This document shows positions 1-64,000 of a stretch of DNA of 64,000 bases, one piece after another. Numbering within the stretch: the first letter of the stretch is position 1; every line of letters begins with the position of its first letter. A model generated the notes under the pieces. That model was given only the letters and a program-made list of their open reading frames with translations. It did not search any database and was not told the origin of the DNA. The stretch covers positions 1-64,000 of the forward strand of contig JAFUPV010000024.1 in NCBI GenBank assembly GCA_017472605.1, written 5' to 3'. The stretch is from Lachnospiraceae bacterium (GTDB lineage Bacteria > Bacillota > Clostridia > Lachnospirales > Lachnospiraceae). Made by a program: the position numbers and the translations under genes.

Positions 1-147
1 AAAGGTAGCGGCAATACACTCCATCAAGTAGTCAAGCTACAGGGAAAAATCAATTGTCCACAGTATCTGGATTGTATTAAACCACGATATAAAACGAAAG
101 GGAATAAGGTGTATTCGCTTCTAAATACATCATACAAGGGAGAAATG

Positions 148-195
148 CTCCATTTACACCGGAAAGGAAAGGACGGTGTAAATGGAGTTTCTTTA
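148..195 (+). terminator. Intrinsic terminator of a gene left of the window
   Basis: A perfect 14-bp stem (148-161 with 174-187) closes a 12-nt purine loop and is followed by a T-rich tract (TTTCTTTATTT). No gene can be supported between base 1 and this hairpin, so it probably ends a transcript entering from the left. Confidence 0.75.
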
Positions 196-200
196 TTTGT

Positions 201-236
201 ACAATAGAATGCACAATAGAATGCACAACAGAATTC
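201..236. repeat. 12-bp tandem repeat, three copies
   Basis: ACAATAGAATGC occurs twice exactly, followed by a third copy with two changes (ACAACAGAATTC). It lies between the terminator and the promoter of the first gene. No function is evident. Confidence 0.7.
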
Positions 237-247
237 AATTCTTTGTA

Positions 248-277
248 TTGCAATTCCTGCATGCTCTGTGGTAAAAT
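248..277 (+). promoter_or_regulatory. Sigma-A type promoter for the first operon
   Basis: TTGCAA, an 18-bp spacer and TAAAAT lie 59 bp upstream of the chosen start of the methyltransferase gene. It probably drives the housekeeping run that begins at 336. Confidence 0.55.
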
Positions 278-335
278 AAAACGATAGTAAAGTGGGGAGG
301 TAGGCATATTTTTGAAAGGCGAAGAGGAAATCACG

Positions 336-1541
336 ATGAATGCAGCAGTACGGATTAAGAAAGGAGCCGGACGCAGCCTGAAAGCAGGCGGCGCCTGGAT
401 TTATGATAATGAGATTGATACGATCAGCGGATCCTATGAAAACGGGGATCTGGTGACGGTGGAGGATTTTGACGGTTACTGTCTTGGAACCGGATTTATC
501 AACGACCAGTCCACGCTGACGGTCCGCATGATGAGCAGAAAGAAGGATGCGGTGATTGACCGCGCCTGGATCCATGACCGGGTGAAGGACTGCATCGCTT
601 ATCGACAGCGCACGGTGGACATGAGCAGCTGCCGTCTGATCTTTGGAGAAGCGGACTTCCTTCCGGGTATTGTAGTCGATAAGTTTTCGGATGTTCTGGT
701 GGTGCAGTCTCTGGCCTTGGGAATCGACCGGATGAAGCTGGACATTATTGAGGAGTGCAGGAGTCAGCTGGCAGCGCTTGGCATGCCGATCCGCGGTGTC
801 TATGAACGAAGCGATGCGAAGGTGCGCCGGCAGGAAGGGCTGCCACTGGTGAAGGGATTTATCGGAGAACCGTTTGATACCAAGGTGGAAATTGTGGAAA
901 ACGATGTTCATTACATGGTTGATGTGGAGGATGGACAGAAAACCGGATTTTTCCTGGATCAGAAATATAACCGGAAGTCCATTTGGCCGCTTTGCAGGGA
1001 TGCCAGTGTTCTGGACTGCTTCACCCATACCGGCTCTTTTGCGCTGAACGCGGCTGCTGCCGGAGCAAGGGAAGTGACCGGCGTGGATGCGTCGGAGCTG
1101 GCTGTGGAGCAGGCAAGAGAGAATGCTCAGCTGAACGGATTTTCTGACCGGGTGACATTCCTCTGTGAAGACGTGTTTGAACTGCTGCCGAAGCTGGAGG
1201 CAGAGGGAAAGAAATATGATGTGGTGATTCTGGATCCGCCTGCGTTCACCAAATCCAGAAATTCGGTAAAAAATGCCATCAAGGGATATCGTGAGATCAA
1301 TCTGCGCGGCATGAAGCTGGTAAAAGACGGAGGCTACCTGTGCACCTGTTCCTGTTCCCATTTCATGACGCCGGAGCTGTTTACCAAGACCATCGGGCAG
1401 GCAGCCATGAATGTGCATAAGCGTCTGCGTCAGGTGGAATATCGGACGCAGGCACCGGATCACCCGATCCTGTGGACATCAGAGGAGATGGAATCCTATT
1501 ACCTGAAATTCTACATTTTCCAGGTATATGACGTGCGGTAA
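336..1541 (+). CDS. Class I SAM-dependent rRNA methyltransferase with N-terminal PUA domain
   Basis: This is a large-subunit rRNA methyltransferase of the RlmI/YwbD group. An N-terminal PUA-like domain (about residues 1-75) is followed by a linking domain and a C-terminal Rossmann methyltransferase. Visible motifs are the SAM-binding stretch around CFTHTGSFALNAA and the DPPAF active-site loop. Family members methylate 23S rRNA, but the base differs between RlmI (m5C1962) and the Bacillus YwbD type (m7G), so I give no symbol. I chose ATG 336 with GAGG 9 bases upstream. A TTG at 312, in frame and preceded by GGGGAGG, is a real alternative that adds eight residues. The next gene begins after a short gap. 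Confidence 0.88.
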   Translation: MNAAVRIKKGAGRSLKAGGAWIYDNEIDTISGSYENGDLVTVEDFDGYCLGTGFINDQSTLTVRMMSRKKDAVIDRAWIHDRVKDCIAYRQRTVDMSSCRLIFGEADFLPGIVVDKFSDVLVVQSLALGIDRMKLDIIEECRSQLAALGMPIRGVYERSDAKVRRQEGLPLVKGFIGEPFDTKVEIVENDVHYMVDVEDGQKTGFFLDQKYNRKSIWPLCRDASVLDCFTHTGSFALNAAAAGAREVTGVDASELAVEQARENAQLNGFSDRVTFLCEDVFELLPKLEAEGKKYDVVILDPPAFTKSRNSVKNAIKGYREINLRGMKLVKDGGYLCTCSCSHFMTPELFTKTIGQAAMNVHKRLRQVEYRTQAPDHPILWTSEEMESYYLKFYIFQVYDVR

Positions 1542-1622
1542 CAGATGGAATGGCTGTCGGCGCACCATACCGTTAACCGGTGCGGGGAATGCCGGCTGAT
1601 AGAAATGACAGGAGCTACAAAA

Positions 1623-3224
1623 GTGAAAAGAAAGAAAAAAAGTTTGCAGAGCTGGTTGTGTTTATGTCTGGCAGTGTGTCTGCTGGCTGTGGGGAGTGTT
1701 CCGTCTGCAGCGGCAGAACTGCCGTCTATTTCGGCGGAGGGGTACTGTGTGATTGACGCGTCCACAGGGGAATTGATCGTTGGCAGCAATGAGCAGAAAT
1801 CCTTCGCGCCTGCCAGCATTACGAAAATCATGACGCTGCTGGTGGCAGTGGAACAGTGCGGGGATCTGAGCCAGACAGTTGTGACCACGGAAACGGCACT
1901 GACAGAGCTGGAACTGATGAGCTCCACCCTGTCTCCGATGCCAAAACCGGGGGAAGTCTTCTCTGTCCACTCTCTGCTTTTGGGACTGATCATGCGTTCC
2001 GGAAATGAATGTGCCAATCTGATTGCGGAGCACATTGCAGGCAGCACGGAGGCGTTTGCGGAGCTGATGAATCAGAAGGCGGCTCAGATCGGAGCGGTCA
2101 ACACCCATTTTTCCAATGCGCACGGTCTGGATGCGGACGATCATTACACAACACCCTATGACATGGCGCTGATCATGAAAGCCGCTCTGGAACACCCGTC
2201 TGCGAAAGAAATTCTTTCCGCAAGAGAGTTTACCATTCCGGCAACGGCTTACAGCGCGGCGCGTCCGATGAAAAGCGGTCACGGGATGATGAACGGGGAA
2301 TATTCCTGTGCCGGTGTGTATGCCGGGAAGACCGGATATACCGTAAATGCCCAGTGGACGCTGGTAACGGCTGCGACCCGCCAGGACAGAAACCTGATCG
2401 CGGTTGTCATGAAGTGTAATGAAGGCTGCAACTATTCCGACACAGCCACGCTGCTGAGCTTTGCAGAGCAGAAGCTTCAGGGGGTGGAGCCATCAGGCGG
2501 AGGACAGGTCTATGATCCCCAGCTGACAGCCTATGACAGCAACGGATTTACCATGTCGTGGAAGGTAGGACCGGACGTGTACATGGCGGAATTCCCGGTC
2601 TGGATCGAATATGATGAAACAGATCAGGTAACGAAAGACAACATCGTTGCAAGTGGGAACGGAACCATCAGCTACCGCGTTAACCTGGCGGATCACGGCG
2701 GAAAAGCCGGTGTCTATACGGTTCAGGCCTATGTTTATGATAAATCGGGAAATAAAAATGTAAATACGGTAAAGATTCTTGCCGGTGTGAACCCCAGCGA
2801 CTACCGTCCTGGTATGATTCAGTGGAACGATGCCTGGTACTATGTACGGGACAATGGTTCTCTTGCGCTTAACTGGCTGGAAACGGAAACCGACTGCTAC
2901 TATTTTGACTATACGACCGGTCAGCGGCAGACCGGATGGATCACGTCCGGAAATACCACATACTATCTGGACGAAGAGGGAAAGCTGGTGTCCGGCTGGC
3001 AGGAAATTGACGGAAATACTTACCTGTTCCAGGTACCGGGTGATATGGTCACGGGAACGTGGATGACAGCGGATTTCCCCTGCTATTTCAACAGTGACGG
3101 TGTGTTCCTGGGGGCAATCCTGCCTTCGGATCAGGGACAGACCATTTTGAACAGCATATTGCCGGATGAAGAAGAAATTGAAGAGGAGACAGAAAGCAAT
3201 GAAATGGAAGAAGTTTACGATTAA
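1623..3224 (+). CDS. D-alanyl-D-alanine carboxypeptidase with C-terminal wall-binding repeats
   Basis: Secreted serine D,D-carboxypeptidase (peptidase family S11) that trims the terminal D-Ala from peptidoglycan stem peptides. A signal peptide (basic KRKKK, then a hydrophobic core ending near SAAA) precedes the catalytic domain with all three motifs: SITK (nucleophile Ser and Lys), SGN and KTG. After the catalytic domain comes a GBS/Bsp-like beta domain (about residues 285-390), then choline/glucan-binding-like aromatic repeats (GWITSGNTTYYLDEEGKLVSG type) and an acidic tail. The start is GTG 1623 with AGGAG 8 bases upstream; an upstream ATG at 1545 would place 26 non-signal residues before the signal peptide. 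The 3' end overlaps the prmA start by 26 bp, which suggests coupled translation. Confidence 0.9.
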   Translation: MKRKKKSLQSWLCLCLAVCLLAVGSVPSAAAELPSISAEGYCVIDASTGELIVGSNEQKSFAPASITKIMTLLVAVEQCGDLSQTVVTTETALTELELMSSTLSPMPKPGEVFSVHSLLLGLIMRSGNECANLIAEHIAGSTEAFAELMNQKAAQIGAVNTHFSNAHGLDADDHYTTPYDMALIMKAALEHPSAKEILSAREFTIPATAYSAARPMKSGHGMMNGEYSCAGVYAGKTGYTVNAQWTLVTAATRQDRNLIAVVMKCNEGCNYSDTATLLSFAEQKLQGVEPSGGGQVYDPQLTAYDSNGFTMSWKVGPDVYMAEFPVWIEYDETDQVTKDNIVASGNGTISYRVNLADHGGKAGVYTVQAYVYDKSGNKNVNTVKILAGVNPSDYRPGMIQWNDAWYYVRDNGSLALNWLETETDCYYFDYTTGQRQTGWITSGNTTYYLDEEGKLVSGWQEIDGNTYLFQVPGDMVTGTWMTADFPCYFNSDGVFLGAILPSDQGQTILNSILPDEEEIEEETESNEMEEVYD

Positions 3225-4155
3225 AACAACAACGGAGGCGGAGGATTTTATCAGCCAGATGCTCAGCGAGGCAGGAATTGACGGCATTGAGATTGAGGAC
3301 AAGGTTCCGCTGACAGAAAGTGAAACAAAGGGAATGTTCATTGACATTCTTCCGGATCTCGGTCCGGATAACGGAGAGGCGATGATCAGCTTCTATCTGG
3401 ATGACACCTATGATGTGCCGGCTACGCTGGAGGCTGTCAGAGAGGGGCTGAAGGAAGTGGCGCTGTTTGTCAACGTGGGAAGCTGTGAGATCATCGAGTC
3501 CGAAACGGAAGATAAGGACTGGATGAACAACTGGAAGCAGTATTTCAAACCGTTCGTTGTGGATGATCTGCTGATCAAGCCGACCTGGGAAGAGATTCCG
3601 GAGGGAATGGAAGATAAGACGATGATCGAGATCGATCCGGGCATGGCTTTTGGTACCGGCAAGCATGAGACCACTCAGCTGTGCATCCGCGGAATCCGGA
3701 AATATGTGAAACCGGGAGACCGCGTTCTTGACGTTGGAACGGGAAGCGGCATCCTTGCAATCTGCGCGCTGATCTCCGGCGCATCCCACACCGTCGGAAC
3801 TGATCTGGATGATGTGGCAATCGTTGCCGCTCACGAGAATGCGGAAGTAAACGGACTGACTCCGGATCAGTATGATATCTACATCGGAAATCTTATTGAC
3901 GATCAGGAAATCAAAGACAAGGTCGGCTACGAGGAGTATGACGTGGTAGTTGCAAACATCCTTGCTGACGTTATCATTGCTCTTCAGGCAGAGATCGCGC
4001 CTCACATCAAGCATGGCGGAATCTTCATTACCTCCGGCATCATTGACATGAAGGAAGAAGCGGTAAAAGAAGCCTTTGCAAAGAATGATGAGCTGGAAGT
4101 GATCGACATTGTTCATCAGGGCGAGTGGGTCTCTGTGGTTGCGCGCAGAAAGTAA
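3199..4155 (+). CDS. prmA: Ribosomal protein L11 methyltransferase
   Basis: PrmA trimethylates ribosomal protein L11. The 318-residue length, the N-terminal substrate-recognition domain, the GTGSGILAI SAM-binding loop, and FGTGKHETT plus VVANILADV further along are diagnostic. The start ATG 3199 has GAGGAG ten bases upstream, inside the 3' end of the carboxypeptidase gene. An in-frame ATG at 3166 would add a lysine-rich extension not expected in the family. It is followed after 8 bp by rsmE, a common prmA-rsmE order in Firmicutes. Confidence 0.96.
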   Translation: MKWKKFTIKTTTEAEDFISQMLSEAGIDGIEIEDKVPLTESETKGMFIDILPDLGPDNGEAMISFYLDDTYDVPATLEAVREGLKEVALFVNVGSCEIIESETEDKDWMNNWKQYFKPFVVDDLLIKPTWEEIPEGMEDKTMIEIDPGMAFGTGKHETTQLCIRGIRKYVKPGDRVLDVGTGSGILAICALISGASHTVGTDLDDVAIVAAHENAEVNGLTPDQYDIYIGNLIDDQEIKDKVGYEEYDVVVANILADVIIALQAEIAPHIKHGGIFITSGIIDMKEEAVKEAFAKNDELEVIDIVHQGEWVSVVARRK

Positions 4156-4163
4156 GAGGAATT

Positions 4164-4919
4164 ATGTATCAGTTTTTTGTGAAACCGGAGCAGATTAACG
4201 GGACGCAGGCCGTGATTACAGGCAGTGATGTCAATCACATTGTCCATGTGCTGCGCATGAAACCCGGAGAAGAAATTGCAGTCAATGACGGACTGCATAC
4301 CTGGCAGTGCCGCATTGCAGAGATGGATTCCGAACAGGTTGTGGCCGTCGTGGACGGACAGGCAGAGGGAAATGAGCTGCCGTCAAAAATTTATCTGTTT
4401 CAGGGACTTCCCAAGGCGGATAAGCTGGAAAACATCATTCAGAAAAGTGTGGAACTGGGCGTGTATGAGATCGTTCCGGTTGCCATGAAACGCTGTGTGG
4501 TGCGTCTGGATGAGAAAAAGCAGGAAGGAAAGATCAAACGCTGGCAGGCAATTGCGGAGAGCGCAGCGAAGCAGGCAAAGCGGGGGCTGATTCCCCAAAT
4601 CCATTCCGTGATGAATTACAGGGAGGCGCTGGAATATGCGTCCTCCGTGGATGTGTTTCTGCTGCCCTACGAACACGCGCAGGGAATGGCTCAGACAAGA
4701 AAGGTTCTGTCTTCCATCAGACCGGGAGCCTCTGTGGCAATTCTCATCGGACCGGAAGGCGGCTTTGAGGAAGAAGAAGTAAGCAGTGCACAGAACCGTG
4801 GTGCGCAGGTAATCACACTGGGCAGAAGAATTCTGCGGACAGAAACGGCGGGACCGGCTGTGCTGGCGATGCTGAACTATGTGCTTGAGGCGGATCAGCA
4901 GGAGGATTTGACAGAATGA
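4164..4919 (+). CDS. rsmE: 16S rRNA (uracil-1498-N3)-methyltransferase
   Basis: RsmE is a SPOUT (alpha/beta-knot) methyltransferase that makes m3U1498 in 16S rRNA. The N-terminal PUA-like barrel begins MYQFFV. The knot motif IGPEGGFEEEE and the C-terminal LGRRILRTETA are textbook family signatures. Length is 251 residues. ATG 4164 has AGAGGA upstream; the in-frame ATG at 4125 lies inside prmA. The stop overlaps the start of the cysteine desulfurase gene (ATGA), implying translational coupling. Confidence 0.96.
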   Translation: MYQFFVKPEQINGTQAVITGSDVNHIVHVLRMKPGEEIAVNDGLHTWQCRIAEMDSEQVVAVVDGQAEGNELPSKIYLFQGLPKADKLENIIQKSVELGVYEIVPVAMKRCVVRLDEKKQEGKIKRWQAIAESAAKQAKRGLIPQIHSVMNYREALEYASSVDVFLLPYEHAQGMAQTRKVLSSIRPGASVAILIGPEGGFEEEEVSSAQNRGAQVITLGRRILRTETAGPAVLAMLNYVLEADQQEDLTE

Positions 4920-6094
4920 ATATCTATTTTGATAATTCCGCGACGACCAGAGTATTTCGTCCGGTTCAGGAACTGATGATGCGGGTGATGGATGAGGATT
5001 ACGGAAATCCGTCTGCACTGCACCGGCGGGGAATGGAAGCGGAAAGCTATATAAAGACAGCGGCAAAGCAGATTGCTGCGACCCTGAAGGCAGATCCGAA
5101 GGAAATTATCTTCACGTCCGGAGGAACTGAATCCAACAACATGGCTCTTTACAGCGCGGCAGCAACCTGCCATCGCCAGGGAAAGCACATCATTACCACG
5201 GCAATTGAGCATGCAAGCATCAAGGCACCGCTCCAGTTTCTGGAGGAGCAGGGCTTTCAGATCACATACCTTCCAGTGGATTCCAAAGGCTGTGTGTCTC
5301 TGGATGCGCTTCGTGACGCAATTACGCCGGAAACCATTCTTGTGTCTGTCATGTATGTAAACAATGAGATCGGAACCATCCAGCCGGTAGACGAGATCGC
5401 AAAAATCATTCACGCGAAGAATCCGAAGACGCTGTTCCATGTGGATGCGATTCAGGCCTATGGAAAACTGCTGATCCGTCCGAAACGTCAGGGAATCGAT
5501 CTTCTGTCCGTCAGCTCCCATAAGTTCCACGGACCAAAAGGCGTTGGTTTCCTCTACTGCAGTGAAAAGGTCAGACTCAGTCCGTTTATCCTTGGCGGCG
5601 GCCAGCAGAAGGGGATGCGCTCCGGTACGGAGAATGTGCCGGGAATCGCGGGAATGGGACTGGCTGCAGAAATGATCTATGAAAATCTGGAAGAAAAGCA
5701 GGCAAAACTGAATGGTCTGCGCAGACAGTTTCTGGAAGGCCTGCATGAAATCGAAGGCGTTTCTGTCAACGGCTGGGATGAGACCGTGGATGGAGACGAG
5801 GTTCTGGACCGGAGAGCGCCCCATGTGGTAAGTGTCAGTGTGGACGGTGTCCGCAGTGAGGTTCTGCTTCATTCACTGGAGGATAAGGGGATCTTTGTTT
5901 CGGCAGGAAGCGCATGCTCGTCCAACAAACCGTCCGTCAGCAGCACGCTGAAAGCAATCGGTGTGAAAAAAGAACATCTGGACAGCACAGTGCGGTTCAG
6001 CTTTGGTGTGTTTAATACAGAGGAAGAGGTAGCGGAAGCGATTGCAGTCCTGAAAGAGCTGCTCCCGATGCTCCGCAGATACCGCAGGAGATAA
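4916..6094 (+). CDS. Cysteine desulfurase, NifS/IscS type
   Basis: PLP-dependent enzyme that removes sulfur from cysteine and holds it as a persulfide on an active-site cysteine. It begins with the family start NIYFDNSATT; the PLP lysine lies in SSHKFHGPKG and the persulfide cysteine in SAGSACSS near residue 330. Length is 392 residues. It overlaps rsmE by 4 bp and is followed 12 bp later by thiI. In Bacillus the analogous partner (NifZ) feeds sulfur specifically to ThiI for 4-thiouridine, so the same role is inferred here. A general role in Fe-S assembly cannot be excluded from sequence. Confidence 0.94.
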   Translation: MNIYFDNSATTRVFRPVQELMMRVMDEDYGNPSALHRRGMEAESYIKTAAKQIAATLKADPKEIIFTSGGTESNNMALYSAAATCHRQGKHIITTAIEHASIKAPLQFLEEQGFQITYLPVDSKGCVSLDALRDAITPETILVSVMYVNNEIGTIQPVDEIAKIIHAKNPKTLFHVDAIQAYGKLLIRPKRQGIDLLSVSSHKFHGPKGVGFLYCSEKVRLSPFILGGGQQKGMRSGTENVPGIAGMGLAAEMIYENLEEKQAKLNGLRRQFLEGLHEIEGVSVNGWDETVDGDEVLDRRAPHVVSVSVDGVRSEVLLHSLEDKGIFVSAGSACSSNKPSVSSTLKAIGVKKEHLDSTVRFSFGVFNTEEEVAEAIAVLKELLPMLRRYRRR

Positions 6095-6106
6095 GAGAGG
6101 ATCGAT

Positions 6107-7291
6107 ATGAAGTTTCATGCTTTTTTGATTAAATATGCAGAGATTGGCATTAAGGGTAAGAACCGCTACCTGTTTGAGGATGCGCTGGTAAGCAGAATCA
6201 TTCAGGCAATGCGCAAGGTAGACGGTGAATTTGATGTGGTTAAGACAAATGGCCGCATCTATGTCGTTGCAAAGACAGAATTTGATTATGAGGAGGCTGT
6301 GGATGCCCTGCAGCATGTGTTCGGCATCGTCTGGATCTGTCCGGTGGTTCAGCTGGCGGATGAGGGATTTGAAGTGCTGAAACAGCGCGTGGTGGAATAC
6401 ATGGCAAATCTGTATCCGGAAGCAGACTACACCTTTAAGGTTCAGAGCCGACGCGCGAGAAAGAGCTATCCGGTGGAGTCCCAGGTAATGAACGCGGATC
6501 TGGGAGAGGCAATCCTGAAGGCATTCCCCAATGTCCGTGTTGATGTGCACAACCCGAAGATCATGCTTTATGTTGAGGTTCGTGATCAGGGAATCAACGT
6601 CTATTCCATCATGATTCCTGGTGCAGGCGGCATGCCGGTGGGAACTGCAGGAAAAGCGATGCTTCTGCTTTCCGGCGGCATTGATTCTCCGGTTGCCGGC
6701 TACATGATCTCCAGGCGCGGTGTGACCCTGGAGGCGGTTTACTTCCATGCGCCGCCATATACCAGTGACCGTGCAAAGCAGAAGGTGGTGGATCTGGCCT
6801 GCCAGGTAGCAAAATATTCCGGACCGATCCGTCTTCATGTGATCAATTTTACAGACATTCAGCTTTACATCTATGATCAGTGTCCCCATGATGAGCTGAC
6901 CATCATCATGCGCCGTTACATGATGCGAATTGCGGAGCAGATTGCGGAAAACTGCGGCTGTCTTGGCCTGATCACCGGTGAGAGCATCGGACAGGTGGCT
7001 TCTCAGACCATGCACAGTCTTGCTTCCACCAATGAGGTTTGCACACTGCCTGTATTCCGTCCGGTCATCGGCTTTGACAAACAGGAGATCGTCGAGGTGG
7101 CACAGAAAATCGGAACCTTTGAAACGTCCATTCAGCCCTTTGAGGACTGCTGTACGATTTTCGTTGCAAAGCATCCGGTTACCAAGCCGAACCGCAAGGT
7201 GATCCGCCATTCTGAGCTGAAGCTGGCCGAGAAGATCGAAGAGATGATAAAGACCTGCATCGAAACGGATGAAATCATCATCTGCAAGTAA
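6107..7291 (+). CDS. thiI: tRNA 4-thiouridine synthase ThiI
   Basis: ThiI adenylates U8 of tRNA and, with persulfide sulfur from the upstream desulfurase, makes s4U8. It has an N-terminal ferredoxin-like and THUMP RNA-binding region (about residues 1-165) and a PP-loop ATP pyrophosphatase domain with LLSGGIDSPVAGY. The protein (394 residues) ends without a rhodanese domain, the form usual in Firmicutes, where sulfur arrives from a dedicated NifZ-like desulfurase. It is the last gene of the run; a hairpin follows immediately. Confidence 0.96.
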   Translation: MKFHAFLIKYAEIGIKGKNRYLFEDALVSRIIQAMRKVDGEFDVVKTNGRIYVVAKTEFDYEEAVDALQHVFGIVWICPVVQLADEGFEVLKQRVVEYMANLYPEADYTFKVQSRRARKSYPVESQVMNADLGEAILKAFPNVRVDVHNPKIMLYVEVRDQGINVYSIMIPGAGGMPVGTAGKAMLLLSGGIDSPVAGYMISRRGVTLEAVYFHAPPYTSDRAKQKVVDLACQVAKYSGPIRLHVINFTDIQLYIYDQCPHDELTIIMRRYMMRIAEQIAENCGCLGLITGESIGQVASQTMHSLASTNEVCTLPVFRPVIGFDKQEIVEVAQKIGTFETSIQPFEDCCTIFVAKHPVTKPNRKVIRHSELKLAEKIEEMIKTCIETDEIIICK

Positions 7292-7292
7292 A

Positions 7293-7321
7293 TGAAAAAG
7301 GGAATTGCTTTCGCAATTCCC
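7293..7321 (-). terminator. Intrinsic terminator of the HPr-like gene, shared convergent hairpin
   Basis: GGGAATTGC (7300-7308) pairs with GCAATTCCC (7313-7321) around a TTTC loop. Read on the minus strand, the stem is followed by TTTTTCATT, so it suits the HPr-like gene best. It lies only 8 bases after the thiI stop and may also stop thiI transcripts. Confidence 0.75.
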
Positions 7322-7361
7322 TGCTCTCATAAACTTGTTTCAAGAACTTCTTACACGGATC

Positions 7362-7595
7362 TTATTTGATGATGTATGCTTCCAGCACTTTCAGAACTGC
7401 ATCAACATTCTTCTCTTCGTGGATGTTCAGGTCGATCGGCTTGGACAGATCAAGAGAGAAAATACCCATGATGGATTTCGCGTCGATTACATATCTTCCG
7501 GAAACCAGATCAAAATCGGAATCAAACTTGGTCAGGTCGTTTACGAAAGATTTTACCTTATCGATGGAGTTCAGAGAAATCTTTACGGTAGTCAT
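7362..7595 (-). CDS. HPr-fold phosphocarrier-like protein lacking the active-site histidine
   Basis: 77-residue protein of the HPr/Crh family. Aligned on the conserved KSIMG helix (Ser41 here, equal to the regulatory Ser46 of HPr), position 15 is Ser instead of the phosphotransfer His, and Arg17 is Asp. It therefore cannot act as a PTS phosphocarrier, but it keeps the serine that HPr kinase phosphorylates, which points to a regulatory, Crh-like role (inference). The RBS is AAGGAGG 8 bases from ATG. It is transcribed alone on the minus strand with its own promoter and terminator. Confidence 0.85.
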   Translation of the reverse strand: MTTVKISLNSIDKVKSFVNDLTKFDSDFDLVSGRYVIDAKSIMGIFSLDLSKPIDLNIHEEKNVDAVLKVLEAYIIK

Positions 7596-7659
7596 GTCAA
7601 ATCCTCCTTAAAATTATCAGTACCGCTCCGGCACACACCGGACTGGCACACCTATACTT

Positions 7660-7688
7660 ATAGTACCTTTTTGAGGGGGAAATGTCAA
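7660..7688 (-). promoter_or_regulatory. Promoter of the HPr-like gene
   Basis: On the minus strand TTGACA (7683-7688), a 17-bp spacer and TACTAT (7660-7665), predicting a leader of about 55 nt. Confidence 0.65.
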
Positions 7689-7725
7689 TAGCAAAAAAGT
7701 AAATAAAAACGTTTGGAGGTAAAAG

Positions 7726-9024
7726 ATGCGTAAAGCAGCTTTTCATACCCTTGGATGTAAAGTAAATTCCTATGAGACAGAGGCCATGCAGGAAATGCTG
7801 CAGAAGGCGGGATATGAGATAGTCCCCTTTGAGGAAGCGGCAGATGTTTATGTAGTGAATACCTGCTCCGTGACCAATATTGCGGACCGCAAGTCAAGAC
7901 AGATGCTTCACCGGGCGAAGAAGCGCAATCCCCAGGCAGTGGTGGTGGCTGCCGGCTGCTATGTGCAGGAAGCACCGGAGGAGGTAAAGAAGGACGAGGC
8001 GGTGGATCTGATCATCGGAAACAATCGCAAGAAGGATCTGGTTTCTTTGCTGGAGGAGTATTTTGCCGGACAGGAAGCGGATGCAGTTGTGGATCTGGTG
8101 AAGCCATGCGAATACGAGGAACTGACGATTCATACGGTAGCGGAGCGGACCAGAGCCTATGTCAAGATTCAGGACGGCTGCAATCAGTTCTGCAGCTACT
8201 GCATCATCCCTTACACCAGAGGAAGGATCCGGAGCCGTCAGCCGGAGGATGTTCTGGAAGAAGTAAAGCGTCTGGCAGCGTCCGGACGAAAGGAAATCGT
8301 TCTGACCGGAATCCATCTGAGTTCTTACGGCGTGGATCTGGGGGAGGAAATCCGTCTTCTTGACCTGATCCGCATGATTCATCCCATTGAAGGAATTGAA
8401 AGAATCCGCCTGGGATCGCTGGAACCGGGAATTATTACGGAAGATTTTGCATACAATTTAAAACAGATGGACAAGGTCTGCCCTCACTTTCACCTGTCTC
8501 TGCAGAGCGGCTGCAAAGAAACGCTGAAGCGGATGAATAGAAAGTATACGCCGGAGGAATACTATGAAAAATGTGAAATTCTCAGGAGGGTATACGGCAA
8601 TCCGGCAATTACAACGGATGTGATCGTGGGCTTTCCGGGAGAGACGGAAGAAGAATTTCAGACAACGAAAGCATTTCTGGAGAAAGTTCATTTCTTCGAG
8701 ATGCATATTTTCAAATATTCGCGGCGCAGAGGAACGAAGGCGGACCGGATGGACAACCAGATTCCGGAGCAGGTCAAAGGCGTAAGGAGCGACGAGCTTC
8801 TCGCTCTTGAGAAGCAGATGTCGGAGGAATACCGTCAGAGTCTGGTGGGACGGACTGTGCAGGTTCTTCTGGAGGAAGAAATTGAGATCGGCTCAGAGAA
8901 GCGGATGGTCGGACACACACCGGAATATGTCCGCTGTGCGGTAAAGACACAAAAAGAAGCCAATGAGATCGTGACAGCTGTCTGCAGCGGACTGTATCAC
9001 GGTGAAGTATTATTAGCAGAGTGA
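7726..9024 (+). CDS. mtaB: tRNA methylthiotransferase MtaB (t6A37 to ms2t6A37)
   Basis: Radical-SAM methylthiotransferase that adds a methylthio group to t6A37 of ANN-decoding tRNAs. The N-terminal UPF0004 domain carries the three auxiliary-cluster cysteines (LGCKVN, NTCSVT, AAGCYV). The radical SAM motif CNQFCSYC is followed by IIPYTRGRIRSR, and a C-terminal TRAM-like region follows. Length is 432 residues; RBS TTGGAGGT. The start MRKAAFHTLGCKVNSYE is typical of MtaB rather than MiaB. Confidence 0.94.
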   Translation: MRKAAFHTLGCKVNSYETEAMQEMLQKAGYEIVPFEEAADVYVVNTCSVTNIADRKSRQMLHRAKKRNPQAVVVAAGCYVQEAPEEVKKDEAVDLIIGNNRKKDLVSLLEEYFAGQEADAVVDLVKPCEYEELTIHTVAERTRAYVKIQDGCNQFCSYCIIPYTRGRIRSRQPEDVLEEVKRLAASGRKEIVLTGIHLSSYGVDLGEEIRLLDLIRMIHPIEGIERIRLGSLEPGIITEDFAYNLKQMDKVCPHFHLSLQSGCKETLKRMNRKYTPEEYYEKCEILRRVYGNPAITTDVIVGFPGETEEEFQTTKAFLEKVHFFEMHIFKYSRRRGTKADRMDNQIPEQVKGVRSDELLALEKQMSEEYRQSLVGRTVQVLLEEEIEIGSEKRMVGHTPEYVRCAVKTQKEANEIVTAVCSGLYHGEVLLAE

Positions 9025-9033
9025 AAAAAAGAC

Positions 9034-9062
9034 TTGCCGAACGCTGTAAAATGTATTACAAT
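9034..9062 (+). promoter_or_regulatory. Promoter of the ireB-ruvX-DUF1292 operon
   Basis: TTGCCG (9034-9039), a 17-bp spacer and TACAAT (9057-9062). It lies just after the mtaB stop and about 40 bases before the ireB start. Confidence 0.65.
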
Positions 9063-9103
9063 AACTATGTTAAGCAGTTCTGCTTGAGGAAGGACGTGAA
9101 GGA

Positions 9104-9364
9104 ATGGCAGATTTATCAAACACTCAGTTTATTGACATCAGTCAGACAAAGCGCATTCAGGTTTCTGAAGTCATTCAGTGCGTGTATGATGCGCTGGTGG
9201 AAAAGGGATACAATCCGGTCAACCAGATTGTCGGATATATCATGTCGGGGGATCCGACCTACATCACCAGCCATAACAATGCGAGAAGCCTGATCATGAA
9301 GGTTGAGCGCGATGAAATACTGGAAGAGTTGATGAAGACCTACATTAACACCAGATGCAGGTAA
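9104..9364 (+). CDS. IreB family regulatory phosphoprotein (UPF0297)
   Basis: 86-residue cytoplasmic protein of the DUF965/UPF0297 family. In Enterococcus faecalis the homologue IreB is phosphorylated by the PASTA kinase IreK and negatively affects cephalosporin resistance. The family signature TQFIDISQTKRIQVSEVIQ, GYNPVNQIVGYIMSGDPTYI and a C-terminal NTRCR are all present. It begins the widely conserved yrzL-yrrK-yrzB-like trio; the partner kinase is not in this window. Confidence 0.93.
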   Translation: MADLSNTQFIDISQTKRIQVSEVIQCVYDALVEKGYNPVNQIVGYIMSGDPTYITSHNNARSLIMKVERDEILEELMKTYINTRCR

Positions 9365-9385
9365 GGAATCAGACAGGGGAACGGT

Positions 9386-9826
9386 ATGAGAGTATTAGGG
9401 CTTGATTATGGCTCCAAAACAGTCGGAGTCGCTTTGTCAGACGCGCTGGGTCTTACGGCACAGCCGTTTGAGACGATTGTGAGAAAAGACGAAAACAAAC
9501 TGCGGCAGACGCTTGCCCGGATCGAAACCATCATCCGGGAACAGGAAGTCGACCGCATTGTTCTCGGCCTGCCGAAAAACATGAACAGTACCATGGGAGA
9601 CCGCGCAGAGAAAACGCTGGAATTTCAGGCGATGCTTGAGCGGAGAACCGGGCTGAAAGTGATCCTGTGGGACGAACGGCTGACCACGGTTGCTGCAGAG
9701 CGTGTGCTGCAGGAAAGCGGTGTGCGCCGGGAGAACCGGAAGGAATACATTGACCAGATCGCAGCGTCCTTTATTTTGCAGGGATATCTGGACAGCGGAG
9801 CTTATAACACCGGGGTGGAAGGATAA
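9386..9826 (+). CDS. ruvX: RuvX/YqgF Holliday-junction resolvase-like RNase H-fold nuclease
   Basis: RNase H-fold nuclease implicated in Holliday junction resolution or 16S rRNA 5' processing. The motif [16 protein letters not shown] at the N-terminus supplies the first catalytic Asp, and [14 protein letters not shown] and the Asp in [16 protein letters not shown] complete the site. Length is 146 residues. It lies 21 bp after ireB and 2 bp before the DUF1292 gene. Confidence 0.94.
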
Positions 9827-9828
9827 AA

Positions 9829-10089
9829 ATGGAAGAGAAAATTGTATTTGAGACAGAAGACGGCACAACTGCAGAGTTTTATGTAGTAGAAGAGACGAAG
9901 CTGAACGGTATGAACTATCTGCTGGTAGCAGATTCGGAAGAAGAGGATGCGGAGTGCCTGATTCTGAAAGACATGTCCGAAGAGGACGAAGAAGATGCTC
10001 TGTATGAGATTGTGGAAGACGATATCGAACTGGATGCAGTAATGAGAGTGTTTGCAGAACTGCTGGAAGATATTGATATTGAGGGATAA
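9829..10089 (+). CDS. DUF1292 domain protein (YrzB-like)
   Basis: Small (86 residues), very acidic protein of family DUF1292; about one third of its residues are Asp or Glu. Its biochemical function is unknown. It completes the ireB-ruvX-DUF1292 trio, whose order is conserved through Firmicutes. It begins 2 bp after the ruvX stop. Confidence 0.9.
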   Translation: MEEKIVFETEDGTTAEFYVVEETKLNGMNYLLVADSEEEDAECLILKDMSEEDEEDALYEIVEDDIELDAVMRVFAELLEDIDIEG

Positions 10090-10293
10090 GATACCAGTGT
10101 TCTCAGTGTGCGGGAGAAGGCATGGAAGTTTGCGTGTGCTCTCCTGTGCGCTGAGACAAGAATCGTATAGTTGGAAGCGCGTCTGAGCAGTTTATGTACG
10201 GAACACTTCATAAACCAATGGCGGTCTTTTTTGCTGAGAGTCCGTCATTTTTTCGGATGGTAACAAAAAAACAAGGGGAATGGACGATTAGAG

Positions 10294-10324
10294 TCTGTTA
10301 AAAAATCAGTCCTATTTTAACAGA
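10294..10324. promoter_or_regulatory. 10-bp inverted repeat in the RNase J leader
   Basis: The 255-bp gap before rnj carries TCTGTTAAAA (10294-10303) matched perfectly by TTTTAACAGA (10315-10324) around an 11-nt loop, ending 9 bases before the Shine-Dalgarno. Upstream in the gap are A/T-rich stretches, but I see no convincing -35/-10 pair. It could be an operator or an mRNA hairpin controlling rnj. Confidence 0.5.
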
Positions 10325-10344
10325 ATTCGGAACGGAGGTTGAAT

Positions 10345-12015
10345 TTGAGTACAGCAGAATTAACGGCTACTGTAAAAATTATTCCACTGGGCGGACTTGA
10401 ACAGATCGGAATGAACATGACTGTCTTTGAATATGGTGACAGTATTATCGTAGTGGACTGTGGTATGTCGTTCCCGAGCGATGAGATGCTTGGAATTGAC
10501 ATGGTTATCCCGGACATTACCTATCTGCAGCAAAATATAGAAAAAGTAAAGGGTGTGTTCATCACCCACGGACATGAGGACCACATCGGTGCTCTGCCCT
10601 TCTTCCTGAAATCAGTTAATGTGCCGGTATATGCCACAAAACTGACCCACGGAATCATTGAAGGAAAACTGGAAGAGCACGGAATTACAAAGCTGGTAAA
10701 GCGCAAGATTGTCAAGCACGGACAGACTGTGACAGCCGGTGAATTCAAGGTGGAGTTCATCAAGACCAATCACAGCATCGGCGACGCGGCGGCTTTTGCC
10801 ATCTACTCACCGGCGGGAATCATCGTCCATACCGGTGACTTTAAAATCGACTATACACCGGTTTTCGGCGACATGGCGGATCTGCAGCGTTTTGCAGAGC
10901 TGGGTAAGAAAGGTGTTCTGGCAATGCTCTGTGACAGTACGAACGCAATGCGTCCCGGCTTTACGCCGTCTGAACGGACGGTCGGCAAGACCTTTGACAA
11001 TATCTTCGCAGATCACAGAGATCAGCGGATCATCATCGCTACCTTCGCCTCCAACGTGGACCGGGTGCAGCAGATCATCAACACTTCTGTGAAGTACGGA
11101 AGAAAAGTTGTGGTGGAAGGCCGCAGCATGGTCAACATCATCGGCACAGCCACGGAGCTGGGCTATATCAACATTCCGGAGGGAACGCTGATCGACATCG
11201 ATGAGCTGAGAAACTATCCGCCGGAGCAGACAACCCTGATCACCACAGGAAGCCAGGGCGAGCCCATGGCAGCTCTTTCCAGAATGGCGGCTTCCATCCA
11301 CCGCAAGGTAAACATCATGCCGGGTGATCTTGTTGTGTTCTCCTCTCACCCGATTCCAGGCAACGAGAAGCCGGTGTCCCATGTGATCAACGAGCTGGCG
11401 CAGAAGGGCGCGGAGGTCATCTATCAGGATGCCCATGTTTCCGGTCATGCCTGTCAGGAAGAGATCAAGCTGCTCTATTCTCTGGTACGGCCGCAGTACG
11501 CGGTTCCTGTCCATGGTGAATTCCGCCACAGACAGGCCCTTGCAGGCATTGTTGAGGATCTGGGAATCCCGAGAGAAAACATTTTCATGATCAATTCCGG
11601 CGACGTGCTGGAGATGAATGCCGAGGCGGCTGGAGTTACCTCCCAGGTGATCCACGGCGGTATTCTTGTTGACGGACTTGGTGTCGGTGATGTTGGAAAC
11701 ATCGTTCTGCGTGACCGTCAGACGCTGTCTCAGGACGGAATTATCATTGTTGTCCTGACCCTGGAACGCTACACCAACCAGCTTCTGGCCGGTCCGGATA
11801 TCGTGTCCAGAGGTTTTGTATACATCCGTGAATCGGAGAATCTGATGGAAGAAGCACAGCAGGTTGTAGACGATGCCGTTTATGACTGTCTGGATAACAG
11901 AGTCAGCGACTGGGCAAAGATCAAGAACGTGATTCGTGACAGCCTCAGCAGCTTCCTCTGGAAGAAGATGAAGAGAAGCCCGATGATCCTGCCGATTATT
12001 ATGGAAGTTGAGTAA
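10345..12015 (+). CDS. rnj: Ribonuclease J
   Basis: Metallo-beta-lactamase/beta-CASP ribonuclease with 5'-3' exonuclease and endonuclease activity, central to mRNA turnover and rRNA maturation in Firmicutes. The zinc motif THGHEDHIGALPFF, the second-shell TNHSIGDAAAF and HTGDFKID motifs, the GSQGEPMAALSRMA and SSHPIPGNE beta-CASP motifs, and a C-terminal dimerisation domain are visible. Length is 556 residues. I chose TTG 10345 because GGAGG ends 6 bases before it; the TTG at 10339 is too close. An inverted repeat precedes the RBS. Confidence 0.95.
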   Translation: MSTAELTATVKIIPLGGLEQIGMNMTVFEYGDSIIVVDCGMSFPSDEMLGIDMVIPDITYLQQNIEKVKGVFITHGHEDHIGALPFFLKSVNVPVYATKLTHGIIEGKLEEHGITKLVKRKIVKHGQTVTAGEFKVEFIKTNHSIGDAAAFAIYSPAGIIVHTGDFKIDYTPVFGDMADLQRFAELGKKGVLAMLCDSTNAMRPGFTPSERTVGKTFDNIFADHRDQRIIIATFASNVDRVQQIINTSVKYGRKVVVEGRSMVNIIGTATELGYINIPEGTLIDIDELRNYPPEQTTLITTGSQGEPMAALSRMAASIHRKVNIMPGDLVVFSSHPIPGNEKPVSHVINELAQKGAEVIYQDAHVSGHACQEEIKLLYSLVRPQYAVPVHGEFRHRQALAGIVEDLGIPRENIFMINSGDVLEMNAEAAGVTSQVIHGGILVDGLGVGDVGNIVLRDRQTLSQDGIIIVVLTLERYTNQLLAGPDIVSRGFVYIRESENLMEEAQQVVDDAVYDCLDNRVSDWAKIKNVIRDSLSSFLWKKMKRSPMILPIIMEVE

Positions 12016-12024
12016 CGAAAGAAC

Positions 12025-12741
12025 ATGATTAATAATGAACGGATTACTGCATACATTCACTCCCTGGAGACCCCGGGGAGTGAGCTGTGCGAATCGATAA
12101 GAAAAGCAGCGCTGGCAGATGAGGTGCCGATTATTCGGCCGGAAACTGCCAGCCTTCTGACATTTTTTATACAATTAAACCGCCCGGCAAAAATCCTGGA
12201 AGTTGGGACTGCTGTAGGCTATTCTGCCCTGCTGATGAGTGAAGTGATGCCAAAAGGGACGACAATTACCACCATCGAAAAGTATGAACCGCGGATTAAA
12301 CAGGCGAAAATCAATTTTGCGAAGGCGGAACGGGGCAGTGACATCACGCTTCTGGAAGGGGATGCGGCAGAAATTCTGAAGGAACTGGACGATTCGTTTG
12401 ACCTGATTTTCATGGATGCGGCCAAGGGTCAGTACATCCATTTTCTGCCCGATGTTCTGCGCCTGTTAAAGACGGGAGGAATGATCTTCTCGGACAATGT
12501 GCTGCAGGACGGCGATGTGCTGGAATCCCGGTTCGCTGTGACAAGACGGAACCGGACGATCCACAGCCGGATGCGGGAATATCTGTACCTGCTGAAGCAC
12601 ACGGAAGGTTTGGCAACCTCCATCATCCCGATTGGGGATGGAGTGGCGGTGACAGTGAAGACTTTTGCGTTTCGGAAAATTACCTGTGAGAAAAGCACAG
12701 GTGAGGAAACCAGCCAGATGGAATCAGGAAATAATGAATAA
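12025..12741 (+). CDS. trmR: O-methyltransferase, TrmR/YrrM-like (tRNA 5-hydroxyuridine methyltransferase)
   Basis: Class I SAM O-methyltransferase of the catechol-OMT fold (motifs ILEVGTAVGYSALLM, IFMDAAKGQY, FSDNVLQDG). In Bacillus, TrmR (YrrM) methylates 5-hydroxyuridine at the wobble base and sits next to the TrhP hydroxylation proteins. Here too the next gene is a U32/TrhP protein, so the assignment rests on family plus context. Length is 238 residues with a polar C-terminal extension. It follows rnj by 9 bp. Confidence 0.85.
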   Translation: MINNERITAYIHSLETPGSELCESIRKAALADEVPIIRPETASLLTFFIQLNRPAKILEVGTAVGYSALLMSEVMPKGTTITTIEKYEPRIKQAKINFAKAERGSDITLLEGDAAEILKELDDSFDLIFMDAAKGQYIHFLPDVLRLLKTGGMIFSDNVLQDGDVLESRFAVTRRNRTIHSRMREYLYLLKHTEGLATSIIPIGDGVAVTVKTFAFRKITCEKSTGEETSQMESGNNE

Positions 12742-12813
12742 AAGACGTTCGCTGCCGGCCGGTCCGGCGAAGAGAACGAGATCTGACGAATAAAGAAAGA
12801 GGGAAGAACTGCG

Positions 12814-14040
12814 ATGAAGAAACCTGAGCTGCTGATCCCAGCCGGCAGTCTTGATGTGCTTAAGACTGCGGTAATCTACGGTGCCGATGCGGTGTACATC
12901 GGCGGAGAGGCCTTCGGTCTGCGCGCCAAGGCAAGAAATTTTTCTCTGGAAGAGATGAAGGAGGGCATCGCATTTGCTCATGCCCATGGAGTAAAAGTTT
13001 ATGTAACGGCAAATATTCTTGCCCACAACGAGGATCTGGAGGGCGTTCGCGCTTACTTTGGGGAACTGAAGGAGGTGGAACCGGATGCGCTGATCATTTC
13101 CGATCCTGGCGTGTTCCAGATCGCGAAGGAAGTCTGGCCGCAGGTCGAGATCCATATCAGCACCCAGGCAAACAACTGCAACTACGGAACCTATCTGTTC
13201 TGGCACAGCCTTGGGGCAAAGCGTGTCGTTTCCGCCCGCGAGCTGTCGCTGGAGGAATTGAAAGAGATCCGCCGCCGGATCCCGGAGGACATGGAAATCG
13301 AATCCTTCGTCCACGGCGCCATGTGCATCTCCTATTCCGGTCGCTGCCTGTTGAGCAATTTCATGGTTGGGCGGGATGCCAACCAGGGCGCCTGTACCCA
13401 TCCCTGCCGCTGGAAATATGCGCTGATGGAGGAAAAGCGTCCAGGAGAGTACTTCCCTGTGTTTGAGAATGAGCGGGGAACCTACATTTTCAACTCCAAG
13501 GATCTTTGCATGATCGAGCATATTCCGGATCTGGTGGATGCGGGGATTGACAGTCTGAAAGTAGAGGGACGGATGAAAACGGCTCTCTATGTGGCAACAG
13601 TGGCAAGAACCTATCGGAAAGCCATTGATGACTGGTTCGCGGATCCGGATCGTTACCGGGAGCGAATGGAATGGTATAAAGAAGAAATTGGCAAGTGTAC
13701 TTACCGTGAGTTTACCACCGGATTCTTCTATGGAAAACCGACCGCACAAACGCAGATTTATGACAGCAATACCTATGTAAAGAACTACATTTACCTGGGA
13801 ACCGTTTCCGGTGTGGATGAAAAAGGCCGCTGCCTTCTGGAGCAGAAGAATAAATTCTGTGTCGGAGAGAAGCTGGAAATCATGAAACCGTCCGGTGAAA
13901 ATGTGACGGCAGAGGTTCTTGGAATCTATGATGAGCTTGGAAGCCCCATGGAAAGTGCGCCCCATCCTCAGCAGAAACTGGTTGTGGAACTGGATTCCCC
14001 GGCAGAGATTTATGATATTCTGAGAAGAAAAGATGAGTAA
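12814..14040 (+). CDS. trhP: Peptidase U32 family protein, TrhP-like tRNA hydroxylation factor
   Basis: U32-family protein. Despite the peptidase name, TrhP members are prephenate-dependent factors for 5-hydroxyuridine at position 34 of tRNA. The family signature ESFVHGAMC...YSGRC is present, along with cysteines (GRC, GACTHPC) suited to an Fe-S cluster. N-terminal PELLIPAGSLDVLKTAV is typical. At 408 residues it matches the YrrO/TrhP2-sized form, and no second U32 subunit is next to it. Adjacency to TrmR supports a ho5U to mo5U pathway. Confidence 0.87.
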   Translation: MKKPELLIPAGSLDVLKTAVIYGADAVYIGGEAFGLRAKARNFSLEEMKEGIAFAHAHGVKVYVTANILAHNEDLEGVRAYFGELKEVEPDALIISDPGVFQIAKEVWPQVEIHISTQANNCNYGTYLFWHSLGAKRVVSARELSLEELKEIRRRIPEDMEIESFVHGAMCISYSGRCLLSNFMVGRDANQGACTHPCRWKYALMEEKRPGEYFPVFENERGTYIFNSKDLCMIEHIPDLVDAGIDSLKVEGRMKTALYVATVARTYRKAIDDWFADPDRYRERMEWYKEEIGKCTYREFTTGFFYGKPTAQTQIYDSNTYVKNYIYLGTVSGVDEKGRCLLEQKNKFCVGEKLEIMKPSGENVTAEVLGIYDELGSPMESAPHPQQKLVVELDSPAEIYDILRRKDE

Positions 14041-14128
14041 GGACAGGACAGCAGCCTGTTTAAAGGCAGGTGCGTTTCGTGCCGCCTGGCAGGACTGTCT
14101 GCCGATGACCTGAGAAAGGATCGAATCA

Positions 14129-17044
14129 ATGGATTTAAAGAATTTACCGCAGTATGAACGGATCGAACAGCATCGGATCAAAGAACTGGGATGTGACGGC
14201 TGCCTGCTTCGCCACAAAAAGAGCGGAGCCCGTGTATTTCTGATTGCCAATGATGATAATAACAAGGTGTTTAATATTGCATTTCGTACCGTGCCGACGG
14301 ACAGCACCGGTGTGCCTCACATCATCGAGCACACGGTTCTCTGCGGCTCAGACAAGTATCCGGCCCGTGATCCCTTTGTTGAGCTGGTAAAGGGATCTAT
14401 GAACACCTTCCTGAATGCGATGACCTATCCGGACAAGACCATGTATCCGGTGGCAAGCACCAACGATAAGGATTTTTTCAACCTGATGAGCGTTTACATG
14501 GATTCTGTTTTCCATCCGAACATCACAAAAACGGATAAGATCTTCCAGCAGGAGGGCTGGCACTACGAGCTGACGGAGCCGGACGGCGAGCTGACCTGCA
14601 ATGGTGTCGTTTTTAATGAAATGAAAGGTGCCTTCTCGTCTGCGGATGATGTTCTGGAGCGTTATACCATGAATGCTCTCTATCCGGACACCACCTATGC
14701 ATTCGTTTCCGGCGGAGACCCGGACTGCATTCCGACGCTGACCTATGAGGAGTATCTGGCTTTCTACCGTCGCTTTTACCATCCGTCCAACAGCTACATC
14801 TACCTCTACGGCGACATGGACATGGAAGAGCGGCTGAACTGGATGGACCGTGAGTATCTGAGCCACTACGATCCCATCGATCCGGATTCTGACATTGTGC
14901 CGCAGAAGCCGTTTGAAGAAATGAAAGACCTGACCATTCCCTACAGCATCACAGAGGGAGAGGCCGAAGAGGCAGGAAACTACTATTCCTGGAATAAAGT
15001 TGTTGGAACCTCTCTGGACCATAAGCTGAGCTTTGCCTTCGACATTCTGGAAGCTGTTCTCCTCAATGCCCCCGGTGCTCCATTAAAGAAAGCGCTGCAG
15101 GATAAGAACATTGGCGAGGACATTTACGGCGGATTTGAGGACGGGATTTATCACACCTCATTCAACATTACGGTAAAAGATGCGCAGGCAGACGAGAAGG
15201 AGCTGTTTGTACAGACGATTGAAGAAACGCTGCGCAAAGTTGCGGACGAAGGAATCAACAAACGGTCTCTGCTGGCTGCCATCAACAGTCTGGAATTCCG
15301 TCTGAAGGAGAATGATTTCGGCCGCTGGCCAAGAGGCCTGATGCTTGGTCTTCAGTGCTTTGACAGCTGGCTCTATGATGAAAACGATCCGTTCTCTCCG
15401 TTGGAATATGAAGAAAACATCCAGTTCCTCCGTGATCAGATGGAAACCGGCTATTTTGAAGAACTGATCCGGACAAAGCTTCTTGATAACCCATTTGGTG
15501 TGCTGATGACAGCAGAGCCGAAGGTGGGAATGACGGAGGAGATGGATAAAAAGAGAGCCGAAGCGCTGCAGGCTTATAAAGAAACACTGTCAGACGAGGA
15601 GATTCAGGCGATCATCCGCGGTACAGAGGAACTCCGTGAGTACCAGGAGACGCCGACACCTCAGGAAATTCTGGAGATGATTCCCATGCTTGAGATCAGC
15701 GACATCGGCCGCGAACCGGCGCCGATTCTCAATGAGGAACGGACCGCAGGTGATTGCCCGGTGGTTTACCATGAGCTGTTCACGTCAGGAATCAGCTATA
15801 TGGACGTTGTGTTCCATGCGGATTTCCTGACCATAGAAGAGGTTCCGTATCTCCAGCTTCTGAAGACGTTCCTTGGCAGCGTGGACACGGAAACCTACAG
15901 CTACCGTGAGCTGGCGGAGGAGATTAATGTCTATACCGGCGGTGTGACCACCGATTTCATGCTGATTCAGGATGTGAAAGGAAAGGAAGCGCCGAAGCTG
16001 GAATATCTGGTTCACATGAAGGCTCTCTATCCCAATCTGGAAAAGGCAATGGAGCTGGCTTTGGAGCTGATTCTCCATTCCGATTTCTCCGATGATAAGC
16101 GTCTGAAAGAAATTCTCGGCGAATCCAGATCACGTCTGAAGGAATCCCTGTTAAGCGGAGGCCATCAGACAGCTGTCCGCCGAAGTGGTTCCTACACCAG
16201 CGAATATGCGTATCTCAATGACCTGACCGCCGGTGTCGGCTACTATGAATTCCTGGATGATCTGTACCGCAATTTCGAGGAAAAGAAGGAGACGATGCGT
16301 GCCGTTCTGCACCGCATCATCACGGAGCTGTTTGCGAAAAACCGGATGCTTGTCAGCTACACGGCTGACGAAGAGGGATGGAAGGTCCTGGAAAACTGCA
16401 TGGATTCCTTTGGTAAGGCGCTGAAGGAAAGCAGTCAGGAACCGGTTGCCCGTTCTGCGGCACTGTCTGTAAAGAACGAGGGAATCTGCTGCGCGTCCCA
16501 GATCCAGTTTGTTGCCCGCACCGGCAATTTTGTGAAGGCGGGACTGGAGTATACCGGAACGATGCAGGTTCTGAAAAACATTCTGAATTACGATTATTTA
16601 TGGAAGAATCTCCGCGAGAAGGGCGGCGCCTACGGCTGCATGTGCGGATTCGGCAGGCAGGGAGACGGCTATTTTGTCTCCTACCTGGATCCCCATCTGC
16701 GCCGGACCAATCAGGTTTACGAGGAGTTGCCGGACTATGTGGCCGGTTTTGAGGTCAGTCCGAGAGATATGACCAAATATATCATCGGAGCGATCAGTGA
16801 GCTGGATGTGCCTATGATGCCGAAAGCAAAGGGCTTCCGCAGTCTCAGTGCATATCTGAGCGGAATTACCTGGGAACAGCTGAAGAAAGAACGGCTTCAG
16901 ATTCTGGAAACAACGCAGGAAGCAATTCGTGCGCTGGAGCCGCATATGCGGGCAATTCTGGCAGAGGGATGTCTCTGCGCAGTTGGAAATGAGGGAAAAC
17001 TGAAGGATGGCAGTGAACTGTTTGGCTGCCTGAGACAGTTATAA
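14129..17044 (+). CDS. M16C insulinase-family zinc metallopeptidase (presequence-protease-like)
   Basis: Large (971 residues) single-chain M16C peptidase built of four homologous domains that form a closed chamber for degrading peptides. The inverted zinc motif HIIEH is at residues 64-68, and the distal glutamate ligand is E164 in VFNEMKGAF. The C-terminal half has the substrate-binding RxxY-like region (KGGAYGCMCGF). No signal peptide is visible, so it acts in the cytoplasm. It lies 88 bp after trhP; the gap contains small hairpins but no clear promoter. It precedes era by 14 bp. Confidence 0.92.
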   Translation: MDLKNLPQYERIEQHRIKELGCDGCLLRHKKSGARVFLIANDDNNKVFNIAFRTVPTDSTGVPHIIEHTVLCGSDKYPARDPFVELVKGSMNTFLNAMTYPDKTMYPVASTNDKDFFNLMSVYMDSVFHPNITKTDKIFQQEGWHYELTEPDGELTCNGVVFNEMKGAFSSADDVLERYTMNALYPDTTYAFVSGGDPDCIPTLTYEEYLAFYRRFYHPSNSYIYLYGDMDMEERLNWMDREYLSHYDPIDPDSDIVPQKPFEEMKDLTIPYSITEGEAEEAGNYYSWNKVVGTSLDHKLSFAFDILEAVLLNAPGAPLKKALQDKNIGEDIYGGFEDGIYHTSFNITVKDAQADEKELFVQTIEETLRKVADEGINKRSLLAAINSLEFRLKENDFGRWPRGLMLGLQCFDSWLYDENDPFSPLEYEENIQFLRDQMETGYFEELIRTKLLDNPFGVLMTAEPKVGMTEEMDKKRAEALQAYKETLSDEEIQAIIRGTEELREYQETPTPQEILEMIPMLEISDIGREPAPILNEERTAGDCPVVYHELFTSGISYMDVVFHADFLTIEEVPYLQLLKTFLGSVDTETYSYRELAEEINVYTGGVTTDFMLIQDVKGKEAPKLEYLVHMKALYPNLEKAMELALELILHSDFSDDKRLKEILGESRSRLKESLLSGGHQTAVRRSGSYTSEYAYLNDLTAGVGYYEFLDDLYRNFEEKKETMRAVLHRIITELFAKNRMLVSYTADEEGWKVLENCMDSFGKALKESSQEPVARSAALSVKNEGICCASQIQFVARTGNFVKAGLEYTGTMQVLKNILNYDYLWKNLREKGGAYGCMCGFGRQGDGYFVSYLDPHLRRTNQVYEELPDYVAGFEVSPRDMTKYIIGAISELDVPMMPKAKGFRSLSAYLSGITWEQLKKERLQILETTQEAIRALEPHMRAILAEGCLCAVGNEGKLKDGSELFGCLRQL

Positions 17045-17058
17045 AAAACGGAGGAAAT

Positions 17059-17970
17059 ATGCAGGAAGCAAATGATAAAAAGTCCGGTTTTGTCGCGCTG
17101 GTAGGCCGTCCGAATGTCGGAAAGTCAACGCTGATGAACCATCTGATCGGTCAGAAAATCGCGATCACGTCCAATAAGCCTCAAACAACAAGAAATCAGA
17201 TCCGCACCATTTTTACCGATGAGCGCGGTCAGGCTGTGTTCCTGGATACACCGGGAATCCACAAGCCGAAAAACAAGCTTGGTGCTTACATGACAGAGGT
17301 TGCCCAGAAAACGCTGGATCAGGCGGATGTGATTCTGTGGCTGGTTGAACCAACTACCTTCATCGGAAGAGGAGAGGAAGAGATTATCCGGAAGCTGAAG
17401 AAGGTAAAGGCACCGGTCATTCTTGTGGTCAACAAGACGGATACGGTGAAAAAGGAGGCAGTCGGCGAAGCAATCCGGGTTTACACGCAGGCAATGGAGT
17501 ACAGTGAGATTGTGGCTGTTTCCGCGCTGAGAAGTGTGAATACGACCCACCTGCTGGACCGGATCTTCCACTATCTGCCATACGGACCGATGTATTACGA
17601 TGAGGATGCGGTGACGGATCAGCCGATGCGTCAGATTGCGGCGGAGATGATCCGCGAGAAGGCACTGCGCCGTCTCCAGGAGGAGATTCCTCACGGAATC
17701 GCGGTTACCATTGAGAAAATGAAGGAGCGTCCGGACGGATCGGTGATTGACATTGAAGCGTCCATCATCTGTGAGCGGGATTCCCACAAGGGAATCATCA
17801 TCGGCAAGGGCGGCGAGATGCTCAAGCTGATCGGAAGCGATGCCCGCCGCGACATCGAGGCAATGATGGAGATTCAGATCAATCTGAAGCTCTGGGTCAA
17901 GGTTCGCCGTGACTGGAGAGACAGCGATCTGTTCATTAAGAACTTCGGATATCAGGAGAATGAGCTGTAA
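17059..17970 (+). CDS. era: GTPase Era
   Basis: Essential GTPase that binds the 3' end of 16S rRNA during 30S maturation. Visible motifs are G1 GRPNVGKST, G2 region TTRNQIRTI, G3 DTPGIHKP, G4 NKTD and G5 VSAL, followed by a C-terminal KH domain with IIIGKGGEMLKLIG. Length is 303 residues; RBS GGAGG. It is followed by recO, the conserved era-recO order. Confidence 0.97.
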   Translation: MQEANDKKSGFVALVGRPNVGKSTLMNHLIGQKIAITSNKPQTTRNQIRTIFTDERGQAVFLDTPGIHKPKNKLGAYMTEVAQKTLDQADVILWLVEPTTFIGRGEEEIIRKLKKVKAPVILVVNKTDTVKKEAVGEAIRVYTQAMEYSEIVAVSALRSVNTTHLLDRIFHYLPYGPMYYDEDAVTDQPMRQIAAEMIREKALRRLQEEIPHGIAVTIEKMKERPDGSVIDIEASIICERDSHKGIIIGKGGEMLKLIGSDARRDIEAMMEIQINLKLWVKVRRDWRDSDLFIKNFGYQENEL

Positions 17971-18085
17971 CGCGGCAATGCAAAAGCTGTGGCGCAAACG
18001 GATACCGGGGAAACTGAGCGGATTGCACCGGAAATGGCGGCAGCGGGAAAACGGATGCCGGGGAAAATGGAAATGAGGTGAGGGA

Positions 18086-18844
18086 TTGGATACGATAACG
18101 GTCACCGGCATGGTGCTTTCCTCCATGGCCGTGGGGGAGACGGACCGGCGGTTGGTGATTCTGACAAAAGAACAGGGGCGCATCAGCGTGTTTGCCAGAG
18201 GTGCCTGCCGTCCGCGCAGCAGCCTGATGGCAGTATCCCGTCCCTTTGTTACGGGAAGCTTTGTGCTGATCCCGCGGAAAGATTCGTTTTCTCTTCAGTC
18301 GGCAGCCGTGAAGGAATATTTCGATGAGCTGACCAGAGATTTTGATAAGATGGCCTACGGCTGCTATTTTCTGGAGCTGGCCGGGTACTTTTCCATGGAA
18401 CAGGCAGACGGAACGGATCTGCTGAATCTGCTTTTTCTGACGCTGAAAGCGGTGGAGAAGCAGCAAATGCCTGCAGAACTGATCCGGCTTGTCTATGAAT
18501 ATCGCCTGTTTGTCGCGGCCGGTGAGTATCCGCAGGTTTTTACCTGCAGCAGCTGCAGGAAACCGCTGACGGAAGGCTGGTTTCAGATGCGTACCAGAAG
18601 TGCCGTCTGCAGCCACTGCGGAACATCGATGGACGGCGAGTATCTGTCGCCGTCCGCTGTCTATGCCCTTCAGCACATCCTGACGGCTCCTGTTACAAAG
18701 CTGTATCGCTTTCGCCTGGCGGAGGATGTGTTCGACGCACTGCAGCGTGTGCTGAACCAGTGGAAGAGGCGGTATCTGGACCGGGAATTCAAGTCGGAAG
18801 CCCTGCTGTCGCCGTCCGCATTGCCTCAGATGGGTAAAATGTAA
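18086..18844 (+). CDS. recO: DNA repair protein RecO
   Basis: RecO loads RecA onto SSB-coated DNA with RecR. It has the N-terminal OB fold (TGMVLSSMAVGETDRRLVILT) and a C-terminal domain with a four-cysteine zinc site (CSSC ... CSHC, about residues 153-176). Length is 252 residues. The start is TTG 18086 with GAGGTGAGG upstream. The 115-bp era-recO gap contains a direct repeat: ACGGATACCGGGGAAA at 17998 and a one-mismatch copy at 18051. Confidence 0.93.
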   Translation: MDTITVTGMVLSSMAVGETDRRLVILTKEQGRISVFARGACRPRSSLMAVSRPFVTGSFVLIPRKDSFSLQSAAVKEYFDELTRDFDKMAYGCYFLELAGYFSMEQADGTDLLNLLFLTLKAVEKQQMPAELIRLVYEYRLFVAAGEYPQVFTCSSCRKPLTEGWFQMRTRSAVCSHCGTSMDGEYLSPSAVYALQHILTAPVTKLYRFRLAEDVFDALQRVLNQWKRRYLDREFKSEALLSPSALPQMGKM

Positions 18845-18876
18845 AGAAATTGTAATCATATCTTGGCAAATAGTAC

Positions 18877-18905
18877 TTGAAAAATATGCGATAATAACAT
18901 AAAAT
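18877..18905 (+). promoter_or_regulatory. Promoter of the lipoprotein gene
   Basis: TTGAAA (18877-18882), a 17-bp spacer and TAAAAT (18900-18905). It overlaps the upstream in-frame ATG at 18904, which argues that translation starts at 18952. Confidence 0.65.
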
Positions 18906-18951
18906 GGGTAGAGGCATTATGCCACAAAAAACAATGCGAGGGTTTAGCAGG

Positions 18952-19620
18952 ATGAAAAAACGAATTGCGGCAGTGCTTGTAATGTGTTTGTTTGTGTGCG
19001 GACTGTGCAGCTGCAGTCTGATGACAAAGACATACAACTTTACAGCGCAGGAAAACAGTATTTATGTTCATGAGGACGGACAGATTACGGCTGCTATCAT
19101 CGAGGATTTCGAGAAAGACTACTATGATGTGTCAGAGCTGCTTGGTCTGGCCCAGAATCTGGTTCAGGAATACAACGAAACTTACTACGGCCTTCCTTAC
19201 TATACGTACAGCCAGCTGACAAAAGAGCAGAAGAAGCAGATGCTTCTCCCGATCAGTCTTGAGTCGGTAGACAGCAGCAACGGAAAAGTAACGCTTGTTC
19301 TGAAATATGCAAACGGAAGCGCGTTCGCTGATTTCAACGGAATTGACATAAAGGCAGCAGGAGGTACCACTGCCTATACGTCCCAGCTTGGTTCCAGCAA
19401 GATGGCGCTTCAGGGTTCCTTCGTTTCCGCAAAGGACGGAAGCGCTCTGATGGTGGAGGAGCTGCAGAAGAAGACGGATTACTATCTTCTTTATCTGGAC
19501 TTTGCCACAACCGTTTATTTTGAGCATGAGGTTCAGGCAGTTTCGAACAATGTAACGGTTGTTGCGAACAATGCGGTACAGACGGCTGCCGGTCAGGGAA
19601 ATTATATTCTGTTCAAGTAA
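18952..19620 (+). CDS. Small predicted lipoprotein, family unknown
   Basis: 222-residue protein I do not recognise. A basic start (MKKR), a hydrophobic signal segment and a cysteine-rich cleavage region (CGLCSCS) suggest a type II signal peptide and lipidation at the last or preceding cysteine. The mature part is polar, with no other membrane segment and a C-terminal V/N-rich stretch. Extracytoplasmic location is inferred. It stands alone between recO and glyS with its own promoter. Confidence 0.75.
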   Translation: MKKRIAAVLVMCLFVCGLCSCSLMTKTYNFTAQENSIYVHEDGQITAAIIEDFEKDYYDVSELLGLAQNLVQEYNETYYGLPYYTYSQLTKEQKKQMLLPISLESVDSSNGKVTLVLKYANGSAFADFNGIDIKAAGGTTAYTSQLGSSKMALQGSFVSAKDGSALMVEELQKKTDYYLLYLDFATTVYFEHEVQAVSNNVTVVANNAVQTAAGQGNYILFK

Positions 19621-19641
19621 ACGGAATAGGATCAGGAAAAA

Positions 19642-19674
19642 CTCCGGTAACGCTCTGGTAAAGCTCCGGTAACA
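19642..19674. repeat. 11-bp tandem repeat, three copies
   Basis: CTCCGGTAACG, CTCTGGTAAAG and CTCCGGTAACA follow one another in the gap before glyS. No role is evident. Confidence 0.6.
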
Positions 19675-19753
19675 CGGCGACAGGGAATAACTGTGTGAGG
19701 GAAAGAAGGTGCAAAAAGCACCGGATTATGAAAAGATAGAGGTGGATATTATT

Positions 19754-21142
19754 ATGGAAAAGACAATGGAGAAAATTGTAGCACTTGCCAAGTCAAGAGG
19801 TTTTGTATATCCGGGTTCCGAGATTTACGGCGGCCTGGCAAACACCTGGGATTACGGTAACCTCGGTGTGGAACTGAAGAACAATGTAAAGAAGGCATGG
19901 TGGCAGAAATTTGTCATGAGCAATCCCTACAACGTTGGTGTGGACTGCGCAATTCTGATGAATTCCCAGACCTGGGTTGCTTCCGGTCATCTGGGCGGAT
20001 TCTCTGACCCGCTGATGGACTGCAAGGGCTGTCATGAGAGATTCCGTGCAGATAAGCTGATTGAGGATTACATGGCTGAGAAGGGAATCACCATTGAGGG
20101 TTCCATCGACGGCTGGAGCACCGATGAGATGATGGCTTACATCCGCGAGAACCAGATTCCGTGTCCGACCTGCGGCAAGCATGATTTCACGGATATCCGT
20201 CAGTTTAACCTGATGTTCAAGACCTTCCAGGGTGTAACCGAGGATGCGAAGAATACTGTTTATTTAAGACCTGAGACTGCGCAGGGTATCTTTGTTAACT
20301 TTAAGAATGTTCAGAGAACTTCCCGTAAGAAGATTCCGTTTGGTATCGGTCAGATTGGTAAGTCATTCCGCAACGAGATCACACCGGGTAACTTTACTTT
20401 CCGTACCAGAGAGTTTGAGCAGATGGAGCTGGAGTTCTTCTGTGAGCCGGGAACCGATCTGGAGTGGTTCCAGTACTGGCGTCAGTTCTGTATCGACTGG
20501 TTAAAGAGCCTTGGTATGAAGGATGAGGAGATGCGTGCCCGTGACCACTCTCCGGAGGAGCTTTGCTTCTATTCCAAGGGTACCACTGACATCGAGTTCC
20601 TGTTCCCGTTTGGCTGGGGCGAGCTGTGGGGAATCGCAGACCGTACCGACTATGACCTGACTCAGCATCAGAACACGTCCGGTGAGGACATGAGCTACTT
20701 CGATGACGAGAAGAAGGAGCGTTACATCCCCTATGTAATCGAGCCGTCTCTTGGTGCAGACCGTGTAACGCTTGCCTTCCTGTGTGCAGCTTATGACGAA
20801 GAGGAGCTGGAGGGCGGCGATGTACGTACTGTTCTTCATTTCCATCCGGCACTTGCTCCGGTAAAGGTCGGCATTCTTCCGCTGTCCAAGAAGCTGGGCG
20901 AGGGTGCTCTCAAGGTTTACGAGAAGCTTTCCTGCTACTTCAACTGTGAATATGATGACAGAGGTGCAATCGGTAAGCGTTACAGACGTCAGGACGAGAT
21001 CGGAACTCCGTGGTGCGTAACCTATGATTTCGAGTCGGAGAACGATGGCTGTGTAACCGTTCGTGACCGTGATACCATGGCACAGGAGCGTGTAAAGATC
21101 GAGGATCTGAAGAATTATTTCGAAGAGAAGCTTATGTTCTAA
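19754..21142 (+). CDS. glyS: Glycyl-tRNA synthetase, single-chain (alpha2) type
   Basis: Class II synthetase of the eukaryote-like GlyRS type that charges tRNA-Gly. It starts [27 protein letters not shown]; motif 2 lies around [25 protein letters not shown] and motif 3 in [10 protein letters not shown], and the anticodon-binding domain occupies the last 100 residues. Length is 462 residues. I chose ATG 19754 (GAGGTGG upstream) over the in-frame GTG at 19709. Its codon use (many CGT, GGT, GTT codons) looks more biased than neighbouring genes, fitting high expression. A terminator follows. Confidence 0.95.
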
Positions 21143-21196
21143 GCGACCCGGCCAGGCATGCTGCCTGCATGTTTGTCTGGATGCAAAAACAATTGG

Positions 21197-21225
21197 AGCG
21201 GCAGTTTCGGCTGCCGCTTTCTTCT
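21197..21225 (+). terminator. Intrinsic terminator of glyS
   Basis: AGCGGCAG (21197-21204) pairs with CTGCCGCT (21211-21218) around TTTCGG, followed by TTTCTTC. Confidence 0.75.
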
Positions 21226-21274
21226 GCATCCGGATGAACGCCGCGATAATGGGAGAAACTTGCGAAGCGTGTTT
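21218..21274. repeat. Related copy of the dispersed 45-bp repeat
   Basis: One unit beginning TTTCTTCTGCATCCGGATGAACG resembles the units at 45308, 53147 and 59032. It shares a 17-bp identical block, AATGGGAGAAACTTGCG (21248-21264), with 51736-51752. Confidence 0.55.
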
Positions 21275-21314
21275 CTTCTCGTTGAATACATGTGAGTAAG
21301 GAGTTATCACAGTT

Positions 21315-22649
21315 ATGGCAAAGAAACGAAAGAAAAAGACGGATCTGGGAACGATTGTGTTCCGTGCGATCGCAATTGAGCTTCTGGTGCTGACGGTTGT
21401 TCTGATTGCAATCGGTGCAAAGTTCGCGCCGATGGTCATGTCGATTCTGGACTCCGGATCTTCCGCAATTCAGACTGAGAATCCGCAGACACCGGATCCG
21501 GCAGCAACAAGCGGGGCAGAAATCGCTCAGGGACCGGTGGAAACCAGTGCACAGACGGAACCGACAACAGAGGAACCGGTTGTTACAACGATTTCCTATG
21601 AAAATGAAGTGGAGCAGGGATCGGTCGCTCTGGTGGCAGCCGGCGACAATCTGATGTACAGCTCCAACACGCTGAGCGGAAAGCGGGACGATGGAACCTA
21701 TTCCTACTATGATAACTTCGTCAATGTGAAAGACTATTTCCTGAATGCGGATCTGGCGGTTCTGAGTCAGGACACAGTCATGGCCGGAAATCACTATGGT
21801 GTGACTTATAACGGCGTGTTCACAACCGGAACGGAGATCGGCGCGGACATGGTTTCTGCCGGAATCAATGTGGTTCTGGCTGCAAATAACCACATCCTTG
21901 ACTGCGGAACCGACGGTCTGAACAACATGATGAACTACTGGGAGTCAACGTACCCGGAGGTTTCTCTTCTTGGTGTCAACCGCTCGGCGGATCAGCAGAA
22001 TGCCCCGGTCTATGTGGAAAAGAACGGCATTAAGATTGCCATGATCAACTATACCTGTAAGAGTAATTCAACACAGGATCTTGCAGCTGCTCCCTATCTG
22101 GTAAACATGTATGACGAGCAGTGGCTGACCAGTGTGATTACAGCAGCAGAGGCGTCTGCCGACTTCGTCATTGTGTTCCCGCACTGGGGAACGGAAAATG
22201 AACTGGGTGTGACAGCCGAGCAGGAAGCGCAGGCTCAGCTGATGGCAGATCTCGGTGCGGATCTGATCATCGGCGCCTATCCCAATGTGGTAGAGCCGGT
22301 TCGCTGGGTGGAAGGAAAAGACGGAAACAAAACGCTTGTTTACTATTCCCTCGGAAACTTCCAGTCCGCGCAGGAAAAGACGGAGAACATGCTGGGAGCG
22401 CTTGCGCAGGTAACGATTACCAAAACCGACATGCGTACCTACATTTCTGACTGCGACATTGAGTTTCTGGTAACTCACTATGGTCAGGAAAAGACCAATG
22501 AATATTTTGATATCGTAACCACGTTCCCGCTGGATGATTACAACGATGAGCTGGCAGGCCAGCACGGAATTTATCTGTGGGATGCGACCTTCTCCGTTGC
22601 GAAGCTGAATTCGCTGAAGAAGGATGTTCTGGCGAACAGTGATTTTTAA
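21315..22649 (+). CDS. CapA-family membrane-anchored metallophosphatase-like protein
   Basis: Protein of the CapA/PgsA family (PF09587), related to poly-gamma-glutamate synthesis factors with a calcineurin-like metal site. A basic N-terminus and one transmembrane segment (about residues 12-38) are followed by a Thr/Pro/Gln-rich linker (to about residue 95) and the catalytic-like domain with AAGDNLMY, AANNHILDCG and FPHWGTE motifs. No capsule genes are adjacent, so its substrate is unknown. Length is 444 residues. It could act on wall-linked polymers; that is inference. Confidence 0.85.
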   Translation: MAKKRKKKTDLGTIVFRAIAIELLVLTVVLIAIGAKFAPMVMSILDSGSSAIQTENPQTPDPAATSGAEIAQGPVETSAQTEPTTEEPVVTTISYENEVEQGSVALVAAGDNLMYSSNTLSGKRDDGTYSYYDNFVNVKDYFLNADLAVLSQDTVMAGNHYGVTYNGVFTTGTEIGADMVSAGINVVLAANNHILDCGTDGLNNMMNYWESTYPEVSLLGVNRSADQQNAPVYVEKNGIKIAMINYTCKSNSTQDLAAAPYLVNMYDEQWLTSVITAAEASADFVIVFPHWGTENELGVTAEQEAQAQLMADLGADLIIGAYPNVVEPVRWVEGKDGNKTLVYYSLGNFQSAQEKTENMLGALAQVTITKTDMRTYISDCDIEFLVTHYGQEKTNEYFDIVTTFPLDDYNDELAGQHGIYLWDATFSVAKLNSLKKDVLANSDF

Positions 22650-22706
22650 GGAATAACAGCCCGGCAGCAGCCGGTGCATTCGGCATGGTCCGGAAGCAGC
22701 ATATGG

Positions 22707-22754
22707 ATACCCCCGGTTGTCAGGTTCGAAAATCTGGTCAGGCGGGGGTATTTG
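22707..22754 (+). terminator. Probable terminator after the CapA-like gene
   Basis: ATACCCCC (22707-22714) pairs with GGGGGTAT (22744-22751), with partial pairing inside. The T tract is short (TATTTG), so confidence is moderate. Confidence 0.5.
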
Positions 22755-22808
22755 TGAATGTATCGATAAGACTCAGGAGAAAATGCAGGTTCAAAAGGAG
22801 AAGTGGAT

Positions 22809-24320
22809 ATGGCAGATAGGGTGAATCCGGCGGGAAAAGATAAAAAAGGAGTGTTTTTTGCGAAGAATAAGAAATTTATGAAGAATGGAACAGGCAGAGA
22901 ACGTTGGACGGATGAAAGAAATGACGGAGAGAAGCCGGTTATGAGAGATGGTGCAGGAAAGTCGGTTATGAGAAAGAGTGGAGAGAAGCCAGCTATAAAA
23001 GATGGAGCAGAAAAGCCGATGATGAGAAAGAGCGGAGAGAAGCCAGCTATAAAAGATGGTGCAGGAAAACCGGTTATGAGAAAGAGCGGAGAGAAGCCAG
23101 CTATAAAAGATGGTGCAGGAAAGCCAGCGATGAGAAACAGCGGCGAGAAACCTGTGGTGAAAAATGTCAGCGGCGGTCTGTCCTGCCCGGTCAGTCGCAT
23201 GTGCGGAGGATGCAGTTTTACCGATTGCTCCTATTCTGCGCAGCTGGCAGTTAAGGAAGGAAAAGTCCGGGAGCTGTTAAAGGGAATCTGTCCGGTCATG
23301 CCGATTACAGGAATGGAAAATCCCTATTACTACCGGAACAAGATTCATGCCACATTTCAATACCGCAAAGGCGGTGAGATTGTTTCCGGTATCTATCAGG
23401 AAGGAACTCATCGTGTCGTTAAGGTGGACAGCTGTCGGATTGAGGATCAGACAGCAGACGCCATCATCGGAACCATCCGCAGTCTGCTGAAATCGTTCAA
23501 AGTGAAAATCTATGACGAGGATACCGGATTTGGTCTTCTGCGCCATGTGATGATCCGCCGGGGATTTTCAACCGGTGAAGTGATGGTGGTTCTGGTCTGT
23601 GCATCGCCGGTTTTCCCATCTAAGAACAACTTTGTCAAAGCGCTGCGCGAGAAGCATCCGGAGATTACGACCATTGTTCTGAATGTTAATGATAAGCATA
23701 CAAGCATGGTACTGGGAGAACGGAACATCGTTCTTTACGGAAAAGGATTTATTGAAGACCGTCTCTGCCAACTGACATTCCGCATTTCGCCCAACTCGTT
23801 CTACCAGGTCAATCCGGTGCAGACCGAGTTTCTGTACGGGAAAGCGATTGCGCTTGCCGGTCTGACCGGGAAAGAGCGGGTTATTGATGCGTACTGCGGA
23901 ATCGGAACCATTGGATTGATTGCTTCCGCCAACGCAGGAGAAGTGATTGGCGTCGAATTGAATCGGGATGCGGTTCGCGATGCGGTGCTCAATGCGAAGC
24001 GGAACGGAATCACGAATGTGAATTTTGTCAATGGGGACGCAGGAGAATGGATGGTGGAATCGGCAGCCCGCGGTCTGACAGCCGATGTGGTGCTGATGGA
24101 TCCGCCGCGGTCAGGAAGCACGGAAGCGTTCATGAAATCGGCAGTACAGATGAAGCCACAGCGGATCGTTTATGTTTCCTGCAATCCGGAGACGCTGGTG
24201 AGGGATTTGAAGGTGCTGAAGCGGCTGGGGTATCAGGCAGAGGCGGCGTATCCGTATGATATGTTTTGCTGGTGCGATCATGTGGAGACGGTGTGCCTCT
24301 TAGAGCGACTGAGCAACTGA
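22809..24320 (+). CDS. rlmD: 23S rRNA (uracil-1939-C5)-methyltransferase RlmD with repeat-bearing N-terminal tail
   Basis: RumA/RlmD-type m5U methyltransferase. The Fe-S cysteines (CPVSRMCGGC...C), the SAM motif DAYCGIGTIGL, DPPRSG and the nucleophile region YVSCNPETLVRDL are present. The usual N-terminal TRAM domain is absent; instead, before the first cysteine (about residue 124) there is a Lys/Gly-rich tail containing four 18-residue repeats of the type GEKPAIKDGAGKPVMRKS plus a partial fifth. The basic tail may contact rRNA (inference). The start is ATG 22809 with AAAGGAG 8 bases upstream; GTG 22803 is too close to it. Length is 503 residues. Confidence 0.9.
   Translation: MADRVNPAGKDKKGVFFAKNKKFMKNGTGRERWTDERNDGEKPVMRDGAGKSVMRKSGEKPAIKDGAEKPMMRKSGEKPAIKDGAGKPVMRKSGEKPAIKDGAGKPAMRNSGEKPVVKNVSGGLSCPVSRMCGGCSFTDCSYSAQLAVKEGKVRELLKGICPVMPITGMENPYYYRNKIHATFQYRKGGEIVSGIYQEGTHRVVKVDSCRIEDQTADAIIGTIRSLLKSFKVKIYDEDTGFGLLRHVMIRRGFSTGEVMVVLVCASPVFPSKNNFVKALREKHPEITTIVLNVNDKHTSMVLGERNIVLYGKGFIEDRLCQLTFRISPNSFYQVNPVQTEFLYGKAIALAGLTGKERVIDAYCGIGTIGLIASANAGEVIGVELNRDAVRDAVLNAKRNGITNVNFVNGDAGEWMVESAARGLTADVVLMDPPRSGSTEAFMKSAVQMKPQRIVYVSCNPETLVRDLKVLKRLGYQAEAAYPYDMFCWCDHVETVCLLERLSN
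22926..23165 (+). repeat. 54-bp in-frame tandem repeat inside rlmD
   Basis: Four 54-bp units (starting 22926, 22980, 23034, 23088) and a 24-bp partial unit. The unit length is a multiple of three, so gain or loss of copies would keep the rlmD frame open. Confidence 0.9.
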
Positions 24321-24369
24321 AAATTATGATTTTTCAGAGGAAAAGAAGTTCAGCTATCGAAATTTGACC

Positions 24370-24624
24370 ATGGAAGAGATTATTCATCACCTGGCCATGC
24401 TTCATAATCGTTCTATGCATATTCGTGGAATGTTTGAAGAAGCGGATATTGAAAGTGCAAAAGTGGATATTGAGAATACGGAAGTGGACATTCGAAATGA
24501 ATTGCAAGCATTTTCAAATAAGATTTCGGAAAAAACAATACGTCATGTGATAGAGATATGTTCAAAGTGCGGAAAAGATAATTATTTTGGAAGAACAGTT
24601 GTAGAGGATATCACCGGATTATGA
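24370..24624 (+). pseudogene. Remnant resembling the C-terminal winged-helix region of an AAA_4/Fic-like regulator
   Basis: An 84-residue reading frame without a usable Shine-Dalgarno. Its end (HVIEICSKCGK...FGRTVVEDITGL, then stop) resembles the beginning of the C-terminal DNA-binding segment of AAA_4 'divergent AAA' regulators, which normally continue with a second recognition helix. The middle contains a short internal repeat (SAKVDIEN / TEVDIRN). It is therefore probably a decayed fragment. The family assignment is from memory of motif pattern and is tentative; it could also be a small unrelated protein. Confidence 0.45.
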
Positions 24625-24650
24625 AACAATTCGAGTTTATAGGGAGCCGG

Positions 24651-24678
24651 CACACGACTTTCTTTTGAAAGTCGTGTG
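24651..24678. terminator. Convergent hairpin between the remnant and the LysR gene
   Basis: CACACGACTTTC (24651-24662) pairs perfectly with GAAAGTCGTGTG (24667-24678) around TTTT. There is no long T tract on either side, but a 12-bp stem between convergent genes suggests a shared transcript end. Confidence 0.6.
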
Positions 24679-24680
24679 TC

Positions 24681-25556
24681 CTACCTCGTTTTCAACTGCT
24701 CAAAAAAGTGAGAAACATATTCAAAATATTCAACTGCCTCCGCATGGTCTCTCGAACGCGCATGCAATTGAATGACAATTACCCGGTGGCATTCGGGATC
24801 TGAGATGGGCAGCAAACACACGTCATTTCCCTGATACCGTTTCCAGGTATAGTGGGGCCAGAAGCCGACACCCAGTCCTGCGGCGATCAGGTTTTCCACG
24901 GCTGAAATGCTGTCGCCTTCGAAAATGACATCCGGTTTAAACCCTGCCTGCATACAGTAGCTGTCGCAGATCGCGCGGAGATTTTTTGCTCCGGTCAGCG
25001 AGATAAACTTTCTGTTTGCCGCTTCGCGCAGCGAGATGCTTGGTTTGCCGGCATATTCCGAATTTCCTGAGACGGCAAAGAAAATCCGCTCGGAAAAAAT
25101 GGAAAACTGATCTTTGCAGGGATGCGGGGGATGGAACTCCTTCTGTGTGAAAATGGTAATGTCCGCGTTTTCCAGTTCTTCATTCTGCACAATCTGAAAA
25201 CGGATATCACTGTGTTTTTTCTGGAAACGGATAATGGTGTCGGTAACAAGCCCGGAAGCTGCTTTTACATTAATGCGAAGCAGCTTCTGGCGTTCACCGG
25301 CCAGCGTCTGCAATTCTTCGGGAATTGCCTGGAGGGTTTTGAGAACGGGCTCGATTCTGTTTTGAAGATATCTGCCGTATTCCGTCAATACAATGTTTCG
25401 CCCCTGGTGCTCAAACAGAGGAACTTCCAGCTCTTTTTCCAGACGGTGGATGGTCTGTGTCAGTGCCGGCTGCGCGATGTGCAGCTGTTCCGCTGTTCTG
25501 GTAACATGCTGTGTCTGCGCAAGTGCATAAAAATATTTCAGCTGCAGTATTTCCAT
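24681..25556 (-). CDS. LysR-family transcriptional regulator
   Basis: 291-residue LysR regulator. The N-terminal winged helix-turn-helix starts MEILQLKYFYALAQTQHVTRTAEQLHIAQPALTQTIHRLEKEL, and a periplasmic-binding-like effector domain (about residues 90-290) follows. It is divergent from the small PQ-loop membrane protein gene across a 115-bp A/T-rich region, which by the usual LysR arrangement is its likely target. The ligand is unknown. Confidence 0.9.
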   Translation of the reverse strand: MEILQLKYFYALAQTQHVTRTAEQLHIAQPALTQTIHRLEKELEVPLFEHQGRNIVLTEYGRYLQNRIEPVLKTLQAIPEELQTLAGERQKLLRINVKAASGLVTDTIIRFQKKHSDIRFQIVQNEELENADITIFTQKEFHPPHPCKDQFSIFSERIFFAVSGNSEYAGKPSISLREAANRKFISLTGAKNLRAICDSYCMQAGFKPDVIFEGDSISAVENLIAAGLGVGFWPHYTWKRYQGNDVCLLPISDPECHRVIVIQLHARSRDHAEAVEYFEYVSHFFEQLKTR

Positions 25557-25671
25557 GATTTTCTCCTTCTATAACTTGTACCTTATGGAATTCTATTAAA
25601 TTATATATTATACATTTTGAATAATCAAGAGTATGATGTAGCAGAAGACAAGAAAAAAGGAGAGAAAAAAT

Positions 25672-25977
25672 ATGAGTCCTTTATTAGAAACCGTTATGTT
25701 AATCTGCTTTGGTCTTTCCTGGCCCATCAATGTAATGAAAGCGATCAAAGCCCGCAGCGCAAAGAGCATGAGTCTGCCCTTCATCCTTCTGATTATTTCA
25801 GGCTATGTTGCCGGAATCAGTGCGAAAATTCTGTCGCATCAGATCAACTATGTTCTGATTGTTTACTTTATAAATCTGGCAATTGTTACCGTTAATCTTT
25901 TTGTGTACTTCCGAAACAGACATCTCGACCACCAGAATGAGGAGAAACAGTACATCGCCCGCCATCAGATGGCCTGA
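25672..25977 (+). CDS. PQ-loop/SemiSWEET-like small membrane protein
   Basis: 101-residue protein with three predicted transmembrane segments and the single PQ-loop-type signature around LSWPINVMKAIKARSAKSMSLPF (proline after the first helix, then a basic loop). Such half-transporters dimerise; bacterial SemiSWEETs move sugars, but the substrate here is not evident. It is divergently paired with a LysR regulator. The RBS is AAAGGAGAG upstream of ATG 25672. Confidence 0.82.
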   Translation: MSPLLETVMLICFGLSWPINVMKAIKARSAKSMSLPFILLIISGYVAGISAKILSHQINYVLIVYFINLAIVTVNLFVYFRNRHLDHQNEEKQYIARHQMA

Positions 25978-26003
25978 TGCGCGAAAAACGGATCGTTTGG
26001 GGA

Positions 26004-26032
26004 TTGACTTTTTGCCCGTTGTGTAATAAAGT
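26004..26032 (+). promoter_or_regulatory. Promoter of the DUF368 gene
   Basis: TTGACT (26004-26009), a 17-bp spacer and TAAAGT (26027-26032), about 60 bases before the start codon. Confidence 0.6.
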
Positions 26033-26092
26033 CTAAAGAAACGCATTGTGTTGAGCGGTGCGTTGCGAAGAGTTCAGGAAGGAATAGGGCAA

Positions 26093-26932
26093 ATGGATAA
26101 AGGAAAGAAAAAAGAAAAATCAAACGTTTTGTTTCAGATGCTGCAGGGCGCTCTGATTGGTCTTGGAGCGGTGCTGCCCGGCATATCGGGAGGTGTGCTC
26201 TGTGTTGTTTTTGGTATTTACAAGCCGATCATGGAGCTGCTGGCATCTCCGTTTAAACGCTTTCGGACCCATGTACCGAAGCTGATCCCGGTTATCATCG
26301 GTGCGGTCATTGGATTTCTTGGTGTTGCCAATCTCCTGTCGTTTCTGCTGGAAAAATACCCCGGCCCATCGGTTTGTCTGTTTGTCGGACTGATTGGCGG
26401 CATGCTTCCGTCACTGTTTCGGGAAGCAGGAGAGCAGGGAAGGGACAGGAATTCATTCATTTCCATGCTGACTGCAATGGTACTTATCTTTGCGCTGCTG
26501 ATCGGTCTGCAGGTTTTATCCGTGACCATACAGCCGAATTTCGGATGGTATCTGTTCTGCGGATTCTGTCTGGCATTGAGCATCATCGCTCCGGGCATGA
26601 GCTTTTCTACCCTTCTGATGCCGCTTGGATTGTATGAGCCCTTTGTTGCGGGAATCGGACATCTGGATTTTACCATTCTCGTTCCGGGCGGAATCGGTGC
26701 GCTGGCAACGGTAATTCTGTTTTCCAAGGGCGTGAATGCGCTGTTTGACAGGCATTATTCCGTTTCCTTCCATGCGATTATCGGCATTGTCATTGCGGCT
26801 ACAATCATGATCATTCCCTTCTCCAGCTTTACAGAGTCTGTCGGAAGCTTTGCAATCAATGTGGTGTGCATTGCTGTTGGTATCGCTGCCGCGCTGCTGC
26901 TTGATCGGTTTAATCAGAGCGTTGAAGGCTGA
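26093..26932 (+). CDS. popT: DUF368 membrane protein, PopT-like undecaprenyl-phosphate translocase
   Basis: Polytopic membrane protein (279 residues, about eight transmembrane segments) of family DUF368. Members named PopT return undecaprenyl phosphate across the membrane for reuse in wall synthesis. The conserved GALIGLGAVLPGISGGVLCVVFGIY and SIIAPGMSFSTLLMPLGLYEPF segments (two similar halves) identify it. ATG 26093 is preferred; an in-frame ATG at 26048 lies about 16 bases downstream of the -10 box and would add a non-conserved extension. It is followed by a large terminator. Confidence 0.88.
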   Translation: MDKGKKKEKSNVLFQMLQGALIGLGAVLPGISGGVLCVVFGIYKPIMELLASPFKRFRTHVPKLIPVIIGAVIGFLGVANLLSFLLEKYPGPSVCLFVGLIGGMLPSLFREAGEQGRDRNSFISMLTAMVLIFALLIGLQVLSVTIQPNFGWYLFCGFCLALSIIAPGMSFSTLLMPLGLYEPFVAGIGHLDFTILVPGGIGALATVILFSKGVNALFDRHYSVSFHAIIGIVIAATIMIIPFSSFTESVGSFAINVVCIAVGIAAALLLDRFNQSVEG

Positions 26933-27042
26933 CAGAATGAAGGCAGGGGTGACGGAAAGGCTCAAAGTCTGAACGGAGAATCCCCAAATGTGTTGAAAAA
27001 ATCTGTCCTGGAAAATACAGCATAAGGAATACATGAGAACAT

Positions 27043-27117
27043 GGCATTTCACTCCTGTGAGGTGACTCAAACCGTCAAAGGTTTGGAGTTCCCTTGCAGG
27101 AGTGGAATGCCTTTTTT
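27043..27117 (+). terminator. Long double-stem terminator
   Basis: GGCATTTCACTCCTG (from 27043) pairs with CAGGAGTGGAATGCC (to 27111), enclosing a second stem (ACTCAAACC with GGTTTGGAGT), followed by TTTTTT. It ends the DUF368 transcript. Confidence 0.85.
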
Positions 27118-27138
27118 GTATTTCTGCTGCAGGTCTCG

Positions 27139-27167
27139 TTGACAGTAGTACGAAATCGAACTATACT
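27139..27167 (+). promoter_or_regulatory. Strong promoter of the glycosidase operon
   Basis: TTGACA (27139-27144), a 17-bp spacer and TATACT (27162-27167). The leader to the GH51 start is about 70 nt. No cre-like site is obvious by eye. Confidence 0.75.
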
Positions 27168-27243
27168 GAAAAACACAATGATTTACTTTCGGATGTAAGC
27201 CTGATAGGAGATTGGTAAACAGGAAAGAGAAAGGGAGAGGATT

Positions 27244-28752
27244 ATGTATTCAATTCAGATTAATGAGAAACGGATCAAAGGTAAGAGAAATCCAATGATT
27301 TACGGACACTTTATTGAGCATTTCCATCGCCAGATTTATGACGGAATTTATGATCCGGGAAATCCGCTGGCGGATGAGGATGGATTTCGAACCGATATTA
27401 TTGAAGCAATGAGGAAAATCAAGGTTCCTGTGCTGCGTTGGCCAGGCGGATGTTTTGTATCATCTTACCATTGGAAAGACGCCGTGGGACCGGATCGAAA
27501 GCCGTTGTTTGATAAAGCATGGCGTGTGGAGGATCCGAATACATTTGGAACAGATGAATATGTAAAGCTATGCAGAAAGATTGGATGTGAGCCATATATC
27601 TGCACCAATGCAGGAACCGGTACTGCGGAGGAAATGAGTGACTGGGTGGAGTACTGTAATCTGGAAACAGAAGGGCAGTATGCGAAGTGGAGAATCGCGA
27701 ATGGCTGTGAGAAACCGCATAAGGTAAAATACTGGAGCATTGGCAATGAAAATTATGGGAGCTGGGAAATCGGAGCAAAATCATCGGATGAATGGGGAAG
27801 ACTGGTACGGGAATCGGCGAAAATGATGAAGCATGTGGATCCGGAAACAGAGCTTTCAGCTGCTGCGCTGCCGGATGTTGACTGGAACATGAACCTTTTG
27901 AAAAACTGCGGACCATATCTGGACTGGATTTCTATTCACCAGTATTGGGATATGATGGCAGAGGTTCAGAATCCGGCAACCTATGAGGAATGTATGGCTT
28001 ATACAAAGAATATCAGTCGTTCGGTAGATGATGTCCGGGGAATGCTGACGGCGCTTCATCTGGAGGACCGGATCCGGATTGCGTTTGATGAGTGGAATCT
28101 GAGAAGCTGGCATCATCCAAATGTACATACACAGAAGTTGGGAGTCGGAAAAGAAAGCTATCTGACGCCGCGGGATAAGAATGATGACAACAGCCTCTAT
28201 ACCATGGCAGACGCTGTGTTCAGTGCATGTTTTCTGAATGCCATGAACAGAAACTGCGACATTGTCGGCATGGCGAATTTTGCTCCCATTCTGAATACAA
28301 GAGGATGCATTTACAGCAACAAAGAAGGCATTGTTCTCCGAAGCACCTATCACGTGTTTGATCTGTATGTGAACTATCTTGGAGATCAGGTCATTGATCT
28401 GTGGTCAGAAGATACGGTACCTGTGATTCAAGTCAGAAGCAAGTCCGGAGAGGAAATGGTCGTGGAGAGTTTGGATCTGGCAGCGACAAGATGGTCAGAT
28501 GGAACGGGAGTTGCAATCGCAGTCGTGAATAAGCATATGGATGAGAGTCAGGAGATTGCGCTGGATTTTAAATCAGGTGAGGCATCTGTGATTGTCTACG
28601 AAATCACCGGCGAAAGCAAGGACTCTTATAATGATGTTGGAAGAACCGAAGTAGAGATCATGGACAAGAATCTGGGAAGATTTGTGCCGGGCATGAAAAT
28701 CCGTCTGAAGCCGCATTCGGTGAATGTCATTCAGATTCGGAATGTGATTTAA
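27244..28752 (+). CDS. GH51 alpha-L-arabinofuranosidase
   Basis: Cytoplasmic exo-enzyme releasing terminal L-arabinofuranose from arabinoxylan or arabinan oligomers. A TIM barrel with the acid/base glutamate in IGNEN (E169) and the nucleophile in FDEWN (E283) is followed by a C-terminal beta-sandwich. N-terminal IYGHFIEHFHRQIYDGIY and LRWPGGCFVSSYHWKD are GH51 signatures. There is no signal peptide; length is 502 residues, as usual. It is first in an operon with GH3 and GH95 enzymes, spaced 13 and 11 bp apart. Confidence 0.94.
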   Translation: MYSIQINEKRIKGKRNPMIYGHFIEHFHRQIYDGIYDPGNPLADEDGFRTDIIEAMRKIKVPVLRWPGGCFVSSYHWKDAVGPDRKPLFDKAWRVEDPNTFGTDEYVKLCRKIGCEPYICTNAGTGTAEEMSDWVEYCNLETEGQYAKWRIANGCEKPHKVKYWSIGNENYGSWEIGAKSSDEWGRLVRESAKMMKHVDPETELSAAALPDVDWNMNLLKNCGPYLDWISIHQYWDMMAEVQNPATYEECMAYTKNISRSVDDVRGMLTALHLEDRIRIAFDEWNLRSWHHPNVHTQKLGVGKESYLTPRDKNDDNSLYTMADAVFSACFLNAMNRNCDIVGMANFAPILNTRGCIYSNKEGIVLRSTYHVFDLYVNYLGDQVIDLWSEDTVPVIQVRSKSGEEMVVESLDLAATRWSDGTGVAIAVVNKHMDESQEIALDFKSGEASVIVYEITGESKDSYNDVGRTEVEIMDKNLGRFVPGMKIRLKPHSVNVIQIRNVI

Positions 28753-28765
28753 GGAAGGAAGCAGG

Positions 28766-31393
28766 ATGAAAGGAAACTACCCATATCAGAATCCGGAGTT
28801 GTCTGTGGAAGAACGTCTGGACGATCTGATGGCCCGAATGACGCTGGAAGAAAAGCTGCGCCAGACGGATCAGTATTTTGTGAATGAGTTTGTAACGCTG
28901 GATGAGGCGCAGAAACCGGTTGCTGTGGACGAAGAAGCGCTGAAGCGAATTGTTGGAGACATGTCTGTCGGAAGCATTCAGGCAAGATATGTGGGACCGC
29001 AGCTGACCAACCAGCTGCAGAAATATGCGGTGGAGCAGACGCGTCTGGGGATTCCGTTTCTGCTGAGCGAGGAAGCGCTTCACTGCTTTACGGATCATAA
29101 AGCGACGGTTTTTCCGCAGCAGATTGGTCTTGCGGCTACTTTCGACCCGAAGTGGGGATATCGGATGGGACGCGCAATTGCGGCGGAGGCACGTTCCTAC
29201 GGCGTCTGCGAGACCTTTTCCCCGGTTATGGATCTGGCCCGTGATCCGCGTTACGGCAGGACGGAGGAGACCTACGGAGAGGATACCTGGCTGTCGGCTG
29301 AATTTGCAAGAGAAACAGTAAAAGGTCTGCAGGGAGAATCCCTGGCCGCGCCGGATGCCGTTGCGGCGGAGCCGAAGCACTATGTGGGTTATGCCAATCC
29401 GATTGGCGGACTGAACTGCATGCCGTCCGCCATGGGCAGGCATGATGTGCTGGCCTACGCAATGCCGGTGTTTGAAGCGGCGTTTGTGGATGGAAAGGCG
29501 ACCAATACGATGTGTTCCTACAATTCCATTGATGGGACACCGGTTGCCATGGATCAGGAACTGCTGACCGGTTATCTGCGGGGAAAATTCGGCATGCCCG
29601 GATTTGTGCGTTCGGACATGGGAGCGGTGCGCATGCTGGGAACTGCGCATCAGGTGGCGGAGACAGGAAAAGAAGCCATTCGCCTGGGCATGACAGCAGG
29701 CGTCGATTTGCAGCTTTTTGATTTCTCCCATGAAACCTGGCGGCAATCCATTCGCGAGCTGATTGAAGCCGGTGAAATGGAGGAATCGGTTCTGGATGAA
29801 GCCTGCAGACGGGTGCTCCGTGTAAAATTTATGTGCGGCCTGTTTGACCATCCCTATGTGGATGAGAGCCTTAATGAGAAGGTCGTACACTGTGAGGCAC
29901 ATCAGAACCTGGCAAGAGAAATTGCGGAAAATGGTGCGGTACTGCTGAAAAACGCGAATCAGATGCTGCCGCTGGATAAAAAGAAACATAAGAAAATTGC
30001 CGTTGTGGGACCGCAGGCAGATGTGGCAGTCATCGGAGACTATAATAATGATCCGGTAAAGGAGCATACTGTTTCGCTGTATGAAGGAATCCGGAGACTG
30101 CTTGCGGAGGCGAGTTCGGAAACGGAAGTGGTGTTTGAGAAGGGCTGCAATGTGCTGGGTGATGACATGAAGCCGGTGAATCACTGGTGGATGTGCAGCG
30201 AGGACGGCAGTCAGGGACTGACCGCGCGCTATTATAATGGTTCGGAGATTGGGGGAGAACCGGCAGTGACCCGGGTAGACCAGCAGATTAATTTCAACTG
30301 GATCTATACCAAACCGCATCCGGATGTGGACGGAGAGCAGTTCTGTGTTCTGTGGACCGGAACCCTGATACCGCCCCGGACATTTGAGGGGAATCTTGGT
30401 CTGTCAAGCATGGACAGCATGAAGCTGTATGTGGACGGGAAGCTTCTCATCGACGGATGGGGGGAAGGAAAGAGCGCAAATCAGATGGTGCCGTTTCGGT
30501 TTGAGGGCGGAAAAAAATATGAGATCCGCATTGAATACCGAAATGATATGCGCGGCGTGCGTGTTATCTTTGGCTATAATAAAGGAAACGAGGATTACAC
30601 AAAAGCGCTTGCGGCTGCAAAAGAGGCCGATGTGGTAATCGCTGCTCTCGGCGATTCATCGGAGACCTCCGGAGAAAACTTTGACCGTGTGGACCTGAAT
30701 CTTCCGGGAAACCAGCTGGATTTTCTGAAAGAAATATACCGGGTCAATCCCAATGTTGTGCTGGTAACTCAGACGGGCCGTCCGACTTCAATTCCCTGGG
30801 AGCAGGAGCATGTGCCTGCGATACTGGAAGGTTTCTTTCCGGGGGAAAAGGGCGGCATGGCGCTGGCAAAGATTCTGTTTGGAGATGTAAATCCGTCCGG
30901 CAGACTGCCCTATTCGGTTCCACGCACCGTTGGTCAGATTCCGTGTCATTACAGCCGCTTTCCGGCGGGCGGAAAGCGCTACGTGGAAATGGACTGGAAC
31001 CCTCTTTATCCGTTCGGCTACGGTCTTTCCTATACGACGTTTCAATATAGTAAGATGAAGCTTTCCGCCCATGAAATCCCGGCGGGCGGCAGCGTGGATG
31101 TCACGTTTACAGTGACCAATACCGGTAAGGTAACAGGAAAGGAAGCGGCACAGGTATATATCCGTGACTGTTTCGCTTCCACGGTGAAGCCCATGAAGGA
31201 GCTGGCAGGTGTTCAGAAGGTGGAGCTTGAACCGGGGGAGAGCAGAGAAATCACCATCCGGATCGGCTGTAAACAGATGCGTACCCTGACATCCCGGTGT
31301 GAATGGGTGGTGGAGCCCGGCGCGTTTGAGGTGTTCCTTGGAAACAATGCGGCAAATGTTCTGGATCAGGAGCGGTTTGTTGTGAAAGGCTAG
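28766..31393 (+). CDS. GH3 beta-glycosidase with inserted PA14 domain
   Basis: Family 3 glycoside hydrolase, 875 residues, without a signal peptide. The order is: (alpha/beta)8 domain with nucleophile D284 in VRSDMGAV, the (alpha/beta)6 sandwich split by a PA14-type insert (about residues 470-610, GLTARYYNG ... LYVDGKLLIDGWG), then the C-terminal fibronectin-III-like domain with YPFGYGLSYTTF. The PA14 layout is typical of GH3 beta-glucosidases and beta-xylosidases; exact sugar cannot be read from sequence. With GH51 and GH95 neighbours it most likely trims plant oligosaccharides in the cytoplasm. Confidence 0.9.
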   Translation: MKGNYPYQNPELSVEERLDDLMARMTLEEKLRQTDQYFVNEFVTLDEAQKPVAVDEEALKRIVGDMSVGSIQARYVGPQLTNQLQKYAVEQTRLGIPFLLSEEALHCFTDHKATVFPQQIGLAATFDPKWGYRMGRAIAAEARSYGVCETFSPVMDLARDPRYGRTEETYGEDTWLSAEFARETVKGLQGESLAAPDAVAAEPKHYVGYANPIGGLNCMPSAMGRHDVLAYAMPVFEAAFVDGKATNTMCSYNSIDGTPVAMDQELLTGYLRGKFGMPGFVRSDMGAVRMLGTAHQVAETGKEAIRLGMTAGVDLQLFDFSHETWRQSIRELIEAGEMEESVLDEACRRVLRVKFMCGLFDHPYVDESLNEKVVHCEAHQNLAREIAENGAVLLKNANQMLPLDKKKHKKIAVVGPQADVAVIGDYNNDPVKEHTVSLYEGIRRLLAEASSETEVVFEKGCNVLGDDMKPVNHWWMCSEDGSQGLTARYYNGSEIGGEPAVTRVDQQINFNWIYTKPHPDVDGEQFCVLWTGTLIPPRTFEGNLGLSSMDSMKLYVDGKLLIDGWGEGKSANQMVPFRFEGGKKYEIRIEYRNDMRGVRVIFGYNKGNEDYTKALAAAKEADVVIAALGDSSETSGENFDRVDLNLPGNQLDFLKEIYRVNPNVVLVTQTGRPTSIPWEQEHVPAILEGFFPGEKGGMALAKILFGDVNPSGRLPYSVPRTVGQIPCHYSRFPAGGKRYVEMDWNPLYPFGYGLSYTTFQYSKMKLSAHEIPAGGSVDVTFTVTNTGKVTGKEAAQVYIRDCFASTVKPMKELAGVQKVELEPGESREITIRIGCKQMRTLTSRCEWVVEPGAFEVFLGNNAANVLDQERFVVKG

Positions 31394-31404
31394 GAGGAAA
31401 AAAT

Positions 31405-33750
31405 ATGTCCACACGTATTTGGCATGATCGCTTTGCGAATGACTGGATGCGGGCGTTTCCTCTGGGGAATGGCCGCATCGGAGCGATGATCTATGGCGAT
31501 CCTTCCAGGGAAACCATTGAAATTAACGAAGAATCCTTATGGAGCGGCAGACAGCATAAAGAGAATTACCACAGTTCGCCGGAAATCCTGCAGGAACTGC
31601 GCACTCTGCTGTTTCAGGAGCGATATGAAGAAGCAGATCAAATCTGCAGTCAGACGTTTTTGGCAAATCCGGCCAGCGTCCGGTTTTATGAGAGCTTTGG
31701 CGAACTGCAGATTGATTTCGCAGATAAAAGGGAATACACAAATTACCGGAAAGAACTGGAATTAAGCCAGGCAATCGTCCGGGTGTCTTATCAAAAGGGA
31801 AATGACTGGTACCGCAGTGAGGCGTTTGTCAGCGGAAACTATGATGTGTTTGTCTATCGAATGTCCACGGACGGCGCACCATTCTCCTGCAGAATTACCA
31901 TGCAGAGAGGTCAGGATGCATATACTTCCGCACTGAATGATGATACCCTGCTGATGAACGGATGCGTGATCTTTAAAGGGGATGAGATACACGGCGAAGG
32001 TGTGGAAGGGATGCAGTTTGGCTCCCGCGTTTATGTGGTGTCTGATGGAAAACAAACCGCTGACAAAAGCTCCATTCAGATTGAAAATGCGACCCAATTC
32101 ACGATTTACGGAGCATTTGCCACCAATTATAATGTAAATATATTTGATAATGACGAGACGATTCCCTATCGGAAAAAGCTGCTTGCTTCTATCAATGCCG
32201 TGAAGGATGTGGATTACGGCGCACTGAAGCAGGAGCATATTGCGGAGCATAAGAGGTGGTTTGATACACTTTCTTTCACACTGGATGCCCCTGCTTACGA
32301 AGAAATTCCTACGGATGAGCGTGTGAACCGGGTAAAAAATGAGAATGTGGAAGATAACGACCTCTATGTTCTCTATTATCAGTTCGGCCGTTATCTTCTG
32401 ATCGAAAGCTCCGGAAAACGCGCCACACTGCCGGCCAATCTTCAGGGAATCTGGTGCAATGGTTTTACACCGCCCTGGGGCAGCGATTACCATACAAACA
32501 TCAATCTGCAGATGAATTACTGGCCTGTGGAGTCAGCAAATTTATCCGATACCTTTCTGCCGTTTGTACATTTTGTGAAGATGATCAGTATCTTCGGTAT
32601 GGACACAGCAAAGGAACTGTTTGGAGCAGACGGTTGGGTGATCAACCACACCACTGATATCTTTGGACGTACCGGTGTGCATGATTTTGTACATTGTGGA
32701 TTTTTCCCTATGGCAGGATCCTGGCTGTGTCTGAATCTGTGGGAGCATTATGAATACACGAATGACAGGAAATACCTGGAAGAGATTTTCCCAATCCTGA
32801 AAGGTTCCTGCCGGTTTGTAAAGGATTATCTGGTGGAGGACTGCAATGGATATCTGGTGACCAGTCCTTCCAATTCTCCGGAAAATGCATTTTATTATCA
32901 GGATCGAAGCGGAGAGAAAAAGAGCAGCGGGATTACTTATGGTGCAACGATGGATTTCGAAATCATCCACGCGCTGTTTACAAGGATGATTACTGCATGC
33001 GAAATTCTTGGTGAGGAATCCTTTGCAGAAGAGCTGAAGGAAATTTTGACAAAATTGCCGCCGCTTCGCATTAGCGAACGCTATGGTACAATCTGTGAAT
33101 GGATCAAAGATTATGAAGAAGTGGAACCGGGGCATCGGCATATTTCTCATCTGTTCGGTTTGTTTCCGGGCGATCAGATCAATGAAACCGATGCAGACAT
33201 GTATCAGGCTGCTAAGAATACCATCGACAGAAGGCTTGCCTATGGCAGCGGAGCAACCGGCTGGTCAAGAGCATGGATTATCAATTTCTATGCCCGCTTG
33301 AAGGATGGAACCAATGCGTGGAAGCACCTTCGTCAGCTGATGCGGCTTTCCACAGCGGAAAATCTGTTTGACATGCATCCGCCTTTCCAGATCGATGGAA
33401 ATTTCGGTGCGGTGTCCGGCATTACGGAAATGCTGCTTCAAAGTCACAAGGGGAAAATGGGAGAGCGGATTGTTGAGCTTCTTCCTGCTTTGCCTGATGG
33501 GTGGAAATCCGGCTCGATTTGCGGCATAAAGGCGAGAGGGAATTTTGTTTTTGATATGAGCTGGAAAGAGAATAAAGTTACAAAGGTTACGATTACTTCC
33601 ATGTGCAAAAATACTCTGCGTCTGAAGCTCACAGATGTGTGCGGTCCGATTGTTACCAGAAAGGCATATACACAGCAGAATTCTGTCCTGTACATGGATT
33701 TTGCAGAAGGGGAAACGGCAGAAATTACGTTTCGGCCTTTTGAAACGTGA
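31405..33750 (+). CDS. GH95 alpha-L-fucosidase/alpha-L-galactosidase family protein
   Basis: 781-residue GH95 enzyme. It starts with the typical NDWMRAFPLGNGRIGAMIYG and ESLWSG, has the catalytic-core segment INLQMNYWPVESANLSD (two asparagines of the active site) and the C-terminal IDGNFGAVSGITEMLLQS (conserved Asp). The inverting alpha/alpha6 barrel lies between N- and C-terminal beta domains. No signal peptide is seen. Family members act on alpha-1,2-fucose or alpha-galactose of glycans and xyloglucan; specificity here is unknown. It closes the GH51-GH3-GH95 operon. Confidence 0.88.
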   Translation: MSTRIWHDRFANDWMRAFPLGNGRIGAMIYGDPSRETIEINEESLWSGRQHKENYHSSPEILQELRTLLFQERYEEADQICSQTFLANPASVRFYESFGELQIDFADKREYTNYRKELELSQAIVRVSYQKGNDWYRSEAFVSGNYDVFVYRMSTDGAPFSCRITMQRGQDAYTSALNDDTLLMNGCVIFKGDEIHGEGVEGMQFGSRVYVVSDGKQTADKSSIQIENATQFTIYGAFATNYNVNIFDNDETIPYRKKLLASINAVKDVDYGALKQEHIAEHKRWFDTLSFTLDAPAYEEIPTDERVNRVKNENVEDNDLYVLYYQFGRYLLIESSGKRATLPANLQGIWCNGFTPPWGSDYHTNINLQMNYWPVESANLSDTFLPFVHFVKMISIFGMDTAKELFGADGWVINHTTDIFGRTGVHDFVHCGFFPMAGSWLCLNLWEHYEYTNDRKYLEEIFPILKGSCRFVKDYLVEDCNGYLVTSPSNSPENAFYYQDRSGEKKSSGITYGATMDFEIIHALFTRMITACEILGEESFAEELKEILTKLPPLRISERYGTICEWIKDYEEVEPGHRHISHLFGLFPGDQINETDADMYQAAKNTIDRRLAYGSGATGWSRAWIINFYARLKDGTNAWKHLRQLMRLSTAENLFDMHPPFQIDGNFGAVSGITEMLLQSHKGKMGERIVELLPALPDGWKSGSICGIKARGNFVFDMSWKENKVTKVTITSMCKNTLRLKLTDVCGPIVTRKAYTQQNSVLYMDFAEGETAEITFRPFET

Positions 33751-33811
33751 TGTTGGTTCCGAAAGGACGGAATCATTCCGGTTTGAAAACCGATGGAAGG
33801 AGAAAAAAGAA

Positions 33812-34162
33812 ATGATATTTATTTGTTATCCGAAATGCACGACCTGCCAGAAGGCGAAGAAATGGCTGGAGGAGCATGGAATTGCGTATCAGGAACGCCA
33901 CATCGCAGAGGAGAATCCTTCCTGTGAAGAGCTGAAGACATGGTATGAGAGGAGCGGACTTCCGCTGAAAAAGTTTTTTAATACCAGCGGCCTGCTTTAC
34001 AAAGAGATGCAGCTGAAGGACCGGCTGAAGTCCATGAGTGAGGAGGAGCAGCTGACGCTTCTGGCATCAAACGGAATGCTTGTGAAACGTCCGCTTGTGA
34101 TTGATGGGGATACCGTTCTTGTTGGTTTTAAGGAAGCGGAATGGGGAGGAAAATTGAAGTGA
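33812..34162 (+). CDS. Spx/ArsC-family thioredoxin-fold protein
   Basis: 116-residue protein of the ArsC/Spx/YffB family with the N-terminal redox motif CTTC (in YPKCTTCQKAKKWLEE) and the conserved LVKRPLVIDGDTVLVGFKEAEW end. No arsenic-resistance genes are nearby, so a YffB/Spx-like role or glutathione-independent reductase is as likely as arsenate reduction. GGAAGGAG precedes ATG 33812. It starts 61 bp after the GH95 gene and may be read through from the glycosidase promoter. Confidence 0.87.
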   Translation: MIFICYPKCTTCQKAKKWLEEHGIAYQERHIAEENPSCEELKTWYERSGLPLKKFFNTSGLLYKEMQLKDRLKSMSEEEQLTLLASNGMLVKRPLVIDGDTVLVGFKEAEWGGKLK

Positions 34163-34283
34163 CAGAAGGAACCGCAGGAATTCGACTGGACGTGTCACTT
34201 AGCCGGTGGTCTTGATTTTTGGCTAAAGGTATTATAGTAGAAACAGACAAGTTTAAATTTAGCAAAGGAGTGTGATTATATTA

Positions 34284-34514
34284 TTGAAAAGAGTATTGAT
34301 TGGTGGTTTTCTTTCACTGATAGGTAGTATTTGGTCTTTGGCAATTGTTTTTATTGCAGGCAACAATCTTGTTACCTCTTGAGATAGCGATGTCGGAAGA
34401 TTATGGACTACAGTTACTGAGATGGATTTAATGTTTCTGTTTGTTCTCTCTGTTGTGTTTATAGTGTTTGGAATAACCCTAATGGCGATTGAGTTGTTCC
34501 GCAAAGAGAAATAA
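34284..34514 (+). pseudogene. Small two-TM membrane protein interrupted by an in-frame TGA
   Basis: A 76-codon frame from TTG 34284 (AAAGGAG upstream at 34264) reads as two hydrophobic segments (LIGGFLSLIGSIWSLAIVFIAG and FLFVLSVVFIVFGITLMAIE) with a polar link and a basic end (FRKEK). Codon 33 is TGA (34380-34382), right after NNLVTS. The frame resumes perfectly to TAA 34512, so a TGG (Trp) to TGA change is the simplest explanation. The halves look like a small Lachnospiraceae membrane protein family whose name I cannot give. A sequencing error would also explain it. Confidence 0.6.
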
Positions 34515-34533
34515 ACAAATCACAATTTGTCAC

Positions 34534-34571
34534 AAAAAAGCGCCTCATTACAGAAAGCTGTGATGGGGCGC
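34534..34571 (-). terminator. Intrinsic terminator of the toxin-antitoxin operon
   Basis: On the minus strand a 14-bp stem with two mismatches (GCGCC..CAT.ACAG with CTGT.ATG.GGCGC, 34540-34571) is followed by six T residues. Confidence 0.8.
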
Positions 34572-34579
34572 CTAAACAG

Positions 34580-34804
34580 TTATAATTTCAGCTTTTTCAT
34601 GAGCTCATCCTGAGACAAATAGGGACTGTATTCAGGATCACCATTGCGGTAGGCATTAATTGCATGAATTTCATCCGCAGATGGAGTAGCAGTCTTTGCA
34701 TTTGACAGAATAAAAGTGGTCTGAATCAGTTCCCATACCTTCTCCGCGTCCGCTTCACTCATAACAGTTACAGCTCCAAGAATCCGTTCTTTAACGTTGG
34801 ACAT
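34580..34804 (-). CDS. Putative antitoxin of a RelE/ParE-type pair
   Basis: 74-residue acidic-basic protein placed 4 bp downstream of a RelE-type toxin, which is the basis for the call. The N-terminal half is helical (SEADAEKVWELIQTTF). The C-terminal half carries the DEIHAINAYRNGDPEYSPYLSQDELMKKL pattern common in small antitoxins that wrap toxin partners. No clear DNA-binding domain is visible. ATG 34804 is chosen over an upstream in-frame ATG at 34843 that would overlap the toxin gene. The antitoxin is the second gene, the HigBA-like order. Confidence 0.75.
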   Translation of the reverse strand: MSNVKERILGAVTVMSEADAEKVWELIQTTFILSNAKTATPSADEIHAINAYRNGDPEYSPYLSQDELMKKLKL

Positions 34805-34808
34805 AAAA

Positions 34809-35051
34809 TCACACTCCTTTATAAATATCACCGCGGTTTCCAATTTCTATAATATCAATTATAATACCATTGACATCAAATAATACCCGAAAGTTTCCGA
34901 CACGAAGACGATAACCATCGACACCCTGCAGTTTTTTTATATCGCCGACAAGTGGCAGTTTAGAAATTGCAGTGACAAGGCGTTTTTGTGTCGGACGATC
35001 CAGTTTCTGAAGAAATTTTACAGCTTTTTTTGAGTAAATAATTTGAAACAC
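34809..35051 (-). CDS. RelE/ParE-family toxin
   Basis: 80-residue toxin of the RelE/ParE superfamily. It starts FQIIYSKKAVKFLQKLDRPTQKRL and ends with the beta-hairpin core YRLRVGNFRVLFDVNGIIIDIIEIGNRGDIY; the arginines and the terminal Tyr fit a ribosome-dependent mRNA interferase. The start is GTG with AAGGAGG upstream. It is the first gene of the operon. Confidence 0.88.
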   Translation of the reverse strand: MFQIIYSKKAVKFLQKLDRPTQKRLVTAISKLPLVGDIKKLQGVDGYRLRVGNFRVLFDVNGIIIDIIEIGNRGDIYKGV

Positions 35052-35186
35052 GTTTTATCCTCCTTCTTTTCATTTCCGTTGATGAGTCACAATATCTTTT
35101 GTACTGTATGGATTTCTCATTCGTGGTTTGGAGAGAAAAAGGAAGCATTTTATAAAAATGAATGTAAATGATTGGGATACTTAAAA

Positions 35187-35215
35187 ATAATAACATATGC
35201 GGAACGTTTAATCAA
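35187..35215 (-). promoter_or_regulatory. Promoter of the toxin-antitoxin operon
   Basis: Minus strand: TTGATT (35210-35215), a 17-bp spacer and TATTAT (35187-35192), giving a leader of about 130 nt. The 312-bp divergent gap 35052-35363 otherwise holds the exonuclease promoter. Confidence 0.5.
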
Positions 35216-35276
35216 TAAAAATCTGGAAATTCATCTGTTCGTTGTGTTCCACCTGTCAATGGGACAGAAGAGCGCA

Positions 35277-35305
35277 TTGTGTTTCCGAGGAATTTATGCT
35301 ATACT
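35277..35305 (+). promoter_or_regulatory. Promoter of the exonuclease gene
   Basis: TTGTGT (35277-35282), a 17-bp spacer and TATACT (35300-35305), 59 bases before the start codon. Confidence 0.6.
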
Positions 35306-35363
35306 GAGCACAGTTTTATTTATTCTGTTTCGTTGATATGTGTTTGAGTTGAGAGGAAAAAAG

Positions 35364-36206
35364 ATGGATCGACTGCTTCTTGTTGACGGCAGTAATCTGC
35401 TGTTTCAGATGTTTTTCGGAATGCCGTCCAGAATCGTTAATCCAGACGGCAAGGCAATCCAGGGAACGCTTGGTTTTACAGGCGCGCTGCTTAAGATCAT
35501 CCGCAGAATTGAGCCGACGCATGTGGCGGTGCTGTTTGATGGAGAGCACGAGAAGGAACGTACCGGACTGAGTGCGGATTATAAAGCAAATCGTGTAGAT
35601 TACAGTCAGGTGGCGGAGGAAGAAAATCCGTTTTCACAGCTGCCTGATGTTTACGCTGCTCTTGATTACCTGGGAATCCGGCACAGAGAAACAACGACCT
35701 GTGAAACCGATGACTGGATCGCCGGATATGCGTTTACCTGCGGACAGACTGCAGAGATCGTCATTTCGTCGTTTGACAGTGATTTCTTTCAGCTGATAAC
35801 GGATCATGTGTCAGTCCTGCGGTACCGGGGGGATAAGACTGTGATCTGCACACCGGCATACATAAGAGAAAAATTCGGGATTGCGCCGGATCAGTATGCG
35901 GATTTTAAATCTCTTACCGGCGATTCTGCCGATAACATTAAGGGGGCGGATAAGGTAGGTCCCAGGACTGCGTCACAATTGCTGGTGGAATTTGGAACGC
36001 TTGAGAACGTGATTGCAAATGCAGAAGCAATCAAGAAACCATCCATCCGGGAATCAATCATCCAAAATGCAGACAGACTCAGAATGAATTATCGATTGAT
36101 TAAACTCGGCAATCGGGAGCGCCTGCCGTTTTCTTTCGATGAACTGGAATATAAATACAGTGGGATTTCTACAAATGATGTTTTGAAAGGAATTCGGCTG
36201 AAATGA
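35364..36206 (+). CDS. 5'-3' exonuclease (FEN family, PolA N-domain-like)
   Basis: 280-residue flap endonuclease/5' exonuclease like the N-terminal domain of DNA polymerase I, similar in size to Bacillus YpcP. Metal-binding acidic motifs are visible: LLVDGSNLLF, FDGEHEKER, TDDWIAGYAF, SFDSDFFQLI and GDSADNIKGADKVGPRTASQLL (helix-hairpin-helix). It probably removes RNA primers and flaps during replication and repair. ATG 35364 follows GAGAGG; an in-frame GTG at 35340 is less likely. It stands alone with its own promoter. Confidence 0.92.
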   Translation: MDRLLLVDGSNLLFQMFFGMPSRIVNPDGKAIQGTLGFTGALLKIIRRIEPTHVAVLFDGEHEKERTGLSADYKANRVDYSQVAEEENPFSQLPDVYAALDYLGIRHRETTTCETDDWIAGYAFTCGQTAEIVISSFDSDFFQLITDHVSVLRYRGDKTVICTPAYIREKFGIAPDQYADFKSLTGDSADNIKGADKVGPRTASQLLVEFGTLENVIANAEAIKKPSIRESIIQNADRLRMNYRLIKLGNRERLPFSFDELEYKYSGISTNDVLKGIRLK

Positions 36207-36308
36207 GTAATTTTGGGGGCGATATCGGACCGCACATAGTGCAAAGGCTTATGAGATTGCGGGCAAATTTGTCTGAAAGCATGTCAGAAGAAAGGATCTG
36301 GAGCAAAT

Positions 36309-36800
36309 ATGGAACTGAATTGCGGATTTGAAAAAAATGGCCACTGGTTTCGCTACCGGGCCGCAGCAATTATTGTAGAAAATGGCTGTGTACTGTTTGC
36401 CGGAAATGAACTGGAGGATTATTACTATTCGATTGGCGGAGCTGTTCACATGGGTGAGACAGCAGAAGATGCGGTGAAGCGGGAAGTGTTTGAGGAAACA
36501 GGGGTTTCCTATGAAATTGATCATCTGGCGGTGATCCATGAGAACTTTTTCAATGAAAACCAGGGAACGCTGAAAGGTCTGGAATGCCACGAAATTGCCC
36601 TGTATTATCGAATGAAACCGAGGGGGACGCAGGAGCTGAACAGCAACAGCTATACCTTTGGTGTACGGGAGAAGATGCACTGGATTCCGATTGCGCAGCT
36701 GGATCAGCATAAGGCGTTTCCGACGTTTATGAAAGATTACCTGAGCAGGGAGCACAGCGGCGTCGAACATATTGTGACGGATGAACGGCACCATGGATAA
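36309..36800 (+). CDS. NUDIX hydrolase
   Basis: 163-residue NUDIX hydrolase with a complete Nudix box (GGAVHMGETAEDAVKREVFEETGV region: G-x5-E-x7-REVFEETGV). It hydrolyses nucleoside diphosphate-linked substrates; which one cannot be told from sequence. ATG 36309 is preceded by AGGATCTGGAG. It ends 35 bp before the large YetA-like gene and may share a transcript with it. Confidence 0.9.
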   Translation: MELNCGFEKNGHWFRYRAAAIIVENGCVLFAGNELEDYYYSIGGAVHMGETAEDAVKREVFEETGVSYEIDHLAVIHENFFNENQGTLKGLECHEIALYYRMKPRGTQELNSNSYTFGVREKMHWIPIAQLDQHKAFPTFMKDYLSREHSGVEHIVTDERHHG

Positions 36801-36835
36801 CGGTGTGAGGAAAGAAACGGGAGGGGAGTAAGGTT

Positions 36836-39157
36836 ATGATCACAATTCGATTTGATAAGCTGTACAGCATAGACCGGATCGCAGAGCCCTGTTCGGTTTC
36901 CATTCCGCTTGCTGCGGGCAGACTGTATGAGACAGGGAAGGTATGCCTGAAGCAGAACGGAAGGAATCTGCCGGTGCAGAAAAAAGTGCTGGCCAGCTAT
37001 CCGGATGGTTCCGTAAAGTATCTGTTTCTGCGGTTTCCTGTGGACATTCCGGCAAACAGGGGAACGGAAGTGGTCTGCAGTTTTGCAGGAGAAGAAGAGA
37101 GACCGTCTCACACGTTTGATGAATGCAGTAAATGCACGTCCGAACTGACTTGTCTGAAGACGGAAAACGGATATGAGGTATCCACCGGTGCAGTCCGGTT
37201 TACCGTCTGCGATGGAACCGGACATTTGTTTCAGGCGGTGCGGGCTGGGGAAAAGAACTATGACCAGGAGCAATTTGTCGGACCGATGCTGAAAAAAGGC
37301 AAAGACGGCAATTCCTGCGGACTGTTGTATGGAAGCTGGACCGTGGAGGAAGAAGGCCCTGTCGCGGTTGTGTTATCCAATCAGGGAAGGTTTGCCGAAG
37401 AGACGGGAATTCAATGTGAAACGAGAGTGATGGCTTATGTGGGAAAAGCCGCGGTTGACGTAGAGTTTCGTCTGATCAATGCTTCCGAAGAGGCATTTGG
37501 AATCGCGGCCTGGGAATTTTCTGTGGAAGAGCCGTGCCCGAGTGCTGCATGGATAGAAGAAACCGGAATGCTTCAGGGAGAATGCTGCATGAAAGATTCC
37601 AAAACCGAAAAGTCCTGTGATGAAAACAGAAAAATCCGGACCTGCGCAGCCGAATCCAACTATAAGACCGGATTCCTCATCAGCGAAGATGGAGAAGCAG
37701 TAGAAAAGCAGATTACAGCGGAATTTCTCCTGAACCAGAGCAATGAGCATTTCGGAGAGACGTTTCACGGAACCTTCTTTGCGGACCGGACTGCGGATGA
37801 TGGCGGTGTCTGCGCTACCATATATCAGGCGCATCAGAATTTTCCCAAGGCGGTTCTCGCCCGTACAGATGGAATTACGGTAAAGCTGATTCCGGAGGGA
37901 AGCAGCCCCATTCCGCTGCAGTCCGGCATGGCAATCAGTCAGAAGTTTCAGCTCTATTTTCATGATGCAAAGGAAGATCTGCAGAGAATCAATCATCAGA
38001 GCATTCAGTACCAGATGCCGGACCGACCGGTTCTGGATTGCTCCGTTTATGAAGATTCGGGACTGTTTCCGGACATTTTTGTTCCTGTGGAACGACAGGA
38101 TGGCGAGGTGGAAGCAGCGCTGATGGCGGCAGCGGATATTCATACAAGAAGCTATGGCATGATGAACTGGGGTGATGCGCCGGATCCCAACTACACGGCT
38201 CAGGGCCGGGGACAGGGAAGGCAGGTCTGGACCAACAATGAGTATGATTATCCTCATGCCTGCATGCTGCAGTTTGCGCGTACCGGAATCCGGAGATATC
38301 TGGATTACTGCCTGGTATCGGGCACCCATCAGCGGGATGTGGATATCTGTCATTACAGTACCAATGAGCTCCATGCCGGGGGACAGTGGGAACATACAAA
38401 GGGTCATTGTCTGGATGGTGAGATCGTGTGCAGCCATCAATGGGTGGAAGGTCTTCTGGACTGCTATCATATGAGCGGCGATGAGCGGTTCTTTGATGCG
38501 GCAATTGGAATTGGTGAGAACATCCTGCGCCTGCTGGATACACCAGTTTATCAGAAAGCAGGCGGCCTGAACGCAAGAGAAACCGGATGGGCGCTGCGGA
38601 CGCTGACTGCTCTTTATAAGGAAACCTATGAGGAACGCTGGACCGCGAAATCGGACTGGATCGTGGGACAGTTCGTTCAGTGGAGTGAAATTTACGGAGG
38701 CTGGCTGGCTCCATATACCGATAACACAATGATTCGTGTGCCTTTTATGATTTCCGTGGCTGTCGGAAGCCTGATGCGTCACTATCGGGAATTTCCGCAG
38801 GAGAGAATCAGAAACATGATTCTTCACGCAGTGGATGATATGATCGAACACTGTTACATGAGAAACGGCTATTTTGTTTATAAGGAGCTGCCCAGTCTTT
38901 CAAGAGTCGGCAATAATCCGCTTGTTCTGGAGGCACTTGCCATTGCCTTCGAGCTGACTGGTGACAGACGCTATTTATCCTATGGAAAGAAGACCTTTGA
39001 AGCTGCCATCGCGGGATGTGCGGGCAGCTATGGCGCAAATAAGCGGATTGTGGAAGATGCGGTTCTGGCAGGAAATACCGGAACCAAGCACTTTGCGCAG
39101 ATGTTTCTGCCGGTGGTGACTTATTATAAGGCGCTGACGGATGGATTTGCAGAATGA
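36836..39157 (+). CDS. YetA / exo-rhamnogalacturonan-lyase-like protein (PL26-related architecture)
   Basis: 773-residue cytoplasmic protein. The order of parts fits the PcRGLX/YetA family: an N-terminal RIFT-barrel-like domain (about residues 1-85), a central beta-sandwich (about 95-380), and a C-terminal alpha/alpha toroid with GDAPDPNY..., NNEYDYPHACMLQFARTG and HWxxG-type motifs (about 400-770). The fungal family member is an exo-acting rhamnogalacturonan lyase; bacterial YetA genes sit in pectin loci. Substrate is not proven here. No signal peptide. The neighbourhood (GH51, GH3, GH95 some kilobases upstream) fits plant cell-wall oligosaccharide use. Confidence 0.75.
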   Translation: MITIRFDKLYSIDRIAEPCSVSIPLAAGRLYETGKVCLKQNGRNLPVQKKVLASYPDGSVKYLFLRFPVDIPANRGTEVVCSFAGEEERPSHTFDECSKCTSELTCLKTENGYEVSTGAVRFTVCDGTGHLFQAVRAGEKNYDQEQFVGPMLKKGKDGNSCGLLYGSWTVEEEGPVAVVLSNQGRFAEETGIQCETRVMAYVGKAAVDVEFRLINASEEAFGIAAWEFSVEEPCPSAAWIEETGMLQGECCMKDSKTEKSCDENRKIRTCAAESNYKTGFLISEDGEAVEKQITAEFLLNQSNEHFGETFHGTFFADRTADDGGVCATIYQAHQNFPKAVLARTDGITVKLIPEGSSPIPLQSGMAISQKFQLYFHDAKEDLQRINHQSIQYQMPDRPVLDCSVYEDSGLFPDIFVPVERQDGEVEAALMAAADIHTRSYGMMNWGDAPDPNYTAQGRGQGRQVWTNNEYDYPHACMLQFARTGIRRYLDYCLVSGTHQRDVDICHYSTNELHAGGQWEHTKGHCLDGEIVCSHQWVEGLLDCYHMSGDERFFDAAIGIGENILRLLDTPVYQKAGGLNARETGWALRTLTALYKETYEERWTAKSDWIVGQFVQWSEIYGGWLAPYTDNTMIRVPFMISVAVGSLMRHYREFPQERIRNMILHAVDDMIEHCYMRNGYFVYKELPSLSRVGNNPLVLEALAIAFELTGDRRYLSYGKKTFEAAIAGCAGSYGANKRIVEDAVLAGNTGTKHFAQMFLPVVTYYKALTDGFAE

Positions 39158-39198
39158 GTGTTTGTGAGGATAGGACAAAAGAGGCAGATACAGAAAAA

Positions 39199-39247
39199 CT
39201 GCACCGGCGATATTGTGGATTGGATTTCCCGGATATCGTCGGTGCAG
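39199..39247. terminator. Convergent hairpin between the YetA-like and M42 genes
   Basis: A 15-bp stem with one G-U pair (CTGCACCGGCGATAT 39199-39213 with ATATCGTCGGTGCAG 39233-39247). There is no T tract, but the position between convergent genes suggests a transcript end. Confidence 0.55.
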
Positions 39248-39300
39248 ATGGCATCATACATCATTGTATGTACTGGTGAAGGACTGCAGCAGAACAAATT

Positions 39301-39440
39301 CGGCAGAATTGCAGCAGAGGAAAAAGCTCCGGCAGGAACGCTTCGGCGGAATTGCAGCAGAGGCAAAAGCTCCGGCAGGAACGCTTCGGCGGAATTGCAG
39401 CAGAGAAAAACGCTTCGGCGGAATTGCTGCAGCAGAATCG
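39301..39440. repeat. 43-bp tandem repeat
   Basis: Two full 43-bp units (39301-39343, 39344-39386; they differ at two positions), a third shortened by 14 bp (39387-39415) and a degenerate fourth. Core: CGGCGGAATTGCAGCAGAG. The array fills the gap between the convergent genes; I see no gene in 39158-39470. Confidence 0.85.
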
Positions 39441-39470
39441 TTCCGGCAGAATCAGTCCGGTGCAACGGTC

Positions 39471-40508
39471 TCAGTGAAATGGATTCAAATCTGTCTTCTC
39501 ATCAATGGAGCAGAGGAACTCTGCCAGCAGTTTGATGGAATTCTCAATGTCATCCAGATGGCAGACTTCGCTTGGTGAGTGCATGTAGCGAAGCGGCAGG
39601 GACACAAGTGCGGTGACAACGCCTTCTCCGGTGAAGTGGATCTTATCCGCATCGGTACAGGTATCGCCCATGTAGGCTTCAACCTGATAGGGGATGTTAT
39701 TTGCGTTTGCGCGTGACTTCAGCAGATCGATTACTTTACGGTTGGTAATGGAACCGTGACAGATGACAGGACCTTTGCCCAGCGTTACCGTTCCGGAATC
39801 TTTGGAGTCAACACCTGGGTAGTCACTGGCAAAAGTTACATCGACAGCGATTGCGGCATCCGGCTTAATGGCGCTGGCAGCCCAGTAGGCACCGCGCATG
39901 GTCGTCTCTTCACCCACCGTGGTGGCAGCGTAAACACCAATCCTGCAGCCCATTTCCTTTGCAAGCTTCAGCGCTTCCAGAATGATGAAGGCGCAGCCGC
40001 GGTCATCAACAGCGCGTGCGGCCAGATAGCCGTTGAGCATTTCCTGATGATAGGTATTCTGGTGGATCGGATCTCCGGGCTGCACATATTTTTTTGCGTC
40101 CTCCGCATCCTTTGCGCCGATATCGATGTACAGATCGCCAACCGTCAGCTTTTCTTTGTCCATGCCCTTGTTATTGATTACCGTTCCGTAGACAGTTCCG
40201 CCGTATCCGTGGATTACGACCTGATGACCAGGGTAGGTGTGGGGACGAATTCCACCGGCTCTGCCCACCCGGATCAGACCATCGTCCTGAATATGGGTGA
40301 CGATCATGCCGATTTCGTCGATGTGGGCGGCAAGCATGACCTTAAAAGGTGCATCCGGATTCAGAATGCTGATCACGTTGCCGGTATAATCGGTGCGGAT
40401 CTCATCGCAGTATGGTGTCATTTCAGCAATTACTTTTTTCTGCAGGTCAATCTCATGGCCGGAAACGGACATGTTGTCCAGCAGGGTATACAGAAATTTT
40501 TTGTTCAT
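39471..40508 (-). CDS. M42-family aminopeptidase
   Basis: Dinuclear zinc/cobalt aminopeptidase of family M42 (glutamyl aminopeptidase/deblocking aminopeptidase, formerly called endo-1,4-glucanase M). Metal ligands are seen in AAHIDEIGMIV, AVDDRGCAFI, GEETTMRGA and DVTFASD, with a late His in LRYMHSPSEVCHLDD. Length is 345 residues; these enzymes form dodecameric shells in the cytoplasm. RBS GAGGAAACC. It is monocistronic on the minus strand. Confidence 0.93.
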   Translation of the reverse strand: MNKKFLYTLLDNMSVSGHEIDLQKKVIAEMTPYCDEIRTDYTGNVISILNPDAPFKVMLAAHIDEIGMIVTHIQDDGLIRVGRAGGIRPHTYPGHQVVIHGYGGTVYGTVINNKGMDKEKLTVGDLYIDIGAKDAEDAKKYVQPGDPIHQNTYHQEMLNGYLAARAVDDRGCAFIILEALKLAKEMGCRIGVYAATTVGEETTMRGAYWAASAIKPDAAIAVDVTFASDYPGVDSKDSGTVTLGKGPVICHGSITNRKVIDLLKSRANANNIPYQVEAYMGDTCTDADKIHFTGEGVVTALVSLPLRYMHSPSEVCHLDDIENSIKLLAEFLCSIDEKTDLNPFH

Positions 40509-40647
40509 GAAAGGTTTCCTCGTTTCGGTAAGTTATAAGTGTTCCCGCAGCAGGCAAAAGGTCTGTTTCGCTGGTCTGATTGAACGGATAAAAGTACAAG
40601 AACATTTTTTAATCAAACAGCGTTGGTGATTGTCGCCGGGGACTTTC

Positions 40648-40677
40648 ATTATATCCTGCCAGGAAAGGAGATGTCAA
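40648..40677 (-). promoter_or_regulatory. Consensus promoter of the M42 gene
   Basis: Minus strand: TTGACA (40672-40677), an 18-bp spacer and TATAAT (40648-40653). Both hexamers match the consensus exactly. The leader to the start codon is about 130 nt. Confidence 0.8.
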
Positions 40678-40777
40678 GCTGACTTGACGGTTCTTCAGAG
40701 GTTTCCTGGCGGTTGGCGGACGGCGCAGGTCCGCTGTGTTATTGGTTGATCAAGAGTTCATGGGGAGGAGAAAACAA

Positions 40778-41245
40778 ATGAAACGGGTATTGCTAAAATC
40801 AGTCTATGATGCATTTGATTATGTAATGGAACATTATTATCCGCTTGGAATGCAGGATGCGGCGGCCAGGAACGATACCTACGCCGTGATTTCCATTCAG
40901 GATACCCATACGGATGGGTTCGGCTTTGTGTTTTCGAAGAACCAGTTCTGCAAAGACGTGCTGACACTATATTTTGATGATATCACGGATGAAGTGGATG
41001 GTGCGGTTCTGTTTTCGGATGAACAGGCGAAACAGATTATTGAATTCGTTGCTGCCAATAAGAGCGTGGAAACGCTGCTGGTACATTGTTATGGGGGACA
41101 GTCACGTTCCAGGGCGGTTGCCGCCTTTGTGGTAAAGATGCTTGGAGGCGATGATTCCAGATACTGGAAGGACGGAAATCCCAATGAATATGTGTATGAT
41201 GTTCTTGAAATGGTCTGGCTTCAGAAGCTGTTAATAATGCATTGA
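40778..41245 (+). CDS. Dual-specificity-phosphatase-like protein (HCX5R)
   Basis: 155-residue protein with the cysteine phosphatase P-loop HCYGGQSRSRA (Cys, five residues, Arg) and an upstream hydrophobic strand (VETLLV), typical of small bacterial DSP/PTP-fold phosphatases. ATG 40778 follows GGGGAGGAG; an in-frame TTG at 40736 is less likely. Its last codons (about 41209-41245) overlap, in another frame, the beginning of an AAA_4 remnant, so the natural C-terminus may have been replaced at a recombination junction. Confidence 0.75.
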   Translation: MKRVLLKSVYDAFDYVMEHYYPLGMQDAAARNDTYAVISIQDTHTDGFGFVFSKNQFCKDVLTLYFDDITDEVDGAVLFSDEQAKQIIEFVAANKSVETLLVHCYGGQSRSRAVAAFVVKMLGGDDSRYWKDGNPNEYVYDVLEMVWLQKLLIMH

Positions 41246-41799
41246 TTCATTGTAACTGGGCTGACAATGTACCTGTGCAGATTCGGATTGAGGAAGATCT
41301 GATGTATATCAGTAACTGCAGCATGCTTCCTTTTGGATGGACCGCGGAAACGTTATTGGGATCTCATACATCAAAGCCATACAATCCGGATATTGCACGC
41401 GTGTTTTACCGTGCCGGATATATTGAAAGCTGGGGACGGGGAATTCAGAAAATTCGAGACGCATGTAAAACGCTGGGAGCCGCTGAGCCGGAATATATGG
41501 TACATGGAGAGGATATTATGGTAAAGTTCCGAGCGCTGCAAAGCGCAAAGGTGACTGATATGAAAACGGCAAACCGCCAAAGTGGCGGGTTAAATGGTGC
41601 ATATGAAGTGAGAATACTGGAAGTGATTGAAAAGAATCGATTTGTAACACAAAGTGAAATTGCGGAAGTAACAGGAATTTCGCTTCGAACTGTACAAAGA
41701 GTGGTAAAATTACTGCGTGAAAATGGAAAGATAGAACGCAAAGGTGCAAAGAGAAACGGATATTGGGAGATTATTGAGAATCGAAATAGAGGAGAATGA
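41209..41799 (+). pseudogene. 5'-truncated AAA_4 (divergent AAA) ATP-binding regulator
   Basis: The frame reads SEAVNNALIHCNWADNVPVQIRI, LMYISNCSMLPFG, IARVFYRAGYIESWGRGIQKI and a C-terminal winged helix (VTQSEIAEVTGISLRTVQRVVKLL). This is the second half of AAA_4/COG2865 proteins, whose N-terminal DNA-binding half is missing. No Shine-Dalgarno precedes the first possible start (TTG 41242). Homology seems to begin right at the phosphatase 3' end, so it is a truncated remnant joined to that gene. A short expressed protein cannot be excluded. Confidence 0.7.
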
Positions 41800-41828
41800 G
41801 AATTAAAAAGAATAAATGTTCGAATCTA

Positions 41829-41857
41829 TTGACTTGTCAGAGAAAATATGCTATACT
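41829..41857 (+). promoter_or_regulatory. Promoter of the DUF1576 gene
   Basis: TTGACT (41829-41834), a 17-bp spacer and TATACT (41852-41857); start of transcription expected near 41864. Confidence 0.75.
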
Positions 41858-41863
41858 GGCAAC

Positions 41864-42050
41864 AGCATTTGATACGAAAGAAAAAGGATACGAAAAGATG
41901 AATGGACGGTGAATAGAAACAGCGAATTCACCGCCCATTTTCTAAAATCGTATAAGAACAACAGGCGCTGAAGCGAACCGCCGCAGGCGGAAAACGGCTC
42001 AGGCAGGGTGCGAATCCTGTTTGGCAACGGAGACAGAAGGAAGGTGGATT
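41864..42050 (+). promoter_or_regulatory. Structured 5' leader with terminator-like hairpin upstream of DUF1576
   Basis: A leader of about 185 nt. A 14-position stem with one mismatch (41901-41914 with 41926-41939) is followed by TTTT and looks like an intrinsic terminator. After it come CCGCC-GCA-GGCGG and AGGCAGG-GTGCGAAT-CCTGTTT hairpins directly before the RBS. I cannot assign it to a known riboswitch class. The T-arm-like GGGTGCGAATCC is not part of a tRNA. Confidence 0.5.
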
Positions 42051-43340
42051 ATGAGCGAAAAACTGCGTAAAAAGATAGAAGGGAAGGAACTGAAGGCATT
42101 TGCCTGGTTTTCAGCAGCTCTGCTGATTGTGTCCGCGTTTTTCCTTGCTTCCCCATCGGAAATCCTGGAAGGAATGAAGCAGATTGTGCTGTCAAAGGAT
42201 GCGCTGATTACCGATTATTTTAAACTGGCCGGTCACGGAGCCGCTTTTTTTAATGCCGGTCTTGTTCTGATCATTGGAATCCTTCTGGTGCAGGCAGTCA
42301 AGCTGCCGTTCACCGGAATTACGATGGCCGCTCTGTTTATTGATGTCTGTTACGGATTCTGGGGAAAAAATCCGGTGAACATGCTGCCGATTCTGAGCGG
42401 CGTTTTTCTGTATTCGAGAATTCATAAGACTCACATGAGCCGATATCTCTATACGGCGCTGTTTGGAGTCTGTCTGGGACCGATCGTGACAGAAATGATG
42501 TATATTCTGCCGTTTTCCGGCTTCGCAAATCTGGCGGCGACGGCAGCAATCGGAATTCTGATCGGCCTGATGCTTCCGCCGCTTTCTGCCCACACCGCTT
42601 CCATGCACATGGGCTATAACCTGTTTAATGTCGGCTTCTCCGCAGGAATCCTGGCTTTTGGAATTGTCTGTGTCATGCGCTCCTTTGCGCTGGAGGTCGC
42701 CCCTGTGTTCATCTGGCAGGAAGGGATTCATCCGGGAATTACAGTCGGTGTGTATCTGTATTTTATCCTGGCGTTTCTCTACGGTCTCTGGCTGAAGAAG
42801 GGCGATATCCGTGCATTCTGGAACATCACGAGACATCCCGGCCGTGCTGTTGCCGATTTTGTGATCATGGACGGTCCCGGTGCGACGCTGATGAACATGA
42901 GTGCTGTTGGAATCATCGGGGAAACCTATATCCTGCTGATTGGCGGTGATCTTTCCGGCCCGGTGCAGGGCGCTGTTTTCATGGCTTTCGGCTTTGCAGC
43001 CTTTGGTGCCCATGTGAAAAATTACATACCGGTACTTCTTGGTGTCTTTCTGTCCACGTTTATTACACAGTATACACCGGTGACTGCCGGTATTCAGATT
43101 GCTGCCCTGTTTGCCGTGGGTCTTGCTCCCATTGCCGGTCAGTTCGGTCCCTTCTGCGGGATCATCGCCGGTTTTCTGCACGCCGCGATTGTGATGTATA
43201 CCAGTCAGATGTATGGCGGTTTGAATTTGTACAACAACGGATTCAGTGCCGGATGGGTAGCGATTCTTCTCGTTCCCATGATTGAAAGCTTCATGCAGCG
43301 GTTTAAAATGCGAAGAAGAAAAAAAGAGGTGAAAAAATGA
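42051..43340 (+). CDS. DUF1576 multi-pass membrane protein
   Basis: 429-residue membrane protein (roughly 11-12 hydrophobic segments) of family DUF1576, function unknown. Two related halves are suggested by HTASMHMGYNLFNVGFSAGILAFG and QMYGGLNLYNNGFSAGWVAI, where the GxNLxNxGFSAG motif recurs, as in inverted-repeat transporters. ATG 42051 follows GGAAGGTGG. The stop overlaps the start of the next small gene (ATGA), implying coupling. The structured leader suggests regulation by a small molecule or attenuation. Confidence 0.85.
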   Translation: MSEKLRKKIEGKELKAFAWFSAALLIVSAFFLASPSEILEGMKQIVLSKDALITDYFKLAGHGAAFFNAGLVLIIGILLVQAVKLPFTGITMAALFIDVCYGFWGKNPVNMLPILSGVFLYSRIHKTHMSRYLYTALFGVCLGPIVTEMMYILPFSGFANLAATAAIGILIGLMLPPLSAHTASMHMGYNLFNVGFSAGILAFGIVCVMRSFALEVAPVFIWQEGIHPGITVGVYLYFILAFLYGLWLKKGDIRAFWNITRHPGRAVADFVIMDGPGATLMNMSAVGIIGETYILLIGGDLSGPVQGAVFMAFGFAAFGAHVKNYIPVLLGVFLSTFITQYTPVTAGIQIAALFAVGLAPIAGQFGPFCGIIAGFLHAAIVMYTSQMYGGLNLYNNGFSAGWVAILLVPMIESFMQRFKMRRRKKEVKK

Positions 43341-43693
43341 TACATGAAGAGAAAAAAGTAGCAAAGATTGTTGAAGAACTGACCATGTTCTTTTTTTCCA
43401 TCGGAGCAACCGAAATGGAATCTTCCATCAAAAGGGAGGGCAGTCTGGACATCATTCATTTCAAGTCCAACTACAACCCTTACTACAGAAGCAATCTTCA
43501 CTACCTGGAGAAATATCTCAACGAGCCAAGAAATGAGGGACTGGAGGATATCTACTGGGAACTGGCCGGATCTGGTGAGCCGGGCGAATCCAGCCAGCTG
43601 CTTCTGATTGGGCTGATGATTGATCGGGCACAGATACAGATTGGGGAATCACAGGTAGAACTGCGTCTGTTCAAAGAAATGAGAGCCGAATAG
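43337..43693 (+). CDS. Small hypothetical protein coupled to DUF1576
   Basis: 118-residue soluble protein I cannot name. It overlaps DUF1576 by 4 bp, so it is probably made in step with it. The N-terminal helix (EEKKVAKIVEELTMFFFSIG) and the following short strands (EGSLDIIHFKSNY, SSQLLLIGLMIDRAQIQI) suggest a compact alpha/beta fold faintly like the dimerisation part of sensor kinases, but no catalytic motif is visible. It may be a cytoplasmic partner of the membrane protein. Confidence 0.75.
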   Translation: MIHEEKKVAKIVEELTMFFFSIGATEMESSIKREGSLDIIHFKSNYNPYYRSNLHYLEKYLNEPRNEGLEDIYWELAGSGEPGESSQLLLIGLMIDRAQIQIGESQVELRLFKEMRAE

Positions 43694-43810
43694 TGGAAGC
43701 AGAGCTCTGTTTTTCCAGTCAGATGGAAACTTGTGTGGGGCATTGCGGGGGAAAATTAAAAATCCATAAAAAAGAATGTGCAAATCGAAAAAATCTATAA
43801 AAAAGTGCCA

Positions 43811-43839
43811 TTGCATTTACAAGGGCGCAGGAGTATACT
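43811..43839 (+). promoter_or_regulatory. Promoter of the antiporter gene
   Basis: TTGCAT (43811-43816), a 17-bp spacer and TATACT (43834-43839), about 45 bases before the start codon. Confidence 0.65.
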
Positions 43840-43884
43840 AGGCATTGTGTTTTAGTATAATGAAAGAAGAGAGAGTGAGACATC

Positions 43885-45189
43885 ATGAGCACATTACTAT
43901 CTGTATCCATCGCCCTGCTGACCGGTCTGATCATGACGAGAATTTTCAAACCGCTGAAGCTGCCGTCTGTAACGGCTTATCTGATTGCCGGAGTTTTGAT
44001 TGGCTGCTATGGTATCGGAGCACTGGGAATTGAAGGCCTTGGCTTCAATTCGATGGATGATTTACATCAATTAACTGCGATTTCCGACATTGCGCTTGGA
44101 TTTATTGCGTTTTCCATTGGTAACGAATTCCGTCTGGATGATCTGAAGCAGACCGGAAAGCAGGCTGCTGTCATCGGTGTTTTTCAGGCGCTGGCTGCAA
44201 CACTTCTTGTTGACCTGGCTCTGGTAGGACTTCATTTCCTGATGCCGGATAAGATTTCTGTTGCACAGGCAATTACCCTTGGTGCAATTGCAACAGCAAC
44301 GGCTCCTGCTGCAACGCTGATGGTTGTACGTCAGTACAAGGCAAAGGGACCGCTGACGAATCTGCTTCTCCCCATCGTAGCGCTGGATGACGCGGTTGGT
44401 CTGATCGTGTTTGCCGTTTCCTTCGGTATTGCAAAAACGCTGGTGAGCGGAACGGTTGACCTGATTTCCATTATCGTAAATCCGCTTCTGGAAATTGTAT
44501 GTTCCCTTGCGCTTGGTTCAATTATGGGATGGCTTCTGACTCAGCTGGAGAAGCTGTTCAACTCCAACACAAATCGTCTGAACATGACCATTGCCTTTGT
44601 GTTCCTTACCGTATCCCTTTCTATGCTGAAGTTTGAGATTGGTCCGGTACACATTGGATTTTCTTCCCTGCTTGTATGTATGATGCTGGGAACTGTGTTC
44701 TGCAACATCTGTCCGCTGTCTCACGATCTGATGGGAGCCACCGACAAGTGGACATCACCGCTGTTTGCGCTGTTCTTTGTCATCAGTGGAGCGGAGCTGG
44801 AGCTGAATGTGTTTGCCGATATCGCAATCGTAGGAATCGGCATTGTGTACATTATCTTCCGCTGTCTTGGTAAATATTTTGGCGCGCTGTTCAGCGCAAA
44901 GGCAACCAACTGTGCACCGCAGATCTGTAAATACCTGGGAATCACCCTGTTTCCTCAGGCTGGAGTAGCGCTTGGCATGTGCGCAACCGCAATGCAGCTG
45001 GGAGCGGATGGAAACCTGATCCGGAACATCACCCTGTTTGCTGTTCTTGTTTACGAGATCGTCGGACCGATGATGACCAAGATGGCTCTGACTGCAGCCG
45101 GAGATATTCATCCGATGCCGGAGCATGTTAAGAATCGTCGTGAGACCAAGCTGAAAGAAGCGAACGAGATGAGAGCAAACAGAAAGTAA
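43885..45189 (+). CDS. CPA2-type cation:proton antiporter
   Basis: 434-residue membrane protein with about 12 transmembrane segments of the monovalent cation:proton antiporter-2 (KefB/Na-H exchanger) fold. The core motif ATAPAATLMVVRQYKAKGPLTN and the acidic LPIVALDDAVGLIVF helix are the ion-binding region. There is no C-terminal TrkA-N/RCK domain, so it is not a glutathione-gated KefB. RBS AGAGAGAG region before ATG. It is monocistronic, with its own promoter and terminator. Confidence 0.88.
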   Translation: MSTLLSVSIALLTGLIMTRIFKPLKLPSVTAYLIAGVLIGCYGIGALGIEGLGFNSMDDLHQLTAISDIALGFIAFSIGNEFRLDDLKQTGKQAAVIGVFQALAATLLVDLALVGLHFLMPDKISVAQAITLGAIATATAPAATLMVVRQYKAKGPLTNLLLPIVALDDAVGLIVFAVSFGIAKTLVSGTVDLISIIVNPLLEIVCSLALGSIMGWLLTQLEKLFNSNTNRLNMTIAFVFLTVSLSMLKFEIGPVHIGFSSLLVCMMLGTVFCNICPLSHDLMGATDKWTSPLFALFFVISGAELELNVFADIAIVGIGIVYIIFRCLGKYFGALFSAKATNCAPQICKYLGITLFPQAGVALGMCATAMQLGADGNLIRNITLFAVLVYEIVGPMMTKMALTAAGDIHPMPEHVKNRRETKLKEANEMRANRK

Positions 45190-45223
45190 TCAATCGTTCC
45201 TAAATTAATATCAAAGAATTATG

Positions 45224-45260
45224 ACGCCGCTTTTGGGGAGAATCTCCAAGGCGGCGTTTT
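45224..45260 (+). terminator. Intrinsic terminator of the antiporter gene
   Basis: ACGCCGC (45224-45230) pairs with GCGGCGT (45251-45257), with TTGG..GAG/CTCCAA inside, followed by TTTT. Confidence 0.8.
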
Positions 45261-45262
45261 GC

Positions 45263-45352
45263 TGTGTATACATCCAAGCGAGCAAGCCAGCGACACGTTC
45301 GGTCGGATTGTTTCTGCATCCAGGTGAACGTGCCAGTGTCATGTGCAATGAA
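45263..45352. repeat. Dispersed 45-bp repeat, two units
   Basis: Units 45263-45307 and 45308-45352. The second, beginning TTGTTTCTGCATCCAGGT, is the closest to the family consensus. It lies directly after the antiporter terminator, in a 377-bp gap that otherwise holds only the next promoter and leader. Confidence 0.75.
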
Positions 45353-45400
45353 ATAAATGATCCTGACTTTGAGAAAAAAGGAAAAAGAGACATAAAAACA

Positions 45401-45429
45401 TTGAAAATCAAATAGTTATAGTATATAAT
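45401..45429 (+). promoter_or_regulatory. Promoter of the acylase gene
   Basis: TTGAAA (45401-45406), a 17-bp spacer and TATAAT (45424-45429). The leader to the start codon is about 130 nt. Confidence 0.7.
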
Positions 45430-45566
45430 AATCGGGCGCGGATGGAATAGAATGGAAAATCTGGCTGATATAGAAACTTTGATGCGAATAAATAAAAGCG
45501 GATGAAATCTCCATACAGATAAATCCACGCAGAAATTTGGACAAAAGGATGAAAAGGGGAAACACG

Positions 45567-46793
45567 ATGAAAAAGACAAAGAAAAAAATGCCGGTCTGGA
45601 AGAAAGTTCTGATCGGAATAGTATCTGCTGTCCTGCTGGTGGTACTTGCAGCAGGAGTTGCAGTTTATGCGGTATGGCACAATGAGCTTTCCGCGTTGGC
45701 AAGTTTGAAGCTTGTCCGGGAAAGAAATGATGCGCATCTGGATGGTGATGTGTATACGATGACAGTACCGGGCGGATTTTATCTGGATGAGTTTGTGGAG
45801 CAGGGCGGTGTGAAAAACGATGCGGAGCTGATCAGTTTTGTAACGAATCAGATTACAAAGGGACTGATACCGATGGAAATCAGCGATCCGGAAATTGCCT
45901 GCTCTTCCTTTACCGCAGTCAGCGAAAGCGGGGATGTTCTGTTTGGAAGAAATTATGATTTTTCCAAGACAAATACATGTATTGTTTTTACGGAGGCAAA
46001 TGAGGGACGTCATGCATCCATCTCAACCGTTGATCTTCAGTTTCTTGGAATTGATGTAGATACTGGGCTTCAGGGACTGATGGATAAGATCACCTGTCTG
46101 GCTGCTACCTATGCGCCGCTGGACGGAATCAACGATGTCGGTGTCAGCTGCGGAATTTATATGACATATCAGGGCGGAGAGGAGACCGTTCCTACCAATC
46201 AGAATACGGATAAGCCGGATTTCACATCCACGACACTCCTTCGTCTGATTCTGGACTATGCGGATGATGTGGAAGAGGCAGTTACGATTGCTTCCTCCTA
46301 TGATCTTCATGATTCCGCAAAAACTTCCTATCATTACATGGTTGCGGATGCCAGTGGAAAGAGCGTGATTCTGGAATGGGTGAATGACACCGATCAGACC
46401 GATAACGACGGAGCGGCGAGAGAGCTTGTCGTAACCTACAATGACCAGGATGACCACATTGGTGAGCGGGAAGCGGACGCTGATTACCAGTGGATTACCA
46501 ATTTCATTATCCAGCCGGACTACTATGAGACAGATCAGGAAAAGCTGGGATATGACCGCTATGAGAAGATTTATGAGATGCTGAGCAGTACCGACGGTGT
46601 TGTGAAGGATGAGGCGGCTGCCATGGAAATTCTTGCAGCAGTGGGAAGAAGGACATGGAAAAACGATGATAACAATGGCTGCACCGTACATAGCGTGGTA
46701 TATAATCTGACAGACCGGACGGCGATGTGGGTACCGAATGAAAACTTTGATGACAGTACAGCCATCTTTACCTTCAGCTTTGATAAGGAATGA
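45567..46793 (+). CDS. Membrane-anchored Ntn amidohydrolase (linear amide C-N hydrolase / acyltransferase type)
   Basis: 408-residue protein. An N-terminal signal anchor (residues about 14-38) and a propeptide-like region precede the probable catalytic Cys112 in ACSSFTAVSESGDVLFGRNYDF, the signature of choloylglycine-hydrolase and isopenicillin-N-acyltransferase relatives in which the cysteine becomes N-terminal after self-cleavage. The conserved VGVSCGIY and DASGKSVILEW segments follow. It acts outside the cell; whether the amide substrate is a bile salt, penicillin or an acyl-amino acid signal cannot be told. RBS AGGGG before ATG 45567. Confidence 0.82.
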   Translation: MKKTKKKMPVWKKVLIGIVSAVLLVVLAAGVAVYAVWHNELSALASLKLVRERNDAHLDGDVYTMTVPGGFYLDEFVEQGGVKNDAELISFVTNQITKGLIPMEISDPEIACSSFTAVSESGDVLFGRNYDFSKTNTCIVFTEANEGRHASISTVDLQFLGIDVDTGLQGLMDKITCLAATYAPLDGINDVGVSCGIYMTYQGGEETVPTNQNTDKPDFTSTTLLRLILDYADDVEEAVTIASSYDLHDSAKTSYHYMVADASGKSVILEWVNDTDQTDNDGAARELVVTYNDQDDHIGEREADADYQWITNFIIQPDYYETDQEKLGYDRYEKIYEMLSSTDGVVKDEAAAMEILAAVGRRTWKNDDNNGCTVHSVVYNLTDRTAMWVPNENFDDSTAIFTFSFDKE

Positions 46794-46947
46794 CAATACA
46801 GATGGAAACCTCCGTTGTCATCCTCAGCAGTCCGGAGCTTGCAAAAGGAGAAACCGATACCGTGACGGTAAGAAGCGCATCGGGAGAGTTTACAGCGAAT
46901 TGATGAAAGAACGGTTTTGACAGTTACTGGATTTCTCAAAGCAGGCA

Positions 46948-47046
46948 TTGACAAACGGAATTTTTTTCGGTATACTCATAAAGGTTAGTGGAGACTAATT
47001 AAATCGGTCTCCACTTTGCTTTTGGTATAGGATTAGCAATGACTAA
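46948..47046 (+). promoter_or_regulatory. Promoter with two TTAG-N6-CTAA palindromes
   Basis: TTGACA (46948-46953), a 17-bp spacer and TATACT (46971-46976). TTAG-N6-CTAA occurs at 46985-46998, at the expected transcription start, and again at 47033-47046, before the RBS. The first overlaps a 9-bp mRNA hairpin (46987-46995 with 47007-47015). These look like operator sites; the regulator is not encoded nearby. The rest of 46794-46947 shows nothing clear. Confidence 0.6.
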
Positions 47047-47070
47047 CTGTAAAACAGGAAAGGAGATATC

Positions 47071-47457
47071 ATGGAAAACAGATATCACATGCAAGGAAAA
47101 GATACAAAAACACCAGTGATGCAGGTTCTGAACCTTCTCCTTGGCATCAGCTTCCTCGGAACCATGCTGGTACCGCTGACCGGAATCCATGTTCACAAGA
47201 TGGCATCTGCCCTTTTTCTGCTGCTCTGCATCATACATACCGTTGTTTACCGCAGAAGAATGGGAAGGAAACGATATCTGATGCTGACGGCTGTTCTGAT
47301 CGCTTTTGCCAGCGGAATCTTTGGAATGATTCTGGATCCGTATCCGATTGTATTGCAGCTGCACAAGGCAGTTTCCATCCTTTCGGTATGTTTCCTCGCC
47401 ATTCATAGTTTCCTCTACCATAAAAGTTTGTTTCGAAGCGGAAAGGGAAGAAAATGA
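47071..47457 (+). CDS. Four-TM DUF4405-like membrane protein, possible haem binder
   Basis: 128-residue protein with four predicted transmembrane segments. Histidines are placed at the ends of helices 2 and 4 and the loops before them (GIHVHK, CIIHTVV, LQLHK, LAIHSF), the pattern of b-type haem-binding membrane proteins and of DUF4405. Haem binding is inferred. It is the first gene of a tightly overlapping operon; its stop overlaps the ABC gene start (ATGA). AAAGGAG precedes ATG 47071. Confidence 0.75.
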   Translation: MENRYHMQGKDTKTPVMQVLNLLLGISFLGTMLVPLTGIHVHKMASALFLLLCIIHTVVYRRRMGRKRYLMLTAVLIAFASGIFGMILDPYPIVLQLHKAVSILSVCFLAIHSFLYHKSLFRSGKGRK

Positions 47458-49193
47458 TCGATAAAAATCTGTTGAATCTGATTGGAGAGAATAAGAAATA
47501 TATTTTCTATACGGCAGGAATGATGGTTCTCGGCCTGCTTGCAAATGTCGGAATTACAGCTTCCATCTGCCGGGCGGTTGCTCTGACAATAAACTATGAT
47601 TCTTACAGCGGCGGCTCTGCGATTTATCTGTGGCCTGCTGCTTTCGCGCTTGTCTGCATCTGCATTCGCTATGCCGCGTCACGGCTTGTGGGCGGCTGGA
47701 AGGATCTGCTTGGAAGAAATGTGAAAAAAGAGCTGCGCGGGCGGATTTACGATAAGATTGTGAAACTTGGCGTCCGTTCTACCGATGAAATGAGCATGGC
47801 CGGGCTGACCCAGGTTTCCATGGAAGGAATCGAACAGCTGGATCTTTATTGTTCTTCCTACATTCCTCAGTTTTTCTATGCAATGACGGCGCCCGTGATT
47901 TTGTTTCTTATTACGGTATGGATTGACTGGCGTGTGGCTCTTGTCCTGCTTGCCTGTGTTCCGCTGATCCCGGTATCCATTGTGGCAGTGTCCCGATATG
48001 CGAAAACGATTTTCGCGAAATACTGGGGAAAATATACATCCATGGGTGACAGCTTTCTTGACAGTGTCCAGGGGATGAAAGAACTGAAAATCTTCTGTGC
48101 GGATGAGGCGCAGCATGGAAGGATGAATGAAAATGCCGAGGAGTTTCGGAAAATTACGATGAAAGTTCTGGTGATGCAGCTTGCCAGCACTACGATCATG
48201 GATCTGGTTGCCTATGGCGGAGCCGGTCTTGGCATTGCGTTTGCCATTTATGGTGTTGTGAATCGCGGACTTTCTCCAGCTGCGGCACTGTTCCTGATTC
48301 TGACAGCGGTGGACTTTTTCCTGCCGCTGCGCGCTTTTGGATCCGCGTTTCATGTTGCCATGAACGGCGCAAGTGCGGGAAAAAAGATTCTTGCTCTGCT
48401 GGAACAGCCGGAGCCGGTATGGGGCGAAGAAGAGCTGGAAAATACGGAACTGGAAATGAAGGATGTGACCTTTTCCTATGATGGAAAACGCCAGGCGCTG
48501 AAACAGGTTTCCATGACATTCCCCCGGACAGGAATGACGGCAATTGTCGGGGAATCCGGCTGCGGAAAATCCACGGTTGTCAATCTCCTTTCCGGTGCAT
48601 TCCGTCCCACTTCCGGTATGGTTACGGCAGGGGGAAAGGCACTGGAAAGTCTTTCGCGGGAATCCTGGTATTCCAGGCTGGCTGTCGTCAGCTATAACAC
48701 ATATCTGTTCAACGAGACGGTTCGTGGGAATTTCATGCTGGATGGAAAGACACGGACGGATGAGGAAATATACAGAGCGCTGGAACTGGTGAATCTGGCA
48801 GGCTTTATCCGCGAAAACGGCGGTCTGGATAAGGTAATCTCGGAAGACGCAGGAAACATTTCCGGCGGTCAGAAACAGCGTCTGGCTCTTGCGGTCAATC
48901 TGGCAGCGGATAAGGAAATTTACATATTTGACGAAGCGACAAGCAACATAGACATCGAAAGTGAGGCAATTATCATGAAAAATGTCAGGGAGCTGGCGCG
49001 GACAAAGTCTGTCATCGTGATTTCCCACCGGCTTGCCAATGTAGTTTGTTCGGATCGCATCTACTACATGGAGGCGGGAGAAGTAAAAGAGACCGGTACC
49101 CATGAAGAACTGATGAAAGTCCGCGGCGGATATGCGAAGCTTTATCTGGCACAGAAACAGCTGGAAGAAGGATATGTGGAGGTGAATCCATGA
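47454..49193 (+). CDS. ABC exporter half-transporter (permease-ATPase), first subunit
   Basis: 579-residue ABC half-transporter: six transmembrane segments (about residues 15-310) fused to an ATPase with Walker A GESGCGKST, signature ISGGQKQRL, Walker B IYIFDEATSNID and the H-loop ISHRLANV. The arrangement with a second, different half-transporter resembles the CydDC type heterodimeric exporters. The substrate is not evident; a thiol, haem or peptide cargo are options. The start and stop both overlap neighbours by 4 bp. Confidence 0.92.
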   Translation: MIDKNLLNLIGENKKYIFYTAGMMVLGLLANVGITASICRAVALTINYDSYSGGSAIYLWPAAFALVCICIRYAASRLVGGWKDLLGRNVKKELRGRIYDKIVKLGVRSTDEMSMAGLTQVSMEGIEQLDLYCSSYIPQFFYAMTAPVILFLITVWIDWRVALVLLACVPLIPVSIVAVSRYAKTIFAKYWGKYTSMGDSFLDSVQGMKELKIFCADEAQHGRMNENAEEFRKITMKVLVMQLASTTIMDLVAYGGAGLGIAFAIYGVVNRGLSPAAALFLILTAVDFFLPLRAFGSAFHVAMNGASAGKKILALLEQPEPVWGEEELENTELEMKDVTFSYDGKRQALKQVSMTFPRTGMTAIVGESGCGKSTVVNLLSGAFRPTSGMVTAGGKALESLSRESWYSRLAVVSYNTYLFNETVRGNFMLDGKTRTDEEIYRALELVNLAGFIRENGGLDKVISEDAGNISGGQKQRLALAVNLAADKEIYIFDEATSNIDIESEAIIMKNVRELARTKSVIVISHRLANVVCSDRIYYMEAGEVKETGTHEELMKVRGGYAKLYLAQKQLEEGYVEVNP

Positions 49194-50878
49194 AAAACAG
49201 AAAGAAAATCCGCAGAAGCGGCGCAAAAATCATGGCAAGCCTGATGCTTCTTCTTGGCAGCCTTGCCTACATCATGATCCTTGCGGTGATCAACGGTTCC
49301 CTTGGCTTTCTCTGTGCCATAGGGGTAACAGTATCCGGCGCCGTCGGCATTGCGAAAGCTCTTGGTGAACCGATTGCGCTTTCCTGGCGTTTTCTCGCAG
49401 CAGCGGCCATTGGCTTCGGCGTGCTGCGGGGGCTGCTTCGCTATCTGGAACAGTACAGCAACCATTACATTGCATTCCGTCTTCTGGCTGTGCTCCGTGA
49501 CCGGATCTTCGGCGCGCTGAGGAAGCTTTGCCCGGCGAAGCTGGAGAGCAGGCAGAAAGGAAGTATCATTGCGATGATCACTTCTGATATTGAAACGCTG
49601 GAAGTGTTTTATGCCCACACGATTTCTCCGATCTGCATCGCCGTACTTGTGTCTCTGACCATTTTTCTGTTTGTCGGTGTTGTTTCCAGCTGGTGGCTGG
49701 CACTGACTGCACTGACCGGATACCTTGTGATTGGAATTCTTATACCGGTCATTTCATCCGGAAAGCTGAAGGAATCCGGCGTCAGATACCGCTCTGAGTT
49801 TGCCTCATTCAACGCATATTTTCTGGACAGCATCAAAGGAATTAAAGATATTGTCTTCAATAGCGGCGGAAGCCGGCGGAAAGAAGAGGTCAGCCGCCGC
49901 TCTGACCGTCTTCTGGAAGAAACCAGGAAGATGAAACTGGATACCACAAAAGCAGGTGCGGCAACGGAGCTTTGCGTCTCCCTGTTCATTTTACTTGCCC
50001 TTTCTGTCGGCATCGCGCTTGTAATCAATGACATGCTTTCCATTGGCAGAATGATCATCGGCGCAGTGACCTTGTTCAGCTCCTTTGGTCCAGTCATTGC
50101 AATTTCGGCACTGCCGGGAAATCTGACACAGACCTTTGCATCCGGTGACCGTGTGCTGGATTTGCTTTCGGAAGAGCCGGCAGTGGTTCCGGTAACAGAC
50201 GGAGCAAAGATGGAATACCATGAGCTTGCTGTCAGGGATCTGTCTTTCTCTTACGATGGACAGACACCGATTCTGGATCAGATCTGCATGAATGCGAAAA
50301 AGGGGGAAATCATCGGTATTGTCGGGGAATCCGGCTGCGGAAAATCCACGTTTCTGAAGCTTCTCCTCCGGTTCTGGCAGAAGGATGGGGGAACCATTGC
50401 CTATAACGGGACGGATATTGACCGGATCAGCACAGAAAGCCTTCTGACCAATGTAACAATGGTCAGTCAGACAACCTGGCTCTTTGATGAGACCATTGAA
50501 GCGAATCTGCGGATCGCAAAGCCGGATGCCACTCGGGAAGAGCTGGAAACGGCCTGCAGACTTGCGTCTGTTCACGACTTCATCCAGACTCTGCCGGATG
50601 GGTATCAGACTCGCGTTGGCGCGCTCGGAGACAACTTGTCAGCCGGTGAGCGGCAGCGGATCGGTCTTGCCAGGGCCTTTCTGCGGGGAAGTGAGCTGAT
50701 TCTGCTGGATGAACCAACAAGCAACGTGGACAGCATCAATGAAGGAATCATTTTAAAAGCCCTAAAAGAACAGAAGAGCAAAAAGAGCATCATTCTTGTG
50801 TCTCATCGGGAATCCACGATGGCTATCGCTGACCGCGTTTACCGGGTAGAGGGAGGAAGAATGTATGAGCAGAAATAA
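49190..50878 (+). CDS. ABC exporter half-transporter (permease-ATPase), second subunit
   Basis: 562-residue partner of the preceding half-transporter: transmembrane domain (about residues 15-305) and ATPase with Walker A GESGCGKST, signature LSAGERQRIG, Walker B LILLDEPTSNVDS and VSHRESTM. Both subunits keep the catalytic Glu after Walker B (DEAT and DEPT), so neither site looks degenerate. The gene overlaps its upstream partner by 4 bp and the ygbA-like gene by 14 bp. Confidence 0.92.
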   Translation: MKNRKKIRRSGAKIMASLMLLLGSLAYIMILAVINGSLGFLCAIGVTVSGAVGIAKALGEPIALSWRFLAAAAIGFGVLRGLLRYLEQYSNHYIAFRLLAVLRDRIFGALRKLCPAKLESRQKGSIIAMITSDIETLEVFYAHTISPICIAVLVSLTIFLFVGVVSSWWLALTALTGYLVIGILIPVISSGKLKESGVRYRSEFASFNAYFLDSIKGIKDIVFNSGGSRRKEEVSRRSDRLLEETRKMKLDTTKAGAATELCVSLFILLALSVGIALVINDMLSIGRMIIGAVTLFSSFGPVIAISALPGNLTQTFASGDRVLDLLSEEPAVVPVTDGAKMEYHELAVRDLSFSYDGQTPILDQICMNAKKGEIIGIVGESGCGKSTFLKLLLRFWQKDGGTIAYNGTDIDRISTESLLTNVTMVSQTTWLFDETIEANLRIAKPDATREELETACRLASVHDFIQTLPDGYQTRVGALGDNLSAGERQRIGLARAFLRGSELILLDEPTSNVDSINEGIILKALKEQKSKKSIILVSHRESTMAIADRVYRVEGGRMYEQK

Positions 50879-51227
50879 AATTGAAAGCAAACGGGAGCGG
50901 GAAAAACAGACCGTGTCGCTGATGATCCGCCTCTATTGCAGAGAAAAACATGGAGGTAAATGCGGACTTTGTCCGGAATGCGATGCGCTGCAGCAATATG
51001 CAGTCATGCGCAGTGAGAAATGTCCATTTATGGAGACAAAAACATTCTGTTCCAACTGCAGGGTTCATTGCTATAAACCGGATATGCGGGAAAAAATCCG
51101 TGAGGTCATGCGCTTTAGCGGTCCGCGGATGATGTTTCATCACCCGGTACTGGCAGTTCGTCATGTAATAGAAAGTAAAAAAGAGAAAAGAAGACTGGAA
51201 CGAGAAGGAGTGGAAAAAACACGATGA
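50865..51227 (+). CDS. YgbA-like cysteine-rich protein (nitrous-oxide-stimulated promoter family)
   Basis: 120-residue basic protein with nine cysteines (CREKHGGKCGLCPEC, EKCPF, FCSNCRVHCYKPDMREKIREVMRFSGPRM), matching the YgbA_NO family. In E. coli, ygbA is controlled by the nitric oxide repressor NsrR. Its cysteines could bind zinc or an Fe-S cluster (inference). It overlaps the ABC gene and the following DUF454 gene, so it is part of the same unit. Confidence 0.85.
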   Translation: MSRNKIESKREREKQTVSLMIRLYCREKHGGKCGLCPECDALQQYAVMRSEKCPFMETKTFCSNCRVHCYKPDMREKIREVMRFSGPRMMFHHPVLAVRHVIESKKEKRRLEREGVEKTR

Positions 51228-51622
51228 ATGTAAAAAAGCTGTTGTATGTTGTTCTTGGCTGCATCGGAGTGGGGCTTGGCGCTGTGGGCGCTGTCGTTCC
51301 CCTTCTTCCGGCATTTCCCTTCCTGCTGCTTGCGGCATTCTGCTTTGCCAGAAGCTCCAATCGGCTGCATACCTGGTTTATCAACACGAAGCTGTATAAG
51401 AAAAATCTGGAAAGCTATGTGCAGGGGCGGGGCATGACCTGGGAGACGAAAATCCGCATTATGATTACCGTTACGCTGCTGATGGGATTTGGCTTCACGA
51501 TGATGATGCTGAAAGCGCTTTATGTGCCCTGCATTATCCTTGCATGTGTCTGGGTGTTCCACATCATCTATTTTCTTGCTGGGGTAAAGACGCTGAAGGA
51601 GAGTCCGGCTGCGGAGCAGTAG
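51224..51622 (+). CDS. DUF454 (YbaN-like) inner membrane protein
   Basis: 132-residue membrane protein of family DUF454 with the N-terminal hairpin GCIGVGLGAVGAVVPLLPAFPFLLLAAFCFARSS and the downstream TKLYKKNLESYVQGRGM signature, then two more hydrophobic segments. Function unknown. Last gene of the 47071-51622 operon; overlap of 4 bp with the ygbA-like gene. Confidence 0.88.
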   Translation: MNVKKLLYVVLGCIGVGLGAVGAVVPLLPAFPFLLLAAFCFARSSNRLHTWFINTKLYKKNLESYVQGRGMTWETKIRIMITVTLLMGFGFTMMMLKALYVPCIILACVWVFHIIYFLAGVKTLKESPAAEQ

Positions 51623-51626
51623 TATC

Positions 51627-51655
51627 TTGTCTTTTCTGATCCGCTATGGTACACT
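51627..51655 (+). promoter_or_regulatory. Promoter of the zinc-ribbon protein gene
   Basis: TTGTCT (51627-51632), a 17-bp spacer and TACACT (51650-51655), right after the DUF454 stop; leader about 175 nt containing a diverged repeat copy. Confidence 0.5.
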
Positions 51656-51699
51656 GGTAGCAGCGATTTGTTTCATGGATGCGTGCAGCAAGCCGGAAA

Positions 51700-51760
51700 A
51701 GGGTGTCTGCGCACGAGTCAGGCGAGCGTCGCAAGAATGGGAGAAACTTGCGCAGCGCAT
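51700..51760. repeat. Diverged copy of the dispersed repeat
   Basis: Contains the 17-bp block AATGGGAGAAACTTGCG (51736-51752) identical to 21248-21264, with similarity continuing on both sides. It lies in the leader of the zinc-ribbon gene. Confidence 0.5.
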
Positions 51761-51834
51761 CCATTTGGCGAATGTGCAGACGGTACGTTTGGCCGGAGCG
51801 ATAATCGCAGCGTTATTATGCGGAGCAGAGTGGG

Positions 51835-53118
51835 ATGGATATGAAAAAGCAAACAAAAAAGATTGTATGGGAACGATCCAAATACCAGATGTTTGAATCG
51901 TTTGCCAATGAGCTGCAGGAATTTACAAAAAACGGAACGGTGCCTGCACATGCCGATCAGGATGCCCAGTATTGTCTGGAGCTTCAGCAGAAACGGCTGA
52001 AGGAAAAAAATCTGGAACTGGAATATGTCATTACTCCCCGCGGGCTGTTTGCCGAGGGCGGCGGTATCCACAAAACATGGAGCGATGACCGGTATGCCAG
52101 CCGCATGGAGTATCGGACCTGCCGTCTGGAACGGACGTTTTGCCGTGGCGGAAAACCGGTTTTTCGGGAAAGCAGAAACATGATTTTTTATCAGACGATG
52201 ACAGAAGCCTGGGACAGTCAGGCGGTCAGCGAAGATCTGTATGCCTGTCCAAACTGCGGCGCCATCCGTCCGATTGGCGTGCTGCAGAAGGGATGTCCTT
52301 ACTGCGGAACCCATTTTGAGATGTCCGATCTGTTTCCGCGAGTCACCAGTTTTTACTTTATCGAAGATTTTGGCAAAACGCAAAAGGAACTGAAGAGGAG
52401 CATCTGGAAGACGCTGATTCCTGTGATGCTTCTTGCGATGGTTTGTTTCACCTGCTTCTTCTATCAGGATCCGGAAGTTGGCGGGCAGTGGCTGCCGTCC
52501 ATCCTCCGCGGATTCTTTGCCGGAATTCTTGGCGGTGCTGTCTTTGGCTATCCAATCTGGGCGTTTCGCCAGCTTGGAGCGATGGTGAAGAATGCCGGAA
52601 AAGCAGTCCCGATGCTGATGAATACAGCCGGTTCCGGGAAACGCTTTGTGACAAAGATGCAGAAGTACAGTCCGGAATTTTCCTACGAATACTTTTCCGG
52701 CAAGGTGGTTTCACTGCTGAAAATGGTTCTGTTCTCAAAAGACGCGCAGTCGCTTCCCATTTACGCAGGCGGACCGTCTGATGACCGTTTTGCGGATCTG
52801 GTGGATTCTTCCTACACAGGTGCCGCTGCCCTGAAAAATTTCCGTGTGCACAACGGTCAGTGCGAGGTAACGGTTGACGTGTATCTGGAGAACATTTATG
52901 CCAAGGAAAAACGTGTTTTTTCAAAGGATGAGAAAATCCGTGTTCATCTGCGTCGGGATGTGAGCCGGCCGCTGGATCTTCGCTTTTCTGTGAAGCAGAT
53001 CCGCTGCAGACAGTGCGGCGGCAGTTTTGACGCGGTGAAGCAGAGGAATTGTCCTCATTGCGGCAGCGAATATCAGCTGAGCGGGGAAGATTGGGAAATT
53101 GTTGGGATTGAAGGATGA
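51835..53118 (+). CDS. Membrane protein with two zinc ribbons, family unknown
   Basis: 427-residue protein I do not recognise by name. A soluble N-terminal region (about 1-130) is followed by a zinc ribbon CPNCGA...GCPYCG (about 137-160), two hydrophobic segments (about 195-212 and 225-245), a Tim44-like soluble domain (SYEYFSGKVVSLLKMVLFSKD ... VDVYLENIYAKEK, about 280-390) and a second ribbon CRQCGG...CPHCG near the C-terminus. The Tim44-like resemblance is tentative. ATG 51835 or 51841 could be the start; GGAG lies 9 bases before 51835. The terminator overlaps the stop codon. Confidence 0.75.
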   Translation: MDMKKQTKKIVWERSKYQMFESFANELQEFTKNGTVPAHADQDAQYCLELQQKRLKEKNLELEYVITPRGLFAEGGGIHKTWSDDRYASRMEYRTCRLERTFCRGGKPVFRESRNMIFYQTMTEAWDSQAVSEDLYACPNCGAIRPIGVLQKGCPYCGTHFEMSDLFPRVTSFYFIEDFGKTQKELKRSIWKTLIPVMLLAMVCFTCFFYQDPEVGGQWLPSILRGFFAGILGGAVFGYPIWAFRQLGAMVKNAGKAVPMLMNTAGSGKRFVTKMQKYSPEFSYEYFSGKVVSLLKMVLFSKDAQSLPIYAGGPSDDRFADLVDSSYTGAAALKNFRVHNGQCEVTVDVYLENIYAKEKRVFSKDEKIRVHLRRDVSRPLDLRFSVKQIRCRQCGGSFDAVKQRNCPHCGSEYQLSGEDWEIVGIEG

Positions 53119-53141
53119 GTAGGAGATTACTCATCCTTTTT
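53113..53141 (+). terminator. Intrinsic terminator overlapping the stop codon
   Basis: GGATGAGTA (53113-53121) pairs with TACTCATCC (53128-53136), followed by TTTTT. The stop codon of the zinc-ribbon gene (53116-53118) lies in the stem. Confidence 0.85.
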
Positions 53142-53146
53142 GCGTA

Positions 53147-53236
53147 TGGCTCCTGCATCCAGGCGAACGTGCGGTTACATGTCCGAGTGTTTTGTTTCTG
53201 CATTCGGGGAGCGTACCGGTGAAACATTTGATCGTT
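53147..53236. repeat. Dispersed 45-bp repeat, two units, reaching into araC-like gene
   Basis: Units 53147-53191 (TGGCTCCTGCATCCAGGC...) and 53192-53236 (TTGTTTCTGCATTCGGGG...). The second unit and part of the first encode, on the minus strand, the last 20 or so residues of the AraC-type regulator. Confidence 0.75.
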
Positions 53237-54071
53237 TTCGATATTCCGACGGAGAAACTCCGGTCTGTTTATGGAACAGTCGGCTGAAGTATAGCGGATT
53301 TTCATACCCCACTATGGAGGCAATTTCTGTCACGTTATAAGTCGTCGTATCCAGCAGATTTTTTGCATTGGCAATGCGTACAGAAAGAATGTACTGCATC
53401 GGGGTAGCTCCATTAAACTGCTTAAAACTGCGAATAAACCAGCAGGTGCTCATGTGCTTCTGCGCGGCATAGTTATCAATGCTGATGTCCTCGTGAAAAT
53501 GCTCATTGAAATAGCGGGTCGCCTGTTCCATTTCGGCGCAAAGGGTGGGATTCAGTCTGTGCGTTTCCGCCAGCTGACGCCCTGCAAGAAGAAAGATTTC
53601 ACGAAGAAGCATGGAAAGATATTCTTCGTAATGGGGTTTACAAAGCTGAAGCTCCAGAATCATCCGGCGAAACAGCTGGTGATAGTCCGGTGAATTACCG
53701 GTATAAAACACATGTCCGGAGGATGGAAGACCGTATTCCCGCAGGAGGCGTTTGACATCGGAACCGGTAAAATGGACCCAGTACACTTCTGTCTGATCCT
53801 CTCCATAATATACATATCTCTGCATTTCTTTCGGCCGGTACAGCACCATGTGACCGGCCGTTACAATTTCTTCTTTTCCATCAAGAAAAAAATGTCCTTT
53901 TCCGGCTGCCAGGTAGAGCAGCTGATAATCCAGTCTTCCCTTAGGCCGCCAGGTAGGAAGCTTTGGACGTGTATACAGATGGTATGTGCCGCAGCTTCCT
54001 ACGATCAGCGGCCTGCTCTTATCCTGAAAATCAACCAGAGATTGATGAAGATATCCGGAATTAATATACAT
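53175..54071 (-). CDS. AraC-family transcriptional regulator of the beta-galactosidase operon
   Basis: 298-residue regulator with an N-terminal cupin sensing domain (about residues 15-140; GHMVLYRPKEMQRYVYYG) and two C-terminal helix-turn-helix motifs (DISIDNYAAQKHMSTCWFIRSFKQFNG and VTEIASIVGYENPLYFSRLFHKQTGVSPSEYR). It is divergent from the GH2-GPH operon and so is its likely sugar-responsive activator. The C-terminal tail after SEYRKR (NVSPVRSPNAETKHSDM) is encoded by a dispersed 45-bp repeat and is probably not original to the protein. RBS GGAGG. Confidence 0.88.
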   Translation of the reverse strand: MYINSGYLHQSLVDFQDKSRPLIVGSCGTYHLYTRPKLPTWRPKGRLDYQLLYLAAGKGHFFLDGKEEIVTAGHMVLYRPKEMQRYVYYGEDQTEVYWVHFTGSDVKRLLREYGLPSSGHVFYTGNSPDYHQLFRRMILELQLCKPHYEEYLSMLLREIFLLAGRQLAETHRLNPTLCAEMEQATRYFNEHFHEDISIDNYAAQKHMSTCWFIRSFKQFNGATPMQYILSVRIANAKNLLDTTTYNVTEIASIVGYENPLYFSRLFHKQTGVSPSEYRKRSNVSPVRSPNAETKHSDM

Positions 54072-54223
54072 AAAAATCCTCCATAAACTGGTATCTGGGA
54101 AGAACCTTTTTCTACTAAATTATATTGTATCATTTTGTGCATGTTTTGTCCAATGGAGTTTATGTACTTCTATATGAAAAAATTATATAATACTTGTAAA
54201 GAAAGGAAAAAAGGAGAGCGAAC
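54072..54223. promoter_or_regulatory. Divergent control region of araC-like and GH2 genes
   Basis: For the GH2 gene TATAAT is at 54186-54191, but the -35 position (54163-54168, TGTACT) is poor, which fits activator dependence. On the minus strand TTGGAC, an 18-bp spacer and TACAAT could serve the regulator. Specific AraC-type direct repeats could not be fixed by eye. Confidence 0.5.
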
Positions 54224-57200
54224 GTGATTGTACCAAACTATTATGAGGACTTAAAAAAAATGCATGAAAACACGCTGGATCCGCGGGCTTACTATGTGCC
54301 GGCATCCAGGCGGCTTTTGGGGACATACACAGACAGGAGTCAGTCAGACCGGCTCCAGGTGCTGAACGGTCAGTGGCATTTTCGTTATTACAGAAGCATT
54401 TGGGAGCTGCAGGAACCGTTTTATGAAACTGCTTATCCGGTGGAAGACATGGAAACGATTCCTGTTCCCGGTGCATGGCAGAACTTTGGCTATGACAGTC
54501 ATCAGTATACCAATGTCAGGTATCCGTTCCCCATTGATCCACCCTATGTGCCTGCGGACAATCCGGCAGGAGCCTATGTTTATGAATTTCAATATCAGAA
54601 GGACGAAGCGGCGCCGAGAGCATATCTGAATTTGGAAGGTGTGGATTCCTGTTTCTATCTGTGGGTAAACGGGGAATATGTGGGGTACAGTCAGGTATCC
54701 CATTCGACCAGTGAGTTTGATGTGACAGATCAGTTAGTGAATGGAAAGAACCGGCTGGCGCTGCTTGTGCTGAAATGGTGTGACGGAAGCTATCTGGAGG
54801 ATCAGGATAAGTTTCGCATGAGCGGGATTTTTCGGGATGTTTATCTGCTGAAACGGCCTGCAAAAGCAGTGTATGATTATTTTACAATAACCACACTGGA
54901 AGACGGTCAGGCAATCGTGTGTGTGAATGCCAGATTTCTGGAGAAGGAAACGGACGCAAGAATTTCCATTTATGACGCGGGAGGGAATTTCTGTACGGAG
55001 TCACTGTTGAAGAGAAAAGAAGTGATGGCAGAAGAAAATGCAAAAAAAGCGGTTTTGGATCAAATGCAGCCGTTGGACAGTCGGCAGGCTGCGCGGAAGG
55101 AAGAGCAATTGGGATGGAACCGGGAGAGCTACACACACGAGGCAAAACTTACTCTGGTTAATCCGAAGCTGTGGAATCCGGAGCAGCCTTATCTGTATAC
55201 ATTGGTTATCGAAACGGCGGACGAGGTCATTACAGATCGGATTGGTGTGCGTGAGATCACTGTAGAAAATTGCATAGTTTTGATGAATGGAAAGCCGGTT
55301 ACATTCCGCGGTGTCAATCATCATGATTCCGATCCGGTAACAGGACCGGTGACGAGTCCGGAACAGATTATCCGGGACCTGGTCATGATGAAGCAGCACA
55401 ATTTCAATGCGGTACGTACAAGTCATTACCCAAGTGTTCCTTATTTTTATCAGCTTTGTGACGAATATGGATTTCTGGTAATGGATGAAGCTGACAATGA
55501 AAGCCATGGAACACAGGCTCAATATCTGGGGAATGCAGCATGGGAAAAGAGAGCGTCTCTCTGGAACGAGCGGATTGCGGATAATCCGGAATGGATTGAG
55601 CCGACTTTGGATCGGACTCGTCTGTGTGTACACCGGGACAAGAACCGTCCCTGTGTGGCAGTCTGGTCCATGGGAAACGAATGCGCCTATGGCTGCACCT
55701 TTGAGGCTGCGCTGCGATGGACGAAGAGGTTTGATCCGTCCCGCCTGACCCACTATGAAAGCGCCTGCTATCACAGCGGCAGAAGGAAGTATGATTTTTC
55801 TGATATTGATCTTTACAGCTGCATGTATCCGTCGATGGAGGAAATCAGGGAGTATCTTGGCAGCGAACCGGACAAGCCGTTTCTGATGGTGGAATATTCC
55901 CATGCCATGGGAAACGGACCGGGCGACCTGGAAGATTACTTTCAGATGATTGAGAAACATGACATCATGTGCGGTGGGTTTGTCTGGGAATGGTGCGATC
56001 ACGCGGTTTATAAAGGGCAGTCAGAGGACAAAAAGGCAGTTTATTTTTATGGCGGCGATCATGGAGAGGCGCTTCATGATGGAAACTTCTGCATGGATGG
56101 TCTGGTTTATCCGGACAGACGCCCTCATACCGGTCTGATGGAATACAAAAATGTATATCGCCCGGCGCGGATTGTTGACTATGATCCGGCAAGCGGCGTT
56201 CTGGTTCTTCGAAATCAATTGGACTTTACTGATTTGCAGGATTATCTGCAGATTTGCTATGAAGTGACATGTGATGGAGCTGTTCTTGAGAACGGAACCG
56301 CGGCGCTAAATGGGAATGGAAAGCCGCACGGGACTGAAACGGTGATTCTGCGCCCGGAGATTCCAGGCAGGGGAAAATGTTTTCTGAGACTTCGGTATCA
56401 GATGAAGCAGGGGACAGCACTGATTCCGCAGGGGTATGAGCTGGGATTTGAGGAAATTTTGCTGAGCAACGAGGATAGAAGGAATCAGACGGCGGTGCGG
56501 CTTCTGGCATCGGAAAAGAAAACGGCAGACTGGCCGATGCCTGCAATCAGCGAAAACGGATGCACACTGCTGATCAAAGGTGGATTAAGAACTGGTTCGT
56601 TCAATTATATATATGACAGAAGAACTGGTGTATTCAGCCAGTTGTCTTTGGACGGAAAGCGGATTCTGGATCGGTCGATGGAAGTGAACATTTGGAGAGC
56701 ACCAACGGACAACGACAGAAAACTGAAACAGCAGTGGTATGAGGCGGGGTATCATCGAACGATGACGAGGGCATATCGGACGGAATGGAAACAGAAGGAG
56801 AATGGAATTGAGATTTGCTCCCATTTGGCAGTGCTTGCAGACTCTGTTCAGCGGATCCTGAACATTGATGCGGTGTGGAGCGTGAGTAATCAGGGAGAGA
56901 TTCATGTGACCATGGCAGTCAGGAAGGACAGCGAATTCCCGCAGCTGCCCCGGTTTGGTCTTCGCCTGTTTCTTAACAAAGACTTTGAGCAGGTGACATA
57001 CTGCGGCCTGGGACCGGGAGAAAGCTATGCGGATAAATGTCAGGCAGCCAGTTATGGGAATTACTGCGCCAATGTGACTCAGCTGCATGAGGACTACATT
57101 CGTCCGCAGGAAAACGGCAGTCACTGCGGATGTGACTATGTGATGATTGGTGATGGCAGGCGGATTTTTGCAGCAGTCAGTGAACGGCCCTTTTCCTTTC

Positions 57201-57427
57201 ATGCATCTGTGTATACACAGGAAGAGCTGACAGAGAAGCGGCACAACTATGAACTGATTCCGTGCGGCAGTACCGTGCTTTGTCTGGACTATGCTCAGAA
57301 TGGAATCGGATCTGCCAGCTGTGGACCAGAACTGGCACAGCAGTATCGGCTGGATGCAGAGCATTTTACTTATACAGTGAAATTGATTCCCTGGTGGAGG
57401 GGAGAGGGGGAAAAAACGTATGAATGA
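54224..57427 (+). CDS. GH2 beta-galactosidase (LacZ-type)
   Basis: 1067-residue cytoplasmic beta-galactosidase with all five LacZ domains: jelly-roll (with LNGQWHFRYY), immunoglobulin-like, TIM barrel, second immunoglobulin-like, and the C-terminal beta-sandwich (WRAPTDND ... GLGPGESYADK). The acid/base is E486 in MGNECAYG and the nucleophile E557 in VEYSHAMGN. The start is GTG 54224 with AAGGAG upstream. The 3' end overlaps the GPH symporter gene by 8 bp, so uptake and hydrolysis are translationally coupled. Galactoside is the expected substrate, though other beta-glycosides are possible. Confidence 0.93.
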   Translation: MIVPNYYEDLKKMHENTLDPRAYYVPASRRLLGTYTDRSQSDRLQVLNGQWHFRYYRSIWELQEPFYETAYPVEDMETIPVPGAWQNFGYDSHQYTNVRYPFPIDPPYVPADNPAGAYVYEFQYQKDEAAPRAYLNLEGVDSCFYLWVNGEYVGYSQVSHSTSEFDVTDQLVNGKNRLALLVLKWCDGSYLEDQDKFRMSGIFRDVYLLKRPAKAVYDYFTITTLEDGQAIVCVNARFLEKETDARISIYDAGGNFCTESLLKRKEVMAEENAKKAVLDQMQPLDSRQAARKEEQLGWNRESYTHEAKLTLVNPKLWNPEQPYLYTLVIETADEVITDRIGVREITVENCIVLMNGKPVTFRGVNHHDSDPVTGPVTSPEQIIRDLVMMKQHNFNAVRTSHYPSVPYFYQLCDEYGFLVMDEADNESHGTQAQYLGNAAWEKRASLWNERIADNPEWIEPTLDRTRLCVHRDKNRPCVAVWSMGNECAYGCTFEAALRWTKRFDPSRLTHYESACYHSGRRKYDFSDIDLYSCMYPSMEEIREYLGSEPDKPFLMVEYSHAMGNGPGDLEDYFQMIEKHDIMCGGFVWEWCDHAVYKGQSEDKKAVYFYGGDHGEALHDGNFCMDGLVYPDRRPHTGLMEYKNVYRPARIVDYDPASGVLVLRNQLDFTDLQDYLQICYEVTCDGAVLENGTAALNGNGKPHGTETVILRPEIPGRGKCFLRLRYQMKQGTALIPQGYELGFEEILLSNEDRRNQTAVRLLASEKKTADWPMPAISENGCTLLIKGGLRTGSFNYIYDRRTGVFSQLSLDGKRILDRSMEVNIWRAPTDNDRKLKQQWYEAGYHRTMTRAYRTEWKQKENGIEICSHLAVLADSVQRILNIDAVWSVSNQGEIHVTMAVRKDSEFPQLPRFGLRLFLNKDFEQVTYCGLGPGESYADKCQAASYGNYCANVTQLHEDYIRPQENGSHCGCDYVMIGDGRRIFAAVSERPFSFHASVYTQEELTEKRHNYELIPCGSTVLCLDYAQNGIGSASCGPELAQQYRLDAEHFTYTVKLIPWWRGEGEKTYE

Positions 57428-58790
57428 GAAGAGATATTTACGATGGTATAATAAGGTGGGATATGGCTCAGGTGATGTTGCGGGAAATGTGGTGTATGCC
57501 TTTCTGTCATCCTTTGTCATGATTTATCTGACCGATACGATTGGACTGAATTCCGGTATTGTTGGAACGCTGATGATGTTTTCCAAGATTTTCGACGGAG
57601 TCACAGATGTTTTCTTTGGCGCACTGATTGACCGGACACATACAAAAATGGGAAAAGCACGTCCCTGGATGCTCTGGCCATATTTTGGCTGCGCGGCAAT
57701 GATCGCGGCAATCTTTGCAATTCCGGAAAAACTGGGGGACGCTGCCCAGTATGCATGGTTCTTTATCGCATATACAGCGCTGAATGCAATTTTCTATACA
57801 GCCAATAACATTGCCTATTCTGCGCTGACAGCGCTGATCACGAAAAACAGCAGCGAACGGGTACAGATGGGATCAATCCGGTTTATGTTTGCCTTTGGAA
57901 CCAGCATGCTGATTCAGACAATTACAGTAGACGCGGTGGAGATGCTGGGCGGCGGAGCACAGGGCTGGCGCATGATTGCAATTATTTATGCAGTCATCGG
58001 TCTGATCGTTAATACGCTCTCTGTATTTTCCGTGAAGGAATTGCCGGACGAGAGCGGCATGTCTGATACCTCGGAAATCGGGGAAAAAACAGGGGAGAAA
58101 TACCGCCTTGGGGAAGCGGTAAAACTGCTGGCCGCAAATAAATATTACATCATCATCTGCTGCATCTATATTCTGAGTCAGATTTTTACAGCGACTACCA
58201 ATATGGGAATTTATTTTACAAAGTATGTGCTTGGAGACGCGTCTCTACTGGGTGCGTTTTCCATGGCGATTAACATTCCAATGATTGCCGGACTTCTGCT
58301 CACTCCTCATCTGGTGAAACGCTGCAGAGGTATGTATAAACTGAACAGGAACGGATATGTATTGGCAACCATTGCCCGCGGCGGTGTTGTTGCGGCCGGA
58401 TACATGCAGAATCTGCCACTGATGCTTTTCTTTTCCGCTCTTGCATCCATTGGTATGAGTCCGCTTCAGGGGGATTTGAACGCACTGATCGCTTCCTGTT
58501 CGGAATACACTTGGCTTACAACACGCAAGCGGATTGACGGAACGATGTTTTCCTGTACATCCCTTGGCGTAAAGATCGGAGGCGGAATCGGTACTGCGCT
58601 GGCAGGATGGCTTCTGGCGGCCAGTGGTTTTGTGAATGGTTCACCGATTCAGCCGGATTCCAGCATTCGGATGCTGTACTTCATGTATCTGTGGATCCCC
58701 ATGATCATCAATCTAATCATTACCGTGCTTCTTTCCAAACTGAAGGTAGAGCAGGCAAATGAGAAGCTGATTAGTCAAAAGAAAGCATGA
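57420..58790 (+). CDS. GPH-family glycoside:cation symporter
   Basis: 456-residue, 12-TM transporter of the glycoside-pentoside-hexuronide:cation family (MFS). It begins YNKVGYGSGDVAGNVVYAFLSSFVMIYLTDTIGLN and has FGALIDRTHTKMGKARPWMLW, the diagnostic loop. It probably imports the glycoside cleaved by the overlapping GH2 enzyme, under the divergent AraC-type regulator. Confidence 0.93.
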   Translation: MNEKRYLRWYNKVGYGSGDVAGNVVYAFLSSFVMIYLTDTIGLNSGIVGTLMMFSKIFDGVTDVFFGALIDRTHTKMGKARPWMLWPYFGCAAMIAAIFAIPEKLGDAAQYAWFFIAYTALNAIFYTANNIAYSALTALITKNSSERVQMGSIRFMFAFGTSMLIQTITVDAVEMLGGGAQGWRMIAIIYAVIGLIVNTLSVFSVKELPDESGMSDTSEIGEKTGEKYRLGEAVKLLAANKYYIIICCIYILSQIFTATTNMGIYFTKYVLGDASLLGAFSMAINIPMIAGLLLTPHLVKRCRGMYKLNRNGYVLATIARGGVVAAGYMQNLPLMLFFSALASIGMSPLQGDLNALIASCSEYTWLTTRKRIDGTMFSCTSLGVKIGGGIGTALAGWLLAASGFVNGSPIQPDSSIRMLYFMYLWIPMIINLIITVLLSKLKVEQANEKLISQKKA

Positions 58791-58800
58791 GCGGAATGGA

Positions 58801-58878
58801 AATCGGCAAGTGAAATTGGCAACTAAAATCGGTAATAGAGATTGGTAATTGAGATCAGCAAGTGAGATCAGCAATTGA
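58801..58878. repeat. 13-bp tandem repeat, six units
   Basis: Six degenerate 13-bp units of the type AATCGGCAAGTGA / GATCAGCAATTGA begin 11 bases after the symporter stop and end just before the next promoter. Confidence 0.85.
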
Positions 58879-58896
58879 GATTAGAGATTTTTCCAG

Positions 58897-58925
58897 TTGC
58901 AATTTTTGTGAAGATCCGATATAAT
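58897..58925 (+). promoter_or_regulatory. Promoter of a leader/small RNA upstream of the MATE gene
   Basis: TTGCAA (58897-58902), a 17-bp spacer and TATAAT (58920-58925); start near 58932. Confidence 0.75.
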
Positions 58926-58931
58926 CGAACA

Positions 58932-59028
58932 AGAATAGAAATCGACATATTTTTGCCGCCGGGTAAAAATGTAAGCGTCAGCTTTCCTGTCATTAGGCCT
59001 TAGAAGACAGGAAGGGCTGGCGCTTTTT
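58932..59028 (+). ncRNA. Candidate small RNA or attenuating leader (promoter to terminator)
   Basis: About 97 nt. A first hairpin (ACATATTTTT with AAAAATGT, 58945-58972) surrounds the loop GCCGCCGGGT and is followed at once by a long stem (58974 to 59023, about 18 bp with wobble and bulge) and TTTTT. This could be a free small RNA or a leader that ends before the MATE gene unless antitermination occurs. I cannot match it to a known riboswitch. Confidence 0.5.
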
Positions 59029-59031
59029 CTG

Positions 59032-59166
59032 TTGTTTCTGCATTCAGGTGCATGTATCAGTGACAGTTCGGACGGATTGTTCCTGTATCCAGGAACATGT
59101 GTCGGTAACAGTTTGGTCAAATTGCTCCGATATCGGGGCGAATGTGCCGGTGGCATGTCCAATCAG
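59032..59166. repeat. Dispersed 45-bp repeat, three units
   Basis: Units at 59032, 59077 and 59122, each beginning TTGTTTCTG/TTGTTCCTG/TTGCTCCGA. They keep an open frame into the MATE gene with a 15-residue period, but the true start is downstream. Confidence 0.8.
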
Positions 59167-59199
59167 ACAGCAGGAAAGAGAGAGAGGAGTAAGAAAACG

Positions 59200-60513
59200 A
59201 TGGAGATCCGTTTCCGCAAATTTATCCACTACACAATTTTAAGCATACTTGGAACACTTGGCGTATCCTGCTATATTCTCGCCGATACCTTTTTCGTTTC
59301 CAGGGGAACCGGATCAGCCGGTCTGGCAGCGCTGAACCTGGCAATTCCTGTCTACAATTTTATCCATGGAACGGGTCTGATGCTGGGAATGGGCGGTGCA
59401 ACGAAATTTTCTGTCTGCAAGGGCAGCAACGATCGGGAGCGGATTGACCAAATCTACACCAATACGGTGTATCTGGCATTTCTGTTTTCTCTGCTCTTTC
59501 TTCTGATCGGCGTGTTTGGAGCCGGAACGCTTGCCGGACTGCTTGGAGCCGACCAGGAGGTATTTGCGATGACGAAGACCTATCTGAAATGGCTGCTGAT
59601 TTTTTCACCGGCATTCATCATGAACGATGTTCTTCTTTGTTTTGTACGGAATGATGACGGACCGCAGCTGTCCATGGCTGCCATGCTGGCAGGCAGCTTT
59701 TCCAATATTATCATGGATTATATTCTGATTTTCCCCTGTCAGATGGGAATTCTTGGAGCCGTGCTCGCAACCGGTTTTTCGCCGGTGATCAGCATGCTCA
59801 TGATGCTTCCGCACTGGACGAGAAGACAAAACAGCTTCCACCTGGTGTTCGTAAAACCGGATCCGGAGATGATCCGGCAGGATATCTCTATCGGATTTCC
59901 ATCGCTGGTAGGCCAGCTTTCATCCGGGATTGTGATGATTACCTTTAACGGGCTGATTCTTGGATTAACAGGAAACATTGGAGTGGCAGCATATGGTGTG
60001 GTCGCCAATCTTTCGCTGGTTGTGACTGGTGTTTATACAGGAATTGCTCAGGGTGTGCAGCCGCTGCTTGCGGATGCCTATGGAAGGGGACAAAAAGAAG
60101 AGATATCGTTTCAGTTTCGCTGCGCAATGGTCACAGCTGCTGGCATTTCCCTGCTGCTGTATCTTGTTACAGCAATCCTGGCAGAACCGATTACCGGAAT
60201 CTTTAACAGCGAACAGGATCCACGGCTCCCGTGCATTGCCGTGGAAGGCCTGAGAATTTATTTCCTTTCGAATCTGGCAGTCGGATACAATACGGTGCTC
60301 GCGATTTACTTTACCTGCGTGGAAAAGACACTTCCTGCACATGTTCTTTCTCTGCTGCGCGGATTGGTTCTGATCGTTCCGCTGGCTGTTCTGATGGCAT
60401 CACTGTGGGGAATGACAGGAATCTGGCTGGTGTATCCGGTGACAGAATTTGCTGTCGGTGTGTTGGGGGAGATTTTGAGAAGGAAAACAAATAGAAGGAA
60501 GATTCAGAAATGA
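59200..60513 (+). CDS. MATE-family efflux transporter
   Basis: 437-residue protein with 12 transmembrane segments in two homologous halves, of the multidrug and toxin extrusion (DinF/NorM/MepA) family: FIHYTILSILGTLGVSCYILADTFFVSRGTGSAGLAALNLAIPVYN and PSLVGQLSSGIVMITFNGLILGLTGNIGVAAYGVVANL are typical. It exports cationic compounds using an ion gradient. ATG 59200 has AGAGAGGAG upstream; the frame is open further 5' only because it runs through the 45-bp repeats. Expression may depend on the upstream promoter-terminator leader. Confidence 0.9.
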   Translation: MEIRFRKFIHYTILSILGTLGVSCYILADTFFVSRGTGSAGLAALNLAIPVYNFIHGTGLMLGMGGATKFSVCKGSNDRERIDQIYTNTVYLAFLFSLLFLLIGVFGAGTLAGLLGADQEVFAMTKTYLKWLLIFSPAFIMNDVLLCFVRNDDGPQLSMAAMLAGSFSNIIMDYILIFPCQMGILGAVLATGFSPVISMLMMLPHWTRRQNSFHLVFVKPDPEMIRQDISIGFPSLVGQLSSGIVMITFNGLILGLTGNIGVAAYGVVANLSLVVTGVYTGIAQGVQPLLADAYGRGQKEEISFQFRCAMVTAAGISLLLYLVTAILAEPITGIFNSEQDPRLPCIAVEGLRIYFLSNLAVGYNTVLAIYFTCVEKTLPAHVLSLLRGLVLIVPLAVLMASLWGMTGIWLVYPVTEFAVGVLGEILRRKTNRRKIQK

Positions 60514-60606
60514 AAAACAGAACATAATACGTGTAAGAACATAGATTGACTGAATATCACTTGCTTTTAAGAAAATTGCATATAAAATGGTGTCGAATGA
60601 AAATCC

Positions 60607-60635
60607 TTGCACATTTTGGCGTAACCTGTTAAACT
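60607..60635 (+). promoter_or_regulatory. Promoter of the type I toxin mRNA
   Basis: TTGCAC (60607-60612), a 17-bp spacer and TAAACT (60630-60635); start near 60642, giving a 5' leader of about 67 nt. Confidence 0.65.
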
Positions 60636-60708
60636 GGTAGATAAGGAATAATCGTGTTTACGAGGTGGTTAGCTTCCCTTACTCCACAAGAGAAGGGAGG
60701 TGATGCAT

Positions 60709-60801
60709 ATGAGCACATACGAAGTATTAAGCCTGTTGTTTCTGGGTGGTACTTTCCTCATTGCGTTGCTTGCCTATATTGGAAACAATAAGCAAGGATA
60801 A
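60709..60801 (+). CDS. Holin-like type I toxin peptide
   Basis: 30-residue peptide beginning MSTYEVLSLLF, then a glycine-containing hydrophobic helix (to about residue 24) and the polar end NNKQG. This matches the 'putative holin-like toxin' family of type I toxin-antitoxin systems, whose peptides begin M-x-TYE-x-LSL and insert in the membrane. GGGAGG lies 8 bases before ATG 60709; ATG 60703 is too close. The SD is locked in an 8-bp hairpin. An antisense promoter and terminator on the other strand supply the antitoxin RNA. Confidence 0.82.
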   Translation: MSTYEVLSLLFLGGTFLIALLAYIGNNKQG

Positions 60802-60802
60802 C

Positions 60803-60895
60803 AAAAAGAACCTGCCTTGTACTTAGCGGTCCTGGCAGGTTCTTTCCGAACACAAAGGGAAGCTAACCACTCTGTGGGCGGTTATTCCTCTTCTA
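60803..60895 (-). ncRNA. Predicted antisense antitoxin RNA
   Basis: On the minus strand TTGCAA (60925-60930), 17 bp and TATAGT (60902-60907) predict a start near 60895. A 12-bp hairpin (60805-60816 with 60834-60845) followed on this strand by TTTTT ends the RNA near 60803. The roughly 93-nt RNA is complementary to the toxin message downstream of its stop codon. Its 5' part contains CTTCCCTT, which can also pair with the toxin Shine-Dalgarno region. Confidence 0.7.
60805..60845. terminator. Terminator of the antitoxin RNA, shared hairpin
   Basis: AAAGAACCTGCC (60805-60816) pairs perfectly with GGCAGGTTCTTT (60834-60845). The T tract is on the minus-strand side; the plus-strand side has only TTCTTTCC, so toxin transcripts may read on. 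Confidence 0.75.
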
Positions 60896-60958
60896 ACGTT
60901 AACTATAACACAGTTATCGTCCGATTGCAAGGGCAAAATGTTTGAAAAGAGGAAAGCG

Positions 60959-63900
60959 ATGAAAAAGAAATTGGGCAAGCGGTTCTGGGCTGCCATGCTG
61001 ATCTTCGGCTTAGTGGGTCAGATCGCCTGGGTCGTGGAAAACATGTATTTTAACGTGTTCATCTACAAGATGTTCCGGGCATCCGCGGCGGAAATCTCAC
61101 TGATGGTAAGCGCAAGCTCCGTTGCGGCAACGGTTACTACGATATTAATGGGCGCGCTGTCCGACCGGATCGGAAAGCGGAAGCTGCTGATCTGCGGCGG
61201 CTACATCCTGTGGGGCATTTCCATTTTAAGCTTTGCACTGATCCGTGTGGATGTTCTGACTCCCTTTGCCGGTTCTGCGTCTGCGGCGGCATCAATGGGC
61301 GTCACGCTGGTCATTCTGATGGACTGTGTCATGACCTTTTTCGGTTCCACAGCCAACGATGCCGCCTACAACGCCTGGCTGACGGACCAGGGAAGCGAGT
61401 CGGATCGGGGACGGATTGAAGGCTTTAATTCCATGATGCCGCTTTTGTCCATCCTGGTTGTGTTCGGCGGTTTCATGGGATTTGATCTGGAACAGCCGGA
61501 AAGCTGGACCATAATCTATCTGATTATCGGCGGCGTTGTGCTTGTAATTGGTCTGCTGGGAATCGTTTTGATTGAGGAATCGCCGGTGCTGCAAAAGGGT
61601 GTGATCAGGAAGAAGAAAAAGGCGGATTCGGAGCGCGTGATTGCGGAAAACATAGATACGGAGCGCACAGGTGAGGCTCAGTCTCATGTGAATCCGGAGA
61701 CCTCCTACTGGGCCACTGTTCGATACAGTTTCCGGCTTTCTGTTCTCCGGGAGAATAAGCTTCTCTACGCTGTGCTTGGTGCCTTCGCGCTCTTTGGAAT
61801 TTCAATCCAGACTTACATGCCCTATCTGATTCTCTACTATGAGCAGTCGCTGGGGATGACGGACTATGTGCTGATCATGGCACCGGCAATTGTGCTGGCG
61901 GCGGCGATTACCGCCTGGTACGGTCGTGTTTATGACATGCAGGGCTTCAAAGGCAGTGTAATTCCTTCGGTGGCCATTCTGATGATCGGATATGTGATCC
62001 TGTTTTTTACCAGGACAAAAGTACCGGTATTTATTGGTTCTCTTCTGATGATGACCGGTTACATGACAGGCATGGCAGTGTTCGGAGCTATGATCCGCGA
62101 CCGGATTCCGCAGAACCGCGCCGGTCAGTTCCAGGGAATCCGCATCATCGGCCAGGTACTGATCCCTGGCATCATTGGTCCTGCCATCGGTGCCTTTGTG
62201 CTTCGCGACGCAGAGCAGATTGTCAATCAGGATGGAACCACGTCGTTCCTTCCTCACGAGGGAATCTGGGCAGCCGCCTTTGGAGCAGCGGTTGTTCTCT
62301 GTGCGGCGCTGGTGTTCATTTTTCGCATGGTCCGTCTCGGCCATCATGAGCTTTGGAGTGAGAGCGGAGAGGAGCTGATGGGGGAAGAAATGACCGGGAA
62401 GGAAGGAGACCGCAGTACTGAGCCGGTTTCCTGGAGCGAACATCCCCGCCCGCAGATGAAGCGTGAAAAATGGCAGACGCTGAATGGTGTCTGGAAGCTG
62501 AACGGACAGGATATCCGTGTCCCGTTTCCGCCTCAGTCCCAGCTGTCCGGTTATCAGGGAAAGGTGGGAGCGCAGCTGGAATATGAACGTACCTTTGCTG
62601 TGCCGTCTTCCTTCAACCAGGAACGGATCCTTCTCCATTTCGATGCGGTGGATCAGATTACCGAGATCTGGTTAAACGGTGAGAAGGTTGGCCGTCATGA
62701 AGGCGGATATCTGCCGTTCGCTTTTGATGTGACGGACCGGATTCGAAGGGATCAGGAAAACTGCCTGCTGGTAAAGGTGACGGACCGGCTGTCTCTGGAC
62801 TATCCCTACGGAAAACAGTGTAAACGCCGCGGCGGCATGTGGTACACGCCTGTCAGCGGAATCTGGAAGCCGGTATGGCTGGAAAATGTCCCGGAACGCT
62901 ATATTCAGAACATAAAGATAACACCGAATCTGCGTGGAATTGACCTTACCGTAGAAGGTGTGGAGGAATTGGACGCGGTTGTTTCGCTGGAAAACGGTGA
63001 GACAGTGACCGTGCATTTTGGTCAGGATGGAGCGGGAAGAAGAACCTGCAGCGGAAGGATTGAGCTTGCTGGCCGGATCCTTTCGGATGGCAGCCGCTAT
63101 GAGCCAACGCTCTGGACGCCGGAGACGCCCCATCTGTATCCGATAATAATTACTTCTGGAAGCGACCGCGTGGAGAGCTATTTTGCGCTGCGCACCATCG
63201 GAATCGAAAATCGTGACGGCATTGCCCGTGTCTGCCTCAACGGCGAACCAATTTTCATGCATGGAGTGCTGGATCAGGGCTATTTCTGCGATGGAATTTA
63301 CCTTCCTGCCCGGGAGGAGGAATATGACCGTGATGTGCTTCGAATGAAAGAGCTGGGCTACAACATGCTTCGCAAGCACATCAAAGTCGAGCCGGAAGCG
63401 TTCTACTACGCCTGCGACCGCCTTGGTATGCTGGTGATGCAGGACATGGTCAACAACGGCCCGTACCATTTCATTCAGGAGACTGCGCTTCCAACCTTTG
63501 GATTCAAGAAAAAGAGGGATGACCGCGGAAAACAAAACGACCGGAGACAGCAGATTTTCCTTGCCCACATGGAAGAGACCATTGCGGATCTGTATAACCA
63601 TCCGTCCATTGTTGCATACACGATTTTCAATGAAGGATGGGGACAGTTCCACAGTGACGCCATGTATCGTCGCGCAAAGGAACTGGATCCGACCCGCCTG
63701 GCAGATTCCACTTCCGGCTGGTTTGCCCAGATGGAAAACGATTTTGACAGCGAACACATCTATTTCAAAGTGATCTCGCTGACGCCGGGAAAACGTCCTC
63801 TGTTTGTGACGGAATGCGGCGGATATTCCATGCCGGTGGAGGGACACTGTTACAGTAAATACAATCAGTATGGCTATGGCGCGTGCAAAAACAGCGATGA

Positions 63901-64000
63901 ACTGACCGGACAGATTGAAGCCATGTACCGGCAGATGATTCTGCCGTCGATTTCAGCCGGTGTGTGCGGCTGCATCTATACCCAGCTGAGCGATGTGGAA
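60959..64000 (+). CDS. MFS transporter fused to a GH2 glycoside hydrolase (incomplete at window end)
   Basis: One uninterrupted frame of at least 1014 codons. Residues 1-457 form a 12-TM MFS sugar transporter (GQIAWVVENMYFNVF, GALSDRIGKRK loop, basic central loop near residues 206-245). After a charged linker (about 458-490), a full-length GH2 enzyme begins (EHPRPQ...WQTLNGVWKLNG) with jelly-roll, immunoglobulin-like and TIM-barrel domains. The acid/base is E892 in IFNEGWGQF and the nucleophile E952 in VTECGGYS. The last bases encode CGCIYTQLSDVE, the usual end of the barrel, so about 50-100 residues are missing. With an even number of helices the hydrolase faces the cytoplasm. AGAGG precedes ATG 60959. 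A GGAGAGGAG before in-frame ATG 62378 could also start a free hydrolase. Confidence 0.9.
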   Translation, partial: MKKKLGKRFWAAMLIFGLVGQIAWVVENMYFNVFIYKMFRASAAEISLMVSASSVAATVTTILMGALSDRIGKRKLLICGGYILWGISILSFALIRVDVLTPFAGSASAAASMGVTLVILMDCVMTFFGSTANDAAYNAWLTDQGSESDRGRIEGFNSMMPLLSILVVFGGFMGFDLEQPESWTIIYLIIGGVVLVIGLLGIVLIEESPVLQKGVIRKKKKADSERVIAENIDTERTGEAQSHVNPETSYWATVRYSFRLSVLRENKLLYAVLGAFALFGISIQTYMPYLILYYEQSLGMTDYVLIMAPAIVLAAAITAWYGRVYDMQGFKGSVIPSVAILMIGYVILFFTRTKVPVFIGSLLMMTGYMTGMAVFGAMIRDRIPQNRAGQFQGIRIIGQVLIPGIIGPAIGAFVLRDAEQIVNQDGTTSFLPHEGIWAAAFGAAVVLCAALVFIFRMVRLGHHELWSESGEELMGEEMTGKEGDRSTEPVSWSEHPRPQMKREKWQTLNGVWKLNGQDIRVPFPPQSQLSGYQGKVGAQLEYERTFAVPSSFNQERILLHFDAVDQITEIWLNGEKVGRHEGGYLPFAFDVTDRIRRDQENCLLVKVTDRLSLDYPYGKQCKRRGGMWYTPVSGIWKPVWLENVPERYIQNIKITPNLRGIDLTVEGVEELDAVVSLENGETVTVHFGQDGAGRRTCSGRIELAGRILSDGSRYEPTLWTPETPHLYPIIITSGSDRVESYFALRTIGIENRDGIARVCLNGEPIFMHGVLDQGYFCDGIYLPAREEEYDRDVLRMKELGYNMLRKHIKVEPEAFYYACDRLGMLVMQDMVNNGPYHFIQETALPTFGFKKKRDDRGKQNDRRQQIFLAHMEETIADLYNHPSIVAYTIFNEGWGQFHSDAMYRRAKELDPTRLADSTSGWFAQMENDFDSEHIYFKVISLTPGKRPLFVTECGGYSMPVEGHCYSKYNQYGYGACKNSDELTGQIEAMYRQMILPSISAGVCGCIYTQLSDVE

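Follow-up and report, generated by a model that had tools for sequence, protein, structure and literature searches.

Can a transporter and a glycosidase be made as one polypeptide, and what would such a protein do? The question is raised by the 3' end of the window, by which we mean the whole 64,000-nucleotide stretch of Lachnospiraceae DNA analysed here, where an earlier note had read a single frame, open from ATG 60959 to the window end, as a sugar transporter joined to a GH2 glycosidase. That the frame encodes one polypeptide was confirmed: on the + strand it is uninterrupted from ATG 60959 through position 64000, where the window ends. Contig C69 (84,371 bases, G000:C69) begins with the window, and its continuation was used for the 3' end of the gene, whose frame closes at a TGA at contig positions 64103–64105. 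The fusion gene (60959–64000, +, in the window; to 64105 on the contig) thus has 1048 codons, the last 34 of them and the TGA beyond the window, and its product is 1048 aa long. By eye, an AGGA lies 5 nt upstream of ATG 60959 (60950–60953, +) as a probable ribosome-binding site, and we therefore favour this start over an alternative in-frame ATG at 60938. An MraW-type methyltransferase gene follows, its ATG sharing bases with this stop codon (TGATG).

One chain with two complete halves

The window protein is one chain, made of a 12-helix MFS unit, a charged linker and a complete GH2 enzyme, and neither half is decayed. The MFS half, with 12 transmembrane helices in the model, occupies residues 1–462 (60959–62344, +); the linker, which leads from TM12 to the GH2 N-terminus and varies in length and sequence among relatives, occupies residues 463–494 (62345–62440, +); and the GH2 half, with sugar-binding, Ig-like and TIM-barrel domains, occupies residues 495–1048, of which 495–1014 are encoded in the window (62441–64000, +). 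For L037, a relative of full length that shares 69% identity with the window protein, an AlphaFold2 model from 46 sequences (mean pLDDT 86.3, pTM 0.76) predicts the 12 helices, a complete enzyme of beta-sandwich and TIM barrel and a short helix in the linker.

For the most part, strong purifying selection acts on both halves. Across 11 close pairs, with dN/dS calculated by the Nei-Gojobori method and to be taken as rough, several pairs being saturated (dS > 1), the MFS half gave 0.03–0.09 in 9 pairs, 0.32 in one and an undefined value in one, and the GH2 half gave 0.04–0.16 in 8 pairs, 0.30 in one and undefined values in two. The two values near 0.3 belong to one pair, L113/L114.

The earlier note had named a stop at the junction in all relatives as the mark of an assembly error. 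One scan of a genome collection gave 497 confirmed relatives, and among the best 80 of these, which were kept, 64 are full fusions, 3 are fused but partial (two truncated at a contig end, and L061 with a TGA at a conserved Trp), 8 have one stop between the halves and 5 are GH2 only. The junction stop in those 8 relatives speaks for an assembly or sequencing error having joined two genes in the window, but the 64 full fusions include records from cultured strains (L040, Bacterium D16-50; L050, Acetatifactor muris DSM 23669; L060, [Clostridium] fimetarium DSM 9179). With the architecture conserved in 64 of the best 80 of 497 relatives, we regard such an error as ruled out, its probability being vanishingly small.

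Identity and proposed function of the two halves

Pfam recognizes the GH2 half from about residue 538, with Glyco_hydro_2_N, Glyco_hydro_2_N2 and Glyco_hydro_2_C all above their cut-offs in the window protein (PF02837, 59.1 bits, cut-off 28; PF02836, 46.6 bits, cut-off 21). The middle GH2 domain, PF00703, reached 20.5 against a cut-off of 23 in the window protein and was above the cut-off in 3 relatives scanned singly. The two catalytic glutamates lie where they had been placed by the earlier note: E892, the acid/base of the NE motif, is the Glu of FNEGWGQ (codon 63632–63634, +), and E952, the nucleophile, is the Glu of TECGG (codon 63812–63814, +). N891, E892, R805 and H807 are found in 73/73 fused relatives and E952 in 72/73, the other having a gap. 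N891, E892, E952 and R805 align with the solved chains 7sf2 and 9j6n, and R805, E892 and E952 also align with the window's own LacZ. The latter belongs to a pair of separate genes at 54224–58790, which by their Pfam and NCBIfam matches encode a GH2 of LacZ type and a symporter of the GPH family, in line with the GH2 enzyme and MFS symporter of the earlier note; the LacZ-type domains Bgal_small_N and LacZ_4 are present in this neighbour (54224–57427) and have no Pfam match in the fusion.

In the PDB, the GH2 half is closest in sequence to 7sf2 (324 bits), 9j6n (270), 9j6m (268) and 7xyr (184), the next standing at 81, and Foldseek gives the same order (7sf2, TM 0.87; 9j6n and 9j6m, 0.84–0.85; 7xyr, 0.78), with the rest at 0.73 or below among the 50 matches listed. 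Passages of PMC12243196 place 9J6M in GH2_18 and 7XYR in GH2_19, of its group III, with beta-D-galactofuranosidase and alpha-L-arabinofuranosidase activities, and describe the loop-8 Trp as replaced by a conserved Thr in this group. In the fusion, T1008 (YTQ) is Thr in 71/73 fused relatives, N in one and a gap in one, and the same position is Thr in 7sf2, 9j6n, 9j6m and 7xyr; T1008 may be the group III Thr, although the loop-8 Trp motif of the window's LacZ did not come into register with it in the alignment. The GH2 half is closest to GH2 group III (GH2_18/GH2_19), the galactofuranosidase/arabinofuranosidase group, and an identity as an ordinary beta-galactosidase was rejected, its nearest solved kin by both sequence and fold being of group III. 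The substrates named in the earlier note, beta-glycosides, are amended accordingly, to beta-D-galactofuranosides and alpha-L-arabinofuranosides as first candidates, the enzyme being nearest to the group III furanosidases and not to the neighbouring beta-galactosidase. A furanoside substrate is a prediction at the level of the group, from which the specificity of this GH2 half may have diverged.

The transporter half is an MFS protein of less definite kin. Pfam MFS_1 (PF07690) matches residues 31–408 of the window protein at 104.4 bits (cut-off 33.4) and was matched at E up to 0.001 in 46/46 fused proteins scanned. The 12-helix fold of MFS proteins is present in the window protein, as is loop motif A, of the GxxxDRxGRK type, and an AlphaFold model of its MFS half alone has a pLDDT of 86.4 and a pTM of 0.86. 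E27, N28, D69, R74, D122, N133, D134 and E154 are invariant in 73/73 fused relatives, and R150 has one exception among the 73. Neither a sequence search at E 0.1 nor a profile search at 0.01 gave any PDB kin of this half. PF13347 was matched in 9/46 relatives (best E 1.6e-6) and was absent from the window protein; TIGR00792, the GPH:cation symporters, was not among the matches of the window fusion at E 0.01 or among the 17 families matched in relatives. NCBIfam matches in 31 relatives, all far under cut-offs, were to a metabolite/H+ symporter model (23/31), TIGR00880 multidrug resistance (22/31) and Bcr/CflA (11/31); they do not single out sugar carriers, efflux and metabolite families being matched about as frequently as sugar families. 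Assignment of the MFS half to a named subfamily was set aside, given its lack of PDB kin, these weak and mixed matches and the scatter of its Foldseek/VIA matches across the superfamily. Of the earlier reading as a sugar transporter with a GH2 glycosidase, the GH2 part therefore stands, complete and closest to group III, and the sugar specificity of the MFS half is putative, its NCBIfam matches being mixed and PDB kin lacking.

The efflux-family matches invite a reversed role, detoxification, in which a glycoside taken up through some other route would be split by the GH2 and its freed aglycone or sugar exported by the MFS half. The drug antiporters NorA and SotB are among the top VIA fold matches of the MFS half, and around the fusion loci there are no conserved neighbours, catabolic ones included: the commonest neighbour cluster occurs at 6/80 loci (best 80 of 497 relatives). 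But the metabolite/H+ symporter model matches as many relatives as the efflux models do, all of them far below cut-offs, and fold matches within one superfamily say little about direction. Exo-acting GH2 enzymes, moreover, are usually catabolic. We consider export improbable. As a clue to the substrate, operon context was also discarded, recurrent blocks of genes being confined to a few close relatives.

Import with cleavage on entry, as proposed in the earlier note, stays the reading that we favour. We infer 'sugar importer' for the MFS half from its partnership with the GH2, the half having no solved or named close kin. In 12-helix MFS proteins both termini are cytoplasmic; the MFS half thus ends inside the cell, no signal peptide lies between the halves, and the GH2 should therefore work at the cytoplasmic membrane face. 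The MFS half would import a small glycoside whose end residue is most likely beta-D-galactofuranose or alpha-L-arabinofuranose, the tethered GH2 would cut off the terminal furanose on arrival, and the cleavage would keep the inside concentration of the glycoside low. From its sequence, then, the protein is rather more probably than otherwise a self-contained uptake-and-hydrolysis unit for a glycoside that most likely carries a terminal furanose, and the absence of conserved neighbours is in keeping with independence from any partner gene.

Spread, origin and linker of the fusion

The fusion occurs beyond the window's own family. It is intact in 13/397 genomes of an evenly drawn sample of the window's family, in 6/391 genomes of a class sample (the window's own genome and five in three other families) and, among the 398 genomes of a phylum sample, in the window's own genome only; some genomes are common to these samples and the 80 loci (G609 and L108, for example), and the counts are not additive. 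One relative (L055) comes from a record labelled Treponemataceae. A search of plasmids yielded relatives with the GH2 alone, and none of the records held 80% of the query at a single site.

In the family (397) and class (391) samples, 24/25 transporters of this clade are paired with this GH2: 18 as intact fusions, 1 as a fusion with an interrupted frame, 3 adjacent to it, 1 behind one stop and 1 as a decayed copy. The exception, G696, has a transporter with no GH2 in the 14 kb covered, its GH2 lying on another contig. GH2 halves without this transporter make up 42/129 rows of the GH2 tree and 5/80 loci (best 80 of 497). The joint is thus not indispensable, as both the unpaired transporter of G696 and the frequency of lone GH2 halves argue.

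How the two genes came to be joined is suggested by the split loci. At all 8, the halves share one reading frame and are separated by a single stop (TAA at 4, TAG at 2, TGA at 2), and an ATG in frame with the GH2 follows the junction stop within 9 bases (8/8); being in frame is part of the definition of this class and long in-frame matches are favoured by the scan, so that we claim no enrichment of in-frame abutting pairs. Read-through of the stop in these versions is not supported, all three kinds of stop occurring and an ATG standing within 9 bases of each. At four other loci (L173, L174, L181 and L182) the transporter and GH2 genes overlap out of frame. At L169 the transporter adjoins the GH2 beneath a longer antisense frame.

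Two quick, unrooted LG+G4 trees, in which gain and loss are not separable, show repeated changes of the fused state. With 87 transporter-GH2 pairs in the tree there are at least 6, and well-supported (starred) branches force 4 of these; a GH2 tree of 129 rows, which retains two rows of a remote second GH2 (L070_A and L088_A), has 17, of which 11 are forced. A single origin of the fusion is accordingly not supported. The split locus L064 is nested in a fused clade (99*) and is most simply explained as a recent fission. The linker of the fusions resembles the N-terminal extension of separate GH2 proteins (LYTxxGExL...PWxxYPRPQ); because of this, and because the split loci have one stop and then an ATG, the loss of one stop suffices to fuse the genes, and the gain of one stop beside the existing Met suffices to split them. 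Most likely, then, one stop codon lost between abutting genes, transporter first and GH2 second, gave the fusion, and one gained there can reverse it.

In the window gene, the linker holds an in-frame ATG (Met474) with a Shine-Dalgarno-like AGGAG just upstream (62370–62380, +), a possible internal start of this strain only. Free GH2 could be made from it in addition, with the fusion as one of two products. Such a start is not a conserved feature, however: an ATG with this kind of motif occurs within 40 residues upstream of the GH2 in 7/73 fused relatives, compared with 12.3% of 1530 control windows from the same genes, and 31/73 have no ATG there at all. Common Glu and Gly codons also yield AGGAG. 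A conserved internal start is thus not supported, and we think a second product in this strain very improbable.

The linker bears, too, on whether the halves work together. Its length ranges from about 10 to 57 residues among relatives with an MFS alignment that extends at least to residue 459, its sequence varies, and the dN/dS of a 28-codon linker, with the same roughness as above, ran from 0.02 to 0.98, mostly above that of the halves. These features argue against precise docking, and they would suit a fusion that merely anchors the enzyme or sets a 1:1 ratio, with the halves independent and the GH2 using a general cytosolic substrate; the persistence of split and adjacent two-gene versions would suit it as well. 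Against this stands the pTM of 0.76 of the full-length model, which may hint at a fixed arrangement, and we hold anchoring alone to be unlikely. At the other extreme, the GH2 active site might be fed directly from the MFS exit, with hydrolysis pulling transport and the whole protein dedicated to furanosides, a parallel, by hydrolysis, to the phosphotransferase principle, in which the sugar is chemically captured on entry; so tight a coupling seems to us doubtful.

Significance and comparison with known systems

Both parts of the protein are of known kinds, and their joint appears to be new. In a full-text search of open-licence PMC papers, the excerpts of the matches listed described no transporter-glycosidase fusion. 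If our reading is true, gut Clostridia bear sugar uptake and the first cleavage on one chain, the coupling of a secondary transporter to an enzyme becomes directly testable, with the fused, one-stop and two-gene versions as natural comparisons, and the fusion directs attention to glycosides of galactofuranose or arabinofuranose, which are seldom thought of as cargo in gut Bacillota. In its analysis of secretion, PMC12243196 first removed proteins with transmembrane helices; catalogues that filter in this way could overlook the MFS-GH2 architecture.

Among solved enzymes, the likeness to ORF1110, a beta-D-galactofuranosidase of Streptomyces sp. JHA19 (9j6m, 9j6n), extends over the whole GH2 half, residues 4–544 of 558, and includes the NE motif, the nucleophile Glu and an RKHIKVEP stretch. 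Unlike the GH2 half, the solved ORF1110 chain has no transporter, and at about 30% identity the substrate may differ. ORF1110's subfamily, GH2_18, is mostly secreted, secretion signals being found in about 80% of its members and in about 10% of those of GH2_19 in passages of PMC12243196, whereas the GH2 half of the fusion would be tethered inside. The closest solved chain, 7sf2, a Bacteroides cellulosilyticus GH2, stands alone, unlike the fusion, and is a 'beta-galactosidase' by its entry title, the one source of that name here.

Transporter and GH2 side by side are already seen in the neighbouring LacZ-type pair of the window, but there they are two proteins, the transporter is of another MFS subfamily (TIGR00792/MFS_2) and the GH2 is of another type (Bgal_small_N/LacZ_4). 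LacS-type lactose carriers join an MFS sugar carrier to a C-terminal cytoplasmic PTS EIIA domain, which is regulatory. The extra cytoplasmic C-terminal domain is common to LacS and the fusion; in the fusion it is a hydrolase, and neither the fusion nor any of 46 relatives has a PTS domain, EIIA included, among its Pfam matches. Nearer in principle are the LplT-Aas fusions, in which an MFS lysophospholipid importer is joined to an acyltransferase that uses its cargo: both they and the protein described here combine an importer and a cargo-processing enzyme in one chain, although LplT-Aas acts on a lipid, with a different enzyme and a different MFS subfamily.

Genes flanking the fusion

A short way upstream of the fusion lies a MatE family transporter gene (window 59032-60513, + strand; PF01554). 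Between this MATE gene and the MFS-GH2 fusion, on the same strand, we found a very small gene (60709-60801) that matches a putative holin-like toxin (Hol_Tox; PF16935, E 6e-11) and is perhaps a type I toxin-antitoxin unit. On the downstream side, the stop of the fusion overlaps the start of a MraW-type methyltransferase gene (contig JAFUPV010000024.1 64105-65178; 4106-5179 of L002, a locus on this contig), followed by a frame at contig 65663-67054 (L002 5664-7055) that, judged by eye, resembles a group II intron reverse transcriptase.

Unusual relatives of the fusion

L061, a relative from a Clostridia MAG record, carries an in-frame TGA (~1853-1856) where the MFS half has a conserved Trp. Some other frames of L061 also lengthen once TGA is decoded as Trp (table 4), and the TGA could reflect either a recoded genome or an error. 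The decayed copy at L205 (G365:C42:10877-12048), from a member of the same family as the window genome, has a GH2 piece directly after the MFS start, with stops present. A complete fusion, L055, sits on a 14.7 kb contig labeled Treponemataceae, a placement possibly due to transfer or mis-binning.

Nearest group of PDB 7sf2

The best PDB match of the GH2 half, 7sf2 from Bacteroides cellulosilyticus, is entitled beta-galactosidase, which may be a default annotation; by search rank, 7sf2 is nearest the galactofuranosidase group (GH2 group III).
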